From a virus: 44,878 bases of DNA. The stretch is taken from positions 1 to 44,878 of the IMG/VR virus record IMGVR_UViG_3300020553_000013; one strand, written 5' to 3'. The translations under genes and the position numbers were made by a program. Positions 1 to 44,878 of this stretch are shown here, piece by piece (within the stretch, counting starts at the first letter, position 1; every line of letters starts with the position of its first letter). Below the pieces are notes generated by a model that saw nothing but the letters and a program-made list of their open reading frames with translations, searched no databases and had not been told where the DNA came from.

Positions 1-763
1 CGTATTTATATATAATCATGTACCTCCACAAATCGCCACGCATTACGCCTACTGGTACAGAATTAAATATATCTAGCCAATCCTGTCCGTATTCTTTTAA
101 TATAAATTCTCTACATTGATTATCGTCCATATATTTATATTCGTAATCTGGATTTAAAGACTTCCAGGTATTTATAGACTCAAGCATGTAAGGCTGTAAA
201 TCAACAAATGGGTCTTTATAGGTTTGCCAAATAGTTTTTGGAATAAATTCATTATCAAACTTAGCAACAAATGTTCCTGTTACGGCAAATTCTTTGTGCT
301 CTTTAATTCCTTTAAAGGTTTTTAAAACTCTTTCTGAATCCCAATCTTCTTCTACATGAACTTCATACGGATTTCCATTGATAGCATCTTGGTGATAATG
401 AATAATAGGAATAGATATAATTGCGTATTTGGCATCTTTAGATATTCTATCCCAAACTTTTACTGCATCCTCTTCTGACATATGCTCTAAAATATCTCCA
501 AGTATGACTAAATCATACTCAAAATTTTCTATATCTCTAACATCTTTATGAAATACTTTATCGTATCTATTGTATAAATTAAATTCTTTTATATATGGCT
601 CCCAAACTTCTACGGCATGGACCTGAACATCTTCTGGCAGTGCCGCCCTAATTAAGTTAAGGTACACACCTTGCCCAGCACCAACATCTAGAATAAGTTT
701 TGGATCTATTTCAGATATTTTTTGTTGAGCCCATGGTTTATTTTCTGGATCAGAGTATCCCAT
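1..763 (-). CDS. SAM methyltransferase fused to GT32-type glycosyltransferase (3' end cut by window)
   Basis: The frame is open from an ATG at 763 to the window edge (254 codons seen) and reads as two fused enzymes. Residues 1-165 are a class I SAM-dependent methyltransferase: motif I DVGAGQGVY at 26-34, an acidic post-II segment AVEVWEPY at 50-57, and LGDILEHM at 88-95. From residue 174 the start of a DXD-type sugar transferase of the OCH1/GT32 class follows: IPKTIWQTYKDP (174-185), NPDYEYKYMDD (204-214) and RGDLWRYMIIYKY (242-254). The family's DXD metal motif normally comes just after this point and lies outside the window. AGGAAG precedes the ATG, which overlaps the end of the GT25 gene by 14 bases. 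The likely role is modification of a glycan, of the virion or the host surface, with sugar and methyl groups; the substrate is unknown. The two domain classes are well supported, the role is inferred. Confidence 0.8.
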   Translation of the reverse strand, partial: MGYSDPENKPWAQQKISEIDPKLILDVGAGQGVYLNLIRAALPEDVQVHAVEVWEPYIKEFNLYNRYDKVFHKDVRDIENFEYDLVILGDILEHMSEEDAVKVWDRISKDAKYAIISIPIIHYHQDAINGNPYEVHVEEDWDSERVLKTFKGIKEHKEFAVTGTFVAKFDNEFIPKTIWQTYKDPFVDLQPYMLESINTWKSLNPDYEYKYMDDNQCREFILKEYGQDWLDIFNSVPVGVMRGDLWRYMIIYKY

Positions 764-1445
764 TTAGTATCTTCCTGCTTTCTTTTAATTGAAATGTTGA
801 TTCAACTTCTTCTATTGTACATATCTTACTTATATTTGGATTAATTGTATATACATTTAATAAATTTTTTTGTCTAAACATAAACCAGTCTAATGGAAGA
901 TTAATACCTTTACTAGATAAATCTAACATTCTTTTAGCCCCACCTTTATTTATTATATAACAAGCACATGACCAATCTTGGTAAGATGAGCATATGTTTT
1001 TAGATATGTTTAATAATATATTATGTTTATAATCCTGATCTGTTGGTGAGAATATATGCAAGGCATCAAAATCTTCTGGGCATTCTTTAATATAAGTATT
1101 TATTTTTTCAAAAAAATTATCATATATGACTATATCATCTTCCATTAAAATTAAATAGTCATAGTCAGAATTAATAAAATTTTTCCATGCTAACCAATTA
1201 CTAGCCCAAATACCAACTTCCCCATATCTCCAACCCTGCTCATTATGTAAATTATATCCATTTATATTTATATTAAAATCTGGGTGGCTATCTTTAAATT
1301 TAACATAGTCATCATATGATGATATTTTAATTGTATCGGTGTCTAATATTTTTATATTTTTAAGCAAAACAGAATGAGAGTTTTCAACCAATTTATTTCT
1401 ATCATGGTCTCTGGGCAAATGGAAAAGCTTGTATGCTATATTCAT
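750..1445 (-). CDS. GT25-family (LPS-type) glycosyltransferase
   Basis: This 231-aa protein has the GT25 layout. GEVGIWASNWLAWKNF (about 76-91) corresponds to the family's G-x-x-G...S-H...W acceptor segment. YLILMEDDI (96-104) carries the acidic metal and nucleotide-sugar binding motif. CACYIINKGGAKRML (160-174) matches the family's 'G..GY.I...GA..L' segment. GT25 enzymes transfer hexoses to lipopolysaccharide or to protein, including collagen hydroxylysine. The gene starts with ATGA overlapping the HTH gene upstream and overlaps the methyltransferase-GT32 gene downstream, so the three are probably co-translated. Together with a GT4 gene near the other end of the window, the phage carries at least three glycosyltransferases. 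The substrate cannot be read from sequence. Confidence 0.8.
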   Translation of the reverse strand: MNIAYKLFHLPRDHDRNKLVENSHSVLLKNIKILDTDTIKISSYDDYVKFKDSHPDFNININGYNLHNEQGWRYGEVGIWASNWLAWKNFINSDYDYLILMEDDIVIYDNFFEKINTYIKECPEDFDALHIFSPTDQDYKHNILLNISKNICSSYQDWSCACYIINKGGAKRMLDLSSKGINLPLDWFMFRQKNLLNVYTINPNISKICTIEEVESTFQLKESRKILNGIL

Positions 1446-1588
1446 CTCTTTTTAATTAATCCAAACTTTTCTAGATATCTCTGTATTGTCATGGCCGAGA
1501 CATTACATTCTGCAGCAATCTCGGTAACAGTTTTCTTTTGAACAGTGTATCTTCTATATAGCCAAGGATGGCTTTGGTATAATTTCAT
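1442..1588 (-). CDS. Small helix-turn-helix protein (48 aa)
   Basis: A 48-codon gene lies between the zinc-knuckle gene and the GT25 gene, overlapping both by four bases (ATGA at each end), which strongly supports translation. Residues 18-44 read KKTVTEIAAECNVSAMTIQR and on to a basic, Leu-rich end (YLEKFGLIKK). This is a compact HTH of the kind found in small phage regulators and in the DNA-binding tails of homing endonucleases and resolvases. With a net basic charge and no other domain, it may be a DNA-binding transcription factor. No target can be assigned. Confidence 0.75.
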   Translation of the reverse strand: MKLYQSHPWLYRRYTVQKKTVTEIAAECNVSAMTIQRYLEKFGLIKKR

Positions 1589-1743
1589 ATAGACATCCAG
1601 CCCTCATACTGAGCATCTGGATTATCTATGTGCCACTGATTCATCATTTTGTTTTGAAGACTCCAGTCTATAGTATGTGTTTGCAGTCCGCATTTAGGAC
1701 ACGGCCCTGGACCAAGATCTTTGTACACATGTTCACAATTCAT
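1585..1743 (-). CDS. Small zinc-knuckle protein (52 aa)
   Basis: A 52-codon gene starts with ATGA on the stop of the RuvC-like gene and ends overlapping the HTH gene. The N-terminus MNCEHVYKDLGPGPCPKCG has Cys3 and His5 paired with the C-x-x-C knuckle at Cys15/Cys18, a likely single zinc site. The rest is polar and Trp-rich (IDWSLQNKMMNQWHIDNPDA). Function unknown. Tight coupling to recombination genes and the zinc site suggest nucleic-acid or protein binding, but that is inference. Confidence 0.75.
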   Translation of the reverse strand: MNCEHVYKDLGPGPCPKCGLQTHTIDWSLQNKMMNQWHIDNPDAQYEGWMSI

Positions 1744-2306
1744 CTTTTAGTTAATACCTGATTAGAATAATGAGCAATGCCAAAGGCATCTGCCACATCA
1801 AAATCTGTTAATGATAATTTATATTTTTTATTAAAATAGTCTACAGTTCTTTGTTTACGCATATTTCTCAATTGAGTTTTATACCAAGAGTCTGCGTATC
1901 CTGGACTTTTAATTCTAATTGCCTCCTTCTCATCTTTAGTAGGATTTTTATTTCCTATGTATGCCTGCCAAGAACTTGGAGATATTGTTATCACTTTTGC
2001 TCCTGTCGACATAAGTTCGGCAATTACAACGCCATAAACATAAGATAATTTTATCACAGCATCAGGTGACCTGACAAGTATGGCACCTTCCACAACAATA
2101 TAATCTGACTTTAATTGATCTAGCATAGCATGCATTTTATTTTTAGCATCATGTATTTTTTCAAATATGTCTGCTCCAACAAATTCTATTTTACCCCATT
2201 TAATAGGCTTATCATTTTCCATCAAACAAAATGCTACAGAGTTGGTGGATGCGTCAATGCCTAATACTTTGTTTGCTTGTGTCTTTACGAGATTAGCCAA
2301 GTTCAC
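1740..2306 (-). CDS. RuvC-like Holliday junction resolvase
   Basis: At 188 aa the size is typical of RuvC. The RNase H-fold acidic residues are all present: Asp18 in LGIDAST, Glu73 in YIVVEGAI, and the pair Asp170/Asp173 in TDFDVADAFGIAHY. A RuvC-like enzyme cuts four-way junctions and branched replication intermediates so that the DNA can be packaged. The start is GTG at 2306, overlapping the stop of the upstream zinc-finger gene; no ATG is available before the first beta strand. Its neighbours, a Cas4-like nuclease and RecA upstream, form a recombination group. RuvC-family membership is clear; the in vivo substrate is inferred. Confidence 0.85.
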   Translation of the reverse strand: MNLANLVKTQANKVLGIDASTNSVAFCLMENDKPIKWGKIEFVGADIFEKIHDAKNKMHAMLDQLKSDYIVVEGAILVRSPDAVIKLSYVYGVVIAELMSTGAKVITISPSSWQAYIGNKNPTKDEKEAIRIKSPGYADSWYKTQLRNMRKQRTVDYFNKKYKLSLTDFDVADAFGIAHYSNQVLTKR

Positions 2307-2571
2307 TTAGTATACTCCATATTGCATTTTTACTATCAATAGCAATTTTCTTTTCACAAGTAGAGCATACTTCGTTTTGATTATATCTACTTAACTTTGT
2401 TTTACATTTTTTACATGTCCTTGGAGCACCATTTTTAATAGCTTTCTTTTCATAATACTTTTCCATAATCCTACGATTAGTTGCTATTCTACAACACTCA
2501 TCTGAACAATACTTTTGGTTATGAGTTTTAGGATTAAAGTTTTTAGCACATTCTGAATTTGAACATTTCAT
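2293..2571 (-). CDS. Protein with two zinc-finger motifs (92 aa)
   Basis: Two cysteine clusters are visible. The first, C3-x4-C8 with YCSDEC (about 21-26), is a treble-clef-like pattern also seen in HNH endonuclease and phage zinc proteins. The second, TCKKCK...VCSTCEKK (about 52-75), is a four-Cys zinc ribbon. Between them is a basic helix (NRRIMEKYYEKKAIKNG). There is no HNH or other catalytic motif. It overlaps the Cas4-like gene by ATGA and the RuvC-like gene by 14 bases, so it sits within the recombination operon. Probably a nucleic-acid-binding accessory protein; no precise function is claimed. Confidence 0.75.
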   Translation of the reverse strand: MKCSNSECAKNFNPKTHNQKYCSDECCRIATNRRIMEKYYEKKAIKNGAPRTCKKCKTKLSRYNQNEVCSTCEKKIAIDSKNAIWSILSELG

Positions 2572-3353
2572 AATTTTGGCACCTTGTACGACTCAATTTG
2601 AACTGTACCTAATAATCCAGCGTAGCATTCCTTTTTGACTGGACAGTACGTGCATGGCATTTTAGACTTAGATGCCCCTGATGGACGCATTGGAAGGTCC
2701 CCATCTTTAAAGTTATCCCAAACTTCACACATCCATGTAAATGCTTCTTCAATTATCTCAGTATTCCTTTCATTCATTGAAATTGGAATTACTATTAACT
2801 CTTGAGTATTTTTATTTTCATATAAAAAGAAACCCTCTTTAGCATTCTTTAATTTCATATAAGTAAGCAACTGAAGTAGGTGATTTGCTGTAGGTTTCAT
2901 TTCTGCCTGCCGCCCATCCCAAACTTCTTGCTTAGCTGTTTTAATTTCACCAATTACGGTTTCATTATCATATTCCATAATTAAATCTATAAATCCCCTG
3001 ACAGGGGGGTACTCATTAATTATTTCTTGTTCTTGGTCTTTAAACTCTGGCATAGTGGCAATTAATTTTTGTAATCTTTCGTGTGCCTGAGTACCTTGAG
3101 CCATGTTGGCAACAGCCACCGCATCATTATCGTCAATAAACATTGCGCCACTAAATGCCATATACCAATATCTTGGGCAGGTTCCGTGTCCGTATCCAAG
3201 GGAGCTAGGACTAAATGACTTTTTTGTCATCTCTCCGTCTGCACGTTTTGTATTTCGATAGGATTCATCTAATAGTTGAGCAAATCTTTCTGGATCAAAA
3301 TATTTACCTGAATGTTTTTTAAATTTAAGATTTTTAACTATGTCTCTACCCAT
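2568..3353 (-). CDS. Cas4/RecB-like PD-(D/E)XK exonuclease with Fe-S cysteines
   Basis: This 261-aa protein shows the Cas4/RecB nuclease pattern: FSPSSLGYGHGTCPRYWYMAF (47-67, giving the first cluster Cys59), a conserved His91, GFID with Asp123, and GEIKTAK with Glu136 and Lys138 (the D...ExK catalytic set). Near the C-terminus MPCTYCPVKKECYAG supplies the other three cysteines. Four cysteines so spaced usually hold a 4Fe-4S cluster. Phage members are single-strand-dependent exonucleases acting in recombination and DNA-end processing beside RecA and RuvC, as here. There is no cas1 or cas2 and no repeat array nearby, so a CRISPR role is not suggested. Confidence 0.85.
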   Translation of the reverse strand: MGRDIVKNLKFKKHSGKYFDPERFAQLLDESYRNTKRADGEMTKKSFSPSSLGYGHGTCPRYWYMAFSGAMFIDDNDAVAVANMAQGTQAHERLQKLIATMPEFKDQEQEIINEYPPVRGFIDLIMEYDNETVIGEIKTAKQEVWDGRQAEMKPTANHLLQLLTYMKLKNAKEGFFLYENKNTQELIVIPISMNERNTEIIEEAFTWMCEVWDNFKDGDLPMRPSGASKSKMPCTYCPVKKECYAGLLGTVQIESYKVPKL

Positions 3354-3688
3354 CAGGAACTATACCTAACTACATATTTTAATGCATCTACAAGCTTATC
3401 TATAGACTCTTTTGCTGAATAATAAATGTTCTTTTTGTTATTATTTACTGTTCCCGCTTTATCTTTAGCAATAGTAGAATATACTGATGCCATCATAGAA
3501 AATTTAGTAGACATTGCTTGAAGCTCTATAATTAAATAAGGGGCTTTGGCGGATGGAACATCTGGATTCATTAATAATTTTACAACAATGGCTAGTGCCT
3601 TATCTAATTGCTCATCGCTCATGTATTCATGAAGATCATTAAACTCTGTAATCGAGTTAATTAGCTCTAATGTATTTTTGTCTTCCAC
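3353..3688 (-). CDS. Hypothetical protein, 111 aa
   Basis: Not recognised. The start is GTG at 3688, overlapping the TAG of the upstream 41-aa gene by one base; the end overlaps the Cas4-like gene by one base. The sequence is mostly helical: an acidic first half (TLELINSITEFNDLHEYMSD) and a more basic second half (NNNKKNIYYSAKESIDKLVD). There is no signal peptide, membrane segment or zinc motif. Its place inside the recA-to-ruvC operon suggests a small accessory factor in DNA metabolism, but nothing in the sequence proves it. Confidence 0.7.
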   Translation of the reverse strand: MEDKNTLELINSITEFNDLHEYMSDEQLDKALAIVVKLLMNPDVPSAKAPYLIIELQAMSTKFSMMASVYSTIAKDKAGTVNNNKKNIYYSAKESIDKLVDALKYVVRYSS

Positions 3689-3813
3689 TACTTATCCCTT
3701 TTTGTTTTATATGGTCCAAGATCGGCCTTTACAGTACCATCTTTTCTAAGCCTTATAATTCTACCATTTTTAATAATTGTTTTATTAAAGGGTATTTTAT
3801 TATTTGATCCCAT
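3688..3813 (-). CDS. Hypothetical basic micro-protein, 41 aa
   Basis: A short frame from ATG 3813 to TAG 3690-3688 fills the space between two clear genes. It overlaps the upstream stop by 14 bases and the downstream GTG by one. A purine-rich GGGA lies about nine bases before the ATG. The product is strongly basic (NGRIIRLRKDGTVKADLGPY then KTKRDK). 'NG...RLRKDGTVKADLGPY' looks like a small beta-hairpin protein rather than random sequence. Function unknown. Confidence 0.65.
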   Translation of the reverse strand: MGSNNKIPFNKTIIKNGRIIRLRKDGTVKADLGPYKTKRDK

Positions 3814-4114
3814 TATTTTTTTCCCAGCTCTCTATTAGTTGTTCCAGCAAAGCCCATTCTATTACTGCAAGCCTAGTTTTTTTATTATCCTGTCCTAAAA
3901 TTATTTTAAGTACTGGATATTTATCTCTACTTACTTTAAATGTATCTGTGCAAATTTTTGCCCAAATTGATTGAGAAATAGATATTGATTTAGAATATTC
4001 TTTGTAGTCAACAACAAAATCTTTCCATTGAGAATCTCCTTTTTGATAAGACCCTCTACCACTATTCTTTTGAGCCTTTGCTTTATCACGTTTTATTTCT
4101 GATCTTTCTGACAT
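3800..4114 (-). CDS. Hypothetical protein, 104 aa
   Basis: Not recognised. The ATG overlaps the upstream TGA (TGATG). The N-terminal 30 residues are charged, basic and probably disordered (MSERSEIKRDKAKAQKNSGR). The rest contains an amphipathic core (FVVDYKEYSKSISISQSIWA...KYPVLKIILGQ) ending in helices (RLAVIEWALLEQLIESWEKN). The basic tail plus compact domain is common in phage DNA-associated proteins, and the gene lies between recA and the nuclease genes. No catalytic motif was found. Confidence 0.7.
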   Translation of the reverse strand: MSERSEIKRDKAKAQKNSGRGSYQKGDSQWKDFVVDYKEYSKSISISQSIWAKICTDTFKVSRDKYPVLKIILGQDNKKTRLAVIEWALLEQLIESWEKNNGIK

Positions 4115-4305
4115 CAGTTAACCTTAAAGGTATTTGCATGTCCATTAATGCATGTCCAAGACATTATTAATTGAATTGGGTCCCAAAATGTTTCTGTTGA
4201 ATCTGATTCACATCTAGAACAGGGCTTAGCCCCTCCTATTTTTTCTAATTCTTTTTTAAAAACTTTCTCTGGGAATGGTCCAATAAATTCATTAATATTT
4301 GGCAT
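4114..4305 (-). CDS. Small zinc-ribbon-like protein (63 aa)
   Basis: ATG at 4305 is preferred because GAGGA lies six bases upstream, inside the recA 3' end; an in-frame TTG at 4317 would add four residues but lacks that spacing. The protein has a C-x-x-C pair (PCSRCESDS) and, 18-20 residues later, TCINGHANTF, a possible C..C/C...H zinc site. The N-terminus FIGPFPEKVFKKELEKIGG is helical. It begins 14 bases before recA ends, so translation is probably coupled to recA. Function unknown. Confidence 0.7.
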   Translation of the reverse strand: MPNINEFIGPFPEKVFKKELEKIGGAKPCSRCESDSTETFWDPIQLIMSWTCINGHANTFKVN

Positions 4306-5296
4306 TAATTTCCTCAATTAATTTTTCAACAATTTTTGGATTTTCTTTAAGGTACGCAACTGCTTTTGCACGTCCTTGGAATCTTTCCCCATTGACTGTA
4401 TACCAAGCTCCACCCTTTTCAACAATTCCGCACATTTCTGCAACGTCAAGAGTTTCTCCGACCCTATCGACCCCAAGTACGTCTCCTTGGTAATAGAAGT
4501 CATACTGCCCTGAAAGATTAGGGGGTCCAAGTTTGTTGTAATCAATAATCCAATTAACTGGTCTTCCGACTCTCTGTTCAATAATTTTGTCGCCAACCTT
4601 AACGCCCGATTTAATAGCATTTGCTTCAGCCTCTGAGGACCAAAGTTTGATAACAGTTGACGAAAAGAATTTGACGGCCATTCCCCCTGTTGGGATGTGG
4701 CTAGCATGCATTGAGCCAAACTGGTTTCTTTGTTGTGAGATAAGAACAAGAAGTGTGTTTTTGTTTGCATAGTTTAGCATTTTGACTGCGTGGGTCATAT
4801 CCTTTGCTTCAGCGCCGATTTGTTTTGTATCTTGCAAATCTTTCATTTCATTTCCATCTTTTTCAAAATAAATAGCTGGCAGCAAAGCGGATATGGAATC
4901 TACTACAATTAAATCTATTTCTGCTTCCATTAATTTTGCTGCTACATCTACCATATCGTTTACTGTTTTTGCTGGAGAGTAAATTAACTTAGATGAATCA
5001 ACTCCTAATTGTTCTGCCCACTCTGGTGAATATGAATGCTCAGCATCGATCCACGCACAAGTCTTTCCCTCTTTTTGAGCCAATGCAATCATTTGTAAGC
5101 AAAAAGAAGATTTTCCAGCAGACTTATTACCCCATACAAGAGCCTGTCTGCCATATCCTAATCCGCCATGCAATGCTAGGTTTAAACCAATACTTGGCGT
5201 TTTTTGCTTATGTATTTCAACATCTACTGCTGATTGAACTCTCGCTCTTGTTTTTGGATCTAATTTTGCCAATACGTCATCTATTAAAATTGTCAT
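4292..5296 (-). CDS. recA: RecA-like recombinase
   Basis: The protein is 334 aa, close to bacterial RecA (about 350) but with a short C-terminus. Walker A is GNKSAGKSS (56-64) in place of the common GPESSGKTT. Walker B is LIVVDSISALLP. The ATP-sensing and DNA-binding loop region (LISQQRNQFGSMHASHIPTG) and the C-terminal RecA segment with VGETLDVAEMCGIVEKGGAWY are both present. It should form filaments on single-stranded DNA and drive strand exchange in phage recombination-dependent replication or repair. A candidate extended -10 promoter lies in the 29-base gap before it. A nuclease and a resolvase follow in the same operon, giving a self-contained recombination set. Confidence 0.93.
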   Translation of the reverse strand: MTILIDDVLAKLDPKTRARVQSAVDVEIHKQKTPSIGLNLALHGGLGYGRQALVWGNKSAGKSSFCLQMIALAQKEGKTCAWIDAEHSYSPEWAEQLGVDSSKLIYSPAKTVNDMVDVAAKLMEAEIDLIVVDSISALLPAIYFEKDGNEMKDLQDTKQIGAEAKDMTHAVKMLNYANKNTLLVLISQQRNQFGSMHASHIPTGGMAVKFFSSTVIKLWSSEAEANAIKSGVKVGDKIIEQRVGRPVNWIIDYNKLGPPNLSGQYDFYYQGDVLGVDRVGETLDVAEMCGIVEKGGAWYTVNGERFQGRAKAVAYLKENPKIVEKLIEEINAKY

Positions 5297-5316
5297 TATA
5301 CTCTTTCTTTTACCCT

Positions 5317-5325
5317 AGTATATCA
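5317..5325 (-). promoter_or_regulatory. Extended -10 promoter before recA
   Basis: Read on the minus strand, TGATATACT follows directly on the TAA stop of the MazG-like gene. The context TTAATGATATACTA is nearly identical to the element before the SSB-like gene (TTAATGATATAATA). There is no good -35, as expected for TGN-extended promoters. A start site around 5310 would give a leader of about 15 bases with AAAGAAAGAG before the recA ATG. Confidence 0.5.
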
Positions 5326-5673
5326 TTAAAATAAGTTCCCGTGAAGCCTTGGCCGTTCTTTATTTTTATTAATTTTGGCCTCCAAGACTTCATCAAGACT
5401 GTGTAAAATTTCTTCTTCATTCCTCATTGCCGCATAAATATCTAAAAGACGAATAATAACATCTGCCATTTCCTCTACTATTTTTTCTGATCCATGGCTT
5501 TTTCTTATGGCCTCTAAAATTTCAGTAACTTCAGAATGAACTAAGGCTAACTTATTTCCAACCTTATCGTTTGTATATTCGCCATCCCAAAATCCCTTCT
5601 CTTTTGCACTTTCATGAAGAATTGCTGATAAAGCATCTAGCCCATATTCTGTTATCACATCAAACGTTTTCAT
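5326..5673 (-). CDS. MazG-like NTP pyrophosphohydrolase
   Basis: This 115-aa all-helical protein has the MazG-type metal site: HSEVTEILEAI supplies the E-x-x-E pair and KIVEEMADVIIRLLDIY the E-x-x-D pair on the next helix. Such enzymes hydrolyse (d)NTPs to monophosphates. Phage versions are thought to adjust nucleotide pools or the stringent response. ATG at 5673 is chosen over the adjacent TTG at 5676 because GGGAG lies at good spacing. It overlaps the upstream 67-aa gene by 14 bases and precedes recA. Family membership is good; substrate is unknown. Confidence 0.8.
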   Translation of the reverse strand: MKTFDVITEYGLDALSAILHESAKEKGFWDGEYTNDKVGNKLALVHSEVTEILEAIRKSHGSEKIVEEMADVIIRLLDIYAAMRNEEEILHSLDEVLEAKINKNKERPRLHGNLF

Positions 5674-5863
5674 CAATCTCCCTTAAGCTAAATGTAAATG
5701 ATGGCCCATCTTCTTGATAATCAATCACCAACTCTTTGTTTGACACTTTAGATTCTAAAAATTTAAGAGTAGGCACAGTTATTTTTTTATGCTCTTCTAA
5801 TATTGCCACAAGTACTTGATTCATACTAATTGAAGCAACTATTTGCTCTATATCCTCTGTCAT
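5660..5863 (-). CDS. Hypothetical protein, 67 aa
   Basis: Not recognised. The gene is coupled by ATGA to the end of the DNA polymerase gene and overlaps the MazG-like gene. Its first half is helical (DIEQIVASISMNQVLVAILE). Its second half is strand-rich and acidic (KELVIDYQEDGPSFTFSLRE). The tight coupling to polymerase argues for a real product, perhaps a small replication accessory factor, but that rests on position alone. Confidence 0.65.
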   Translation of the reverse strand: MTEDIEQIVASISMNQVLVAILEEHKKITVPTLKFLESKVSNKELVIDYQEDGPSFTFSLREIDENV

Positions 5864-8800
5864 TTTATTTCCTTAACCATTAACGTACCATCATCTAATT
5901 TAGACAATGTAATTTTGCACTTCATTCCTTCTCTTAATTTAGCCAAAGCCATCTTATACATTGTAGGAAATGCAATAGCTCTAGTTAACTCTTTGTCTTT
6001 ATTAGTAAATACTAGGTGTGCCATCATCTTGCCAGCTTTAGTTTTGTATGGAGTATGGTTAAGAACCATATATTCATCTTCTGCAAGATCGTACTCTTTT
6101 CTATATAAATAGTCTACAAAAAGATCTGAGCCATTTGGATTTATATCTGACACCTTGATATATCGAGCAATTCGATTATCTCCTACTAAAATAAAATACA
6201 TTTGATTTGTTTCTATTTGTGTTTGTTCATGATGAAATAACCCTATTGATCCAGTCTCATCAACCAGCTCTACCCTCGCCCAGCCAGTTCCTCGTTTAAT
6301 ATTTTTAACCATACCAAACATTACAAATGAACCTAAATCATCAAAATCTTGAATAGGTCTTGCTTGAGCTTTAATTCTTGGAGGAAGATCTAAATTAAAT
6401 GTCGGTATACCTAAATACTCGTAGTAGTTTTCTTTCTCTTTGCCACTCCTCTGATTATCATCAAAGGCAGCACCACCAATAGCATTAAGAGCACTAACGG
6501 CCCTACTATTAATGCCACTTCCCTTTTTCGAGGCTTTCTCAATAAAGTTTCCATAAGATTCATAAGGTCTCCTTTCAATAATCTTATTTGCAATACTATC
6601 TGATATAAATTTTACTTCTGCCAAACCGAATCTAATTGCACCCTCTTGTAAAGAAAAATACAGGTCAGACTCATTGATGTGAGGAAGTAATACTTTTAGT
6701 CCAAGGCGTTTTGCTTCAATTAAATACTCTGTCCTAGCATCTTTATCGTTTTCGTTTTTAAGTATTGAAAACATAAATTCAAGCGGGTAGTAATTTTTAA
6801 GCCAAGCCGTATAATAACTAAGCATGGAATAAGCAACAGCGTGAGAACGATTAAAAGAATAACCTGCGTGAGCTTCGAAATTTTGCCAAAGGGTCTTGGC
6901 TTTCTTTTCAGTAATGTACTCTGAAGCCCCAGCAATAAATTTATCTTTGAACTGGTCAAATTCTTTTGCATCTTTTTTCTTACCAATAATCTTGCGGACC
7001 TTATCAGCCTCTGACCAAGACATCCCTCCTAGGTGTACACAAGCCTGCATAACCTGCTCTTGATATATGATAACACCGTATGTATTTTCTGTAAAAGGCC
7101 TCATCTTGGCATGTGTATAATCAACCGCTTCCTTGCCATGCTTTCTATTAATGTAGGCCGCTCCAACAGTATTCATAGCTCCTGGACGAACTAATGCATT
7201 AGATGCTACTAAATCTTCAAACTTATCTACACCCATTTTCATTAATAGGTTGGTATATGGTGTTGCTTCGGCCTGGAATACTCCCTTAGTATACCCATCG
7301 CTAAGAACCTTATACACTTGTGGATCATTAAAGTCTAAAGAAGATAATTGAACCTCTTTACCTGTGCGATCTTTAATTGACTTTAAGGTATCTGAAATAA
7401 CAGAAAGGGTTTTAAGTCCTAAAGCATCTAGTTTTATTAAACCAATATCTGCAACAGTATCCATATCATATGCGACTACAGGAATTCTTCCAGACACCTT
7501 GTCTTGTAAATCTTCTCTAGATTCTACTGGAGCATATTTTCTAATATCATCTTTTGCTACGACAACTCCAGCAGCATGCACTCCAACGCTTCTAATCTTG
7601 CCTCTAAGTTTTTCTGCTAGCCAAGTAACTTCTGGATACTTTAATCTAAATTCTTTTGTATTTGGTGATTCGATAAAGTCTTCAAATGTGTCTACAGACT
7701 TTAATGCACGATTAACTTCCTGTAAAGGAACCATAAAGACACGAGCAGCGTCTCTCACCACACCCTTGTCTTTAAAATAAGTGTAGGTTGAAATAGAAGC
7801 AACATGCTTAAATTTCTTTTTTAAATAATCCTTCACTTCTTTTCGACGACGGTCTTCAAAATCTGTATCAATATCTGGAAAGTCATTACGCTCTGGATTA
7901 ATAAACCTAAAAAACAATAGATCATATTCAATTGGGTCTACATCCGTAATTCCAAGGGTATAGCAAACTAAAGATCCTGCTGCAGAACCACGGCCTGGAC
8001 CCACCATAATGTTATTTTCTTTAGCCCAGTTGACCATATCCGCTACAACTAGAAAATATGAGGCAAAGGACTTGTCTTTTATAACCTCTAGCTCTTCCGC
8101 CAACCTTAGATCATATACGTCATTTCCTAGCCAGCTGCTTGTCAGGCGTAGCCTTTCTAGGCCCTGGAAGGCCATTTCAGACAGTTTTTGGTCGGCATTG
8201 GTCTTGGGGACTGGGAGAAGGTCTAGACCCCTGTTAAAATCGTATTCTTCAATTTTATGGGCTATCTCCATAGTGTTGTCATATATATCTTTTCTAACAA
8301 TACCAGTCTTAGTAAAGTCTGACTCTATATCTTCTCTAGACTGAATGAATAAATTCATGTCTTGAAAGGATATACGCCTATCTGGGTATAAGTAATTAAA
8401 CCTATCTAGCATATTGGGCATTTGTCTGGACATATCAAAGTCTGCTTCTTTATCTGCTTTTGGGGATGTAGACAGGATAAGCATAGCCTCTTCCAACACC
8501 TTGTCTTCCCCTTTGGCAAAATGGGCATCTCCAGTGGCTACTGGCTTAATCTTTAATTCATCTGCTAATTCTAATAGTTTGTCGTTTATTTCTTTTGGGT
8601 TATGAGACTGAACTTCAATGTAAAAGTCTTCGCCAAAAGTTTTCTTAAAATCATTAAGAGCCATTTTTGCTTCCGAAAATTCTTGACGCTCAATAGCTTT
8701 ACTAATAAGCCCATTAAGGCATCCAGAAAGAACGATAATACCTTCTGAATATTCTTTTAGGACTTCTCTATCAATACGTGGCTTATGATAAAAACCCTCA

Positions 8801-9138
8801 TTCCAAGCAATCTCTTGAAGGATGTTTATATTCTCTAATCCCTTTTTATTTTTTGCCAATAATATAATATGGTTATATGCTTGAATACTTTTGTCTGTTT
8901 TAGAGGATCTATCAAATCTATCTGTTGGGGATATGTACGCCTCAACACCTAAGATTGGCTTTATGCCAATTTCTTTACATGCTATCTGCATGTCACGATG
9001 AGACGCCAATGTTCCGTGATCAGTTATTGCTAATGCTGTTTGTCCTACGTCTTTTGCTGCTTGTGCAAGTTCGGCAGGAGAGTTGAGGCCATCCATAAGT
9101 GAATAGTATGAATGCACATGAAGATGTGTAAATGACAT
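5860..9138 (-). CDS. dnaE: DNA polymerase III alpha subunit (DnaE type) with intact PHP domain
   Basis: 1092 aa, slightly shorter than bacterial DnaE. The N-terminal PHP domain keeps a full set of metal ligands: HLHVHS (5-10), TDHG (39-42), Glu66 in GVEAYI, His90, Cys140 in LSGCLNG, and GDAH (203-206). The polymerase core has GPGRGSAAGSL (380-390) and the catalytic PDIDTDF (421-427, Asp422/Asp424), with a third acidic residue in LIKLDALGLKTL. The C-terminal OB fold follows (FVMFGMVKNIKRGTGWARVE and on). This is the replicative polymerase acting with the phage DnaB, primase and SSB-like protein upstream. No separate epsilon exonuclease is seen. The start is ATG at 9138 with GGCGGAGAG upstream. 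Confidence 0.95.
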   Translation of the reverse strand: MSFTHLHVHSYYSLMDGLNSPAELAQAAKDVGQTALAITDHGTLASHRDMQIACKEIGIKPILGVEAYISPTDRFDRSSKTDKSIQAYNHIILLAKNKKGLENINILQEIAWNEGFYHKPRIDREVLKEYSEGIIVLSGCLNGLISKAIERQEFSEAKMALNDFKKTFGEDFYIEVQSHNPKEINDKLLELADELKIKPVATGDAHFAKGEDKVLEEAMLILSTSPKADKEADFDMSRQMPNMLDRFNYLYPDRRISFQDMNLFIQSREDIESDFTKTGIVRKDIYDNTMEIAHKIEEYDFNRGLDLLPVPKTNADQKLSEMAFQGLERLRLTSSWLGNDVYDLRLAEELEVIKDKSFASYFLVVADMVNWAKENNIMVGPGRGSAAGSLVCYTLGITDVDPIEYDLLFFRFINPERNDFPDIDTDFEDRRRKEVKDYLKKKFKHVASISTYTYFKDKGVVRDAARVFMVPLQEVNRALKSVDTFEDFIESPNTKEFRLKYPEVTWLAEKLRGKIRSVGVHAAGVVVAKDDIRKYAPVESREDLQDKVSGRIPVVAYDMDTVADIGLIKLDALGLKTLSVISDTLKSIKDRTGKEVQLSSLDFNDPQVYKVLSDGYTKGVFQAEATPYTNLLMKMGVDKFEDLVASNALVRPGAMNTVGAAYINRKHGKEAVDYTHAKMRPFTENTYGVIIYQEQVMQACVHLGGMSWSEADKVRKIIGKKKDAKEFDQFKDKFIAGASEYITEKKAKTLWQNFEAHAGYSFNRSHAVAYSMLSYYTAWLKNYYPLEFMFSILKNENDKDARTEYLIEAKRLGLKVLLPHINESDLYFSLQEGAIRFGLAEVKFISDSIANKIIERRPYESYGNFIEKASKKGSGINSRAVSALNAIGGAAFDDNQRSGKEKENYYEYLGIPTFNLDLPPRIKAQARPIQDFDDLGSFVMFGMVKNIKRGTGWARVELVDETGSIGLFHHEQTQIETNQMYFILVGDNRIARYIKVSDINPNGSDLFVDYLYRKEYDLAEDEYMVLNHTPYKTKAGKMMAHLVFTNKDKELTRAIAFPTMYKMALAKLREGMKCKITLSKLDDGTLMVKEIK

Positions 9139-9160
9139 TAACTCTCCGCCTTAACCTATT

Positions 9161-9829
9161 TTACCAGTCTACGCTACTAGATGTAGTAGACTTTTCTTCT
9201 TGTCCGCCTTCTCCCAAATAAAAAGCTTCTTGCTCTGCATACGCTACATGACGCACTGCAGTCTTTTCTAGATCAAATAAATCTAATCCAGAAAAATCAA
9301 AAGGTGCCTCGTCTTTTGCCAATGGGATAATTGTGTAACTTGTATCTGTTTTTGAACCATTACGTTTGATTCTCCACATCAAATTAGTAATACTTCCCAT
9401 TTCACCAGCATACTCAATTAAGGTAGGAGTAATTGTTTTTCCGCTAGTTCCTTGTGAAAGAATTGCTACATATGGCTCTTCTTTGCCATCATCCACTAAT
9501 ACATTAATGTAAAGTCGTGTTCTAGCTTTCCAGCCAGCCTTTGGGTCTTTACGGTGTTGCTCTTGTGCCCAGTCACGACCCTCTGTCTCCATTGTGTCTA
9601 ATGCTTTTTTGCGGTAATCTTTTGGATTAATATGCTCTAATGCAATAAAACCACAACCACGAGATTGATCATAACTTGGTGAGTCTGGATCAAGCTCTTG
9701 AAGGAAACGAATTTTTACGCTTTCTCCATCTTCAATCTTAAACCATCGACCTTTGTTTTCATCATTGCTACTATATGTTGGCTTATCCAACGCTTTGTTT
9801 AGGTCTTTTAGACCCTTTACTATACTCAT
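9161..9829 (-). CDS. Probable single-stranded DNA-binding protein
   Basis: This 222-aa protein sits between primase and polymerase genes, where phages often place their SSB. The N-terminal half has short strands (GRWFKIEDGESVKIRFLQEL), a CGFIALEHINPKDYRKK segment and TRLYINVLVDDGKEEPYVAI, compatible with an OB-like fold. The C-terminus is acidic and Ser/Thr-rich and ends in an aromatic residue (SSSVDW), as in SSB-type proteins that recruit partners by their tails. ATG 9829 has AAGGAG before it and its own candidate promoter. The assignment rests on tail, size and context; no clear SSB signature was seen. Confidence 0.6.
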   Translation of the reverse strand: MSIVKGLKDLNKALDKPTYSSNDENKGRWFKIEDGESVKIRFLQELDPDSPSYDQSRGCGFIALEHINPKDYRKKALDTMETEGRDWAQEQHRKDPKAGWKARTRLYINVLVDDGKEEPYVAILSQGTSGKTITPTLIEYAGEMGSITNLMWRIKRNGSKTDTSYTIIPLAKDEAPFDFSGLDLFDLEKTAVRHVAYAEQEAFYLGEGGQEEKSTTSSSVDW

Positions 9830-9868
9830 TTTTTCTCCTTGTGATGGTTTATGTCCATCTGTTATTTT

Positions 9869-9877
9869 ATTATATCA
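9869..9877 (-). promoter_or_regulatory. Extended -10 promoter before the SSB-like gene
   Basis: TGATATAAT on the minus strand abuts the TAA stop of the primase gene. It would give a leader of about 30 bases containing a small GATGG/CCATC hairpin and the AAGGAG ribosome site. It shares TTAATGATATA with the element before recA. The -35 region (AATACA at 17 bases) is weak. Confidence 0.55.
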
Positions 9878-10873
9878 TTAATTCCAGGATTTGTATTCTA
9901 TATCAGAGACGGCATTCTTTATACAAGAACGAATCTCATCCTCAGTCATATCTCCTGCATCTTTTGCATCGTGAGGATATATCTTACCATAAGAGTAAGA
10001 AGCCCACAAGATGTCTTTGTTTCTTAGTTTATTAGATATATTCCTACCTAATGCTCTGCCAGCCTCATCTGAATCTGTCATAATTATTATTTTATTAAAA
10101 TATCTATTTAATAAATTTAAATTCTCTTGTGATATGTGCCCACCTAAAGTTGCAACTACGTTTGGAAATCCAGATTGATGAATACGTATTGCATCAAAAC
10201 TAGACTCCACAACTACCACATGATCTCCAATTTTTTTAGCCCTATGAATATTAAACATGGTTTTGCTTCTTGGTAAATTGGTGCTATTCTTAAATTTCTT
10301 TTCAGATATTGATCTGCCAACAAGCCCTACAGGTATTCCTTCTGGGCTATGAACTGGAACAATAACCATGTCTTGCTGAGAAGAGTATCCTAATTTAAAA
10401 TGATGCATAGAATCTTCATTAATACTTCTAGACTTAAGGTATTCCTGGGCTTCCTTACTTGAACCCAATTCATTATATAGGTTATCTAGTTTTTCTTGTG
10501 GAAATTCTACAAACTCTGGCCTATCCTCAAACATGCTGGCCATAACCTCATCAAAATTTTCTAAGGCTTCTGCTTCTTTTGAAGCCACATACCTTATTGC
10601 CTCATAGTCATTTTTACTTAATACCTTTTTAACTAACTCTATTAAAGTTCCAGATTCTCCACATGAAGGGTTAAAACAAATGTAAGCACCCTTTTCTTTA
10701 CTAACACTAAAGCTAGGAGTATTTCTATTTGAATGAAATGGGCAATAGCACATATAGTCATTAGATGTTTCCCCGCCTACTTCTAGTCCTAAGTTTTTTA
10801 CTATAGACTTAATGTGGGCTGGACTATATTGCGTGGAATCAACTTTCCTTGAGAGATCCCCTCTGATAGCCAT
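9878..10873 (-). CDS. dnaG: DnaG-type primase (short form)
   Basis: Starting at ATG 10873, preceded by GGAAGGAAG at good spacing, the product is 331 aa; an in-frame ATG at 10924 would add 17 residues inside the upstream gene. The CHC2 zinc finger is complete: CPFH (44-47), Cys66 and Cys71, with the NTPSFSV segment. The TOPRIM domain shows VVVVESSFDAIRIH and MTDSDEAGRALG. The C-terminal helicase-binding domain of bacterial DnaG (about 600 aa) is missing, so coupling to DnaB must differ or use a small partner. It makes RNA primers for the phage DnaE polymerase. Confidence 0.9.
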   Translation of the reverse strand: MAIRGDLSRKVDSTQYSPAHIKSIVKNLGLEVGGETSNDYMCYCPFHSNRNTPSFSVSKEKGAYICFNPSCGESGTLIELVKKVLSKNDYEAIRYVASKEAEALENFDEVMASMFEDRPEFVEFPQEKLDNLYNELGSSKEAQEYLKSRSINEDSMHHFKLGYSSQQDMVIVPVHSPEGIPVGLVGRSISEKKFKNSTNLPRSKTMFNIHRAKKIGDHVVVVESSFDAIRIHQSGFPNVVATLGGHISQENLNLLNRYFNKIIIMTDSDEAGRALGRNISNKLRNKDILWASYSYGKIYPHDAKDAGDMTEDEIRSCIKNAVSDIEYKSWN

Positions 10874-11100
10874 GCTTTCTTCCTTCCTACGTATACTCCA
10901 TGTAAAGTCATTAAAAACTTCCATGTCTCACCTGTAAATTCTACAGAAAATGCTGGGTCTATGTCAAGGACCTTGGCATATCCCTTTGATCTCATGTCAT
11001 GAGTTAAAAGATTTTCGTATTGATTTTTAATTCTAATCATGTCCGAATCATCTTTAAACTCTACCAATACTTGAAACCTATTTATTTTTTTGTGAGTCAT
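10801..11100 (-). CDS. Hypothetical protein, 99 aa, overlapping dnaB and dnaG
   Basis: Not recognised. It starts 23 bases before dnaB ends and runs 73 bases into the primase gene, an unusually long overlap in this compact genome. It is strand- and helix-rich (NRFQVLVEFKDDSDMIRIKN, then TWKFLMTLHGVYVGRKKAW). 'GVYVGRKKAWLSEGISQGKL' looks like real protein sequence, so the end is kept. Sitting between helicase and primase, it may help couple them, especially as this primase lacks the usual helicase-binding domain; this is inference from position. Confidence 0.6.
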   Translation of the reverse strand: MTHKKINRFQVLVEFKDDSDMIRIKNQYENLLTHDMRSKGYAKVLDIDPAFSVEFTGETWKFLMTLHGVYVGRKKAWLSEGISQGKLIPRNIVQPTLSL

Positions 11101-12334
11101 TGTTTAGTTCTGGCAAATTCTCATAAATTTCTTTGACTATACCCCTATTAATATCCCAGTCTAGATAGAAATCAAATTCGTGCCCATGTCTATTTTTTCT
11201 AGATACAACCTCAATCATATTCGTTCCTGGATATCTATGAATAGCCATAGCCATATCTGCATCATATTCGATAGCCTTAGACCATGCCACCTGACTCATC
11301 ATTGGTGGATTATCCTGATCAGATATGTCATCTGCGGTTGCAGCGGTAATATCAATAATCGGAATGCTATTAGATACAGCTAACAATTTAAACTCACGAG
11401 ATATATTTCTATTCCGTTCTACTTCAGAGTTCGAACGCTTATTATCATTAAACAATTGATGATAATCAAGAATTACTAGGTCTGGTTTATGTTGATCAAT
11501 TTTTCCTTGAATTGTTGCTGGAGTAACTTCTGTATTACCCTCGTTAGAAACTAGAATAAAACTATTCTTGCCCTCAAACTTTTTAGTAGACCATGATCGG
11601 AAATCATCAATATTAATATCTCCTTTAGACAAATCGCTTGCACGAAATGCTCCAGATCCTAGCATTGTGTAGATACGGTCACGCATATTTTCTGGTGACA
11701 TCTCAAGAGACACAATCATTGGTTTAAATCCTTGTTCCCATGCTTTACACGCTAAGTATGAGGTAAACCATGTCTTTCCTTTTCCTGGCCATCCAATAGC
11801 AACAATTAAATGTCCTGGCGCCATTCCTGTAGGATATGCTTTATCAATTGCATCAAACCCAGTAATAATTCCTGGAGCTCCGCCCATTGCTGCAGATCTG
11901 TTCTTAACTGCTTCAAAATGTCTTGCGGCAGCTTCGGCATCGGTAATATCTAAGTCACGTACATTGTTAGTGTATCTACTTAGTGTTGCAAGGTCGCTTT
12001 GCATTTGTGCTAAAACTCTTGAAGCTGCATCTTCTTTAAGGCTTGATCCACTTCTTAAAATAATTGATTTTAATCTGCTAGATAAAAATTCATTTTTAAG
12101 CTTATCTAAATAATATCCAGTTTCAGCTTTTACGTTTATGTCTGGGTCAAAGTCTTTAAACTTTTCCTGCAATATTCCTACTTCTGGAACTGCTTTAAAT
12201 TTATAATAGTATGACTTTAATCCTTCCCAGATGTCTCTATGCGAAGTAAATAATTCGTCTACATTATCTGCTAGAAGGGTGCTTATGTCTTTATTCTTGC
12301 ATACGGCAGAAATAAGGGTGGCTTCTGTATTCAT
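11078..12334 (-). CDS. dnaB: Replicative DNA helicase, DnaB type
   Basis: This 418-aa protein has the DnaB architecture: a helical N-terminal domain (1-110), a linker, and a RecA-like ATPase with Walker A GWPGKGKTW (181-189), VSLEMSPENM (208-217, the conserved SLEM segment), Walker B LVILDYHQLF, and a sensor region around SQVAWSKAIEYDADMAMAIH. It unwinds DNA ahead of the DnaE polymerase as a hexamer on the lagging strand. It overlaps by ATGA a 106-aa gene upstream that may help load it, and overlaps the 99-aa gene downstream. Confidence 0.92.
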   Translation of the reverse strand: MNTEATLISAVCKNKDISTLLADNVDELFTSHRDIWEGLKSYYYKFKAVPEVGILQEKFKDFDPDINVKAETGYYLDKLKNEFLSSRLKSIILRSGSSLKEDAASRVLAQMQSDLATLSRYTNNVRDLDITDAEAAARHFEAVKNRSAAMGGAPGIITGFDAIDKAYPTGMAPGHLIVAIGWPGKGKTWFTSYLACKAWEQGFKPMIVSLEMSPENMRDRIYTMLGSGAFRASDLSKGDINIDDFRSWSTKKFEGKNSFILVSNEGNTEVTPATIQGKIDQHKPDLVILDYHQLFNDNKRSNSEVERNRNISREFKLLAVSNSIPIIDITAATADDISDQDNPPMMSQVAWSKAIEYDADMAMAIHRYPGTNMIEVVSRKNRHGHEFDFYLDWDINRGIVKEIYENLPELNNDSQKNK

Positions 12335-12651
12335 TCGTTCCCTTCCTCAACCATCTTTTTAGTGGCTTCTCTAAGCATACGACGATTTGTCTTATCCTTT
12401 TCAATCTCTTTGTTTACCTGATCTATCTTGTCAAAGTTATAATAAAAGAACTGTATTGGGTGTCCAGGTTTACCAGTAGTAAAGTAATAACTTAATAAGT
12501 CTTTAGCCCTATCAAAACCAACGCTGTCTATTACATCCTGCATTCCCCACTTTTCTCTAAACTTATTAATGGTAGGAACTTTACCATATTTATCTTTATA
12601 CAAGCTTTGGTAATGTGTAAGCAAGATATAGGGCTCTTTATTGTTTGCCAC
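12331..12651 (-). CDS. Hypothetical protein, 106 aa, possible helicase accessory
   Basis: Translation is coupled to dnaB by an ATGA overlap. The N-terminus (LTHYQSLYKDKYGKVPTINK) and middle (FDRAKDLLSYYFTTGKPGHP) form a compact aromatic helical domain. The C-terminus is a charged helix (EIEKDKTNRRMLREATKKMV). No ATPase motif, so it is not a DnaC/DnaI AAA+ loader. Small non-ATPase helicase loaders next to dnaB are common in phages, and position suggests that role; the sequence alone does not prove it. Confidence 0.65.
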   Translation of the reverse strand: MANNKEPYILLTHYQSLYKDKYGKVPTINKFREKWGMQDVIDSVGFDRAKDLLSYYFTTGKPGHPIQFFYYNFDKIDQVNKEIEKDKTNRRMLREATKKMVEEGNE

Positions 12652-12874
12652 GTTTACCCAACTCTTTTTCTACCTCATTAGTTTTTTCAATAAGCTTATC
12701 TTCAACAAATTTATATACTCTTTCGGTAGCATCATTAACATTTTCTCCATCACGAACATCGTCTTCTACGCCGATACCTATTCTGATGCTTTCGTAATTT
12801 CCTAAATTTCTTGTAAAGGAAAGATCAACCTTAACTCTAGTTTCTGACACGTTTAATTTTACCCGCCTTTTCAC
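12638..12874 (-). CDS. Hypothetical protein, 78 aa
   Basis: A small strand-then-helix protein of unknown function. VKLNVSETRVKVDLSFTRNL and ESIRIGIGVEDDVRDGENVN are beta-rich; the end (FVEDKLIEKTNEVEKELGKR) is a charged helix. The start is taken as GTG 12874, which overlaps the 56-aa gene upstream by 38 bases; GTG at 12850 is an alternative. It overlaps the next gene by 14 bases within the helicase operon. Confidence 0.65.
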   Translation of the reverse strand: MKRRVKLNVSETRVKVDLSFTRNLGNYESIRIGIGVEDDVRDGENVNDATERVYKFVEDKLIEKTNEVEKELGKRGKQ

Positions 12875-13007
12875 GTAACTTTCTATTTATTTCAGAAAGT
12901 TCTTGAGCTTCTTTTTTTTCTATTGCTGCGTATTCGTAAGATGGTGGGCACTCATTACACCAATGTCCGCCAATAAATCCAAATCTTTTATATCCACATA
13001 ATGTCAT
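12837..13007 (-). CDS. Small Cys-containing protein, 56 aa
   Basis: ATG 13007 has AAGGAG five bases upstream and overlaps the TGA of the upstream micro-gene (ATGA). The N-terminus MTLCGYKRFGFIGGHWCNEC contains Cys4, His15 and a C-x-x-C pair, a plausible one-zinc knuckle. The C-terminal half is a charged helix (IEKKEAQELSEINRKLREKA). Function unknown. It belongs to a run of zinc micro-proteins ahead of dnaB. Confidence 0.65.
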   Translation of the reverse strand: MTLCGYKRFGFIGGHWCNECPPSYEYAAIEKKEAQELSEINRKLREKAGKIKRVRN

Positions 13008-13117
13008 TTGTGCTCCTTCATATGTCTTGACAAAGTACTGTTAGCAAATATTCCCCATCGTACCTCTATATTTTTTTCGCAAACTGAACAAATTGCAAAC
13101 CTGTTGCCTGTTGTCAT
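13004..13117 (-). CDS. C2H2-type zinc-finger micro-protein, 37 aa
   Basis: ATG 13117 overlaps the TGA of the upstream gene (TGATG) and its stop overlaps the next ATG (ATGA). The protein is little more than one classical finger: AICSVCEKN, a 12-residue hydrophobic spacer, and TLSRHMKEHK, giving C-x2-C...H-x3-H. C2H2 fingers are rare in bacteria and phages but known in DNA-binding (Ros/MucR-like) and small phage proteins. It could bind DNA, or act as a small adaptor. The finger and the coupled start and stop make it credible despite its size. Confidence 0.72.
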   Translation of the reverse strand: MTTGNRFAICSVCEKNIEVRWGIFANSTLSRHMKEHK

Positions 13118-13596
13118 CAATCCGCCTTCCATACTGGTACAAACCCGCTATCGGTCTTAGTATACAATATAATTCCGTGTTTGAAAAGGGCCTGCAATTC
13201 TGCCTTTGAAGGTATATCTTTTGTATACCCAACATCTAATATATATTGATGTAAATCTAAGATATCAGACTCTCTTAGCATAAACTTAGACCACTGACTA
13301 TCTGGATTGCTAATTGGGTATACTCTTTGTGGAGTTTTTATTTTACCATTTAAGATGTATTCTTCAATAGTGACCTTATGCTTATTTAATAATTCTCCAA
13401 CTTGTTTTACGGTATAGGCATTCTCTTTATATTTATTTACTTGAGAATAGGAATATAGAACTCTTTTTTTGTCGGGGTAGCACCAAGCAATTAGCTCGTC
13501 TCTAGCCTTAGATGACTTTATTACTTTGTGTATTTTGTCATTTAAGAAGAAATAGAGAAACTTTTTTCGTGCTCTCTTTCCCTTTTCTCTAACCAT
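13117..13596 (-). CDS. DNA-binding protein with MerR/excisionase-like HTH (159 aa)
   Basis: The middle of the protein carries AYTVKQVGELLNKHKVTIEE followed by YILNGKIKTPQRVYPI. This is the winged-helix pattern of MerR or excisionase families, in which an HTH is followed by a 'G.I..P.R' wing. The N-terminal 60 residues are basic with FLYFFLNDKIHKVIKSSKAR, a likely separate beta domain. The start overlaps the zinc-ribbon gene by 55 bases; no later start keeps the N-terminal domain. It may be an early transcription regulator or a DNA-architecture protein of the replication block. Confidence 0.7.
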   Translation of the reverse strand: MVREKGKRARKKFLYFFLNDKIHKVIKSSKARDELIAWCYPDKKRVLYSYSQVNKYKENAYTVKQVGELLNKHKVTIEEYILNGKIKTPQRVYPISNPDSQWSKFMLRESDILDLHQYILDVGYTKDIPSKAELQALFKHGIILYTKTDSGFVPVWKAD

Positions 13597-13727
13597 TTGC
13601 CAAACCTATTCGTCTCCTTATCAATCATCCAGCGTTTTCCACACATTACGCAAAACAACTCTATAGATAATTTTTGTGAAAAAACTCTGTCTACAAAGAC
13701 TCTACCACCACATTTTGCACACCACAT
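13542..13727 (-). CDS. Zinc-ribbon protein, 61 aa
   Basis: Two C-x-x-C knuckles, WCAKCGGR at residues 2-9 and FCVMCGKRW at about 25-33, form a classical four-Cys zinc ribbon. A basic, charged tail follows (KWLEKREREHEKSFSISS). The start shares a base with the stop of the phosphoesterase gene (TAATG). It is probably a small nucleic-acid-binding or adaptor protein. No more specific role is visible. Confidence 0.72.
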   Translation of the reverse strand: MWCAKCGGRVFVDRVFSQKLSIELFCVMCGKRWMIDKETNRFGKWLEKREREHEKSFSISS

Positions 13728-14542
13728 TATAAGCTAAACATCTTTCCGTCAACAACGCAGGTATAATCAGGAGATACATGTATCATGTTAACGTGTGGGT
13801 ATTTACCATTTTCAATATGTGCAATAGCAAACCCCTTTTGCCAATCATGGTGTTGGGTATACTTCATTCCTGGACCCTTTTCGTCACACATGTGTCCAAT
13901 CTCATAACCCCTAAGAGTTTCTCCCTTGCCCTTATTTCTTAATTCATAAGTAACCAAATGAGATGCAATTCTATGAGAGTGTCCTCTAATCAAAGAGACT
14001 TGAAGATCTTCCATATCTTTTCTAACAGATCCAGTTGCTGAAATTGAAATTCCATGATGTACATGTATATCTCCAAATCTACGCTTTGGTAATTCATTAT
14101 AATAAATATAATCATACCCTAAAGAGTCTAGGCTCCATAAAGCTTCTGGCGTAACATGCTTTGCATACTCTGGAATTTTTTTATCGAGATAATCAAAAAT
14201 TCTAATATCATGATTTCCTAATGCTGAAAACAATTGTGCATCTGGAAGAATTTTTCTAGTTCTTGCATAAAACTCACGAGCTCCGCTTGCTTCAAATTTC
14301 ATGTCTTTTAGCATTAACTCTAGATCATTAGTTACATCATCATTTTTATATGCCTTTAAAAATTCTGTTGGCTTGCCTTCAGTAAATCTACTGTAGCATG
14401 CTTGGTCATCTGTATCGCCAAGATAATCTACTACATCTGGCTTGAACCATTTCATTACTTTAAACCAAAGCTCAATCATTTTATCGTCCTGATATGGAAA
14501 CTGTTGGTCTGAAGACAGCATCCATTTTAAATCATTAGACAT
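13727..14542 (-). CDS. Calcineurin-like metallophosphoesterase
   Basis: The 271-aa protein has the family's metal-site motifs in order: SSDQQFPYQDD (DxQ in place of the usual DxH), DYLGDTDDQ, ALGNHD, VHHGIS and RGHSHR. Members hydrolyse phosphodiesters or phosphomonoesters of nucleotides, proteins or nucleic acids with two metal ions. Phage versions near replication genes are thought to process DNA ends or nucleotides, but the substrate is not known. It is the first gene of the replication transcript, after a strong promoter and a hairpin, with AAGGATAG before its ATG. The change of the first metal ligand His to Gln is worth noting. Confidence 0.85.
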   Translation of the reverse strand: MSNDLKWMLSSDQQFPYQDDKMIELWFKVMKWFKPDVVDYLGDTDDQACYSRFTEGKPTEFLKAYKNDDVTNDLELMLKDMKFEASGAREFYARTRKILPDAQLFSALGNHDIRIFDYLDKKIPEYAKHVTPEALWSLDSLGYDYIYYNELPKRRFGDIHVHHGISISATGSVRKDMEDLQVSLIRGHSHRIASHLVTYELRNKGKGETLRGYEIGHMCDEKGPGMKYTQHHDWQKGFAIAHIENGKYPHVNMIHVSPDYTCVVDGKMFSL

Positions 14543-14561
14543 TAACTATCCTTAAATTAAA

Positions 14562-14583
14562 AAAGTCACGGAGTCGTGACTTT
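14562..14583 (-). terminator. Intrinsic terminator after the structural region
   Basis: A perfect 9-bp stem (AAAGTCACG / CGTGACTTT) closes on a 4-base loop. On the minus strand it continues into TTTAATTT. It lies after the last structural gene and before the replication genes, but downstream of the candidate promoter at 14598-14625, so it could also act as an attenuator or a protective 5' hairpin of the replication mRNA. Confidence 0.75.
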
Positions 14584-14597
14584 ATGGGTACAAATGA

Positions 14598-14625
14598 ATT
14601 GTAACATATTACTATATCTTGTCAA
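14598..14625 (-). promoter_or_regulatory. Sigma70-type promoter for the replication block
   Basis: On the minus strand TTGACA (14625-14620, consensus -35) is followed after 16 bases by TACAAT (14603-14598, one mismatch to TATAAT). The -35 overlaps the stop codon of the last structural gene. Predicted transcription start is near 14591, about eight bases before the hairpin at 14583. Confidence 0.7.
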
Positions 14626-15041
14626 GAAACCACTTTTTGTTGAGAGGCTACAAAATGAGTTACTAGTCCTGTTATATCTTTGTTGGGTATAACATCTACA
14701 TAAACATTGTTTCCACTAATATAAGCGGATACTGTAATTTGAGTATTTGCTGGTAAAGCCTGAGCTACAGAGGCTGTTACATATATTGGTGAATTAAAAT
14801 TAAATGAGCTTGGTAGGGCTGCTGGAGAAGACGTATATTTTTGATTTGCATTTAATTTTGAGGTCCAAGTTCTTTGATTAGAAAATACAATTGGAACGCT
14901 AGAAGATCCCTGATCATTTAAAGTAGCATTAACTAGGCTAGATGAAGTCTTATATATATCTGCTAAATTTGTCTGTAATTGATTTAGTTTGTTTGGATCT
15001 AATGGCTCACCCTCATTAAATACTATTGATGAATATGGCAT
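14622..15041 (-). CDS. Hypothetical virion-tip protein, 139 aa
   Basis: The last gene of the structural block, coupled to the gene above by TAATG. The N-terminus (PYSSIVFNEGEPLDPNKLNQ) is reminiscent of short phage proteins attached to fibres. The rest is Ser/Thr/Asn-rich and beta-like (PIYVTASVAQALPANTQITV, NNVYVDVIPNKDITG). No enzymatic motif. Position after the S74 fibre suggests a fibre or tip accessory. Function is not proven. Confidence 0.65.
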   Translation of the reverse strand: MPYSSIVFNEGEPLDPNKLNQLQTNLADIYKTSSSLVNATLNDQGSSSVPIVFSNQRTWTSKLNANQKYTSSPAALPSSFNFNSPIYVTASVAQALPANTQITVSAYISGNNVYVDVIPNKDITGLVTHFVASQQKVVS

Positions 15042-15430
15042 TATAAATTATCTCCTAGAATATGCATATTTACTTCTACTTCACTTACCTCAATTATACT
15101 AGATCTATCTAGTCCAAATTTATTAAATGAATCTGGGTCTACAATATGCCTACGTTTATTTTGTGATATTAAATATATTTTACCATCTGCTATGTTCTTT
15201 ATCAAAGTACCGTCTCTAAAGCCTAGCTTGCCAACAACTTTCATGCTGGCTACCGCCTTTTCTAAAGCCTCTACAGTGCTAAATGACCAAGACTTTTCGG
15301 CACGATCAGATATAAGTTTAAACCTTTTATTATCTTTAATCCAATATGTTCCCGTCTCTGTCTTTACTGCAAGTCCAGAAGGCAGGATTACTGGATTAAT
15401 TATCTTCTGTGACTGACTCTTTCGTCGCAT
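15041..15430 (-). CDS. Protein with surface-repeat-like domain, 129 aa
   Basis: ATG at 15430 is chosen because the open frame above it overlaps a better-supported small gene. Two related halves are visible. The first has VKTETGTYWIKDNKRFKLIS. The second has GTLIKNIADGKIYLISQNKR then HIVDPDSFNKFGLDRSSIIE and VSEVEVNMHILGD. The 'GtLIk...dgkiYLIs..kRRhI.d...F...G......vs..el....G' pattern resembles repeats seen in secreted actinobacterial cell-surface proteins. Between the fibre and the last structural gene, it may help bind the host surface. The resemblance is from memory of the family, not from a search. Confidence 0.6.
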   Translation of the reverse strand: MRRKSQSQKIINPVILPSGLAVKTETGTYWIKDNKRFKLISDRAEKSWSFSTVEALEKAVASMKVVGKLGFRDGTLIKNIADGKIYLISQNKRRHIVDPDSFNKFGLDRSSIIEVSEVEVNMHILGDNL

Positions 15431-15548
15431 CTTTTTCCATAAGTTGAGTAATCTCTGCCCGTAATATTGCAATTTGAGTTTCATAATTTGATACAATTTC
15501 TCCTATGCGTTGCTGTAGGGCGGTTATAACCAATTCGGCCTTTTCCAT
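15396..15548 (-). CDS. Small coiled-coil protein, 50 aa
   Basis: ATG 15548 has GATAGGAT just upstream and lies 33 bases after the fibre stop. The whole product is a likely coiled coil (MEKAELVITALQQRIGEIVS, then NYETQIAILRAEITQLMEKD) with an acidic end. Short coiled-coil proteins after fibre genes are common in siphophages. The frame uses normal codons and ends 35 bases inside the next gene. Function unknown. Confidence 0.7.
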   Translation of the reverse strand: MEKAELVITALQQRIGEIVSNYETQIAILRAEITQLMEKDATKESVTEDN

Positions 15549-15570
15549 ATAATCCTATCTGTTAGGTCTA

Positions 15571-15588
15571 AAGGATACCATTATCCTT
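15571..15588 (-). other. Small hairpin over the fibre stop codon
   Basis: A perfect 7-bp stem AAGGATA / TATCCTT with a 4-base loop spans the TAA of the S74 fibre gene. No T-run follows on the minus strand, so it is not a convincing terminator; it could be an mRNA processing or stability element. Confidence 0.35.
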
Positions 15589-17758
15589 CAAGGGCGTCAA
15601 GTCTTGCCTCAAGTGATTTTATGCTTGCATCTTGTTCTTGAATAATCTGTAGTAAAAATATAGGCAATGTTTCGTAAGCAAAATAGTCAGGAATTCCTGT
15701 CGAGTCGTATTGAATTAATTCATCAAGTCCTAGTTCTTGTGCCTCTTCAGCAATAAAACCATATTGTTGAATGTCTGTTTCATCATCTATGTATTTAAAT
15801 TTTCTAACTGGTAAACTTAAAAGCGCTTGTGAGTTTATTGAATAATTATTAATTTGCTCTTTGCGTCTACGAGTTGATGAAACATAGCCGTACATTCCAG
15901 CTGTACTAACACGCATTGCACGAGTGGTTCCTCCCATGTCATTATTATAAGTTTGAGCAACTCGCACATTTCCGCTTGACGATAAAAACTCAAATTGAAA
16001 TCCAGAAGAGCCAAAAGTTGCACTTCCAGGAGTTGAAATTGAGCCTGACGGTTGAATTAAAAGCTGGTTTGCTTCTATTCTAGTTGCAGCACTTATAAAC
16101 AAATACTCACTTGCTGCTATTACTGAGCCTCCACCACCAGCAAACTGATATATTTCAAAAGTTGGGGAAGATGTTGGTCCCCAAGTTAAACTAGGACTTG
16201 AATATCTTAAGGTATTTGTAATTGTAAGAGGGTATGTTCCAGATAATGTAATTGTTCCATTAGAATTTAATGTTGTTGATCCGCCAGTAATTGTTGTAGA
16301 GCCTGTTGTCCAGCCACCAATAGATGATCCGCTAGCCGCCGTTAAAGTTCCTGATAAAGTTAAACTACCACTTGTAGTTAAATTAAAACCTCCAGTTTGG
16401 GTTCCACCATTATATGTTGCTATGCCACCAGATGCACTCATTCTAATATGCTGTCCACTTGTTGGTCCTACAAATATTGTTGAACTAGAGCTATTTATTT
16501 CAAAGTTGCTTCCCTGCAAAAATGTTGATCCAAGAGTCCAGCCACCAATTGTTCCAGAGTTTGCTTTTATTACTCCGTTTTTAGATACGCTAAATGGTGC
16601 TGACGCATAGGTAGCATCTCCTAACCATATTCCAGTTGCTGGTTCTGCTTTAAATATGGCATTGGATGATCCTATAGAAAGGTCTCCACTAAATGTTCCA
16701 TCACCCACTATAGATAACTTTGTTCCATTAAAGCTTAATATTGCTCCTCCAGATACTCCACCAGTTCCATATATTAATAATGGATCACCAGTTCCTGAAA
16801 GCTTAACGTGTTTGCCAGATGTTGATCCTACTGTAATTGTTGACGCTGAATCTAAAGTACCAGTTGTGATTTTATCAGCAGCAATTGTTACTATGTCTCC
16901 AGATGTTACTTTGCCTATCTGCACAGGATTACCAGTGGCCGATACTGGAGTAGAAGTATCTGTACCATTTGTTGTAGCAATTTTTATATAGTAGTCTACT
17001 CCATAAGTTAAAGCGGATCCATTTACAATAGTGCCTACACCAATATTTAAAGTATTTTGTCCATTTGCAAAATCAAGAACATCCACCTGATTAGCTCCTG
17101 ACGAACCAATATCTACTGGAGTAAATCCAGATGATGTTCCAACATAAACTTTAGCAGCAGTAAATCCATATGGTTGATTTGCGTTACCAGATGTTTTTCC
17201 GTTCCAAGATAACTGTATAGCTCCTAAGACAGAAGAGACTGTTGGAGTAGACGGAGTTACAGAAGACTCTGCCGCAGGCACACTTGAAGTAACTGTTCTA
17301 GTTACAGCTGTGCTCATAGCAGATAATGTTCCTATTTTAGAAACTGCATATGAAGAAACTATATATGTTCCAGCTGGAGCAACTATTGTTTTTGTGCCTG
17401 CTGAAAAAAATGATGTAGCTGGTTTTGATGAATCAAATGGTGCTCCGTTTACATAGATATCAACTCTATCGAAATTAGTAAGGGCTGCTCCTGTAGATGT
17501 ATTTCCATCCCAGGTAATCTGTATATAACCTGGAGTATTGTTGGCTACAGTTAATGTAGAAGGAACATTTGGAAAAGATTCTCCAGGCGTAGTTATTGAT
17601 TTAACTGCAGACCATGGGCCAAAGGATCCGTCTTCATATTTCCACCTAAATTGAAGTGGAAATAATGTACTTATATTTAAATCAGTTATTGTTAAATTAA
17701 AATAGTTTTTGTTATCTAATGGGGAAGAACTATCTTTTAATAAATCTTCAAAAGCCAT
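15581..17758 (-). CDS. Tail fibre with Fn3 domains and C-terminal S74 chaperone
   Basis: 725 aa. The N-terminal third holds at least two fibronectin-III-like repeats (around 50-155 and 160-275, e.g. GYIQITWDGNTSTGAALTNF and IQLSWNGKTSG). A long Ser/Thr/Gly-rich beta shaft follows (275-610) with recurring GTIGGWTLGSTFLQG/SIGGWTTGSTTITGG units. The C-terminus is a peptidase S74 intramolecular chaperone: SSTRRRKEQIN with a candidate Ser-Lys dyad, KFKYIDDETDIQQYGFIAEE, and a final coiled coil (EQDASIKSLEARLDALEG). S74 domains trimerise the fibre and then cut themselves off. Probably a receptor-binding or side fibre. Confidence 0.88.
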   Translation of the reverse strand: MAFEDLLKDSSSPLDNKNYFNLTITDLNISTLFPLQFRWKYEDGSFGPWSAVKSITTPGESFPNVPSTLTVANNTPGYIQITWDGNTSTGAALTNFDRVDIYVNGAPFDSSKPATSFFSAGTKTIVAPAGTYIVSSYAVSKIGTLSAMSTAVTRTVTSSVPAAESSVTPSTPTVSSVLGAIQLSWNGKTSGNANQPYGFTAAKVYVGTSSGFTPVDIGSSGANQVDVLDFANGQNTLNIGVGTIVNGSALTYGVDYYIKIATTNGTDTSTPVSATGNPVQIGKVTSGDIVTIAADKITTGTLDSASTITVGSTSGKHVKLSGTGDPLLIYGTGGVSGGAILSFNGTKLSIVGDGTFSGDLSIGSSNAIFKAEPATGIWLGDATYASAPFSVSKNGVIKANSGTIGGWTLGSTFLQGSNFEINSSSSTIFVGPTSGQHIRMSASGGIATYNGGTQTGGFNLTTSGSLTLSGTLTAASGSSIGGWTTGSTTITGGSTTLNSNGTITLSGTYPLTITNTLRYSSPSLTWGPTSSPTFEIYQFAGGGGSVIAASEYLFISAATRIEANQLLIQPSGSISTPGSATFGSSGFQFEFLSSSGNVRVAQTYNNDMGGTTRAMRVSTAGMYGYVSSTRRRKEQINNYSINSQALLSLPVRKFKYIDDETDIQQYGFIAEEAQELGLDELIQYDSTGIPDYFAYETLPIFLLQIIQEQDASIKSLEARLDALEG

Positions 17759-17759
17759 A

Positions 17760-18698
17760 TTATGTAAAATCCAGATCTAATTTGTATTCTACGTCTACCG
17801 CTCTTCCTGCAGATTTTGAAAGCGTGGACCCTAAAACAGATCTACTAATTAATCCAAATATAGGATCAAATGTGTCTTCGTCATTTATTCTTAAGCCATC
17901 CATACCAACAGATGTAGTATTGGTAGATGTTGGGGTAATCGTGATTCCTATTTTATTAATGTTTGTTTTATCTGGTGTTCCAGTTGGTGTTCCAAATACT
18001 GTGCTTAATAATATGTCTGATGTTATTTTATATCCAGTTCCGCCTGCTGGAGTAATGGTTGTTGTGTAATAATCAGAGCTTGATGAATATAGCTTTAAAA
18101 TAATGCTTTGTAAATTAGCATCACTTTTATAGTATGCTAGTCTTATCGAGTCATTTACACTATATCCAGATAAATCTAAAGATGTAGTGTTTGTATATTC
18201 TTGAGCGGCAGTTGAATTAGATACAAATGTTAAAAGGCTGTCTCCTACTTTTGCCCTTTGAGCCGTAATATCATAATCTGGATTAGCTCCAGAGGATAGC
18301 TGCCAGTCTAATCTGTCTGCAAAATCTGCTAAAAATCTGCTATCAAAATTATTTATAGATGTTCGAGTAGACGGATATAAGCCTATTTCGTTAATTTGTC
18401 CTGCAATGTCTTGAGGAATAGTTGTTTTATAAACAACCTTATAGGTTGTTGTTCCAGATACCGTTTGAATATCTGTGCTGCCAAGTGTTACTGGAAGCCT
18501 ATAAAATTCAAAACCAAGCCTGGTGTCTTCGTCAGTTGCTGCAGTTGTATCTATGCCGATAGAGATATCTTTACTCGCATCCTCAATATTTCCAGCAATA
18601 AAATTTGCAATAAACCTTTTGCCAAATTTAGTAATTACGTTAGGGGAACGATAAATTTCTTTACCGTCTTGATAGAATATGTATGTGCCCTTAATCAT
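17760..18698 (-). CDS. Minor tail protein, beta-rich (312 aa)
   Basis: ATG 18698 lies one base after the upstream stop; an in-frame ATG at 18728, preceded by GGGGG, would add ten residues. The N-terminus IKGTYIFYQDGKEIYRSPNV leads to a 'KFGKRFIANFIAG' helix, a pattern seen in phage tail proteins that cap or connect fibres. The middle includes DIAGQINEIGLYPS (a fibre-type insertion). The end is a beta-sandwich (SGYSVNDSIRLAYYKSD and on) that may bind carbohydrate. It stands between a 132-aa structural gene and the S74 fibre, so a tail-tip role is likely. Confidence 0.7.
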   Translation of the reverse strand: MIKGTYIFYQDGKEIYRSPNVITKFGKRFIANFIAGNIEDASKDISIGIDTTAATDEDTRLGFEFYRLPVTLGSTDIQTVSGTTTYKVVYKTTIPQDIAGQINEIGLYPSTRTSINNFDSRFLADFADRLDWQLSSGANPDYDITAQRAKVGDSLLTFVSNSTAAQEYTNTTSLDLSGYSVNDSIRLAYYKSDANLQSIILKLYSSSSDYYTTTITPAGGTGYKITSDILLSTVFGTPTGTPDKTNINKIGITITPTSTNTTSVGMDGLRINDEDTFDPIFGLISRSVLGSTLSKSAGRAVDVEYKLDLDFT

Positions 18699-18699
18699 A

Positions 18700-19098
18700 T
18701 TATGCGTTAGGATTGTAAATCCTTGCATCCACCCCCGCTACATTATTTATATTTTTACTTGAATTTCTTATTTTTAAAACTGCCTTGTATTTTGCCAACT
18801 TGCTTACTGGATCATAGTATTGCTCAAAATTAACACTTTCAATATCTGTTAATTGTGGTACATCAAGCTGATTAACCAAAGACACATTTAATGATGTTGG
18901 AACTGCATCCCCATTTGCTGGAATTCCAGATAAACTAGAGTATGCCCCGTCTACTTGATATTTTGAATAATCTACAATTGTGCCTTTAGTTTGAATATAA
19001 TTATTAGGATTTAAAAATACTGTATCTGGATGGCCTACTGGCAGTACCAGTGGTTGTCCGTCCGTGACATCTTTTTTATCTATTCTTTTAATTGCCAT
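18700..19098 (-). CDS. Tail-associated hypothetical protein, 132 aa
   Basis: Not recognised. MAIKRIDKKDVTDGQPLVLP opens a beta-rich protein with a Pro/Asn-rich middle and YDPVSKLAKYKAVLKIRNSS near the end. The first gene after a short gap that holds an extended -10 element only eight bases before its ATG and no Shine-Dalgarno sequence, suggesting a leaderless mRNA. Position among tail-tip genes implies a virion role. Confidence 0.65.
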   Translation of the reverse strand: MAIKRIDKKDVTDGQPLVLPVGHPDTVFLNPNNYIQTKGTIVDYSKYQVDGAYSSLSGIPANGDAVPTSLNVSLVNQLDVPQLTDIESVNFEQYYDPVSKLAKYKAVLKIRNSSKNINNVAGVDARIYNPNA

Positions 19099-19106
19099 AA
19101 TTATTT

Positions 19107-19115
19107 ATTATACCA
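19107..19115 (-). promoter_or_regulatory. Extended -10 promoter, probably leaderless
   Basis: TGGTATAAT on the minus strand ends eight bases before the ATG at 19098. Transcription would start at or next to the start codon, and no purine-rich ribosome site lies between. The context AATGGTATAATAAATA resembles the element before the gene at 38957. Confidence 0.5.
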
Positions 19116-19124
19116 TTTGGTCGA

Positions 19125-20834
19125 CTATAAAGATCGACAGGTAATAGATGTCTCCAATCCTTCAGAGTATTCTTGACTAACATTAGTAACTATAAAATTT
19201 TCGGTTCCAGCAAGGCCTACATATGTGTGCTTTATTGATATTATATCTCCTACTGAAATTAATGGATTTCCAAATACCTTTAAATTAACTACCCTGCCTC
19301 TATTTACAACTACCGTTTTTGATTTAATCCAATCGGCTAAGGATTTTACATCTGATAAATTTTGCAACCATCTAGATTCAAATATTACTGGTTCTGGATT
19401 AGCGTATTCTGCAAGCTCATTGCTTACATATTCTAATGTTCCAGAAGATCCTAGGGAGTTGCCATACACATATAAAGCGTTTCCTAGATCATCTTGCAAC
19501 GGAATTGTAGTAGATGAATTGTTTAATACATATGCCTCTGCTCCAAAACTAGAAACTTTGGTTCCCAATAGCACGGCATTTGGGTTTGCTCCCGTAGACC
19601 ATAAGACAGGATATGCAGGCCTGGTATCAAACTTGATATTAGATTTAACAATTTCTCTAACAACCGTTCCAAACTCATCAATTGCTGTTCCTTTAGCATC
19701 TATTTCGTCATCACGATCTGTATATATTAAATCTCCAAAAGAAGTATTTATTAGGTCATTATTGAATTGGCCTTGATATAGATTTATTTTATATGCGGAG
19801 TCGTCGTAATTTGTTTTTGTAATTGTATTTCCATACACATAATCGTATGCCACTGTTCCTCTTCCGCACAACAAGGCTACTCTATCGGTAGCCTTCAAAG
19901 ATTCAATTAAGCCAGTGCTTCCTTTTACAGTATTATTTGTAGTAGAGTCAGTATAAGTAATTTTATATCCATTAATATATGCGTTAATGGTTACTGACTG
20001 CAGGGATACCTTTACCTTTACATCAATATTGTAAGTTCTTCCGCCATAAATTCCTTCTATAGTTGATTCTGTTCTAACCCCAGACTCTCTTAAATTAAAC
20101 AATTGGTTTCCATAAAACTTTACAATCCTTACTGCTTTTCTATTAAAAGACGCAGCAGAGGCTGTAGTTTCAATAATAATGTAGTACCCTCTAGCCGCTT
20201 CTGGAGTAATAAAAAATCCTATTCCTCCAACAGCATTTGTATTTTCTATAGAATTTTTCATAAATATGCTTCCGCCAAATGAGTAGTACGCTGTAGAGTT
20301 TGCTTCTGATACAGACTGACTTACGTTTGCTCCAGCATAATTTACTGATGAATAAGTAGGAGGCACTACCGATGTAAAGCTTCTATACGCAACTGCATAC
20401 TTGTTTGCTTTAAATTCTGATTCAGATACAGATAGCTCCATATAAGATTTTGATGGAGCATTTAAAGTTTTTGGAGTTGGAGATATTACTTGGCCATTGA
20501 TTGATGATCCAGCCATAACATGAAAAGCAGATCTAGCTTGACTTACAGTTACACCTGAATATGCCTCTACCTTAAATTCATATGAAGCTCCTTCTACCAA
20601 TCCTGTAATTGTGTACGGAATGGTAGAATTTTCTATAGAAGATACTAAATCGTATACCTGAGTCGATGTATTAAGTTTATACCAATAAAATTTATATTTT
20701 GTTGGTTGAGATGCCATATTAACAATTGTTATATTTACTCTCACAGATGTTGTAGAAATTTGTTCAACAATTGGCTGGTTAATTATATCAACTGGTCCAC
20801 CAGTAGATCCGTTTATAAGAATATATCTTGTCAT
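19125..20834 (-). CDS. Tail protein with Fn3 and LamG-like domains (569 aa)
   Basis: Residues about 25-105 form a fibronectin-III-like domain (VRVNITIVNMASQPTKYKFY ... YTITGLVEGASYEFKVEAYS). Residues about 145-330 look like a concanavalin/LamG-type lectin fold (STAYYSFGGSIFMKNSIENT, GIGFFITPEAARGYYIIIET). The C-terminal part (DVKSLADWIKSKTVVVNRGR ... NPLISVGDIISIKH ... TNVSQEYSEGLETSITC) has the late-control/baseplate-hub pattern that ends many siphophage hub proteins. It overlaps the upstream hub gene by ATGA. Likely part of the tail tip with carbohydrate-binding additions. Confidence 0.75.
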   Translation of the reverse strand: MTRYILINGSTGGPVDIINQPIVEQISTTSVRVNITIVNMASQPTKYKFYWYKLNTSTQVYDLVSSIENSTIPYTITGLVEGASYEFKVEAYSGVTVSQARSAFHVMAGSSINGQVISPTPKTLNAPSKSYMELSVSESEFKANKYAVAYRSFTSVVPPTYSSVNYAGANVSQSVSEANSTAYYSFGGSIFMKNSIENTNAVGGIGFFITPEAARGYYIIIETTASAASFNRKAVRIVKFYGNQLFNLRESGVRTESTIEGIYGGRTYNIDVKVKVSLQSVTINAYINGYKITYTDSTTNNTVKGSTGLIESLKATDRVALLCGRGTVAYDYVYGNTITKTNYDDSAYKINLYQGQFNNDLINTSFGDLIYTDRDDEIDAKGTAIDEFGTVVREIVKSNIKFDTRPAYPVLWSTGANPNAVLLGTKVSSFGAEAYVLNNSSTTIPLQDDLGNALYVYGNSLGSSGTLEYVSNELAEYANPEPVIFESRWLQNLSDVKSLADWIKSKTVVVNRGRVVNLKVFGNPLISVGDIISIKHTYVGLAGTENFIVTNVSQEYSEGLETSITCRSL

Positions 20835-22834
20835 TTAACTGTTACCAATCTTGCTGTCCATTGATTTAATGTTGTTGCAGTTGATTGGGATGAGCTATGG
20901 TATGCCGCAGTTGTTCCAAGTGCACCTCTGGTTTTAATTTTATATTTTCCTGTTGGTTTAAAGTATGAAGTCTCTGGCTTATTTGGATCTTCAAATCCTG
21001 GTTTAGATAATGCTCTATATTTATTCACATCTGACTCAGAATATATCCACACTGTTTGAAATGTGCTGCCACTTATAGGAATATACTGATATTGAATTGC
21101 TTCAAACTCTAGTATTTCTGAGTCTATTAAAAAATACCCACTAAAATTAAATATAGATTGATATCTACTATAGGTATCTACGTAATTAATGTCTAGTTCT
21201 ATTTCAGTATCTGAAGAGCTTATGGCATTTTTTAATCCGCCAGCACTTAAAAAGGTTGGCTCAGATTGCCATAAGGAAGATGATCCTCCTGTATATTGTG
21301 TAGATATAGGGGTAGACCATAAAATTTTAACTTGGTTTGCTCCTGGTATTTCATTTTGAGAAAAGTCTACAATATTAGGAAGAGCAGATCCTTCTGCTGC
21401 ATAATAAAAATTCCAGTCCTTAGTTGTTCTTCCATACATATAGTCTCTGCTATAAAACTGTAATATGTTGTTTTCATCTACTATTGCATTCATTTGTATG
21501 TCTCTACATAACTCCTGAATATGCTCCCACACGGTTTTTGTGCCGTCTGTCCAGAAATAATTAACAAGCGGGATAGATGTTTCTGTGGCAGCCAAATTAA
21601 AATTATAGTTGTTATACCCTACTGAGTCTAGCAATCTTCTCAGTATTGCCGTTACTGGATAAGACTCACATAAAATGTCTGGTGCAATCGTATCCATTAA
21701 ATGCTTTGCGCTATCTAATGCAGTTGCTGATGTTTCTCCGTGCTCAGATATTGACCAGTTGTTTATAAAAAATAAACCTTGCTCAATTTTATCATATACA
21801 TCTGATCCACTAGTTATTGCACCATTTGAATGGTATATTTTAAAATATGGTTTAAGTTCAGCATTTTTAAACATATAGGTTTTAGTTGAATCTAGTGTAG
21901 TTGTTAAAGGATTATAAGATATATATTGAAGAGCAGATTGATCGTATTTAGACAAATTAATAGATAAGCTATTTGATGTTAATACTCCTACTGGCAATAT
22001 GTCGTCTGATGAGGCAGAGGATTCTTTGCTTATATTAAATGTAGATACATCTGATGATAAGTCTTTTACCCATCTGGCAGATAGCTCAATTAATCCCACT
22101 ACCTTGCCCCCGCCTGGATTAGTTGCCTGTAGCCTTATGCTTTTAATTGATATTGGAGATGGATAAGATATAGGTTCTGCCCAGGCCGTAGTAGACCATG
22201 TAGAGCCCGTATAATATAAAACGACTTTTCCGCTAGATGGAGTAGTGGTTGGCCCAATTACAGTTGTAGAATTATCTGATTTAGTTATTGTAATTGTATA
22301 ATTTGTAGGAAGAGTGTGGTATTTTTCAAAAGTTGCAATTATTTTATTTGTTAAGGCATACTTAGTTCCAGTTGCAGCATAGGTAACAGTTACATCTGCA
22401 TTTTGGTTTTCTGGAGTTAACCAGTATTTATAATATAATGTGGCTCCTGGATAGTAAACTCTTGGTTTTTCTGTTACGTTATCAGAAGATACAGTACCAG
22501 GATAATTGACCATTCTGTAATTTGAAAAACTATTAGTTGCTGTATCGTACGAAGGGCTAGTCAAAAGAATAAAATATTTAATTCCAGGTCCTGTTGGCCT
22601 GAACGGCTTAATGACAGAATCTACTGGAAATAATTTTTTAAATGGATTTGATCTAATTAAGGATCCATCTGTAGAAGTTATACCAGCGATATACTGAGAA
22701 TCTGTAGATGTAGTGGCAGAAGAGACGGAATCTATCATTGTATTCATATTATATTCTATTGTGCATCCGCTATCTATTCTAACGTTTGTATTGTTATAAA
22801 ATATATTTTTTAAATTATTAGAAGCGGATATCAT
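20831..22834 (-). CDS. Tail hub / tail-associated protein (667 aa)
   Basis: The start is ATG 22834 (TAATG overlap with the distal tail gene, AGAGG upstream) rather than the open frame further up. The N-terminal 230 residues are beta-rich and variable. The middle (GVLTSNSLSINLSKYD ... YKIYHSNG-like strands) and FWTDGTKTVWEHIQELCRDI then MNAIVDENNILQFYSRDYMY match the hub-protein segment in which a helix precedes 'vDe.g.l.f'. Order (tape measure, distal tail, hub, Fn3 hub) is the standard siphophage tip arrangement. No peptidase motif was found. Confidence 0.75.
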   Translation of the reverse strand: MISASNNLKNIFYNNTNVRIDSGCTIEYNMNTMIDSVSSATTSTDSQYIAGITSTDGSLIRSNPFKKLFPVDSVIKPFRPTGPGIKYFILLTSPSYDTATNSFSNYRMVNYPGTVSSDNVTEKPRVYYPGATLYYKYWLTPENQNADVTVTYAATGTKYALTNKIIATFEKYHTLPTNYTITITKSDNSTTVIGPTTTPSSGKVVLYYTGSTWSTTAWAEPISYPSPISIKSIRLQATNPGGGKVVGLIELSARWVKDLSSDVSTFNISKESSASSDDILPVGVLTSNSLSINLSKYDQSALQYISYNPLTTTLDSTKTYMFKNAELKPYFKIYHSNGAITSGSDVYDKIEQGLFFINNWSISEHGETSATALDSAKHLMDTIAPDILCESYPVTAILRRLLDSVGYNNYNFNLAATETSIPLVNYFWTDGTKTVWEHIQELCRDIQMNAIVDENNILQFYSRDYMYGRTTKDWNFYYAAEGSALPNIVDFSQNEIPGANQVKILWSTPISTQYTGGSSSLWQSEPTFLSAGGLKNAISSSDTEIELDINYVDTYSRYQSIFNFSGYFLIDSEILEFEAIQYQYIPISGSTFQTVWIYSESDVNKYRALSKPGFEDPNKPETSYFKPTGKYKIKTRGALGTTAAYHSSSQSTATTLNQWTARLVTVK

Positions 22835-23295
22835 TATACCTCTTCCAAAGAAATAGATACGTTCCAAAACTCCTGTGCTGTATCGCCTGATACTTGCTTA
22901 ACATTTCTTTTAACCAGTTCAAATGAGCAAGATGTGAATATCATATTAAAGGTTTGTGTAGATGTTCCACCATACACAAGAGATACGTCAAAGTTACTTC
23001 GTCCAGACAGTGCTCCAGAAGCTTTGGCAGCAGTTCCTTCATAAAATGATCTAAGATCTATTGCTCCATATCCACCATCTGCTGTAAATGTAGAAAGAGA
23101 CGGTAGCATATTCCAGTTTACATTTATTGTCTTTTTGTCTGCAATAAAGAATTTACGTAGGGTGCCGTTAGCCATTCTTTGCTGCTTTTCAATTCTATTT
23201 GTTTGAATAGATACTGGTTGACGATTATGGTCGGAGAGTTTAATTGTGGTGTTTAAATATATTAATGAGCCTACTGGCAAGTATATAGCTGGCAT
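22834..23295 (-). CDS. Distal tail-like protein (153 aa)
   Basis: The gene directly after the tape measure, where siphophages encode the distal tail protein. The sequence is a small beta-sandwich (GSLIYLNTTIKLSDHNRQPV ... LRKFFIADKKTINVNWNMLP ... SNFDVSLVYGGTSTQTFNMI). The repeated 'rk...i.W..lps' type segment is also seen in tube-fold proteins. It starts one base after the tape measure stop and ends in TAATG. It probably forms the ring linking the tail tube to the hub; tube-type similarity makes the exact assignment tentative. Confidence 0.65.
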   Translation of the reverse strand: MPAIYLPVGSLIYLNTTIKLSDHNRQPVSIQTNRIEKQQRMANGTLRKFFIADKKTINVNWNMLPSLSTFTADGGYGAIDLRSFYEGTAAKASGALSGRSNFDVSLVYGGTSTQTFNMIFTSCSFELVKRNVKQVSGDTAQEFWNVSISLEEV

Positions 23296-23296
23296 A

Positions 23297-26200
23297 TTAT
23301 CTTAACTTACCTCCTCCACCAGATTTTAATTGTTCTAGTGCCATTGCACTCTTGAATTGTTCAAATAACATTCTTCCGTCGACCTGTCCGCCATTTTCAA
23401 AATTCATTACTAATCCGCCTACATTATAATGCTGAATTGTTCCACCTTTATTATACCCCATAGTATTTGAAGGCATAATCATTTTCTTTCCAACATCATA
23501 TCTTGTTGCTAATCCACCCATAGCCATTCTATTAATTTCATCAAGCATTGGGACGCCAACTGCTTTAACTGCAGAAGCCCTTAATACATATTCTCCATTT
23601 GAAAGCATTGCTGGAATTGAGTCAGATGTCCCAGTTCCTGGACCTGTAATACCACCAAATGATCCCATTTGATAATTTCTAATTTGTCCACCCATTGCTT
23701 TTTTAACAGGAATTATATAATCATTTATGGAAACTCGATAATCTTTTCCTTGATAATTAATATACTGATTAGCCTTTAAAGCATTTTCTTTAATTAAATC
23801 TGGAGCATATAATCTTCCATCTGTTTGAGCAGATCCCGTATTATATGTTCCTCTTATATTAATCGGACTTTCTTTACTTCCAGTTCCAGGTATATTTTTA
23901 AATTTATCTACCGCTGTTCTAAAATCTGTTACAGCATTTCTAAATAATGTATCAGAAACACCTTTTCGTTCCATTTCTTTATTCATTGCATCTAATACCT
24001 TTTGTCCAGTGCTTGCCTGTGCTGCCCCGTATAAATTAAGAGTTTCTTGTGCTACTGTAGGTGCTCCGTAGACGTTAAGACTTTGAGGTTTTGCTCCTGG
24101 AAGACTATATTGTTTTTCAAGATCTGTCGCCGCCTTTTGCTCCTCTCTTGTTCCAGACTTCATAGCAAATATAATTCCTTGTGCCTCTTTAGCAAAATCT
24201 TGTCTTGCTTTAGAACTTGTATCTGCAGCATAAAATACTGACAACTCTTTAAGTCTTTTTAAATTCTTTTCTAGATTAGCAACACTTGCTGCTTCTTCTG
24301 CAGACTTAGCAGTAGCAATCTCAACACCTTTTTTAAATTTAGATTCTGCGTCTTGTATTCTTTGTTTTTCAGCTTCTTTTTTCTTTATGTCTTCTTCTTC
24401 TTTTTTAGTGATGGCTGCAATAGCGTCTCTTGTTTGCTTTTCTTTAGTAAGTTGTTGTAAATTTATTTGTGCTTGAGCAGCCCTAGACATATCTCCTGCT
24501 GCAAGAGCATTCTGATATTCTAGTTGTAATTTTTTAATTTCGCTAGTGTAGGATTCCGCATCTTGTTGTTCTTGTAAAGCTTTTCTTCGTGCATCTGCTG
24601 CTTCACGAATTTTCTTTATTTCTAAATCAATTGCTTTTATTTTATTTGAATAATAATCTTGATCCTGTTTTTGAGCTGCTTTAATTGTTTTTGCATAATC
24701 TGTACTAGCATTTTTAGCTTTATTAATTGGTTCTGCTAAAGCTTTTAATGGGTTATTGTTTGATAAATCTTCTGTAATACTATTTACACCATTTAAAATT
24801 TCTGCATAATTTTGAGCCATTGATATTGCCTCTGGGCCAGACATAGCTGATAAGTTTACCATTTCTGCTAACTCGTTGTTGTATAACAATATTTTTGCAG
24901 TAATGCTTGCTGTTGATTCTAAATTTCCTAAGATAGATGCGTATATTACATTTTGCTGCTTTAAATTTTCTACCTGCTTTACGCTTAAAATAGAATTAGA
25001 GCTATTAATTTTTGTAATTTTTTCCATAGTTATTCTTAATGATTCTGCTGAATCAATTATATTTTTAGGATCTAAAGCGTCTTTTGTTCCAATTAATCCT
25101 TCTTGGTATGCAATAACTGAATTTACTAATGTATCTAGCCCTTGTGCAAACTCTTCTGGGTTAAAGTTGTTAATAGTTGACGCCCTGCCGAGGTTATCAA
25201 ACAGTCTAGTTAATGCTGTAGTTTGATCTATTATATTTCTAAAATCAGTAGTTGTTACTGCAGATAAAGCCTGTCTAGCTTTATCAGACGCCTTAACTAT
25301 TGCAAATATTTGATTAGATGCTTCTGATGCAGATAATCCCATAGCAACAAATTGTGCTTTTAGATCGGCTGCATATTTATTTACTCCACTACTATCAATA
25401 CTATTAAATGCTTCAATATAATCTGTTTGATTCTTTTTAGCATTTTCAATAGCTTCATTTAATTCAGTTATGCTTAAGGTAATTCCAGTAGGACCGCCCT
25501 TAGTATATGCCTCATATGCTGATTGAGCCTTAGCCTTATTTAACTCTATTTGCTCATTAACTTCTTTTAGTCTATCTGATAATGTTTTAAATTTAGTAAT
25601 TCCAACAGAGGCAAAAGATTCCTGAGTTCCGCCAAATGCTAATCTGTTTGCTTTACCTACATCCTCATAATTCTTTTTAAGATCTAATAAAGCTCTTCCT
25701 AGCATAAATGCCCCGCCAATTACTGCGCCAGGAATTGTTAGTCTTCCAAGAACTCCTGCAAGCTTTGTTACCATTGGTAGCACTCCGCCAATACCTTTTA
25801 ATCCAGACATCAGAGGAAGTATGTTTGACGCAGCCATAACAGCCATACCAGCAGGTCCACCAATCATTGAGCCAGCCATCATGCCGCCCATACCAATTGC
25901 CATTTGGGATCCCATTCCCATTTGTGGCATTCCTCCAGAAACTATAGACTTGCCATAAGGATTTCTTACGCCAGCAGTAAATGCTGATACTGGTCCGCCA
26001 TTTTGATACCCTTTAACCATTCCGCCCATATTGTATCCTGGAATCATTCCTCCAGAATTTCTTCCCATAGCTTTACTTAAAAATCTAAACGCAGATCCTG
26101 TAAATTGTGGAATCCCTCTGCCAGCTCTTAATGCTGAAATAGCTGAAGATGCTCTAGATTCTGTAGGTCTAAAAATTCTATTTGTGCTAAGACCACGATT

Positions 26201-29200
26201 TGTTGGTTTTCCTGTGGCAGGCACTCCTTGTGGAACACGAACTTCTTGATGCTTTTCTAATTTTCTTAAGCCCCTCATTACCGAAGATCCGTAAGGAATT
26301 GCAGCTCTATATACAGCATTTCTTAATATAGATGCACTAACTCTTTGATTTGCATTTCTTCCAGTTATTCTATCTGCTAAAATAGTTTTACCAGATTCTT
26401 TTTGTCCTGTTAAAGTATTAATTATTTCTCTATCTAAATTTGAAACAAAGTCTAATTTAGATCTATCACGAATTCCTAAGTCTTCCATTAATGGCCCATA
26501 TGCAACAAGTGGGTCATGAGTTACATTTTGAGTTCCATTTGGAGCATAAAGACCATTTGAATTAATTGGTACTGGTATTCCTCTTAAATAATTAATAGCT
26601 ACATCTATTGGCAAGGATCCTCTGTGTGTTCCTTGATTAAAAAATGTATGATAAGCAGCGACTAGTCCTCCATGAACAGATGTTCTTGGATTCATTAGAT
26701 TTTCAGAGCTTACTCCGTATTGTGACATTAATTCTGGATGCAAATCTGGTCTATCTACCGATCTAAATGATCTGCCCAGGTGAGAAATTTGTCTACCAGA
26801 ATACATTTGTTGTGTAGTAGCAAGTACCGCTTTTCTAGTTCCAAGATTGAAGCCAGGTCCATCTGAACCCCTATTATTATTTAATGCTGTAAGTAATGGT
26901 AAATTTGCTTGAGTTGCTTCTCTATTAACCACAAATTCTCCAGGAGTTAGAACTGCTGGAACAACATCTGCATTTATATTTGGGCCAGGAACAATACTTC
27001 CATCATTTGCTGTATAAACATATCCGCCCATATTCATTCTCTTAGGCATAGTAGTCTCGGTAGAATATCCGCCGCCCCAAGTTCTTACTCCTAATGCCCT
27101 TGCAATTTTATCAATAATTTGAGCACCTGGCCTATTTGCTCTAAATATTTCTTTAGTATTTGCTTTTCCAGTAGGGCCAACTATAGGCTGATTAAGTAAT
27201 GGTACCTGTGTTAAATTAGCAGTTCTTCCTAAACTTGTTGCAACCTGCGTAGTTGTTTGAGCCATCATTGCTTCTAATTGTGAATTTATTGCAATAATTT
27301 TTGCACGTGCAGCATCCACGGTAAGTTTCCCAGCTTGCAATTGTTGAACAATTAATGCGGATTCTGCGGCAGCATTGCTTGTTAACTTTGTCATTGCTGG
27401 AAGCAATTGGCCAAATGTAGTATTTATTTCTGTACTAAATGTTCCAGTTCTAGCAATTTCTTTCTTTAAATCTCTTACCTCTCGTTTTGTCATCATAGAC
27501 AATGTACCCATTAGTGTATGCCATTTTGCTGCTTCACCAGCAACAATGCCAGTTGATACTCCTCTGGATGCCGTCAAACCTTCAATCTTTGGTAGATCTC
27601 CTTCTGCAAAAACCATCGGCGCTGTGCCAACTTTTTTATTTAATGGAAGTGGTATTGGAGTAAATGAATGAATTGTTTGTGCATCTCTTTGTGCTGTAGT
27701 CATTGTTGATCTTGAAATGTGATGCCCTGCAGATCTACTTCCTTCTGGTCCTAAGTAAGGGCTGTTAGGATTTACAGCTCTTCCTGCAATAATAGTTGAT
27801 CCTGCGACTGTAGATATTCCAGGATTTACTGCCATTGCAGCAGATGATGCCCTTTGTTGTAATAAAGTAAACTCCGCTGTTAATCCAGCAATAGCCTGTT
27901 TTAATACTGCTGCTGCTTTAGCATCGCTATAAAATGTTTGTTCTACTAAATTTCCAGCTTTTTGTGCAGCTAATATTTCTGGAGTTAAAAGTTTCCAACC
28001 TTCTCCACCTTTAAATAATGATTTAAAATGATATGCACCCTTAATAATATATCCAAAGAAGTTACCAAGTACACCAGTTAACATAATTAATGGGCCAGCT
28101 GCTGCTGTTAGCATTCCCATAAATCCTAATGCCTGTTTAATAGGCTCTGGAAGCTTTTGAACAAATTTAATTATTCCGTCAACAAAATTAATTAAGCTGG
28201 TGTTAATTGTTAAAAATTGCTCTCCTATACCAGCTAAGTCTGCCTTTAATCCCTCTACCGCTCTTCGGTATTTACCAGAAGCTGATTCTGTTACTTGTGA
28301 TAATTCTCGACTAGCTAGATTACCTAGATCTTCTGAACTGGCCTTCATTAAATCTAAAACTTGTAATGTTTGGCTACCCTGTTTACCTAAATTTTCAAAT
28401 AAAGCATTTAATCTTGAAAACTGAAACTTGCCAAATAATTGTTCAATTGCTTGTTGTTTTTGTAAAGGATCAAGTTTGTCCAATGCGGCTTGCAATTCTA
28501 ATAAAGTTGCCGTTACGTTTCCAGCATTTGTGCTAACTATCCCAAGAAGGTCTATTCCGAATCCTTGAAACTTTTTAACCGCAACGTTTGTTGGATTAAT
28601 TAAAGATGCTAATGCAGACTTTAAAGCGTTAGCTCCTTCGGTAGCATTAATGCCACCTTCACGCATTGCTGTTAAATAAAGAGCTAAGTCTTGAACGCTA
28701 CCACCAAGACCTCTAATAATTGGACCAGCTTTTGGAATTGCTTCTACTAAGTCATTTAGAGTTGTAGATGTTTGGTTTTCAACTGCGTTTAAAAAGTTAA
28801 TCGACTCAGATAACTCATCTGTATTTTGTTTAAAAGCTGTCTGTATTGCTAGGGTGGCTTTCATAGCCTCTTGTCTATCTACTTCACCAAGCACAGATAA
28901 TCTTGTAGTTTCTTTAATTGCCCCTAATAAATCATTTCCTTCTTTACCAGTCGCTGCAATATCCGCCGCCAGGGCTAGTGTGTCTTTAAATGATGCTCCA
29001 TAAGACTTTGCTAAATCTGCTGCTGTTCTAGAAACATCTTCTCTTACTTTTCCTAATTCTTGAGAACTTACTTGAGCCACTCCGCCATAAACTTTTGTTA
29101 AACGAACAAGCTGCTCATCTGCTTGCCTAAACGCATCCGCAGATGCTTTTCCAAATGCTGCTAGTGGTACTGTTAATCCTACTGTTAACTGACGTCCTGC

Positions 29201-29743
29201 CCATTGAGTATTTTTACCCCAATTAATTAATTGATTAGCTCCTTCTTGAACAACCTTGTTCATAATCATTAATTCTTGTTTTGCTATTGCTGTTTTATTT
29301 TTAACTAAATCTAAGCCTTTTGGAATATGAACGTTATACTGCATTAACCCTTCAGCATTTTTACCTAATGGCTGAAGAATTGCGCTTTGAAGCTGTACTT
29401 GTTGTTTTGCTAAATCTCTTATTAGTCCGCCATTGGTTTTAGCATGTTGATTATAAACTTGAAAAAACTTACCTAATTTTAGCTGACCTCTTTCTAACTG
29501 CATTCCAAACTTATCTACATCTGATGTAAGGCTAACAAAGTGTGTTGAATACTGCCCAGTGCTTCGTAAGGTATCCGCAAATGAGCGGTTCATTACTCCA
29601 ACCTGGGCAGCTAATGTCTTATTAGTTGCTACTAACTGGTCCTGCAATTTGGTTAATGAAAAAGAAACCTTATTTAGGTCAGAAATAAGGTTTGAAAAGT
29701 CGGATTTAGCGACTATGTTAGTGACTATATTTTCATCAGCCAT
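23297..29743 (-). CDS. Tail tape measure protein (2148 aa)
   Basis: The largest gene in the window. Residues about 190-420 are the TP901-type tape measure core (FRQADEQLVRLTKVYGGVAQ ... GGINATEGANALKSALASLI). Hydrophobic segments lie near 545, 1280 and 1335. A long charged coiled coil runs about 1700-1805 (KIKAIDLEIKKIREAADARR and on). Two 'GPG...DxIPAxLsxGExV' motifs occur near 918-938 and 2035-2057, with Gly-Gly-Tyr repeats (GYNMGGMVKGYQNGG; NKGGTIQHYNVGG) around 1230 and 2095-2115. At about 0.15 nm per residue the tail could reach some 320 nm. No lysozyme or peptidase domain is evident. Confidence 0.93.
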   Translation of the reverse strand: MADENIVTNIVAKSDFSNLISDLNKVSFSLTKLQDQLVATNKTLAAQVGVMNRSFADTLRSTGQYSTHFVSLTSDVDKFGMQLERGQLKLGKFFQVYNQHAKTNGGLIRDLAKQQVQLQSAILQPLGKNAEGLMQYNVHIPKGLDLVKNKTAIAKQELMIMNKVVQEGANQLINWGKNTQWAGRQLTVGLTVPLAAFGKASADAFRQADEQLVRLTKVYGGVAQVSSQELGKVREDVSRTAADLAKSYGASFKDTLALAADIAATGKEGNDLLGAIKETTRLSVLGEVDRQEAMKATLAIQTAFKQNTDELSESINFLNAVENQTSTTLNDLVEAIPKAGPIIRGLGGSVQDLALYLTAMREGGINATEGANALKSALASLINPTNVAVKKFQGFGIDLLGIVSTNAGNVTATLLELQAALDKLDPLQKQQAIEQLFGKFQFSRLNALFENLGKQGSQTLQVLDLMKASSEDLGNLASRELSQVTESASGKYRRAVEGLKADLAGIGEQFLTINTSLINFVDGIIKFVQKLPEPIKQALGFMGMLTAAAGPLIMLTGVLGNFFGYIIKGAYHFKSLFKGGEGWKLLTPEILAAQKAGNLVEQTFYSDAKAAAVLKQAIAGLTAEFTLLQQRASSAAMAVNPGISTVAGSTIIAGRAVNPNSPYLGPEGSRSAGHHISRSTMTTAQRDAQTIHSFTPIPLPLNKKVGTAPMVFAEGDLPKIEGLTASRGVSTGIVAGEAAKWHTLMGTLSMMTKREVRDLKKEIARTGTFSTEINTTFGQLLPAMTKLTSNAAAESALIVQQLQAGKLTVDAARAKIIAINSQLEAMMAQTTTQVATSLGRTANLTQVPLLNQPIVGPTGKANTKEIFRANRPGAQIIDKIARALGVRTWGGGYSTETTMPKRMNMGGYVYTANDGSIVPGPNINADVVPAVLTPGEFVVNREATQANLPLLTALNNNRGSDGPGFNLGTRKAVLATTQQMYSGRQISHLGRSFRSVDRPDLHPELMSQYGVSSENLMNPRTSVHGGLVAAYHTFFNQGTHRGSLPIDVAINYLRGIPVPINSNGLYAPNGTQNVTHDPLVAYGPLMEDLGIRDRSKLDFVSNLDREIINTLTGQKESGKTILADRITGRNANQRVSASILRNAVYRAAIPYGSSVMRGLRKLEKHQEVRVPQGVPATGKPTNRGLSTNRIFRPTESRASSAISALRAGRGIPQFTGSAFRFLSKAMGRNSGGMIPGYNMGGMVKGYQNGGPVSAFTAGVRNPYGKSIVSGGMPQMGMGSQMAIGMGGMMAGSMIGGPAGMAVMAASNILPLMSGLKGIGGVLPMVTKLAGVLGRLTIPGAVIGGAFMLGRALLDLKKNYEDVGKANRLAFGGTQESFASVGITKFKTLSDRLKEVNEQIELNKAKAQSAYEAYTKGGPTGITLSITELNEAIENAKKNQTDYIEAFNSIDSSGVNKYAADLKAQFVAMGLSASEASNQIFAIVKASDKARQALSAVTTTDFRNIIDQTTALTRLFDNLGRASTINNFNPEEFAQGLDTLVNSVIAYQEGLIGTKDALDPKNIIDSAESLRITMEKITKINSSNSILSVKQVENLKQQNVIYASILGNLESTASITAKILLYNNELAEMVNLSAMSGPEAISMAQNYAEILNGVNSITEDLSNNNPLKALAEPINKAKNASTDYAKTIKAAQKQDQDYYSNKIKAIDLEIKKIREAADARRKALQEQQDAESYTSEIKKLQLEYQNALAAGDMSRAAQAQINLQQLTKEKQTRDAIAAITKKEEEDIKKKEAEKQRIQDAESKFKKGVEIATAKSAEEAASVANLEKNLKRLKELSVFYAADTSSKARQDFAKEAQGIIFAMKSGTREEQKAATDLEKQYSLPGAKPQSLNVYGAPTVAQETLNLYGAAQASTGQKVLDAMNKEMERKGVSDTLFRNAVTDFRTAVDKFKNIPGTGSKESPINIRGTYNTGSAQTDGRLYAPDLIKENALKANQYINYQGKDYRVSINDYIIPVKKAMGGQIRNYQMGSFGGITGPGTGTSDSIPAMLSNGEYVLRASAVKAVGVPMLDEINRMAMGGLATRYDVGKKMIMPSNTMGYNKGGTIQHYNVGGLVMNFENGGQVDGRMLFEQFKSAMALEQLKSGGGGKLR

Positions 29744-29754
29744 TTATATTTATA

Positions 29755-30410
29755 TTACTCCTTAGAGTATCCTAGCCCTGCGTTGATTCCAAATCCAGAC
29801 TCTGCGGCAAACGGTCCTTGTAAAGATAATACATCGTCTCCACTAGCACTGATTCCTAGAGCCTTTCTTTTGATATCTTCGAAGGTTGGACCTTCTGTTT
29901 TTTCTTCATCTAAGTTAACGCCCTGAAGCATAGCCAAGAATTTTCTTTTCTCTTCTTCAGTTTTTTGCATCGACTTAAAAGTTTGTATTAACTCTGGCAT
30001 TGAAAGGCTATCTTCTAGCTCTTCGTAATTTTTCCAATTACCTAAAAGAAAAACCTCTCCTAACAAAGCGGCTAAATCGAGTTCTGACCAGCCAGAACCG
30101 CTGCCGCTAGAAGGTTTGGGTCGTCCATCTTAATCCCACCGCATACTTCAAGTATACGATTGATTGTGGGTACGTCCAACGCATCTTCTAATGCATCTCG
30201 ATCTTTTACCAAATCTGGTAACTGTTTTTCTAATGCCACTGCACAGGCATCGATTAATATGGTTAGTGTTTCATTTTCTGTTTTAGACTCAGAAGTTTTT
30301 TGGATAGCTTCCATGAACTTTCTTAGCTCTTTGATTGTTAAAGGTTTTAATTTAACCTTAGCTCCATTTTGAAGCTCGATCTCTTCTACGTTATATATGG
30401 TTGTAGCCAA
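29755..30410 (-). CDS. Tail assembly chaperone fusion made by -1 ribosomal frameshift (218 aa)
   Basis: The two chaperone frames overlap: ribosomes read 99 codons from TTG 30410 to AAC at 30116-30114, slip back one base on C CCA AAC, and continue in the -1 frame to 29755. The added 119 residues begin PKPSSGSGSGWSELDLAALL. This is the lambda G/GT arrangement: the short form is abundant, the fusion is rarer and recruits tail tube subunits to the tape measure. The -1 frame has no good start of its own after the slip, which supports frameshifting. The shifted product ends 12 bases before the tape measure gene. Confidence 0.88.
30067..30120 (-). promoter_or_regulatory. Programmed -1 frameshift signal
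   Basis: Slippery heptamer CCCAAAC (30120-30114) sits in the 0 frame as C-CCA-AAC. After a 5-base spacer (CTTCT) comes a two-tier stem: AGCGGC (30108-30103) pairs with GCCGCT (30072-30067), and inside it GTTCTG (30098-30093) pairs with CAGAAC (30086-30081) around a 6-base loop. The 0-frame stop falls at the foot of the outer stem. Confidence 0.88.
30072..30410 (-). CDS. Tail assembly chaperone, short form (112 aa)
   Basis: The 0-frame product of the frameshift pair. It starts with TTG at 30410 (AGGAGG seven bases before) and reads TIYNVEEIELQNGAKVKLKP then LTIKELRKFMEAIQK. This is the usual opening of siphophage tail assembly chaperones, which resemble a core-domain protein acting on tail tube subunits. 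The C-terminus (DDPNLLAAAVLAGQNSI) is also read through the slippery site. It follows the major tail gene and precedes the tape measure, the conserved location. The weak start codon may limit its level. Confidence 0.88.
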   Translation of the reverse strand: MATTIYNVEEIELQNGAKVKLKPLTIKELRKFMEAIQKTSESKTENETLTILIDACAVALEKQLPDLVKDRDALEDALDVPTINRILEVCGGIKMDDPNLLAAAVLAGQNSI

Positions 30411-30438
30411 TTTATATCCTCCTTGGATAGTCTTAATT

Positions 30439-30447
30439 ATTATAACA
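30439..30447 (-). promoter_or_regulatory. Extended -10 promoter before the tail assembly chaperone
   Basis: TGTTATAAT on the minus strand, 27 bases after the terminator of the major tail gene. A TTGTGT about 17 bases upstream is a poor -35. The start site near 30432 leaves a leader of about 22 bases with AGGAGG. Confidence 0.6.
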
Positions 30448-30474
30448 AATTGATATTACTAACACAAATAGAAA

Positions 30475-30494
30475 ACCCCCAATTTCTTGGGGGT
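30475..30494 (-). terminator. Intrinsic terminator after the major tail protein
   Basis: A stem ACCCCCAA / TTGGGGGT closes on GAAA, a stable GNRA tetraloop, and is followed on the minus strand by TTTCTATTT. It lies 21 bases after the tail tube stop and isolates that gene from the chaperone and tape measure genes. Confidence 0.85.
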
Positions 30495-30515
30495 ATCTAT
30501 TAATAAATTAAATTA

Positions 30516-31223
30516 TTATGCTACTAGTACACGGTCAATAATCTTGCCGTATTCTGAGCCAGAGTAGTTAGCATCTGGTAGAAGACGGAAGGTTACTGGG
30601 AATGTGGTTGGAGTAGTACGGGCAAGTGAGAATTGTGACTGTTGTACAGACAATACTCGACGTGCATAATATACACGCTCAGATGATGTTGAGCTTGCTG
30701 TTGGAGCTTGTCCAACTGCAATCAACTGACGCTCTGTTGGAGCGGCACCTAAAGAACCTGCTTCAAGACCTAGAGTATCTCTTTTAGATGTTCCAGTTCC
30801 TGTTGTTGATAAAGATGATGCATTCTGTCCAAATACTGTTACGATATTCTCGAGAGTACCTTCTGACATTTCTGTTGCAATCATAACTTCCATTGCGGAC
30901 TTAAACAGCTTAGCTGTATCTAATAACTGATCTACAGTTACTGAGTCGTATGTTGGGTTGTATGTAATTTGAAGACCGTTGTTGGTGAAACCAACGTTGC
31001 GGTATCCAAATTTTCCAGCTTCTTGATCAACAGTGTTCAATGTTGTTGTGTATGATACTCCTGTTGAATATGCTGGTACGCCAACTGTTCCTGCGGCTGA
31101 TGCAATTGCCACGCCTGGTTCGGCATTAGCAATATAATCTGAATCGTTTACGTCAATAGTTGACAAAAACAATGGAGATGCACCAACGAGAATGTTTTTA
31201 GCATTACCTACGGATTGTGCCAT
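30516..31223 (-). CDS. Major tail tube protein (235 aa)
   Basis: The tail tube subunit of a siphophage: it directly precedes the chaperone/frameshift pair and the tape measure, and is framed by its own promoter and terminator, as expected for a very abundant protein. Its sequence is rich in small and beta-forming residues (SVGNAKNILVGASPLFLSTI ... NNGLQITYNPTYDSVTVDQL ... RVYYARRVLSVQQSQFSLAR). The fold call depends on context as well as on this beta-strand pattern. CAGGAGGAAAATAA precedes the ATG, one of the strongest ribosome sites in the window. Confidence 0.85.
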   Translation of the reverse strand: MAQSVGNAKNILVGASPLFLSTIDVNDSDYIANAEPGVAIASAAGTVGVPAYSTGVSYTTTLNTVDQEAGKFGYRNVGFTNNGLQITYNPTYDSVTVDQLLDTAKLFKSAMEVMIATEMSEGTLENIVTVFGQNASSLSTTGTGTSKRDTLGLEAGSLGAAPTERQLIAVGQAPTASSTSSERVYYARRVLSVQQSQFSLARTTPTTFPVTFRLLPDANYSGSEYGKIIDRVLVA

Positions 31224-31242
31224 AGTTTATTTTCCTCCTGTG

Positions 31243-31262
31243 TTAAATATATATATATTTAA
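31243..31262 (-). other. AT palindrome in the major tail gene leader
   Basis: A perfect 20-base palindrome, TTAAATATATATATATTTAA, lies between the candidate promoter and the ribosome site of the tail tube gene. It could form a weak hairpin in the leader or a flexible DNA site. No function is shown. Confidence 0.4.
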
Positions 31263-31301
31263 AAAATCTAAGCTGGCTAGGCTTTTCTTTCCTCAAGACC
31301 A

Positions 31302-31330
31302 ATTTTAGGCCATTTTAAGCCATAAGGCAA
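31302..31330 (-). promoter_or_regulatory. Promoter of the major tail protein gene
   Basis: TTGCCT (31330-31325), 17 bases, then TAAAAT (31307-31302). The same hexamers at the same spacing lie before the protease/capsid genes. It directly follows the tail terminator gene and leaves a leader of about 72 bases. Confidence 0.5.
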
Positions 31331-31331
31331 A

Positions 31332-31844
31332 TTATGAGAAGCGGCCTACCAGGTCTGTTATTCTAGAATATTTGATCTCTAATATTACGTCTGCTGATAG
31401 AAATCCCTGTAGTTCCTCTGATGGGGCCGTTGGGGAGATATCTGCTACAAATATACTATGGAATTTAAATTTATTTGATAGAGTAGGAAACTTATTTACA
31501 TCCTTAGCCGAATCATCCATACGTCTAAATTCATCTGTCATAAAGTTTCTGATCTCATTAATTTCGGAAACATCTGTTGAGTATATGGTAAATAGGATTT
31601 GCTCACAGCATATAAGCCAATTTTCCTCATATGATAAACCTATCTTATCATAAACTATATGTTTCTTTCCGCTCAAGAATTGATTCATTTCTGCTGATTG
31701 CTGAACTGGAATAATGGGAACTAGGGACTCTGCTAGGTTGTCGCTGTAATATTCGGTATCATCAAATATGCTTGCCGCCACCAATTTGCTCCACAAAAAC
31801 TTTCTTAATTCTAGCATTGCGTCTAATTTATAATTAACTGTCAT
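31332..31844 (-). CDS. Tail terminator-like protein (170 aa)
   Basis: Located between a neck protein and the tail tube gene, the usual place of the tail terminator or tail completion protein. The sequence shows the mixed helix/strand pattern of that group (KLDAMLELRKFLWSKLVAAS ... NWLICCEQILFTIYSTDVSE ... LQGFLSADVILEIKYSRITD). The start overlaps the upstream gene (ATGA). Such proteins cap the tail tube where it meets the head. Function is assigned by position and overall pattern, not by a named motif. Confidence 0.65.
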   Translation of the reverse strand: MTVNYKLDAMLELRKFLWSKLVAASIFDDTEYYSDNLAESLVPIIPVQQSAEMNQFLSGKKHIVYDKIGLSYEENWLICCEQILFTIYSTDVSEINEIRNFMTDEFRRMDDSAKDVNKFPTLSNKFKFHSIFVADISPTAPSEELQGFLSADVILEIKYSRITDLVGRFS

Positions 31845-32629
31845 ATCATTGATCCTCCGAATGCTGCCTCTACGGAAGAATCAGCCATCTGTTTAATTGA
31901 ATTTGGTGAAAATGAATATTGTACCCTTTTAATTACTGAGGGTAATCTTAGGGACCTGGTCATTGCTAAATTAAATATCTGTTGAAAGCCAGATCTCTTA
32001 ATTGATTGATTTACTAGATCTCCACTAAACCATCGACTGTAATATAATTTAAATTGATTTTTAACTCCGCTTCCTCCTGGCCTTTTAACGGTCACTGAGG
32101 CCCCTTTCGGCATAAAGACTGTCCCAGTGTCAGTTTCGAATACTAGGCGCTCTGCGGCCCTTGGAGCAATTACTAGGGGCATTCCAGCCTCCATCACAGA
32201 AGCTTTATTTATAAATACATGTCTACGCCTGCCTCTTTTGGCAGGGACAGTGCTTTTAGAAGGCTTGTAATCAAAATCTATTTTAAATGAAATTCCAGGA
32301 GTATCGATCATTTTTAATTTAAATAATCTAGATTCAGGATTTCCCACTCTTTTCCATTCATAGACATGGTGCAAGGATCTTGGCTTTACCCTAGCTTGAG
32401 AATCAATATATTCTCCAAAGTCTTTGTTTATTTGAGTATAAAGAGTTTTCTTAAATTTATTCTTAAATGCTGTGCTTGTAGTTAATTTAGCTATAACATT
32501 AGACTGATAATATAGGGCAGCAGATATTTGAGCCACATTGCTATCTCTAATCATAGCGTCTTTAGGTCCACCGACCATTAATCTTTCTAGGCCAGAAGCT
32601 GCTGTAACTAACATAGCGCTAGAGTCCAA
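31841..32629 (-). CDS. Neck / head-tail joining protein (262 aa)
   Basis: Not recognised with certainty. The 262-aa protein lies between the head-closure and tail-terminator genes, the site of neck or minor head proteins. It is basic with helical N-terminus (NVAQISAALYYQSNVIAKLT) and a strand-rich middle with a highly basic KRGRRRHVFINKASVMEAGM segment. It overlaps both neighbours. The basic patch might contact DNA at the portal exit. Its length is greater than the common 100-150-aa neck proteins. Confidence 0.6.
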   Translation of the reverse strand: MDSSAMLVTAASGLERLMVGGPKDAMIRDSNVAQISAALYYQSNVIAKLTTSTAFKNKFKKTLYTQINKDFGEYIDSQARVKPRSLHHVYEWKRVGNPESRLFKLKMIDTPGISFKIDFDYKPSKSTVPAKRGRRRHVFINKASVMEAGMPLVIAPRAAERLVFETDTGTVFMPKGASVTVKRPGGSGVKNQFKLYYSRWFSGDLVNQSIKRSGFQQIFNLAMTRSLRLPSVIKRVQYSFSPNSIKQMADSSVEAAFGGSMI

Positions 32630-33047
32630 TTTGTTGATTCTCCGATCTCTTCATTGAAGAGTTATATCCTAATACTCTGCCAAATGGGTCTGTAATTGGG
32701 GTTGTTCCCATAACCTCAAATACTGTGGGAGTCTCGGTTGGAAAGTCTAGTTCTACCCAGATATAATTGTTTTGCATATCTCTAATATTGGTTACTTTTT
32801 CTCTAGTAGTAATTCTTTGTTCAGTTCTAACTTGAATAATTTGGTCATTAACATATTTGTTATTAAATATTTGTTTATCGCTGCTTCTAGTAGTAGCAGA
32901 GTTACTGATAACTCCCTTGGCGTGACAGTCTAGGGTTTTATAATATTGCCATTCTTTTACAATTGCGCCAGTGTCTGGGTTCTGAGAATCTATCTGTTTA
33001 TAGATATCCAGTTTCATTGGCAAAACTGACTGGATAAGATCTTGCAT
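32619..33047 (-). CDS. Head closure-like protein (142 aa)
   Basis: This small beta protein follows the connector gene with a one-base overlap. PMKLDIYKQIDSQNPDTGAI and VKEWQYYKTLDCHAKGV open it as head-tail stopper proteins do ('d.y....d..tG.....w'). A middle TREKVTNIRDMQNNYIWVEL and a C-terminal loop follow. Such proteins plug the head after packaging. The call rests on this pattern plus gene order. Confidence 0.7.
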   Translation of the reverse strand: MQDLIQSVLPMKLDIYKQIDSQNPDTGAIVKEWQYYKTLDCHAKGVISNSATTRSSDKQIFNNKYVNDQIIQVRTEQRITTREKVTNIRDMQNNYIWVELDFPTETPTVFEVMGTTPITDPFGRVLGYNSSMKRSENQQIGL

Positions 33048-34036
33048 TAAATAACAACCATTCCATTTATGACATATGGGTTTAGTAGTTGGTCTACATA
33101 TGCATTTCCTGTGCCACGATAAGCATCTCCGCTATACTCAAATTGCCAGTCAAATGTTTGAATATTCTTTACATACTTATTTTTCCAAATATTGTCTTTT
33201 GAAAAATAGTCTTTCATTAACTCTACGCAAGCCTGTTGTACGTTACTTGGAACTAGATCCCATCCATATTTTCCTATAACTTTATATCTAACATTCTTGG
33301 CAAATGCCCCGTTAATATTGTCATTAATTGTTGGAGGCACCATTCCATTAGCAACGTATACTGTATTATCTATTAATCCAGTTCTGTCTACCCTTATTCC
33401 AAAACCTGTCTCTGAAATAATTGGGGTATATGTCCAGTTGTTTGTTAGTGGGCTAGTTGTATTATCTATAAATAAAATGTCATTTGAATAAAGTTGATAA
33501 ATTGAATTTATTTTATAAGGCAAAGGCAGAATGTCAGAGTTATTTCCATATACTACCTCTGTATCATCATATAGGTAAAATTCTTGACCTGTGTAATCTT
33601 CAATAATTTTTCTAGCATATCTTTCCGCCACCCTGATATCATTATAGGTTTTATAATTTGGATCGCTAGGATCTGATCCTAAATTAAGACTATCGATATG
33701 CTCATTTAAATTAATATATGGTGTTGCAACATCTACATATGTAATGTGTGTTCCGCTTACGGAAGATACTACGTATGACCATACTAGTTTAAATTTTCTA
33801 TTTCTAACTGAGTATGAAAATGGCAAAACAACTTGGTAAGTTCCTGTATCTGTTTCTACGGCTGTAGCCGTTAATGTAGTAAGAACAGTTGTTGGAAGAA
33901 TTGCTGGTGTGATGGCTGGATCTTCTGTTATATCGTAAACAGCAGCGGTTACATTTCCGTCTGGAATTACTAACTCACCTTCCCAATAGATTTTTGTCTT
34001 AATTGGGGTATTGCTATTTACGTATATCTCTGCCAT
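33047..34036 (-). CDS. Head-tail connector with extra N-terminal domain (329 aa)
   Basis: Residues about 125-329 fit a head-tail connector: YNDIRVAERYARKIIEDYTG (the early helical 'a...i...tg..f' segment), then DILPLPYKINSIYQLYSNDI, and C-terminal helices (QQACVELMKDYFSKDNIWKN). The first 115 residues are a separate beta-sandwich (TKIYWEGELVIPDGNVTAAV ... FKLVWSYVVSSVSGTHITYV), resembling domains used on phage baseplates and capsids. Connectors of this class are usually 100-200 aa, so this one seems to be a fusion. It follows the SAP-like gene and overlaps the next by one base. Confidence 0.72.
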   Translation of the reverse strand: MAEIYVNSNTPIKTKIYWEGELVIPDGNVTAAVYDITEDPAITPAILPTTVLTTLTATAVETDTGTYQVVLPFSYSVRNRKFKLVWSYVVSSVSGTHITYVDVATPYINLNEHIDSLNLGSDPSDPNYKTYNDIRVAERYARKIIEDYTGQEFYLYDDTEVVYGNNSDILPLPYKINSIYQLYSNDILFIDNTTSPLTNNWTYTPIISETGFGIRVDRTGLIDNTVYVANGMVPPTINDNINGAFAKNVRYKVIGKYGWDLVPSNVQQACVELMKDYFSKDNIWKNKYVKNIQTFDWQFEYSGDAYRGTGNAYVDQLLNPYVINGMVVI

Positions 34037-34049
34037 TATTAGATTTTAA

Positions 34050-34448
34050 TTAGCTATAAAACTCTTGTACTTCCTTTGGGTTAGCTAATCTAAAACCTTC
34101 CTCCTTGTCAAAAATTGCTTGCGCTTTTTCTTTATTCATTGCGACAAATGGGTGCTCTTTTGTAAAAGTAAAACCTAAAATATCGTATCTGAAATTTGCT
34201 CTGGTCATCTTTACCAAAACATCATCCTCAGAAATTTCTTTCTTTGGATCAAACTTAGCCTGCGGCTCTGGGGCCTCTTCTAAATTATCTTCAATGTCTT
34301 TAATTGTTTTTTGATATACTGCCCAAGTTACGCCTTCTTCCGCTAAAGCGGCAACTACATCATTTTTGTTTTTTAATTCATTTGTTACAACGCCAAAATC
34401 TTCAGCGATCTTTTTTAGTTCTGCTATCTTTAATGTCTCGAATGACAT
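34050..34448 (-). CDS. Head-associated protein with SAP/Rho-N-like N-terminus (132 aa)
   Basis: The N-terminal 40 residues (MSFETLKIAELKKIAEDFGV then ELKNKNDVVAALAEE) follow the SAP/HeH/Rho-N pattern of two helices with 'K.eLi..L'. A Glu/Pro-rich linker follows. The C-terminal part (LVKMTRANFRYDILGFTFTK ... FDKEEGFRLANPKEVQEFYS) is a small domain seen in capsid-associated phage proteins. The gene follows the capsid gene terminator and begins the connector operon under its own extended -10 promoter. It may decorate the capsid or link DNA to the head; not shown. Confidence 0.65.
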   Translation of the reverse strand: MSFETLKIAELKKIAEDFGVVTNELKNKNDVVAALAEEGVTWAVYQKTIKDIEDNLEEAPEPQAKFDPKKEISEDDVLVKMTRANFRYDILGFTFTKEHPFVAMNKEKAQAIFDKEEGFRLANPKEVQEFYS

Positions 34449-34473
34449 ATATTCTCCTTTGTTAGGTCATTTA

Positions 34474-34482
34474 ATTATAGCA
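34474..34482 (-). promoter_or_regulatory. Extended -10 promoter of the connector operon
   Basis: TGCTATAAT on the minus strand with context TTAATGCTATAATTA, matching the elements before recA and the SSB-like gene. It lies between the major capsid terminator and the ATG at 34448; AGGAG precedes that ATG. Confidence 0.6.
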
Positions 34483-34530
34483 TTAATAAGTTTAAAGGGA
34501 AAGGGGATATTGTAGTTATTTAAATAAGAA

Positions 34531-34552
34531 GGGCCTGGAAATATCCAGGCCC
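34531..34552 (-). terminator. Intrinsic terminator after the major capsid protein
   Basis: A 9-bp GC-rich stem GGGCCTGGA / TCCAGGCCC with a 4-base loop, followed on the minus strand by TTCTTATTT. It is the strongest hairpin in the window and lies 21 bases after the capsid stop. Confidence 0.9.
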
Positions 34553-34573
34553 AACTTAATTATTAGAGATTAC

Positions 34574-35626
34574 TTATGAAGCAACCTTAACGTTCTTTAC
34601 TACTACCCAAGCATCTGCTTGCTCGATCTGAACACCTACACGAGTATACATTGTGTACTCGATAGAGTCCTTACGAGGCCAGAAGAATCGGTAAACAGTT
34701 ACATCACGCTTGATACCAATAACTACGTTATTTGGGAATGTCAAGTGGATATCTCCGTGGTTACCAGTCTCACCTGAGTAATCGCCGTCCTGTGCTTCTG
34801 GAAGAAGTGGAACTTCAACGATTGGAATACCAAATGCAAATGGTGCAACATATCCTGCTGGACCACCTAGAGGTTGTACCTCTTGTCCACGAATAATGCT
34901 TGAAGCAATATCTTGTGGAATTGTTTGGTTTGTTCCGATGCTGTTAGCATATAGGAAATCTTGGATTAGGTTTGAACCTGCCAAGAAGCGAAGGTCTGAA
35001 CGACGTTGCTTGTACTTACGTGGAAGAGCCTTAAGGGCGCTGTTAAATACAGCACGGCTTACTGCAGCTCCACCAGCATCAACAACATGTCCATATGTCT
35101 TTGCTTTCTTTACTACACCGTCAAATGACTTGTACAAAGCATCTGATGTTAAAGCTGTATTTCCGTTAAGAACTACATCCTCAATATCATTTCCTGCTTG
35201 TGTTGCCATCATACGTGCGATGTGGTCTTCTAGATCTGGACCCTCAATATTGTCTTCTAGAGACTCTGTTGATAGTTCCCAATCTAGGCGTAACTTCTTT
35301 GTTGTCAAAGAAATCTTTGAGAATGATACTGCAGCGTTTGCTGAAGTGTCATCTGCTTCTGTCGCAAGTTTCATAAGCTTCTCGCCTACGGACATACGAT
35401 CAATTTCAGTTGTATCAGATCTCATTCTAACTGTACGTGCGACTTTACCAATTACGGTTGCATCGAACATGTAGTCTAGAAAACGAGCTGATTGTTCTGG
35501 GTTAAGTAATCCACCCTCACCCTCGGAACCGATGTGTACGCCTGTGGTTGCTACTGCATTCCCAGTCATATTAGCGGTTACGCTAGTGTTAGCGGCTACT
35601 GACTTTTCTAATGTTTCATTGCTCAT
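34574..35626 (-). CDS. Major capsid protein, HK97 fold (350 aa)
   Basis: The position after protease and portal, the size, and the sequence fit an HK97-type major capsid protein. Characteristic segments are GGLLNPEQSARFLDYMFDAT (N-arm/E-loop region), KKLRLDWELSTESLEDNIEG (the 'l....i..e.led' spine helix), LEDHIARMMATQAGNDIEDV, and PFAFGIPIVEVPLLPEAQDG near the A-domain. It has no separate 100-residue delta domain at its N-terminus; the protease gene seems to carry the scaffold part. A very good terminator follows, and a separate promoter precedes the protease-capsid pair. Confidence 0.92.
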   Translation of the reverse strand: MSNETLEKSVAANTSVTANMTGNAVATTGVHIGSEGEGGLLNPEQSARFLDYMFDATVIGKVARTVRMRSDTTEIDRMSVGEKLMKLATEADDTSANAAVSFSKISLTTKKLRLDWELSTESLEDNIEGPDLEDHIARMMATQAGNDIEDVVLNGNTALTSDALYKSFDGVVKKAKTYGHVVDAGGAAVSRAVFNSALKALPRKYKQRRSDLRFLAGSNLIQDFLYANSIGTNQTIPQDIASSIIRGQEVQPLGGPAGYVAPFAFGIPIVEVPLLPEAQDGDYSGETGNHGDIHLTFPNNVVIGIKRDVTVYRFFWPRKDSIEYTMYTRVGVQIEQADAWVVVKNVKVAS

Positions 35627-35647
35627 TATTTTTTACCTACCTTTTTT

Positions 35648-36982
35648 TTAATTGAAAATTTCCTGTACGGAACCGAGGAAAGAACCGTTCCATTTAGATT
35701 TTTTAATTGTTACTTCCTGAGACCCGCCAAGGTCTGAGGACTTCTTAATTGCAGTCTCATTTTCTACTGCATCGACACGCTTTTCTACACCATTAATGGT
35801 GTTGCGTATTTCTGTTACAGCATTGGTTAATGCTGTGTGTTGTTCTGCCAATTCTGAAATTCGGCTGTCAACGCTCTTGCTGAATGTTTCTACTGTTTCT
35901 TTGATTGTTGAAACCTGCACTGCGTTTGCCTCAGAAGCCTTGTTTAAAGTTTCTGAGAAAAAGCCTTTTAGGTCACCTAGCATCTTTGCAAAATCAGGTT
36001 CATCAACCTCAACTTCTGATACGTCGGCTGCCTTTTCCAGAGTTTCGGCAGAAGCGTCTGCATCTGTATTCTCTACAGGTGCGTTCTCAACTGCTGCATC
36101 TTCTGCAACTGCTGGAGTTTCTACGGCTGCTTCTGGTGCTGCTGCTTCTGCAACAACATCTTCAGCAACTACGTTTTCTGTGTTTTCTGACACTTCATTA
36201 CCTCCTTCTGCGTTTGCCTGTTTTGCAATTGTTTGTATTGCAGGCAACGGTAATCTTGTCTTCTTAAATGAAGCAAGAATTCTATCTATCTCTTTTGACT
36301 TGTTAACATCTGAGCTTTCAACCCAACCAATTAGTTCCGCTGGCTTACCAGTTACTGGTGAATCGTAAGTCTTCTCTGTTGAGATGAAAACAGAGTCGCT
36401 TTCCTCGCAATAAAAAATGTTTTCTGTTACAACCTCTGCGGCCATACCTTTAAATATTAATTGTCCATTTACCTTCTGAATAGAAAGGATGTTGCACAAT
36501 TCATTTGCTGGAGAATCTACAATTGATAACTCCATAAGATCATAATCTTTAATAAATCTAACTGTCTGTCCTGTTGCCTTATTTACTTCATTATCGGACT
36601 CTTTAATTTTTCCGCCAATTGAAAATCCTTGAAGTGTGCCGTCTAGAACTTTTTCCCAAGTATCTTGTGCACCTTTTGAGATATATGCATCTACATATAC
36701 TCCGTTAAAAAACTCTTTTGATTTTGGATCATAGTATGTTTCTGGTTTAAATGAAACAACTTTGCCAACCGCCATTGGTTGATGCATCTCACGAAGATTG
36801 CCTCTAAAGTTTTCAAATGCTTTTAGACTTGCATCTGATGTTACTACATCGCCAGTCTGATCTAAATTATCTAGTGTTGCAAATCCTGATACTGTTCTCT
36901 TTTCACGATTAACTTTTGTGAATGGAACAGACAAAACAATGTTGTCTCCATTAGACGACCAATTGGATTTTTCAATATTCAT
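35648..36982 (-). CDS. XkdF-like prohead protease fused to scaffold-like region (444 aa)
   Basis: ATG 36982 is taken as start; a TTG at 37018 would add 12 residues. Residues 1-165 match the prohead serine protease: KRTVSGFATLDNLDQTGDVV, a conserved His67 in LREMHQPMAVGK, Ser121 in LQGFSIGGK, and ELSIVDSPAN (151-160). The rest is an Ala/Glu/Val-rich acidic stretch (about 265-325) and a coiled coil (about 330-430, TIKETVETFSKSVDSRISEL), typical of a capsid scaffold that the protease later destroys. Portal lies upstream, capsid downstream. No separate scaffold gene exists, supporting a fusion. Confidence 0.85.
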   Translation of the reverse strand: MNIEKSNWSSNGDNIVLSVPFTKVNREKRTVSGFATLDNLDQTGDVVTSDASLKAFENFRGNLREMHQPMAVGKVVSFKPETYYDPKSKEFFNGVYVDAYISKGAQDTWEKVLDGTLQGFSIGGKIKESDNEVNKATGQTVRFIKDYDLMELSIVDSPANELCNILSIQKVNGQLIFKGMAAEVVTENIFYCEESDSVFISTEKTYDSPVTGKPAELIGWVESSDVNKSKEIDRILASFKKTRLPLPAIQTIAKQANAEGGNEVSENTENVVAEDVVAEAAAPEAAVETPAVAEDAAVENAPVENTDADASAETLEKAADVSEVEVDEPDFAKMLGDLKGFFSETLNKASEANAVQVSTIKETVETFSKSVDSRISELAEQHTALTNAVTEIRNTINGVEKRVDAVENETAIKKSSDLGGSQEVTIKKSKWNGSFLGSVQEIFN

Positions 36983-36989
36983 ATGCTTA

Positions 36990-37018
36990 ATTTTATCTTT
37001 GTATATGTAAAAAGGCAA
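36990..37018 (-). promoter_or_regulatory. Promoter of the protease/capsid genes
   Basis: TTGCCT (37018-37013), 17 bases, then TAAAAT (36995-36990), the same hexamers and spacing as before the major tail gene. TTGCCT is also the distal arm of a weak 6-bp hairpin (37013-37032, AGGCAA/TTGCCT) followed by TTTT that could end the portal transcript. The -10 ends seven bases before ATG 36982, so the mRNA may be leaderless. Confidence 0.5.
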
Positions 37019-37037
37019 ATAACTAGTTGCCTAATAA

Positions 37038-38621
37038 TTAAGCGGTTACTCTGCCCTCGCCTTTTGGATTTCTAGCCTCCCCAGAAATATCTGGAGAATT
37101 TGAATCCCGCTCCTGGGTTCGTTGACGAGAATTCATGGCTTGTGCAGTTTGCTCGGCAGCCTGTTGTGGTTTTAATTGAACTATTGTATCTCCACCATCA
37201 ATAGGGACCATGCCTTTTCTAATTCTTACCTCATTAGGGGTAATTACCTGCATTCTTAAATATCTCTCATCAATCTTAGATTGAGTATCCTCATCGGTTA
37301 GAGTTAGCTCATTAAACTTAATTAATAATACGTCAGTCTTTTCCTCAATAATTTTATTTAATTTCTTTTCTAAAATATCTTGGGCTGGACGGCATACCTG
37401 CTCTTTAAACATTTTATCTGAATCTCTGGCTGAAGCTAAATTAACTCCTTCAGGTAAACCTATCTTACTAATAGGTACTCTATGGGCCAAAAGAATTTCA
37501 TCTCTGTTTGCTTTTCTATATACGTTAAATGAGGATTCCTGAGAATTTGCCTCAATTGGCTCCATCTTAAATTCAACTTTAGAGTCTGCGCTATCTGCTG
37601 GAAGTGGAACATATAGAGATCTATGGTTCTTTCCTCTTAGACCCACCTGAAAAAATTCTAATAATTTACGCTCAGACTCAGGTGAAAGCTTTGCACCCTT
37701 AACTGTAATAATATATCTTGGTACCGCCTTGTTTTCAAAATAATCTAAATTGTATTTACCAGCAAATTCATTTCCAGCCATTGCATTCTGAGCCGCAATA
37801 ATATCTGCAATGCCGTAATAGTTATTCATTGGAGTATATTTCTTTAAATGAACAATTTCGTTTGGCCTATCTGATCCATCTGAAATTGGATTAGGTGTTT
37901 CTTGATCTCCAAAGTTACGGAAGAATACTGCCTTGCCATAAAGCAATTGAATAAATCCATCACGCAAGCGACGTACACGCATTGTCTTTGAAGGGATATG
38001 TCCGATATACCCTATATTGCCTGCAGTTGTTCTGCCAATTTCAATATAGCCATTTCCTGTTGCTTCAAGATCTACGTATGCTTTAATTAAAGTTTCTGTA
38101 AATGTTTCTTCCTCATTTGTTTCTTCTAGCCAAGATTCTAGATCTTGACGAAGCTTATTTAATTTACGACGTGCTCTATCTAATTGCCTCTCATCTGTAA
38201 TATTATCTAATGCCTCATTTGCCTTACGTGTTTCTACAAATGAAAATCCTAGTCCGACAATATTTGCAACTTTAGCATTAATTGCTGCATAGTTATACGG
38301 AGAGAATTCATAAATCCTGGAAAGATATTCTAGGTTATATGGTGGCTCGATAAGATCGAACATGGCATAGCCTGTTACGGCTTGTGCCATTAAATTTTGT
38401 TGTGTAGCAGTTCCTTCTTGGCCTACAAATCTTTTTTGTAAATCTCTTGATACTTTACGACGAAATGCTGGGCTTAAACCATTTACTTTCTTTAAATCTT
38501 CGCCTTCAATTTTAAATGGATCGTTTACAACAACTGGTTTATTATTAAACTTAATCCAATCAGATTGATCAGATATGCTGATTTGGTTTGACAGTTCTTC
38601 CGTGTCTTCAATAAATTCCAT
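37038..38621 (-). CDS. Portal protein (527 aa)
   Basis: HK97/SPP1-type portal. Distinguishing segments are SPYNYAAINAKVANIVGLGF, the wing helices (DRARRKLNKLRQDLESWLEE), YVDLEATGNGYIEIGRT, FIQLLYGKAVFFRNFGDQET, and MNNYYGIADIIAAQNAMAGN (the 'G...i..a......' stem region). It ends in a Gln-rich basic tail. The portal is the dodecameric ring through which DNA is packaged; it normally follows the terminase, which is not in this window. It starts one base after the small gene above and is followed by the protease gene. Confidence 0.93.
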   Translation of the reverse strand: MEFIEDTEELSNQISISDQSDWIKFNNKPVVVNDPFKIEGEDLKKVNGLSPAFRRKVSRDLQKRFVGQEGTATQQNLMAQAVTGYAMFDLIEPPYNLEYLSRIYEFSPYNYAAINAKVANIVGLGFSFVETRKANEALDNITDERQLDRARRKLNKLRQDLESWLEETNEEETFTETLIKAYVDLEATGNGYIEIGRTTAGNIGYIGHIPSKTMRVRRLRDGFIQLLYGKAVFFRNFGDQETPNPISDGSDRPNEIVHLKKYTPMNNYYGIADIIAAQNAMAGNEFAGKYNLDYFENKAVPRYIITVKGAKLSPESERKLLEFFQVGLRGKNHRSLYVPLPADSADSKVEFKMEPIEANSQESSFNVYRKANRDEILLAHRVPISKIGLPEGVNLASARDSDKMFKEQVCRPAQDILEKKLNKIIEEKTDVLLIKFNELTLTDEDTQSKIDERYLRMQVITPNEVRIRKGMVPIDGGDTIVQLKPQQAAEQTAQAMNSRQRTQERDSNSPDISGEARNPKGEGRVTA

Positions 38622-38957
38622 TTACTTAGCCCCTTTTGCTGCTTTCATTTGATCTTTATATTCGCCTATATCTAGAGGATCTGGTGTCAGACCCCACTTC
38701 AATCTTTGTTGCTGATACTGATATTCTTCGTCATCAATTTTTCTACGTCCAGATAAAAACTTTGGTTCGCCTCTATTAATTCCATAATGTGCGACGGCTT
38801 TTCTTAATTGCTCAATTCTTTCTCTATTTCCCTTTTTAGAAGTGACAGATAAGTAGTTGCCTTCGTCGTCTCCCACCCATTTACCATCAATTTCCCACAC
38901 ATAAATGCCTAGGGTAGTTTCTTCTATAACGCTTTGCTTTACTCTTTTAATATCCAT
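38622..38957 (-). CDS. Hypothetical protein before portal (111 aa)
   Basis: The first gene of the head block. It is highly charged, with a small strand-rich N-terminal domain (LGIYVWEIDGKWVGDDEGNY) and basic helical middle (NRERIEQLRKAVAHYGINRG). The remainder is Tyr/Gln-rich. A small terminase subunit would be a reasonable guess from position, but no HTH is clear, so no function is claimed. Its ATG lacks a ribosome site; a TGGTAAAAT element lies nine bases upstream and a second promoter-like TTGACA sits above it. Confidence 0.65.
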   Translation of the reverse strand: MDIKRVKQSVIEETTLGIYVWEIDGKWVGDDEGNYLSVTSKKGNRERIEQLRKAVAHYGINRGEPKFLSGRRKIDDEEYQYQQQRLKWGLTPDPLDIGEYKDQMKAAKGAK

Positions 38958-38966
38958 CAGGTATTC

Positions 38967-39012
38967 ATTTTACCATTCTTTTAAGTTAAAGTCCAGATTT
39001 TGTCAAGCTTTG
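38967..39012 (-). promoter_or_regulatory. Promoter region of the head operon with operator-like dyad
   Basis: TTGACA (39006-39001) with TAAAAG 17 bases on (38983-38978), and a second element TGGTAAAAT at 38975-38967. The -35 is inside a perfect 7-bp inverted repeat TTTGTCA-7-TGACAAA, a good candidate operator. No Shine-Dalgarno sequence separates it from the ATG at 38957. Confidence 0.5.
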
Positions 39013-39019
39013 TGACAAA

Positions 39020-40885
39020 TTATACGTTTTGAATTACCAACCATTCATTATTATAAGCCTGAACTGAATTTTCTGTCAAGGTAATTGTGGAATCATCTAC
39101 TGTTACAGAGGCTTTGCTTATATAAAGGTCATAATGATTTAATATTTCACCGCCAGTAAACTGAGTTTCGTATAGTCCTAAATTCTGAATTAATGACTTT
39201 ACCGTTCCAATTAAGGAGTAACTGAACCTTATAGCCCCTGAAATAGCGTTGGTATAGGTTATGACCACATGATGAAGATCATCGGCTGTAAAGACGTCTG
39301 AGACGGCTGTAGCAGATGTTTTATTGACCCCATTGACGTATATTGAATTTACATTAGTTTTGCTAATTGCCCCAGCATTATTCCAAGAATAATTTGAAGC
39401 GGCGTACCCATTGGTAGCAGTTGAATTTACCAATCCGCTATTTGTCAGGTCATCTGGGGTATAGAAAAATTCTATAGTCTTGACTGGAATATTAGCATTA
39501 ATATAAAATCCAGCGTCAGCTGTTACCCTTATTCCATTCCTAAAGTCTCTAGATAGGATAGGATATTTATTTGGCCCTAAACTAATTGCTGGATTGCTAA
39601 TTCCAGACAGCCCATCAAATGTCGACATATAGCTTCCAGCATTTTGAGCATATACTATCTGATCATTATAAAAAGAAAGAGTTAAATTATAAAGCTTAGG
39701 TAGATACTTACTGTTATCTGTTGTAGACATAGTTATTTTTATATATACAAGACCTGATGAATTAAAGCTTCCTAATTTATATTGAGGTATAGATTCTCCA
39801 TTTATGCATTGGACCCAAGTAGAATTATCTACACTTGTTTCCACTATTATTCCATTGTCACCCTCCCATTCAATTTTAGAAGAGTCCATGGTTATACCCA
39901 ATGGGATAGATACTAGATCTGTTAAATACACTGTCTTAGATACTGCAGAATCTGAATATGCGATGGCTATAGAATTTTCTAATCCATCATAATATAAATC
40001 ACTTGTTAAAAAATAATCCCAAGATTTATTAGATGGGTAGCTATATCTAAATTTTCTATTTATGCCATTGTCGTAAAATTCAAATATTTGTCCGCCATCT
40101 GGATAAGCAATTTGAATAGGGTTTAAAAATCCGTTATCATTGTAATGATTTAGTATTTGAGATGAACTAAGGGCATACCTATATACTGCTGGGTCATCTA
40201 CAATAAAAGAATCTGAAGCATTTCCTGTAGTTCCAATTTGTAGGTTTAAAGATGTATTTGTAAATTCAAAATTTGATAAAGATTTGCTGGCAGCCAATTG
40301 ACCATCTACATATATAGACATACCCGTAACTGAGTATACTGCTACTACATGTAATGACTTTCTAAAGTTTGGAACTGTATAGTTTAAAACTTCCGCATTT
40401 AATTTAAATATTAAATTTCCACGTTGCCAAAATAGACCTACGTTATTTGTAGGGTCTGCGAATATAGTTGCTATATTAGTTGTAGATATTCTAGTATATA
40501 TCCATGCTTCTATTGTAAAATCATTATCTGATGTATATTTATTTCCAAACCCGCCTGATGCTGTAGAACCATAATAATCAAAAGTAGTGGGAACTAGCAT
40601 GTAGTTTGTATTTGTTATTTTTGCTGCATGACTTCCGCCAGATGTTAATGGTAAAAATGTATCTGTTAGATCTCCTTGATATATACCATCATTTCCACAT
40701 CCAGATTTATCAAATATAGTATTGGATACTATTTCCCTGTATGTTGAAAAATCATCTTCAAATTCTTGATATGTATCATATGTGTCTAATACATCTTGAT
40801 ATGAGCCTATTAATGAAGTATATGTTTCAGATATTGGATAATATACAATAGGGTGGTCTTTTAATATTTTTAATTGATAAGACAT
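39020..40885 (-). CDS. Virion protein with two LamG/concanavalin-like domains (621 aa)
   Basis: The protein begins with HPIVYYPIS and 'DKSGCGNDGIYQGDLT', the standard opening of laminin-G/concanavalin-like domains. The first domain is about 105-250 (NDFTIEAWIYTRI, LHVVAVYSVTGMSIYVDGQL, ending YALSSSQILNHYND). A second, more divergent copy is about 455-605 (TIEFFYTPDDLTN, DDLHHVVITYTNAISGAIRF, ending FTGGEILNHYDLY). Between them is a beta region. Such lectin-like domains bind glycans and decorate fibres or capsids. It precedes the head block, and is probably a receptor-binding or surface-decoration protein. Confidence 0.8.
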   Translation of the reverse strand: MSYQLKILKDHPIVYYPISETYTSLIGSYQDVLDTYDTYQEFEDDFSTYREIVSNTIFDKSGCGNDGIYQGDLTDTFLPLTSGGSHAAKITNTNYMLVPTTFDYYGSTASGGFGNKYTSDNDFTIEAWIYTRISTTNIATIFADPTNNVGLFWQRGNLIFKLNAEVLNYTVPNFRKSLHVVAVYSVTGMSIYVDGQLAASKSLSNFEFTNTSLNLQIGTTGNASDSFIVDDPAVYRYALSSSQILNHYNDNGFLNPIQIAYPDGGQIFEFYDNGINRKFRYSYPSNKSWDYFLTSDLYYDGLENSIAIAYSDSAVSKTVYLTDLVSIPLGITMDSSKIEWEGDNGIIVETSVDNSTWVQCINGESIPQYKLGSFNSSGLVYIKITMSTTDNSKYLPKLYNLTLSFYNDQIVYAQNAGSYMSTFDGLSGISNPAISLGPNKYPILSRDFRNGIRVTADAGFYINANIPVKTIEFFYTPDDLTNSGLVNSTATNGYAASNYSWNNAGAISKTNVNSIYVNGVNKTSATAVSDVFTADDLHHVVITYTNAISGAIRFSYSLIGTVKSLIQNLGLYETQFTGGEILNHYDLYISKASVTVDDSTITLTENSVQAYNNEWLVIQNV

Positions 40886-40911
40886 TACTTATTCTTAAAA
40901 AAATAAAACAT

Positions 40912-41049
40912 TTATTGTTGTCCTTGTGCTTGTGAAATTTTTTCTAAACCTATTTCTTCAAGTCTTTGACGTCTTTCAATATCTTCTTGAGTATATTCTC
41001 TTTCAGTAATTTCTCCAGTAGAAATATTAATTTCTGTTATATCTGTCAT
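40912..41049 (-). CDS. Small hypothetical protein, 45 aa
   Basis: ATG 41049 overlaps the stop of the collagen-like gene (ATGA), with GGGAG at good spacing; an open frame upstream belongs to the collagen gene's region and is not used. The protein, [20 protein letters not shown] then a Gln-rich charged helix, resembles the short 'TGE..eR..T.eE' proteins often seen beside phage fibre genes. It may be a fibre assembly helper; that is a guess from context. Confidence 0.65.
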
Positions 41050-42365
41050 GTTGTACTCCCTAAAACTGAAAAATATGTAGCTGTACTGCCGCTGCCACCC
41101 CATGTTCCAGAACCTATTATTAAATCAAAAGTAATTGAACTTATTGGAGATGTACTATCCCAAATTCCATTTACATATCTAACCATTGGATATCCATTAG
41201 ATGTAACGCTAGGCCTGCCAGTTAACATAAAATTATATGATTTTGCATTAGTAGTTGATAAATTATCAAAAATTTCAAGTTGACAACCACCACCACTAAC
41301 TGGACAAAGATAAAAACCTGGATCTGATGATAATGGAGCGCTGAACGAGCCCCCAACGTATCCTTGAAAATAAGTACCAGAAGAACCTGTGCCACCATAA
41401 TATGTAGAATCTGGACGATATCCTATCCATTCTAATTGAGAATAACCAAATTTTTCATTTGCGGCTCCTCCTCCATTAAATGACATAGTAACAAGTTGTG
41501 TAAATCCATTATCGGCTGGAGATCCTAAAGTTCCGCCAAAAGTTGAATTTCTATTCCATAATATTTTAAGTCTATTATAAGAGGAAAGACCAGAAAGTGT
41601 AACTGTAGTTCCTGTACTTACTGATTGTGCTGTAATTATAGAAACCCATCCTGTTGATGTAGAAACAGAACCACTTGGGCCTGATGGGCCTGATGGGCCT
41701 GATGGGCCTGATGGGCCTGTAGCACCTTGTGGACCTGATGGGCCTGTAGCACCTGATGGGCCTGTTGATCCTGATGGACCTGAAACTCCTTGTGCGCCAC
41801 TAGGACCTGTATCTCCTGTATTACCTTGTGGACCTGATGGGCCTGATGGGCCTGATGGTCCTGATGGTCCTGATGGGCCTGTAGCACCTGTTACACCTTG
41901 AGGTCCTGTTGGTCCAGTTGGTCCTTGTAATGGTCCAACATTTAACCATTGTGATCCATCCCAAACATATAAATCTGGGCCAACAACATATCCATCTCCA
42001 ATAGTTCCTGTTGGGTGTGCTGTTTGTAATGCACCTAATGTAGCATAGCTACCAAGTATTGTTACTCCCGCTCCTTGTGCTCCAGTTGCTCCTGATGGAC
42101 CTGACGGACCAGTTGCGCCAGTTGGCCCTGTGGGACCAGTAGCACCTGTTGCACCTGACGGACCTGATGGACCTGATGGGCCTGAAACACCTGATGGACC
42201 TGATGGACCTGATGGACCTGATGGGCCTGATGGGCCTGATGGGCCAGTTGGTCCTGGATGAGCGGTTAAATAAGCATCTACATCTTCAGCTAAATACTCT
42301 AAGTCTCTTGGAACATCTGGAGTATCTGAATATACTGGATAGCGAAAGCCTTTGGCTGTAGTCAT
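41046..42365 (-). CDS. Collagen-like fibre protein (439 aa)
   Basis: Two Gly-X-Y tracts, at about residues 34-98 and 148-237, are built almost wholly of GPS, GPT, GAT and GPQ triplets, a collagen triple helix. They flank a ~48-residue insert ([20 protein letters not shown] then [14 protein letters not shown]) that resembles small carbohydrate-binding or tail-fibre modules with exposed Trp. The C-terminal ~200 residues are a beta-rich globular tip ([20 protein letters not shown] and on) with several Cys and Gly-rich loops. The product is likely a trimeric fibre. A GT4 glycosyltransferase gene precedes it by two bases. Confidence 0.88.
41678..42250 (-). repeat. Tandem 9-base coding repeats of the collagen tracts
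   Basis: Runs of a nine-base unit, read on the minus strand as GGCCCATCA (Gly-Pro-Ser), with single-base variants, occur at 41678-41721, 41845-41879 and 42150-42245. They are in frame, so changes in copy number would lengthen or shorten the fibre without a frameshift. Confidence 0.75.
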
Positions 42366-42367
42366 TT

Positions 42368-43441
42368 TTAAATTATACCACTCTCAGGTTTATAACTATA
42401 CCAGCCATCATCCCATAAGGTAAGTAATTTATTGAAGTATTTATCATATTTTTGGGCGGTTATTTCAAGGGAATAGGTGTCTACTGCCCTCCGCCATATT
42501 TGTGCTGGATTTAAATATTTTACCTTTTCTGTAGCATCACAAAACTCCTGAAATGATCTACATCTATATCCTGTTAATCCATTAATATTAGTTTCTGTAA
42601 ATGCTCCCCAGTCTGTAGTTATTGTTGGGGTGCCGCAAAAATGTGCTTCTGGAACTATATTTCCAAATGGCTCTAAATAAAGAGTGGGTGCAAATAATGC
42701 TGTTGCTCCACCCATTAATTTCCTTCTTTCTTCTGGACCAACTACTCCAACATATTCTCCATATTCTGGAGGGGTTCCAGGACCAGCAAGTATCAATCTT
42801 TTATTTAATTTCTTACAAACTTCTACTGCTATATTGTATCCTTTACGATCTATTAATCTTCCCAGATATAAATAATAATCTTCTTTATCTTCTTGTAGTT
42901 TAAATTCTGTAGGATCAAAATAACCTGGAATTACCTCATCATAGAATAATCCATCTACAGTTGTTGGATCTTTATATCCAGCATAATTTGCATGCATCCA
43001 GGCATATGATTCCCATACTCTATATTTAGCAAATGTGGATCCGTATCCTATACCAAATTCTACTGACATAAATTCTGGTAAGGCATCTGCAATTGGTTTA
43101 TGAGAAGTTCCACCTATAAAACAAAGGAAGTCTTTTTGTCCTGCCCGTTTTTTAATTTCATTAATTACATTATTATTAAATATTTGCCAATGTGGTAAAT
43201 TAATATCAAATGAGGCAGAGGTATAATGATTATTTCCTACCGCTTCTTTTCTTTGTTCTTCAGTAATACAAGTAATCAATTCGTCACATGGAGTCTGATT
43301 TTCTTCTCCAGCATATAAATATACAGTATGACCTATAGACTTCATCATTTTACAAAAACCAATTATTTTAGATGTAAATGCACAGCTAGAATATTGATCT
43401 GTTGTTTGAGTATGCGGTAAACTTACCACATGAAATATCAT
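42368..43441 (-). CDS. GT4-family glycosyltransferase (GT-B fold)
   Basis: A 357-aa enzyme. The C-terminal Rossmann domain has [20 protein letters not shown] and [20 protein letters not shown], followed by [20 protein letters not shown]. These are the GT4 donor-binding motifs, including the E-x7-E-like pair and the conserved Pro-Thr loop. The N-terminal acceptor half starts [12 protein letters not shown] and contains [22 protein letters not shown]4 enzymes use nucleotide-activated sugars. It is embedded between the glycine-rich adhesin and the collagen-like fibre, with only short gaps, and may glycosylate one of them. Substrate is unknown. Confidence 0.85.
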
Positions 43442-43455
43442 TTAATTCCTAACTG

Positions 43456-44878
43456 TTATAGTGTGTATCTAATTATAAAAATTCCTGAACCGCCATTACC
43501 AGTTTCTCCATTATCTGGGCCATTTCCTCCACTACCGCCACCAGTATTAGCAGTACCTGCGGTAGTTCTTGTAGAGTCTATTCCACCAGAAGTTCCTCCA
43601 CCTAAACCACCAGAACCAGCAGAACCAGGACTAAATGGGCCTCCGCCGCCGCCACCTGCATAAAAATAATTTCCTCCAGATAATTGTCCAGTGCTAGTAA
43701 CTTGTCCCATATTATTAATAATTGCATTTGTTGTTCCTGAAATTCCATTTCCACCATTTCCAGCTGTACTACCAGATGCTGCCGATCCAGCGGCCCCCGC
43801 TCCGCCGCCTCCGCCGCCACCCCAAGGACCAGAACCAGCACCAGTGCCAAAACCTCCGTTATTACCATATCCAGTTGCCCCACCAGTACTGCTTTGTGTT
43901 GTAGTACCACGGGAAGAACTTACGTGACCACCACCTCCTGAACCTCCATTTATTGTTCCGCCATTACCTCCGCCTGCGCCACCTCCATTAGAAGTAATTG
44001 TGCTAAATGTAGAATTTGTTCCAACAGTGGGGGCACCACTATTTGTTCCTGTGCCTCCCGCTCCAATACTTACTGTATAAGTTCCTGTTGAAACAGATCT
44101 TGAAGATTGAAAAGAGACTCCTCCGCCTCCTCCGCCGCCGCCATGTCTACGTCCACCTGCTCCTCCTCCTGCAACAAGTAGTACGTCTGCAGTTAATGAT
44201 CTATCTACAACAAGATTTCCAGTAGATGTAAATACTCTATAAAAATATCCTCCAGATGTATAAAGGGTTCCTCCAGAAGCTGGATCGCCATTTGGTGTCA
44301 CAGAACTAGTTGCGGAACTTGCCGCCGATGTTCCATTAGCGTTAGTTGCTGTAATCGTAAATGTATATGCGGTTCCATTAGTTAATCCAGTAAATGTATA
44401 AGGAGATGATGAGGCGGACTGTGTTGTAGTCGTGCTTGCTGGGCTTGAAGTAATTGAATATCCTGTAATAGAGGATCCTCCTGTACCATTTGCAGAAAAC
44501 GCAACCGATACCTGTAAATTTCCTCCAGTTACAGATGTAATACTTGGAGCCTGTGGCACAGTTGTTGCAGTTACGCCAGATGAGGCGGATGAAGCGGCAG
44601 ATGTACCATATGGGCTAGTTGATGCAACTGTATAAGTATACTGTGTGTTTGATGCAAGATTAGTTACTGTGATTGGAGATGAAGAACCTGTAAATGTAGA
44701 AGGAGATGTTGAAGGAGATGGGGTAACTATGAAAGATGATGTTATTCCACCAGTAGTTCCCGCCGAAAATGCTACTGAGGCAGAGCCATTATTAAATGCT
44801 CGGCCTGATCCTTGATTTGTTGCAACAACTGATGTTGGTGCTGAGGGAGGGGCTGCAATAGCGAACCATCCTGTTGAA
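43456..44878 (-). CDS. Fn3/glycine-rich adhesin (5' end cut by window)
   Basis: The frame is open at the window edge, so the start is not seen; a GTG at 44559 is internal. Visible are two Fn3-like domains (the partial one around 44865-44590 with SSPITVTNLASNTQYTYTVA, and 44560-44290 with SPYTFTGLTNGTAYTFTITA). Then comes a glycine-rich C-terminal part beginning YRVFTSTGNLVVDRSLTADV and continuing in long poly-Gly runs (GGRRHGGGGGGGG; GPWGGGGGGGAG). This is the layout of phage adhesins with polyglycine-II sandwich domains (as in T-even gp38). Fn3 repeats bring the adhesin to the host glycan. It leads the surface block. Confidence 0.85.
   Translation of the reverse strand, partial: STGWFAIAAPPSAPTSVVATNQGSGRAFNNGSASVAFSAGTTGGITSSFIVTPSPSTSPSTFTGSSSPITVTNLASNTQYTYTVASTSPYGTSAASSASSGVTATTVPQAPSITSVTGGNLQVSVAFSANGTGGSSITGYSITSSPASTTTTQSASSSPYTFTGLTNGTAYTFTITATNANGTSAASSATSSVTPNGDPASGGTLYTSGGYFYRVFTSTGNLVVDRSLTADVLLVAGGGAGGRRHGGGGGGGGVSFQSSRSVSTGTYTVSIGAGGTGTNSGAPTVGTNSTFSTITSNGGGAGGGNGGTINGGSGGGGHVSSSRGTTTQSSTGGATGYGNNGGFGTGAGSGPWGGGGGGGAGAAGSAASGSTAGNGGNGISGTTNAIINNMGQVTSTGQLSGGNYFYAGGGGGGPFSPGSAGSGGLGGGTSGGIDSTRTTAGTANTGGGSGGNGPDNGETGNGGSGIFIIRYTL

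What the first reader, a model, noticed from the sequence alone, without database searches (positions are those of the whole stretch)
42368..44878. Glycosyltransferase lodged between polyglycine and collagen-like fibre genes
A GT4 enzyme is flanked by a polyglycine adhesin and a fibre with Ser/Thr-rich Gly-X-Y tracts. In animals and some bacteria and viruses, collagen-like tracts are stabilised by sugars on hydroxy-residues or Thr. A phage fibre with an adjacent transferase, plus GT25 (the family of collagen-modifying enzymes) and GT32 elsewhere, could be a self-glycosylating virion. This is an untested but coherent hypothesis.
Basis: inference. Interest (0 to 1): 0.6.

Follow-up and report, generated by a model that had tools for sequence, protein, structure and literature searches.

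The report
Sugar-adding enzyme paired with collagen-like fibre
A virus of freshwater bacteria carries an enzyme gene that very probably decorates the virus's own collagen-like fibre with sugars; the same gene family sits beside the same kind of serine/threonine-rich collagen-like gene in hundreds of viruses and beside spore-coat-type collagen genes in bacteria, so a guess from one sequence becomes a directly testable pairing.

Summary
A catalytically intact GT4 glycosyltransferase (42368-43441, -) ends 2 nt before a collagen-like fibre gene (41046-42365, -): 50 Gly-X-Y triplets, X mostly Pro, Y = Ser/Thr in 43 of 50, no Lys. A Gly-rich gene precedes it, but that neighbour is not conserved. The GT-fibre pairing is. 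In a scan using only the fibre's 41-aa N-terminal anchor, all 27 fibre clusters had a modifying-enzyme gene immediately upstream: GT in 15 (long, uncharged, Ser/Thr-rich tracts), or 2OG-Fe(II) oxygenases in 11 and an SDR preceded by them in 1 (short or charged tracts, often with Lys). On the portal tree the GT was gained or lost at least five times; in all five independent contrasts the Ser/Thr-rich fibre moved with it. Of 85 distinct phage GT loci, 84 have a collagen tract nearby. Beyond phages, 24 of 27 Firmicutes homologues directly follow a GxT-rich collagen gene, some with the BclA_C domain. In other phages the slot holds GT25 or a GT2-TPR enzyme of SgtA architecture. Best explanation: an O-glycosyltransferase dedicated to Ser/Thr at Y of a collagen-like virion fibre, working like SgtA-BclA3 with an unrelated enzyme. 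Sugar, acceptor and virion location are unproven.

The parts
42368..43441 (-). GT4-type glycosyltransferase (PHROG 3408 family), 357 aa, soluble
   Evidence: PF00534/PF13692 and phrog_3408; E257-x7-E265, R195 and K200 invariant in 24 aligned homologues; GT-B model pLDDT 84, closest solved folds are UDP-sugar GT4 enzymes; no transmembrane-like stretch, max 19-residue hydropathy 0.92
41046..42365 (-). collagen-like fibre, 439 aa; start codon 2 nt after the GT stop
   Evidence: PF01391 and many tail-fibre PHROGs; gap 2 nt
42243..42365 (-). N-terminal anchor of the fibre ([35 protein letters not shown]), shared by GT-linked and oxygenase-linked fibres
   Evidence: alignment A2, scan
42066..42254 (-). 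first Gly-X-Y tract, 21 triplets, GPS/GPT/GAT
41664..41924 (-). second Gly-X-Y tract, 29 triplets
41049..41663 (-). C-terminal tip region of the fibre (function inferred)
   Evidence: sequence; no Pfam match
43456..44877 (-). fn3 + glycine-rich tail/fibre gene, 5' end outside the window; neighbour, not a conserved partner of the GT
   Evidence: PF00041, PF21722; replaced in relatives L006, L233, L332
39020..40885 (-). LamG-like conserved gene marking the lower border of the variable fibre slot
   Evidence: PF13385; homologues in 111 Streptomyces phage records
37038..38621 (-). portal protein, used as marker of the lineage
   Evidence: phrog_12; 57-60% identical to Streptomyces phages, those looked up being Stanwilliamsviridae

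Best explanation
The GT is a dedicated protein O-glycosyltransferase. It is translated directly before the fibre, probably from the same late transcript, and in the host cytoplasm transfers a sugar (probably hexose or HexNAc from a UDP-donor) to Ser/Thr at the Y position of the Gly-Pro-Ser / Gly-Pro-Thr / Gly-Ala-Thr triplets of the collagen-like fibre. The uncharged GPS/GPT tracts lack the salt bridges and hydroxyproline that stabilise other collagens, so the sugars would stabilise the triple helix, shield the fibre from proteases, and perhaps tune host contact. Shown: adjacency, recurrence, matching tract chemistry, intact catalytic residues. Inferred: same transcript, acceptor, donor, stabilising role, virion location.
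For: (1) The anchor-only scan gave 27 fibre clusters; the gene immediately upstream is GT3408 in 14, GT2-TPR in 1, 2OG oxygenase in 11, an SDR preceded by 2OG oxygenases in 1. (2) GT-linked tracts carry 26-58 Ser/Thr at Y, median 43, against 0-20, median 5 (MWU p 1.2e-5); no or almost no Lys against up to 0.20 per triplet (p 8e-4). (3) Portal tree: all 9 distinct portals with a GT have the anchored fibre, and none of the 22 without the fibre has the GT; at least 5 gains or losses on supported branches; 5 of 5 independent pairs agree. (4) 84 of 85 distinct phage GT loci have a collagen tract in held DNA, 54 within 60 nt, on either side of the GT (38 upstream, 16 downstream); all tracts within 60 nt have Y Ser/Thr at least 0.54 and at most 7% charged residues. 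(5) Firmicutes genomes: 24 of 27 homologues follow a GxT-rich collagen gene, some with BclA_C. (6) Tracts sampled by repeat DNA alone: a GT of the modelled families within 2 genes of 18 of 109 GPT-type and 0 of 92 charged collagens, Fisher p 1.6e-5; a neutral Pfam tally agrees. (7) Other GT folds take the same slot: GT25 and GT2-TPR. (8) Precedent: SgtA, GT2+TPR, gene immediately upstream of bclA3, adds beta-O-GlcNAc to Thr of collagen repeats (PMC7157674); Thr glycosylation stabilises collagen (Bann 2000, cited in PMC3368898).
Against: No biochemical data. The closest solved folds act on small molecules or oligosaccharides, and a phage HY126 GT also matches, so fold does not identify the acceptor. 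In about a third of phage loci other fibre genes lie between collagen and GT. Most GPT-type phage collagens have no adjacent GT of the modelled families. Only 5 independent events, so the sign test gives p 0.0625 at best. Nocardia homologues lie in type VII secretion loci rather than beside collagen.
Confidence: 0.74

Rival explanations
1. The GT alters host surface glycan (teichoic acid or other envelope sugar) to block superinfection or later adsorption, and sits in the fibre region because host-recognition genes are exchanged together. This is the usual reading of GTs in phage host-recognition regions (PMC7029224).
For: Glycosyltransferases are common in host-recognition regions; Streptomyces relatives carry one or two GT genes upstream of the LamG-like gene with no collagen annotated.
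Against: It does not predict pairing with Ser/Thr-rich uncharged tracts rather than with fibres in general, nor the same GT beside BclA-type genes in Firmicutes genomes. No membrane segment.
Confidence: 0.12
2. The GT glycosylates other virion proteins (capsid, tail tube) as reported for mycobacteriophages (Freeman 2023, cited in PMC12619734), or several fibres of the module including the Gly-rich ones.
For: GTs in the equivalent slot of Streptomyces phages without collagen; where collagen is distant, Gly-rich genes often lie between it and the GT.
Against: In the window lineage the GT is absent from all 22 portals without the anchored fibre although capsid and tail genes are present.
Confidence: 0.08
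3. The GT glycosylates phage DNA bases as protection from host nucleases, the role proposed for GTs of Nanopelagicales phages (PMC10202952).
For: A phage HY126 GT is among the structural matches; DNA-modifying phage GTs exist (Pyle 2024, cited in PMC12619734).
Against: Position in the structural module, gain and loss with the fibre, cellular homologues beside collagen genes.
Confidence: 0.03
4. Hitch-hiking: the GT has no functional tie to the collagen gene; both are frequent cargo of the same variable island.
For: Variable islands with collagen-like genes are described in freshwater actinophages (PMC10202952); some collagens lie kilobases away.
Against: Both gene orders within tens of nucleotides, co-variation of tract chemistry, and the bacterial homologues are not expected.
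Confidence: 0.03

Closest known systems
SgtA-BclA3 of Clostridioides difficile (PMC7157674)
   Same: GT gene immediately beside a Gly-X-Thr collagen-like surface protein; Thr-rich repeats; UDP-sugar donor suggested by fold
   Different: SgtA is a GT2 with C-terminal TPRs; the window enzyme is an unrelated GT-B fold GT4. The phage GT2-TPR enzymes L296 and L302 have the SgtA architecture and take the place of the GT4 in related phages
BclA exosporium glycoproteins (Bacillus)
   Same: GPT/GXT repeats, reported oligosaccharides on the collagen-like region (Daubenspeck 2004, cited in PMC3368898); Firmicutes homologues of the window GT lie beside proteins with BclA_C
   Different: Spore coat, not virion; the glycosylation genes known to me there are different (not checked here)
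Mycobacteriophage virion glycosylation (Freeman et al. 2023, cited in PMC12619734)
   Same: Glycans on phage virion proteins
   Different: Capsid and tail tube C-termini, not collagen-like fibres
Mimivirus collagen hydroxylation and glycosylation (PMC9546862, found) and animal GT25/PLOD
   Same: A virus that encodes both collagen and its modifying enzymes
   Different: Glycans on hydroxylysine by GT25/PLOD-type enzymes; the window tract has no Lys and no hydroxylase was found in the window
E. coli prophage collagens EPclA/B (PMC3368898)
   Same: Phage collagen-like proteins
   Different: Charge-stabilised repeats, tested unglycosylated in recombinant form

Membership tests
GT4 / PHROG 3408 glycosyltransferase | GT-B fold with family profile match | tested here: met
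GT4 / PHROG 3408 glycosyltransferase | E-x7-E motif and phosphate-binding Arg/Lys | tested here: met
   E257, E265, R195, K200 invariant in 24 sequences
SgtA-BclA type collagen glycosylation pair | GT gene adjacent to a collagen-like gene | tested here: met
   2 nt gap; recurrent
SgtA-BclA type collagen glycosylation pair | Thr/Ser-rich Gly-X-Y repeats | tested here: met
   43 of 50 Y positions
SgtA-BclA type collagen glycosylation pair | GT2 catalytic domain with C-terminal TPRs | tested here: not met
   window enzyme is GT4; met by L296 and L302 in other phages
SgtA-BclA type collagen glycosylation pair | O-linked sugar on Thr demonstrated | not testable with these tools
   needs mass spectrometry
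Hydroxylysine-linked collagen glycosylation (GT25/PLOD) | Lys at Y position | tested here: not met
   no Lys in the tracts
Hydroxylysine-linked collagen glycosylation (GT25/PLOD) | 2OG-Fe(II) hydroxylase nearby | tested here: not met
   none found in the window with phage 2OG queries; the record is a fragment
Gtr-type O-antigen/serotype conversion | membrane-embedded GT and flippase partners | tested here: not met
   no transmembrane-like stretch in the GT; neighbours are structural genes
Phage virion glycosylation | sugar present on a virion protein | not testable with these tools
   metagenomic contig, no isolate

The most novel reading that the evidence does not exclude
Phages carry exchangeable fibre-maturation cassettes: one anchored collagen-like fibre gene is paired with interchangeable tailoring enzymes (GT4, GT25, GT2-TPR, batteries of 2OG-Fe(II) oxygenases, sometimes a flavin halogenase further upstream), and the amino-acid chemistry of the repeats co-evolves with the enzyme beside it. 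Many phage 'auxiliary metabolic' GTs and 2OG oxygenases would then be fibre-modifying enzymes.
Probability: 0.5. Interest if true: 0.88.

Novelty: new variant of a known kind. Interest (0 to 1): 0.72.

Why it matters
Phage GTs near fibres are usually read as host-surface or DNA modifiers (PMC7029224, PMC10202952), and cyanophage 2OG oxygenases as modulators of host 2-oxoglutarate (PMC3037559). The pairing found here suggests that many instead modify the virus's own fibres. It names a glycosyltransferase family with no matching curated NCBIfam model above cut-off whose partner, acceptor motif and test are clear, spans phages and Firmicutes with BclA-type collagens, and could supply a small enzyme for making stable glycosylated collagen in bacteria.

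Tried and rejected
Polyglycine gene as GT partner: rejected, it is replaced in close relatives. Window GT25/GT32 as part of the system: no linkage. Hydroxylysine route for this window: no Lys, no 2OG enzyme found. Cyanophage homologues of the GT next to PiuC suggested a joint hydroxylation/glycosylation route, but only 2 of 85 GT loci have a 2OG gene within 4 genes, so it is not general. Co-occurrence inside the 40-kb phage group alone is uninformative because nearly every member has both a GT and a collagen. The structure search did not identify the acceptor. One paper search failed on a term. The review PMC11012932 held none of the Thr-glycosylation terms sought. The phage GT2-TPR was not aligned with SgtA itself: the sequence was not on hand, so only the architecture is compared.

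Full report
Observation. The window is a 44.9-kb virus record, G+C 36%. Portal and LamG-like proteins place it beside Streptomyces phages; the portal is 57-60% identical, and the two such phages looked up are Stanwilliamsviridae. It is probably a freshwater actinophage fragment; the host is inferred. On the minus strand three genes follow each other: an fn3/Gly-rich gene cut by the window end (43456-44877+), the GT (42368-43441) and, 2 nt after its stop, a collagen-like gene (41046-42365). Its two tracts hold 50 triplets, X = Pro in 33, Y = Ser or Thr in 43, no Lys.

The enzyme. Pfam and PHROG agree on a GT4-type transferase. The E-x7-E pair (E257, E265), R195 and K200 are invariant among 24 homologues down to 34% identity. 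The AlphaFold model (pLDDT 84) is a GT-B fold, best matched by a cyanobacterial alpha-1,2-glucosyltransferase, tetrahydrobiopterin glucosyltransferases and AviGT4, several solved with UDP. A UDP-sugar donor is therefore likely; the acceptor is not revealed. There is no membrane-like segment, and no curated NCBIfam model reaches its cut-off.

Test 1, travel together. Hundreds of viral contigs carry the GT. Of 85 distinct loci with enough flank, 84 have a collagen tract in the held DNA, 54 within 60 nt, on the upstream side in 38 and the downstream side in 16; the exception has a polyGly gene 12 nt away. All 33 GT-bearing records of at least 25 kb match the Pfam collagen model.

Test 2, scan blind to the enzyme. 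Using only the 41-residue N-terminal anchor of the fibre, and adding anchored fibres already held, 104 fibre genes (59 distinct, 27 clusters) were read. The gene immediately upstream is GT3408 in 14 clusters, a GT2-TPR enzyme in one, a 2OG-Fe(II) oxygenase (usually a run of four or more) in 11, and an SDR preceded by two 2OG genes in one. PF13640 was confirmed by Pfam in L192 and in a neutral set of neighbours. Fibres beside GTs have long uncharged Ser/Thr-rich tracts; those beside oxygenases have short or charged tracts, some with Lys, and the SDR/2OG cluster has Pro at Y.

Test 3, history. On a portal tree of 61 sequences the GT was gained or lost at least five times on supported branches. 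The close pairs L003/L161 and L006/L168 differ by GT and fibre together. In five of five independent pairs the Ser/Thr-rich fibre goes with the GT; the sign test cannot fall below 0.0625 with five events. No portal without the fibre has the GT, 0 of 22, whereas 2OG genes occur without the fibre in 15.

Test 4, sampling by repeat chemistry alone. Phage collagens found by a GPT-type DNA pattern have one of the modelled GTs within two genes in 18 of 109 cases; charged ones in 0 of 92 (Fisher 1.6e-5). The reverse holds weakly for 2OG enzymes, 1 of 109 against 6 of 92, p 0.049. A Pfam tally of direct neighbours finds 7 GT2 and at least one GT4 beside GPT-type tracts and none among the families listed for charged ones, though only the first 25 families of each list are shown. 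Most GPT-type tracts had no such neighbour, so an adjacent GT is not obligatory.

Test 5, outside phages. In GTDB genomes the same GT family (about 38-45% identical) lies directly downstream of a collagen-like gene in 24 of 27 Firmicutes loci with readable upstream DNA. Of five such collagen proteins scanned whole for Pfam domains (L686, L672, L683, L693, L696), two carry BclA_C over its cut-off and one just below. That these loci are chromosomal rather than prophage is inferred. In Nocardia the homologues stand in type VII secretion loci beside EccB or WXG100/Gly-rich proteins, some enriched in short G-A-T-G-like motifs; this may be a different acceptor.

Replacement. In a group of phages with contigs around 40 kb the slot before gene phrog_7578 is the same GT4 in 33 of 42 loci; in others it is a GT2-TPR enzyme, with or without a GT25 gene. 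GT2 plus TPR is the architecture of SgtA, whose gene lies immediately upstream of bclA3 and which adds beta-O-GlcNAc to Thr of the collagen repeats (PMC7157674). The closest catalytic-domain match of the phage enzyme in the PDB is GmaR, from memory a flagellin O-GlcNAc transferase. Different folds in one slot point to a shared task.

Mechanism. Shown: adjacency, recurrence, chemistry, catalytic integrity. Inferred: co-translation, cytoplasmic O-glycosylation of Ser/Thr at Y, stabilisation of a triple helix that lacks both salt bridges and hydroxyproline (principle: Bann 2000, cited in PMC3368898), and presence on the virion. The fibre carries tail-fibre PHROG matches, but those rest largely on the repeats.

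Comparison and novelty. It works like SgtA-BclA3 but is not a member by enzyme family; it works like mycobacteriophage virion glycosylation but with another target. I therefore file it as a new variant of a known kind. The wider pattern, one anchored fibre with interchangeable tailoring enzymes and matching repeat chemistry, was not met in the papers searched, which is not proof that it is undescribed.

Limits. Contigs are fragments and near-copies are common, so clusters and tree contrasts were used. ORFs were called by a simple greedy rule. E-values from scripts are for the local sets only. Nothing here is biochemical.

Noticed in passing
L192:367-5441; L177, L198, L201, L203, L212, L321-L394: Runs of four to six 2OG-Fe(II) oxygenase genes directly upstream of the same anchored collagen-like fibre, mutually exclusive with the GT; tracts short or charged, some with Lys; one cluster (L359, SDR after two 2OG genes) with Pro at Y.
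   Followed up: partly
L190:1128-2702; also L351, L352, L354, L362, L374, L375, L383: Flavin-dependent tryptophan halogenase gene (PF04820 in L190, E 6e-107) a few genes upstream of the GT-collagen pair; its substrate might be fibre aromatics.
   Followed up: no
L228:1365-2090, L192:1026-2466, L175:1656-2390: DUF6065 / phrog_7084 proteins of about 240 aa recur among the fibre-modification genes; function unknown.
   Followed up: no
L302:4776-6409, L296:6959-8014: GT25 and GT2-TPR (SgtA-like architecture) genes in the collagen-side slot of other freshwater phages; Y position Thr in most triplets.
   Followed up: partly
L662-L698 (Firmicutes genomes): Pairing of a GT4 with BclA_C-type collagen genes, probably spore-coat glycoproteins; no curated family name found for the GT.
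   Followed up: partly
L637-L659, L685, L689 (Nocardia): Homologues of the phage GT in ESX/type VII secretion loci (EccB, WXG100), several copies in one genome, beside Gly/Ser-rich proteins with G-A-T-G-like motifs.
   Followed up: partly
L192:6752-7732: Gene after an oxygenase-class collagen with PASTA and weak intein-splicing matches.
   Followed up: no
L153:3629-5604, L156:4845-5828: Streptomyces phages Emma1919 and Muntaha carry one or two GT genes (GT4 in Emma1919) upstream of the LamG-like gene, no collagen annotated there.
   Followed up: no
window 750-1445 and 2-763: GT25 gene and a methyltransferase-GT32 fusion at the other end of the window, next to DNA-metabolism genes; target unknown.
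   Followed up: no
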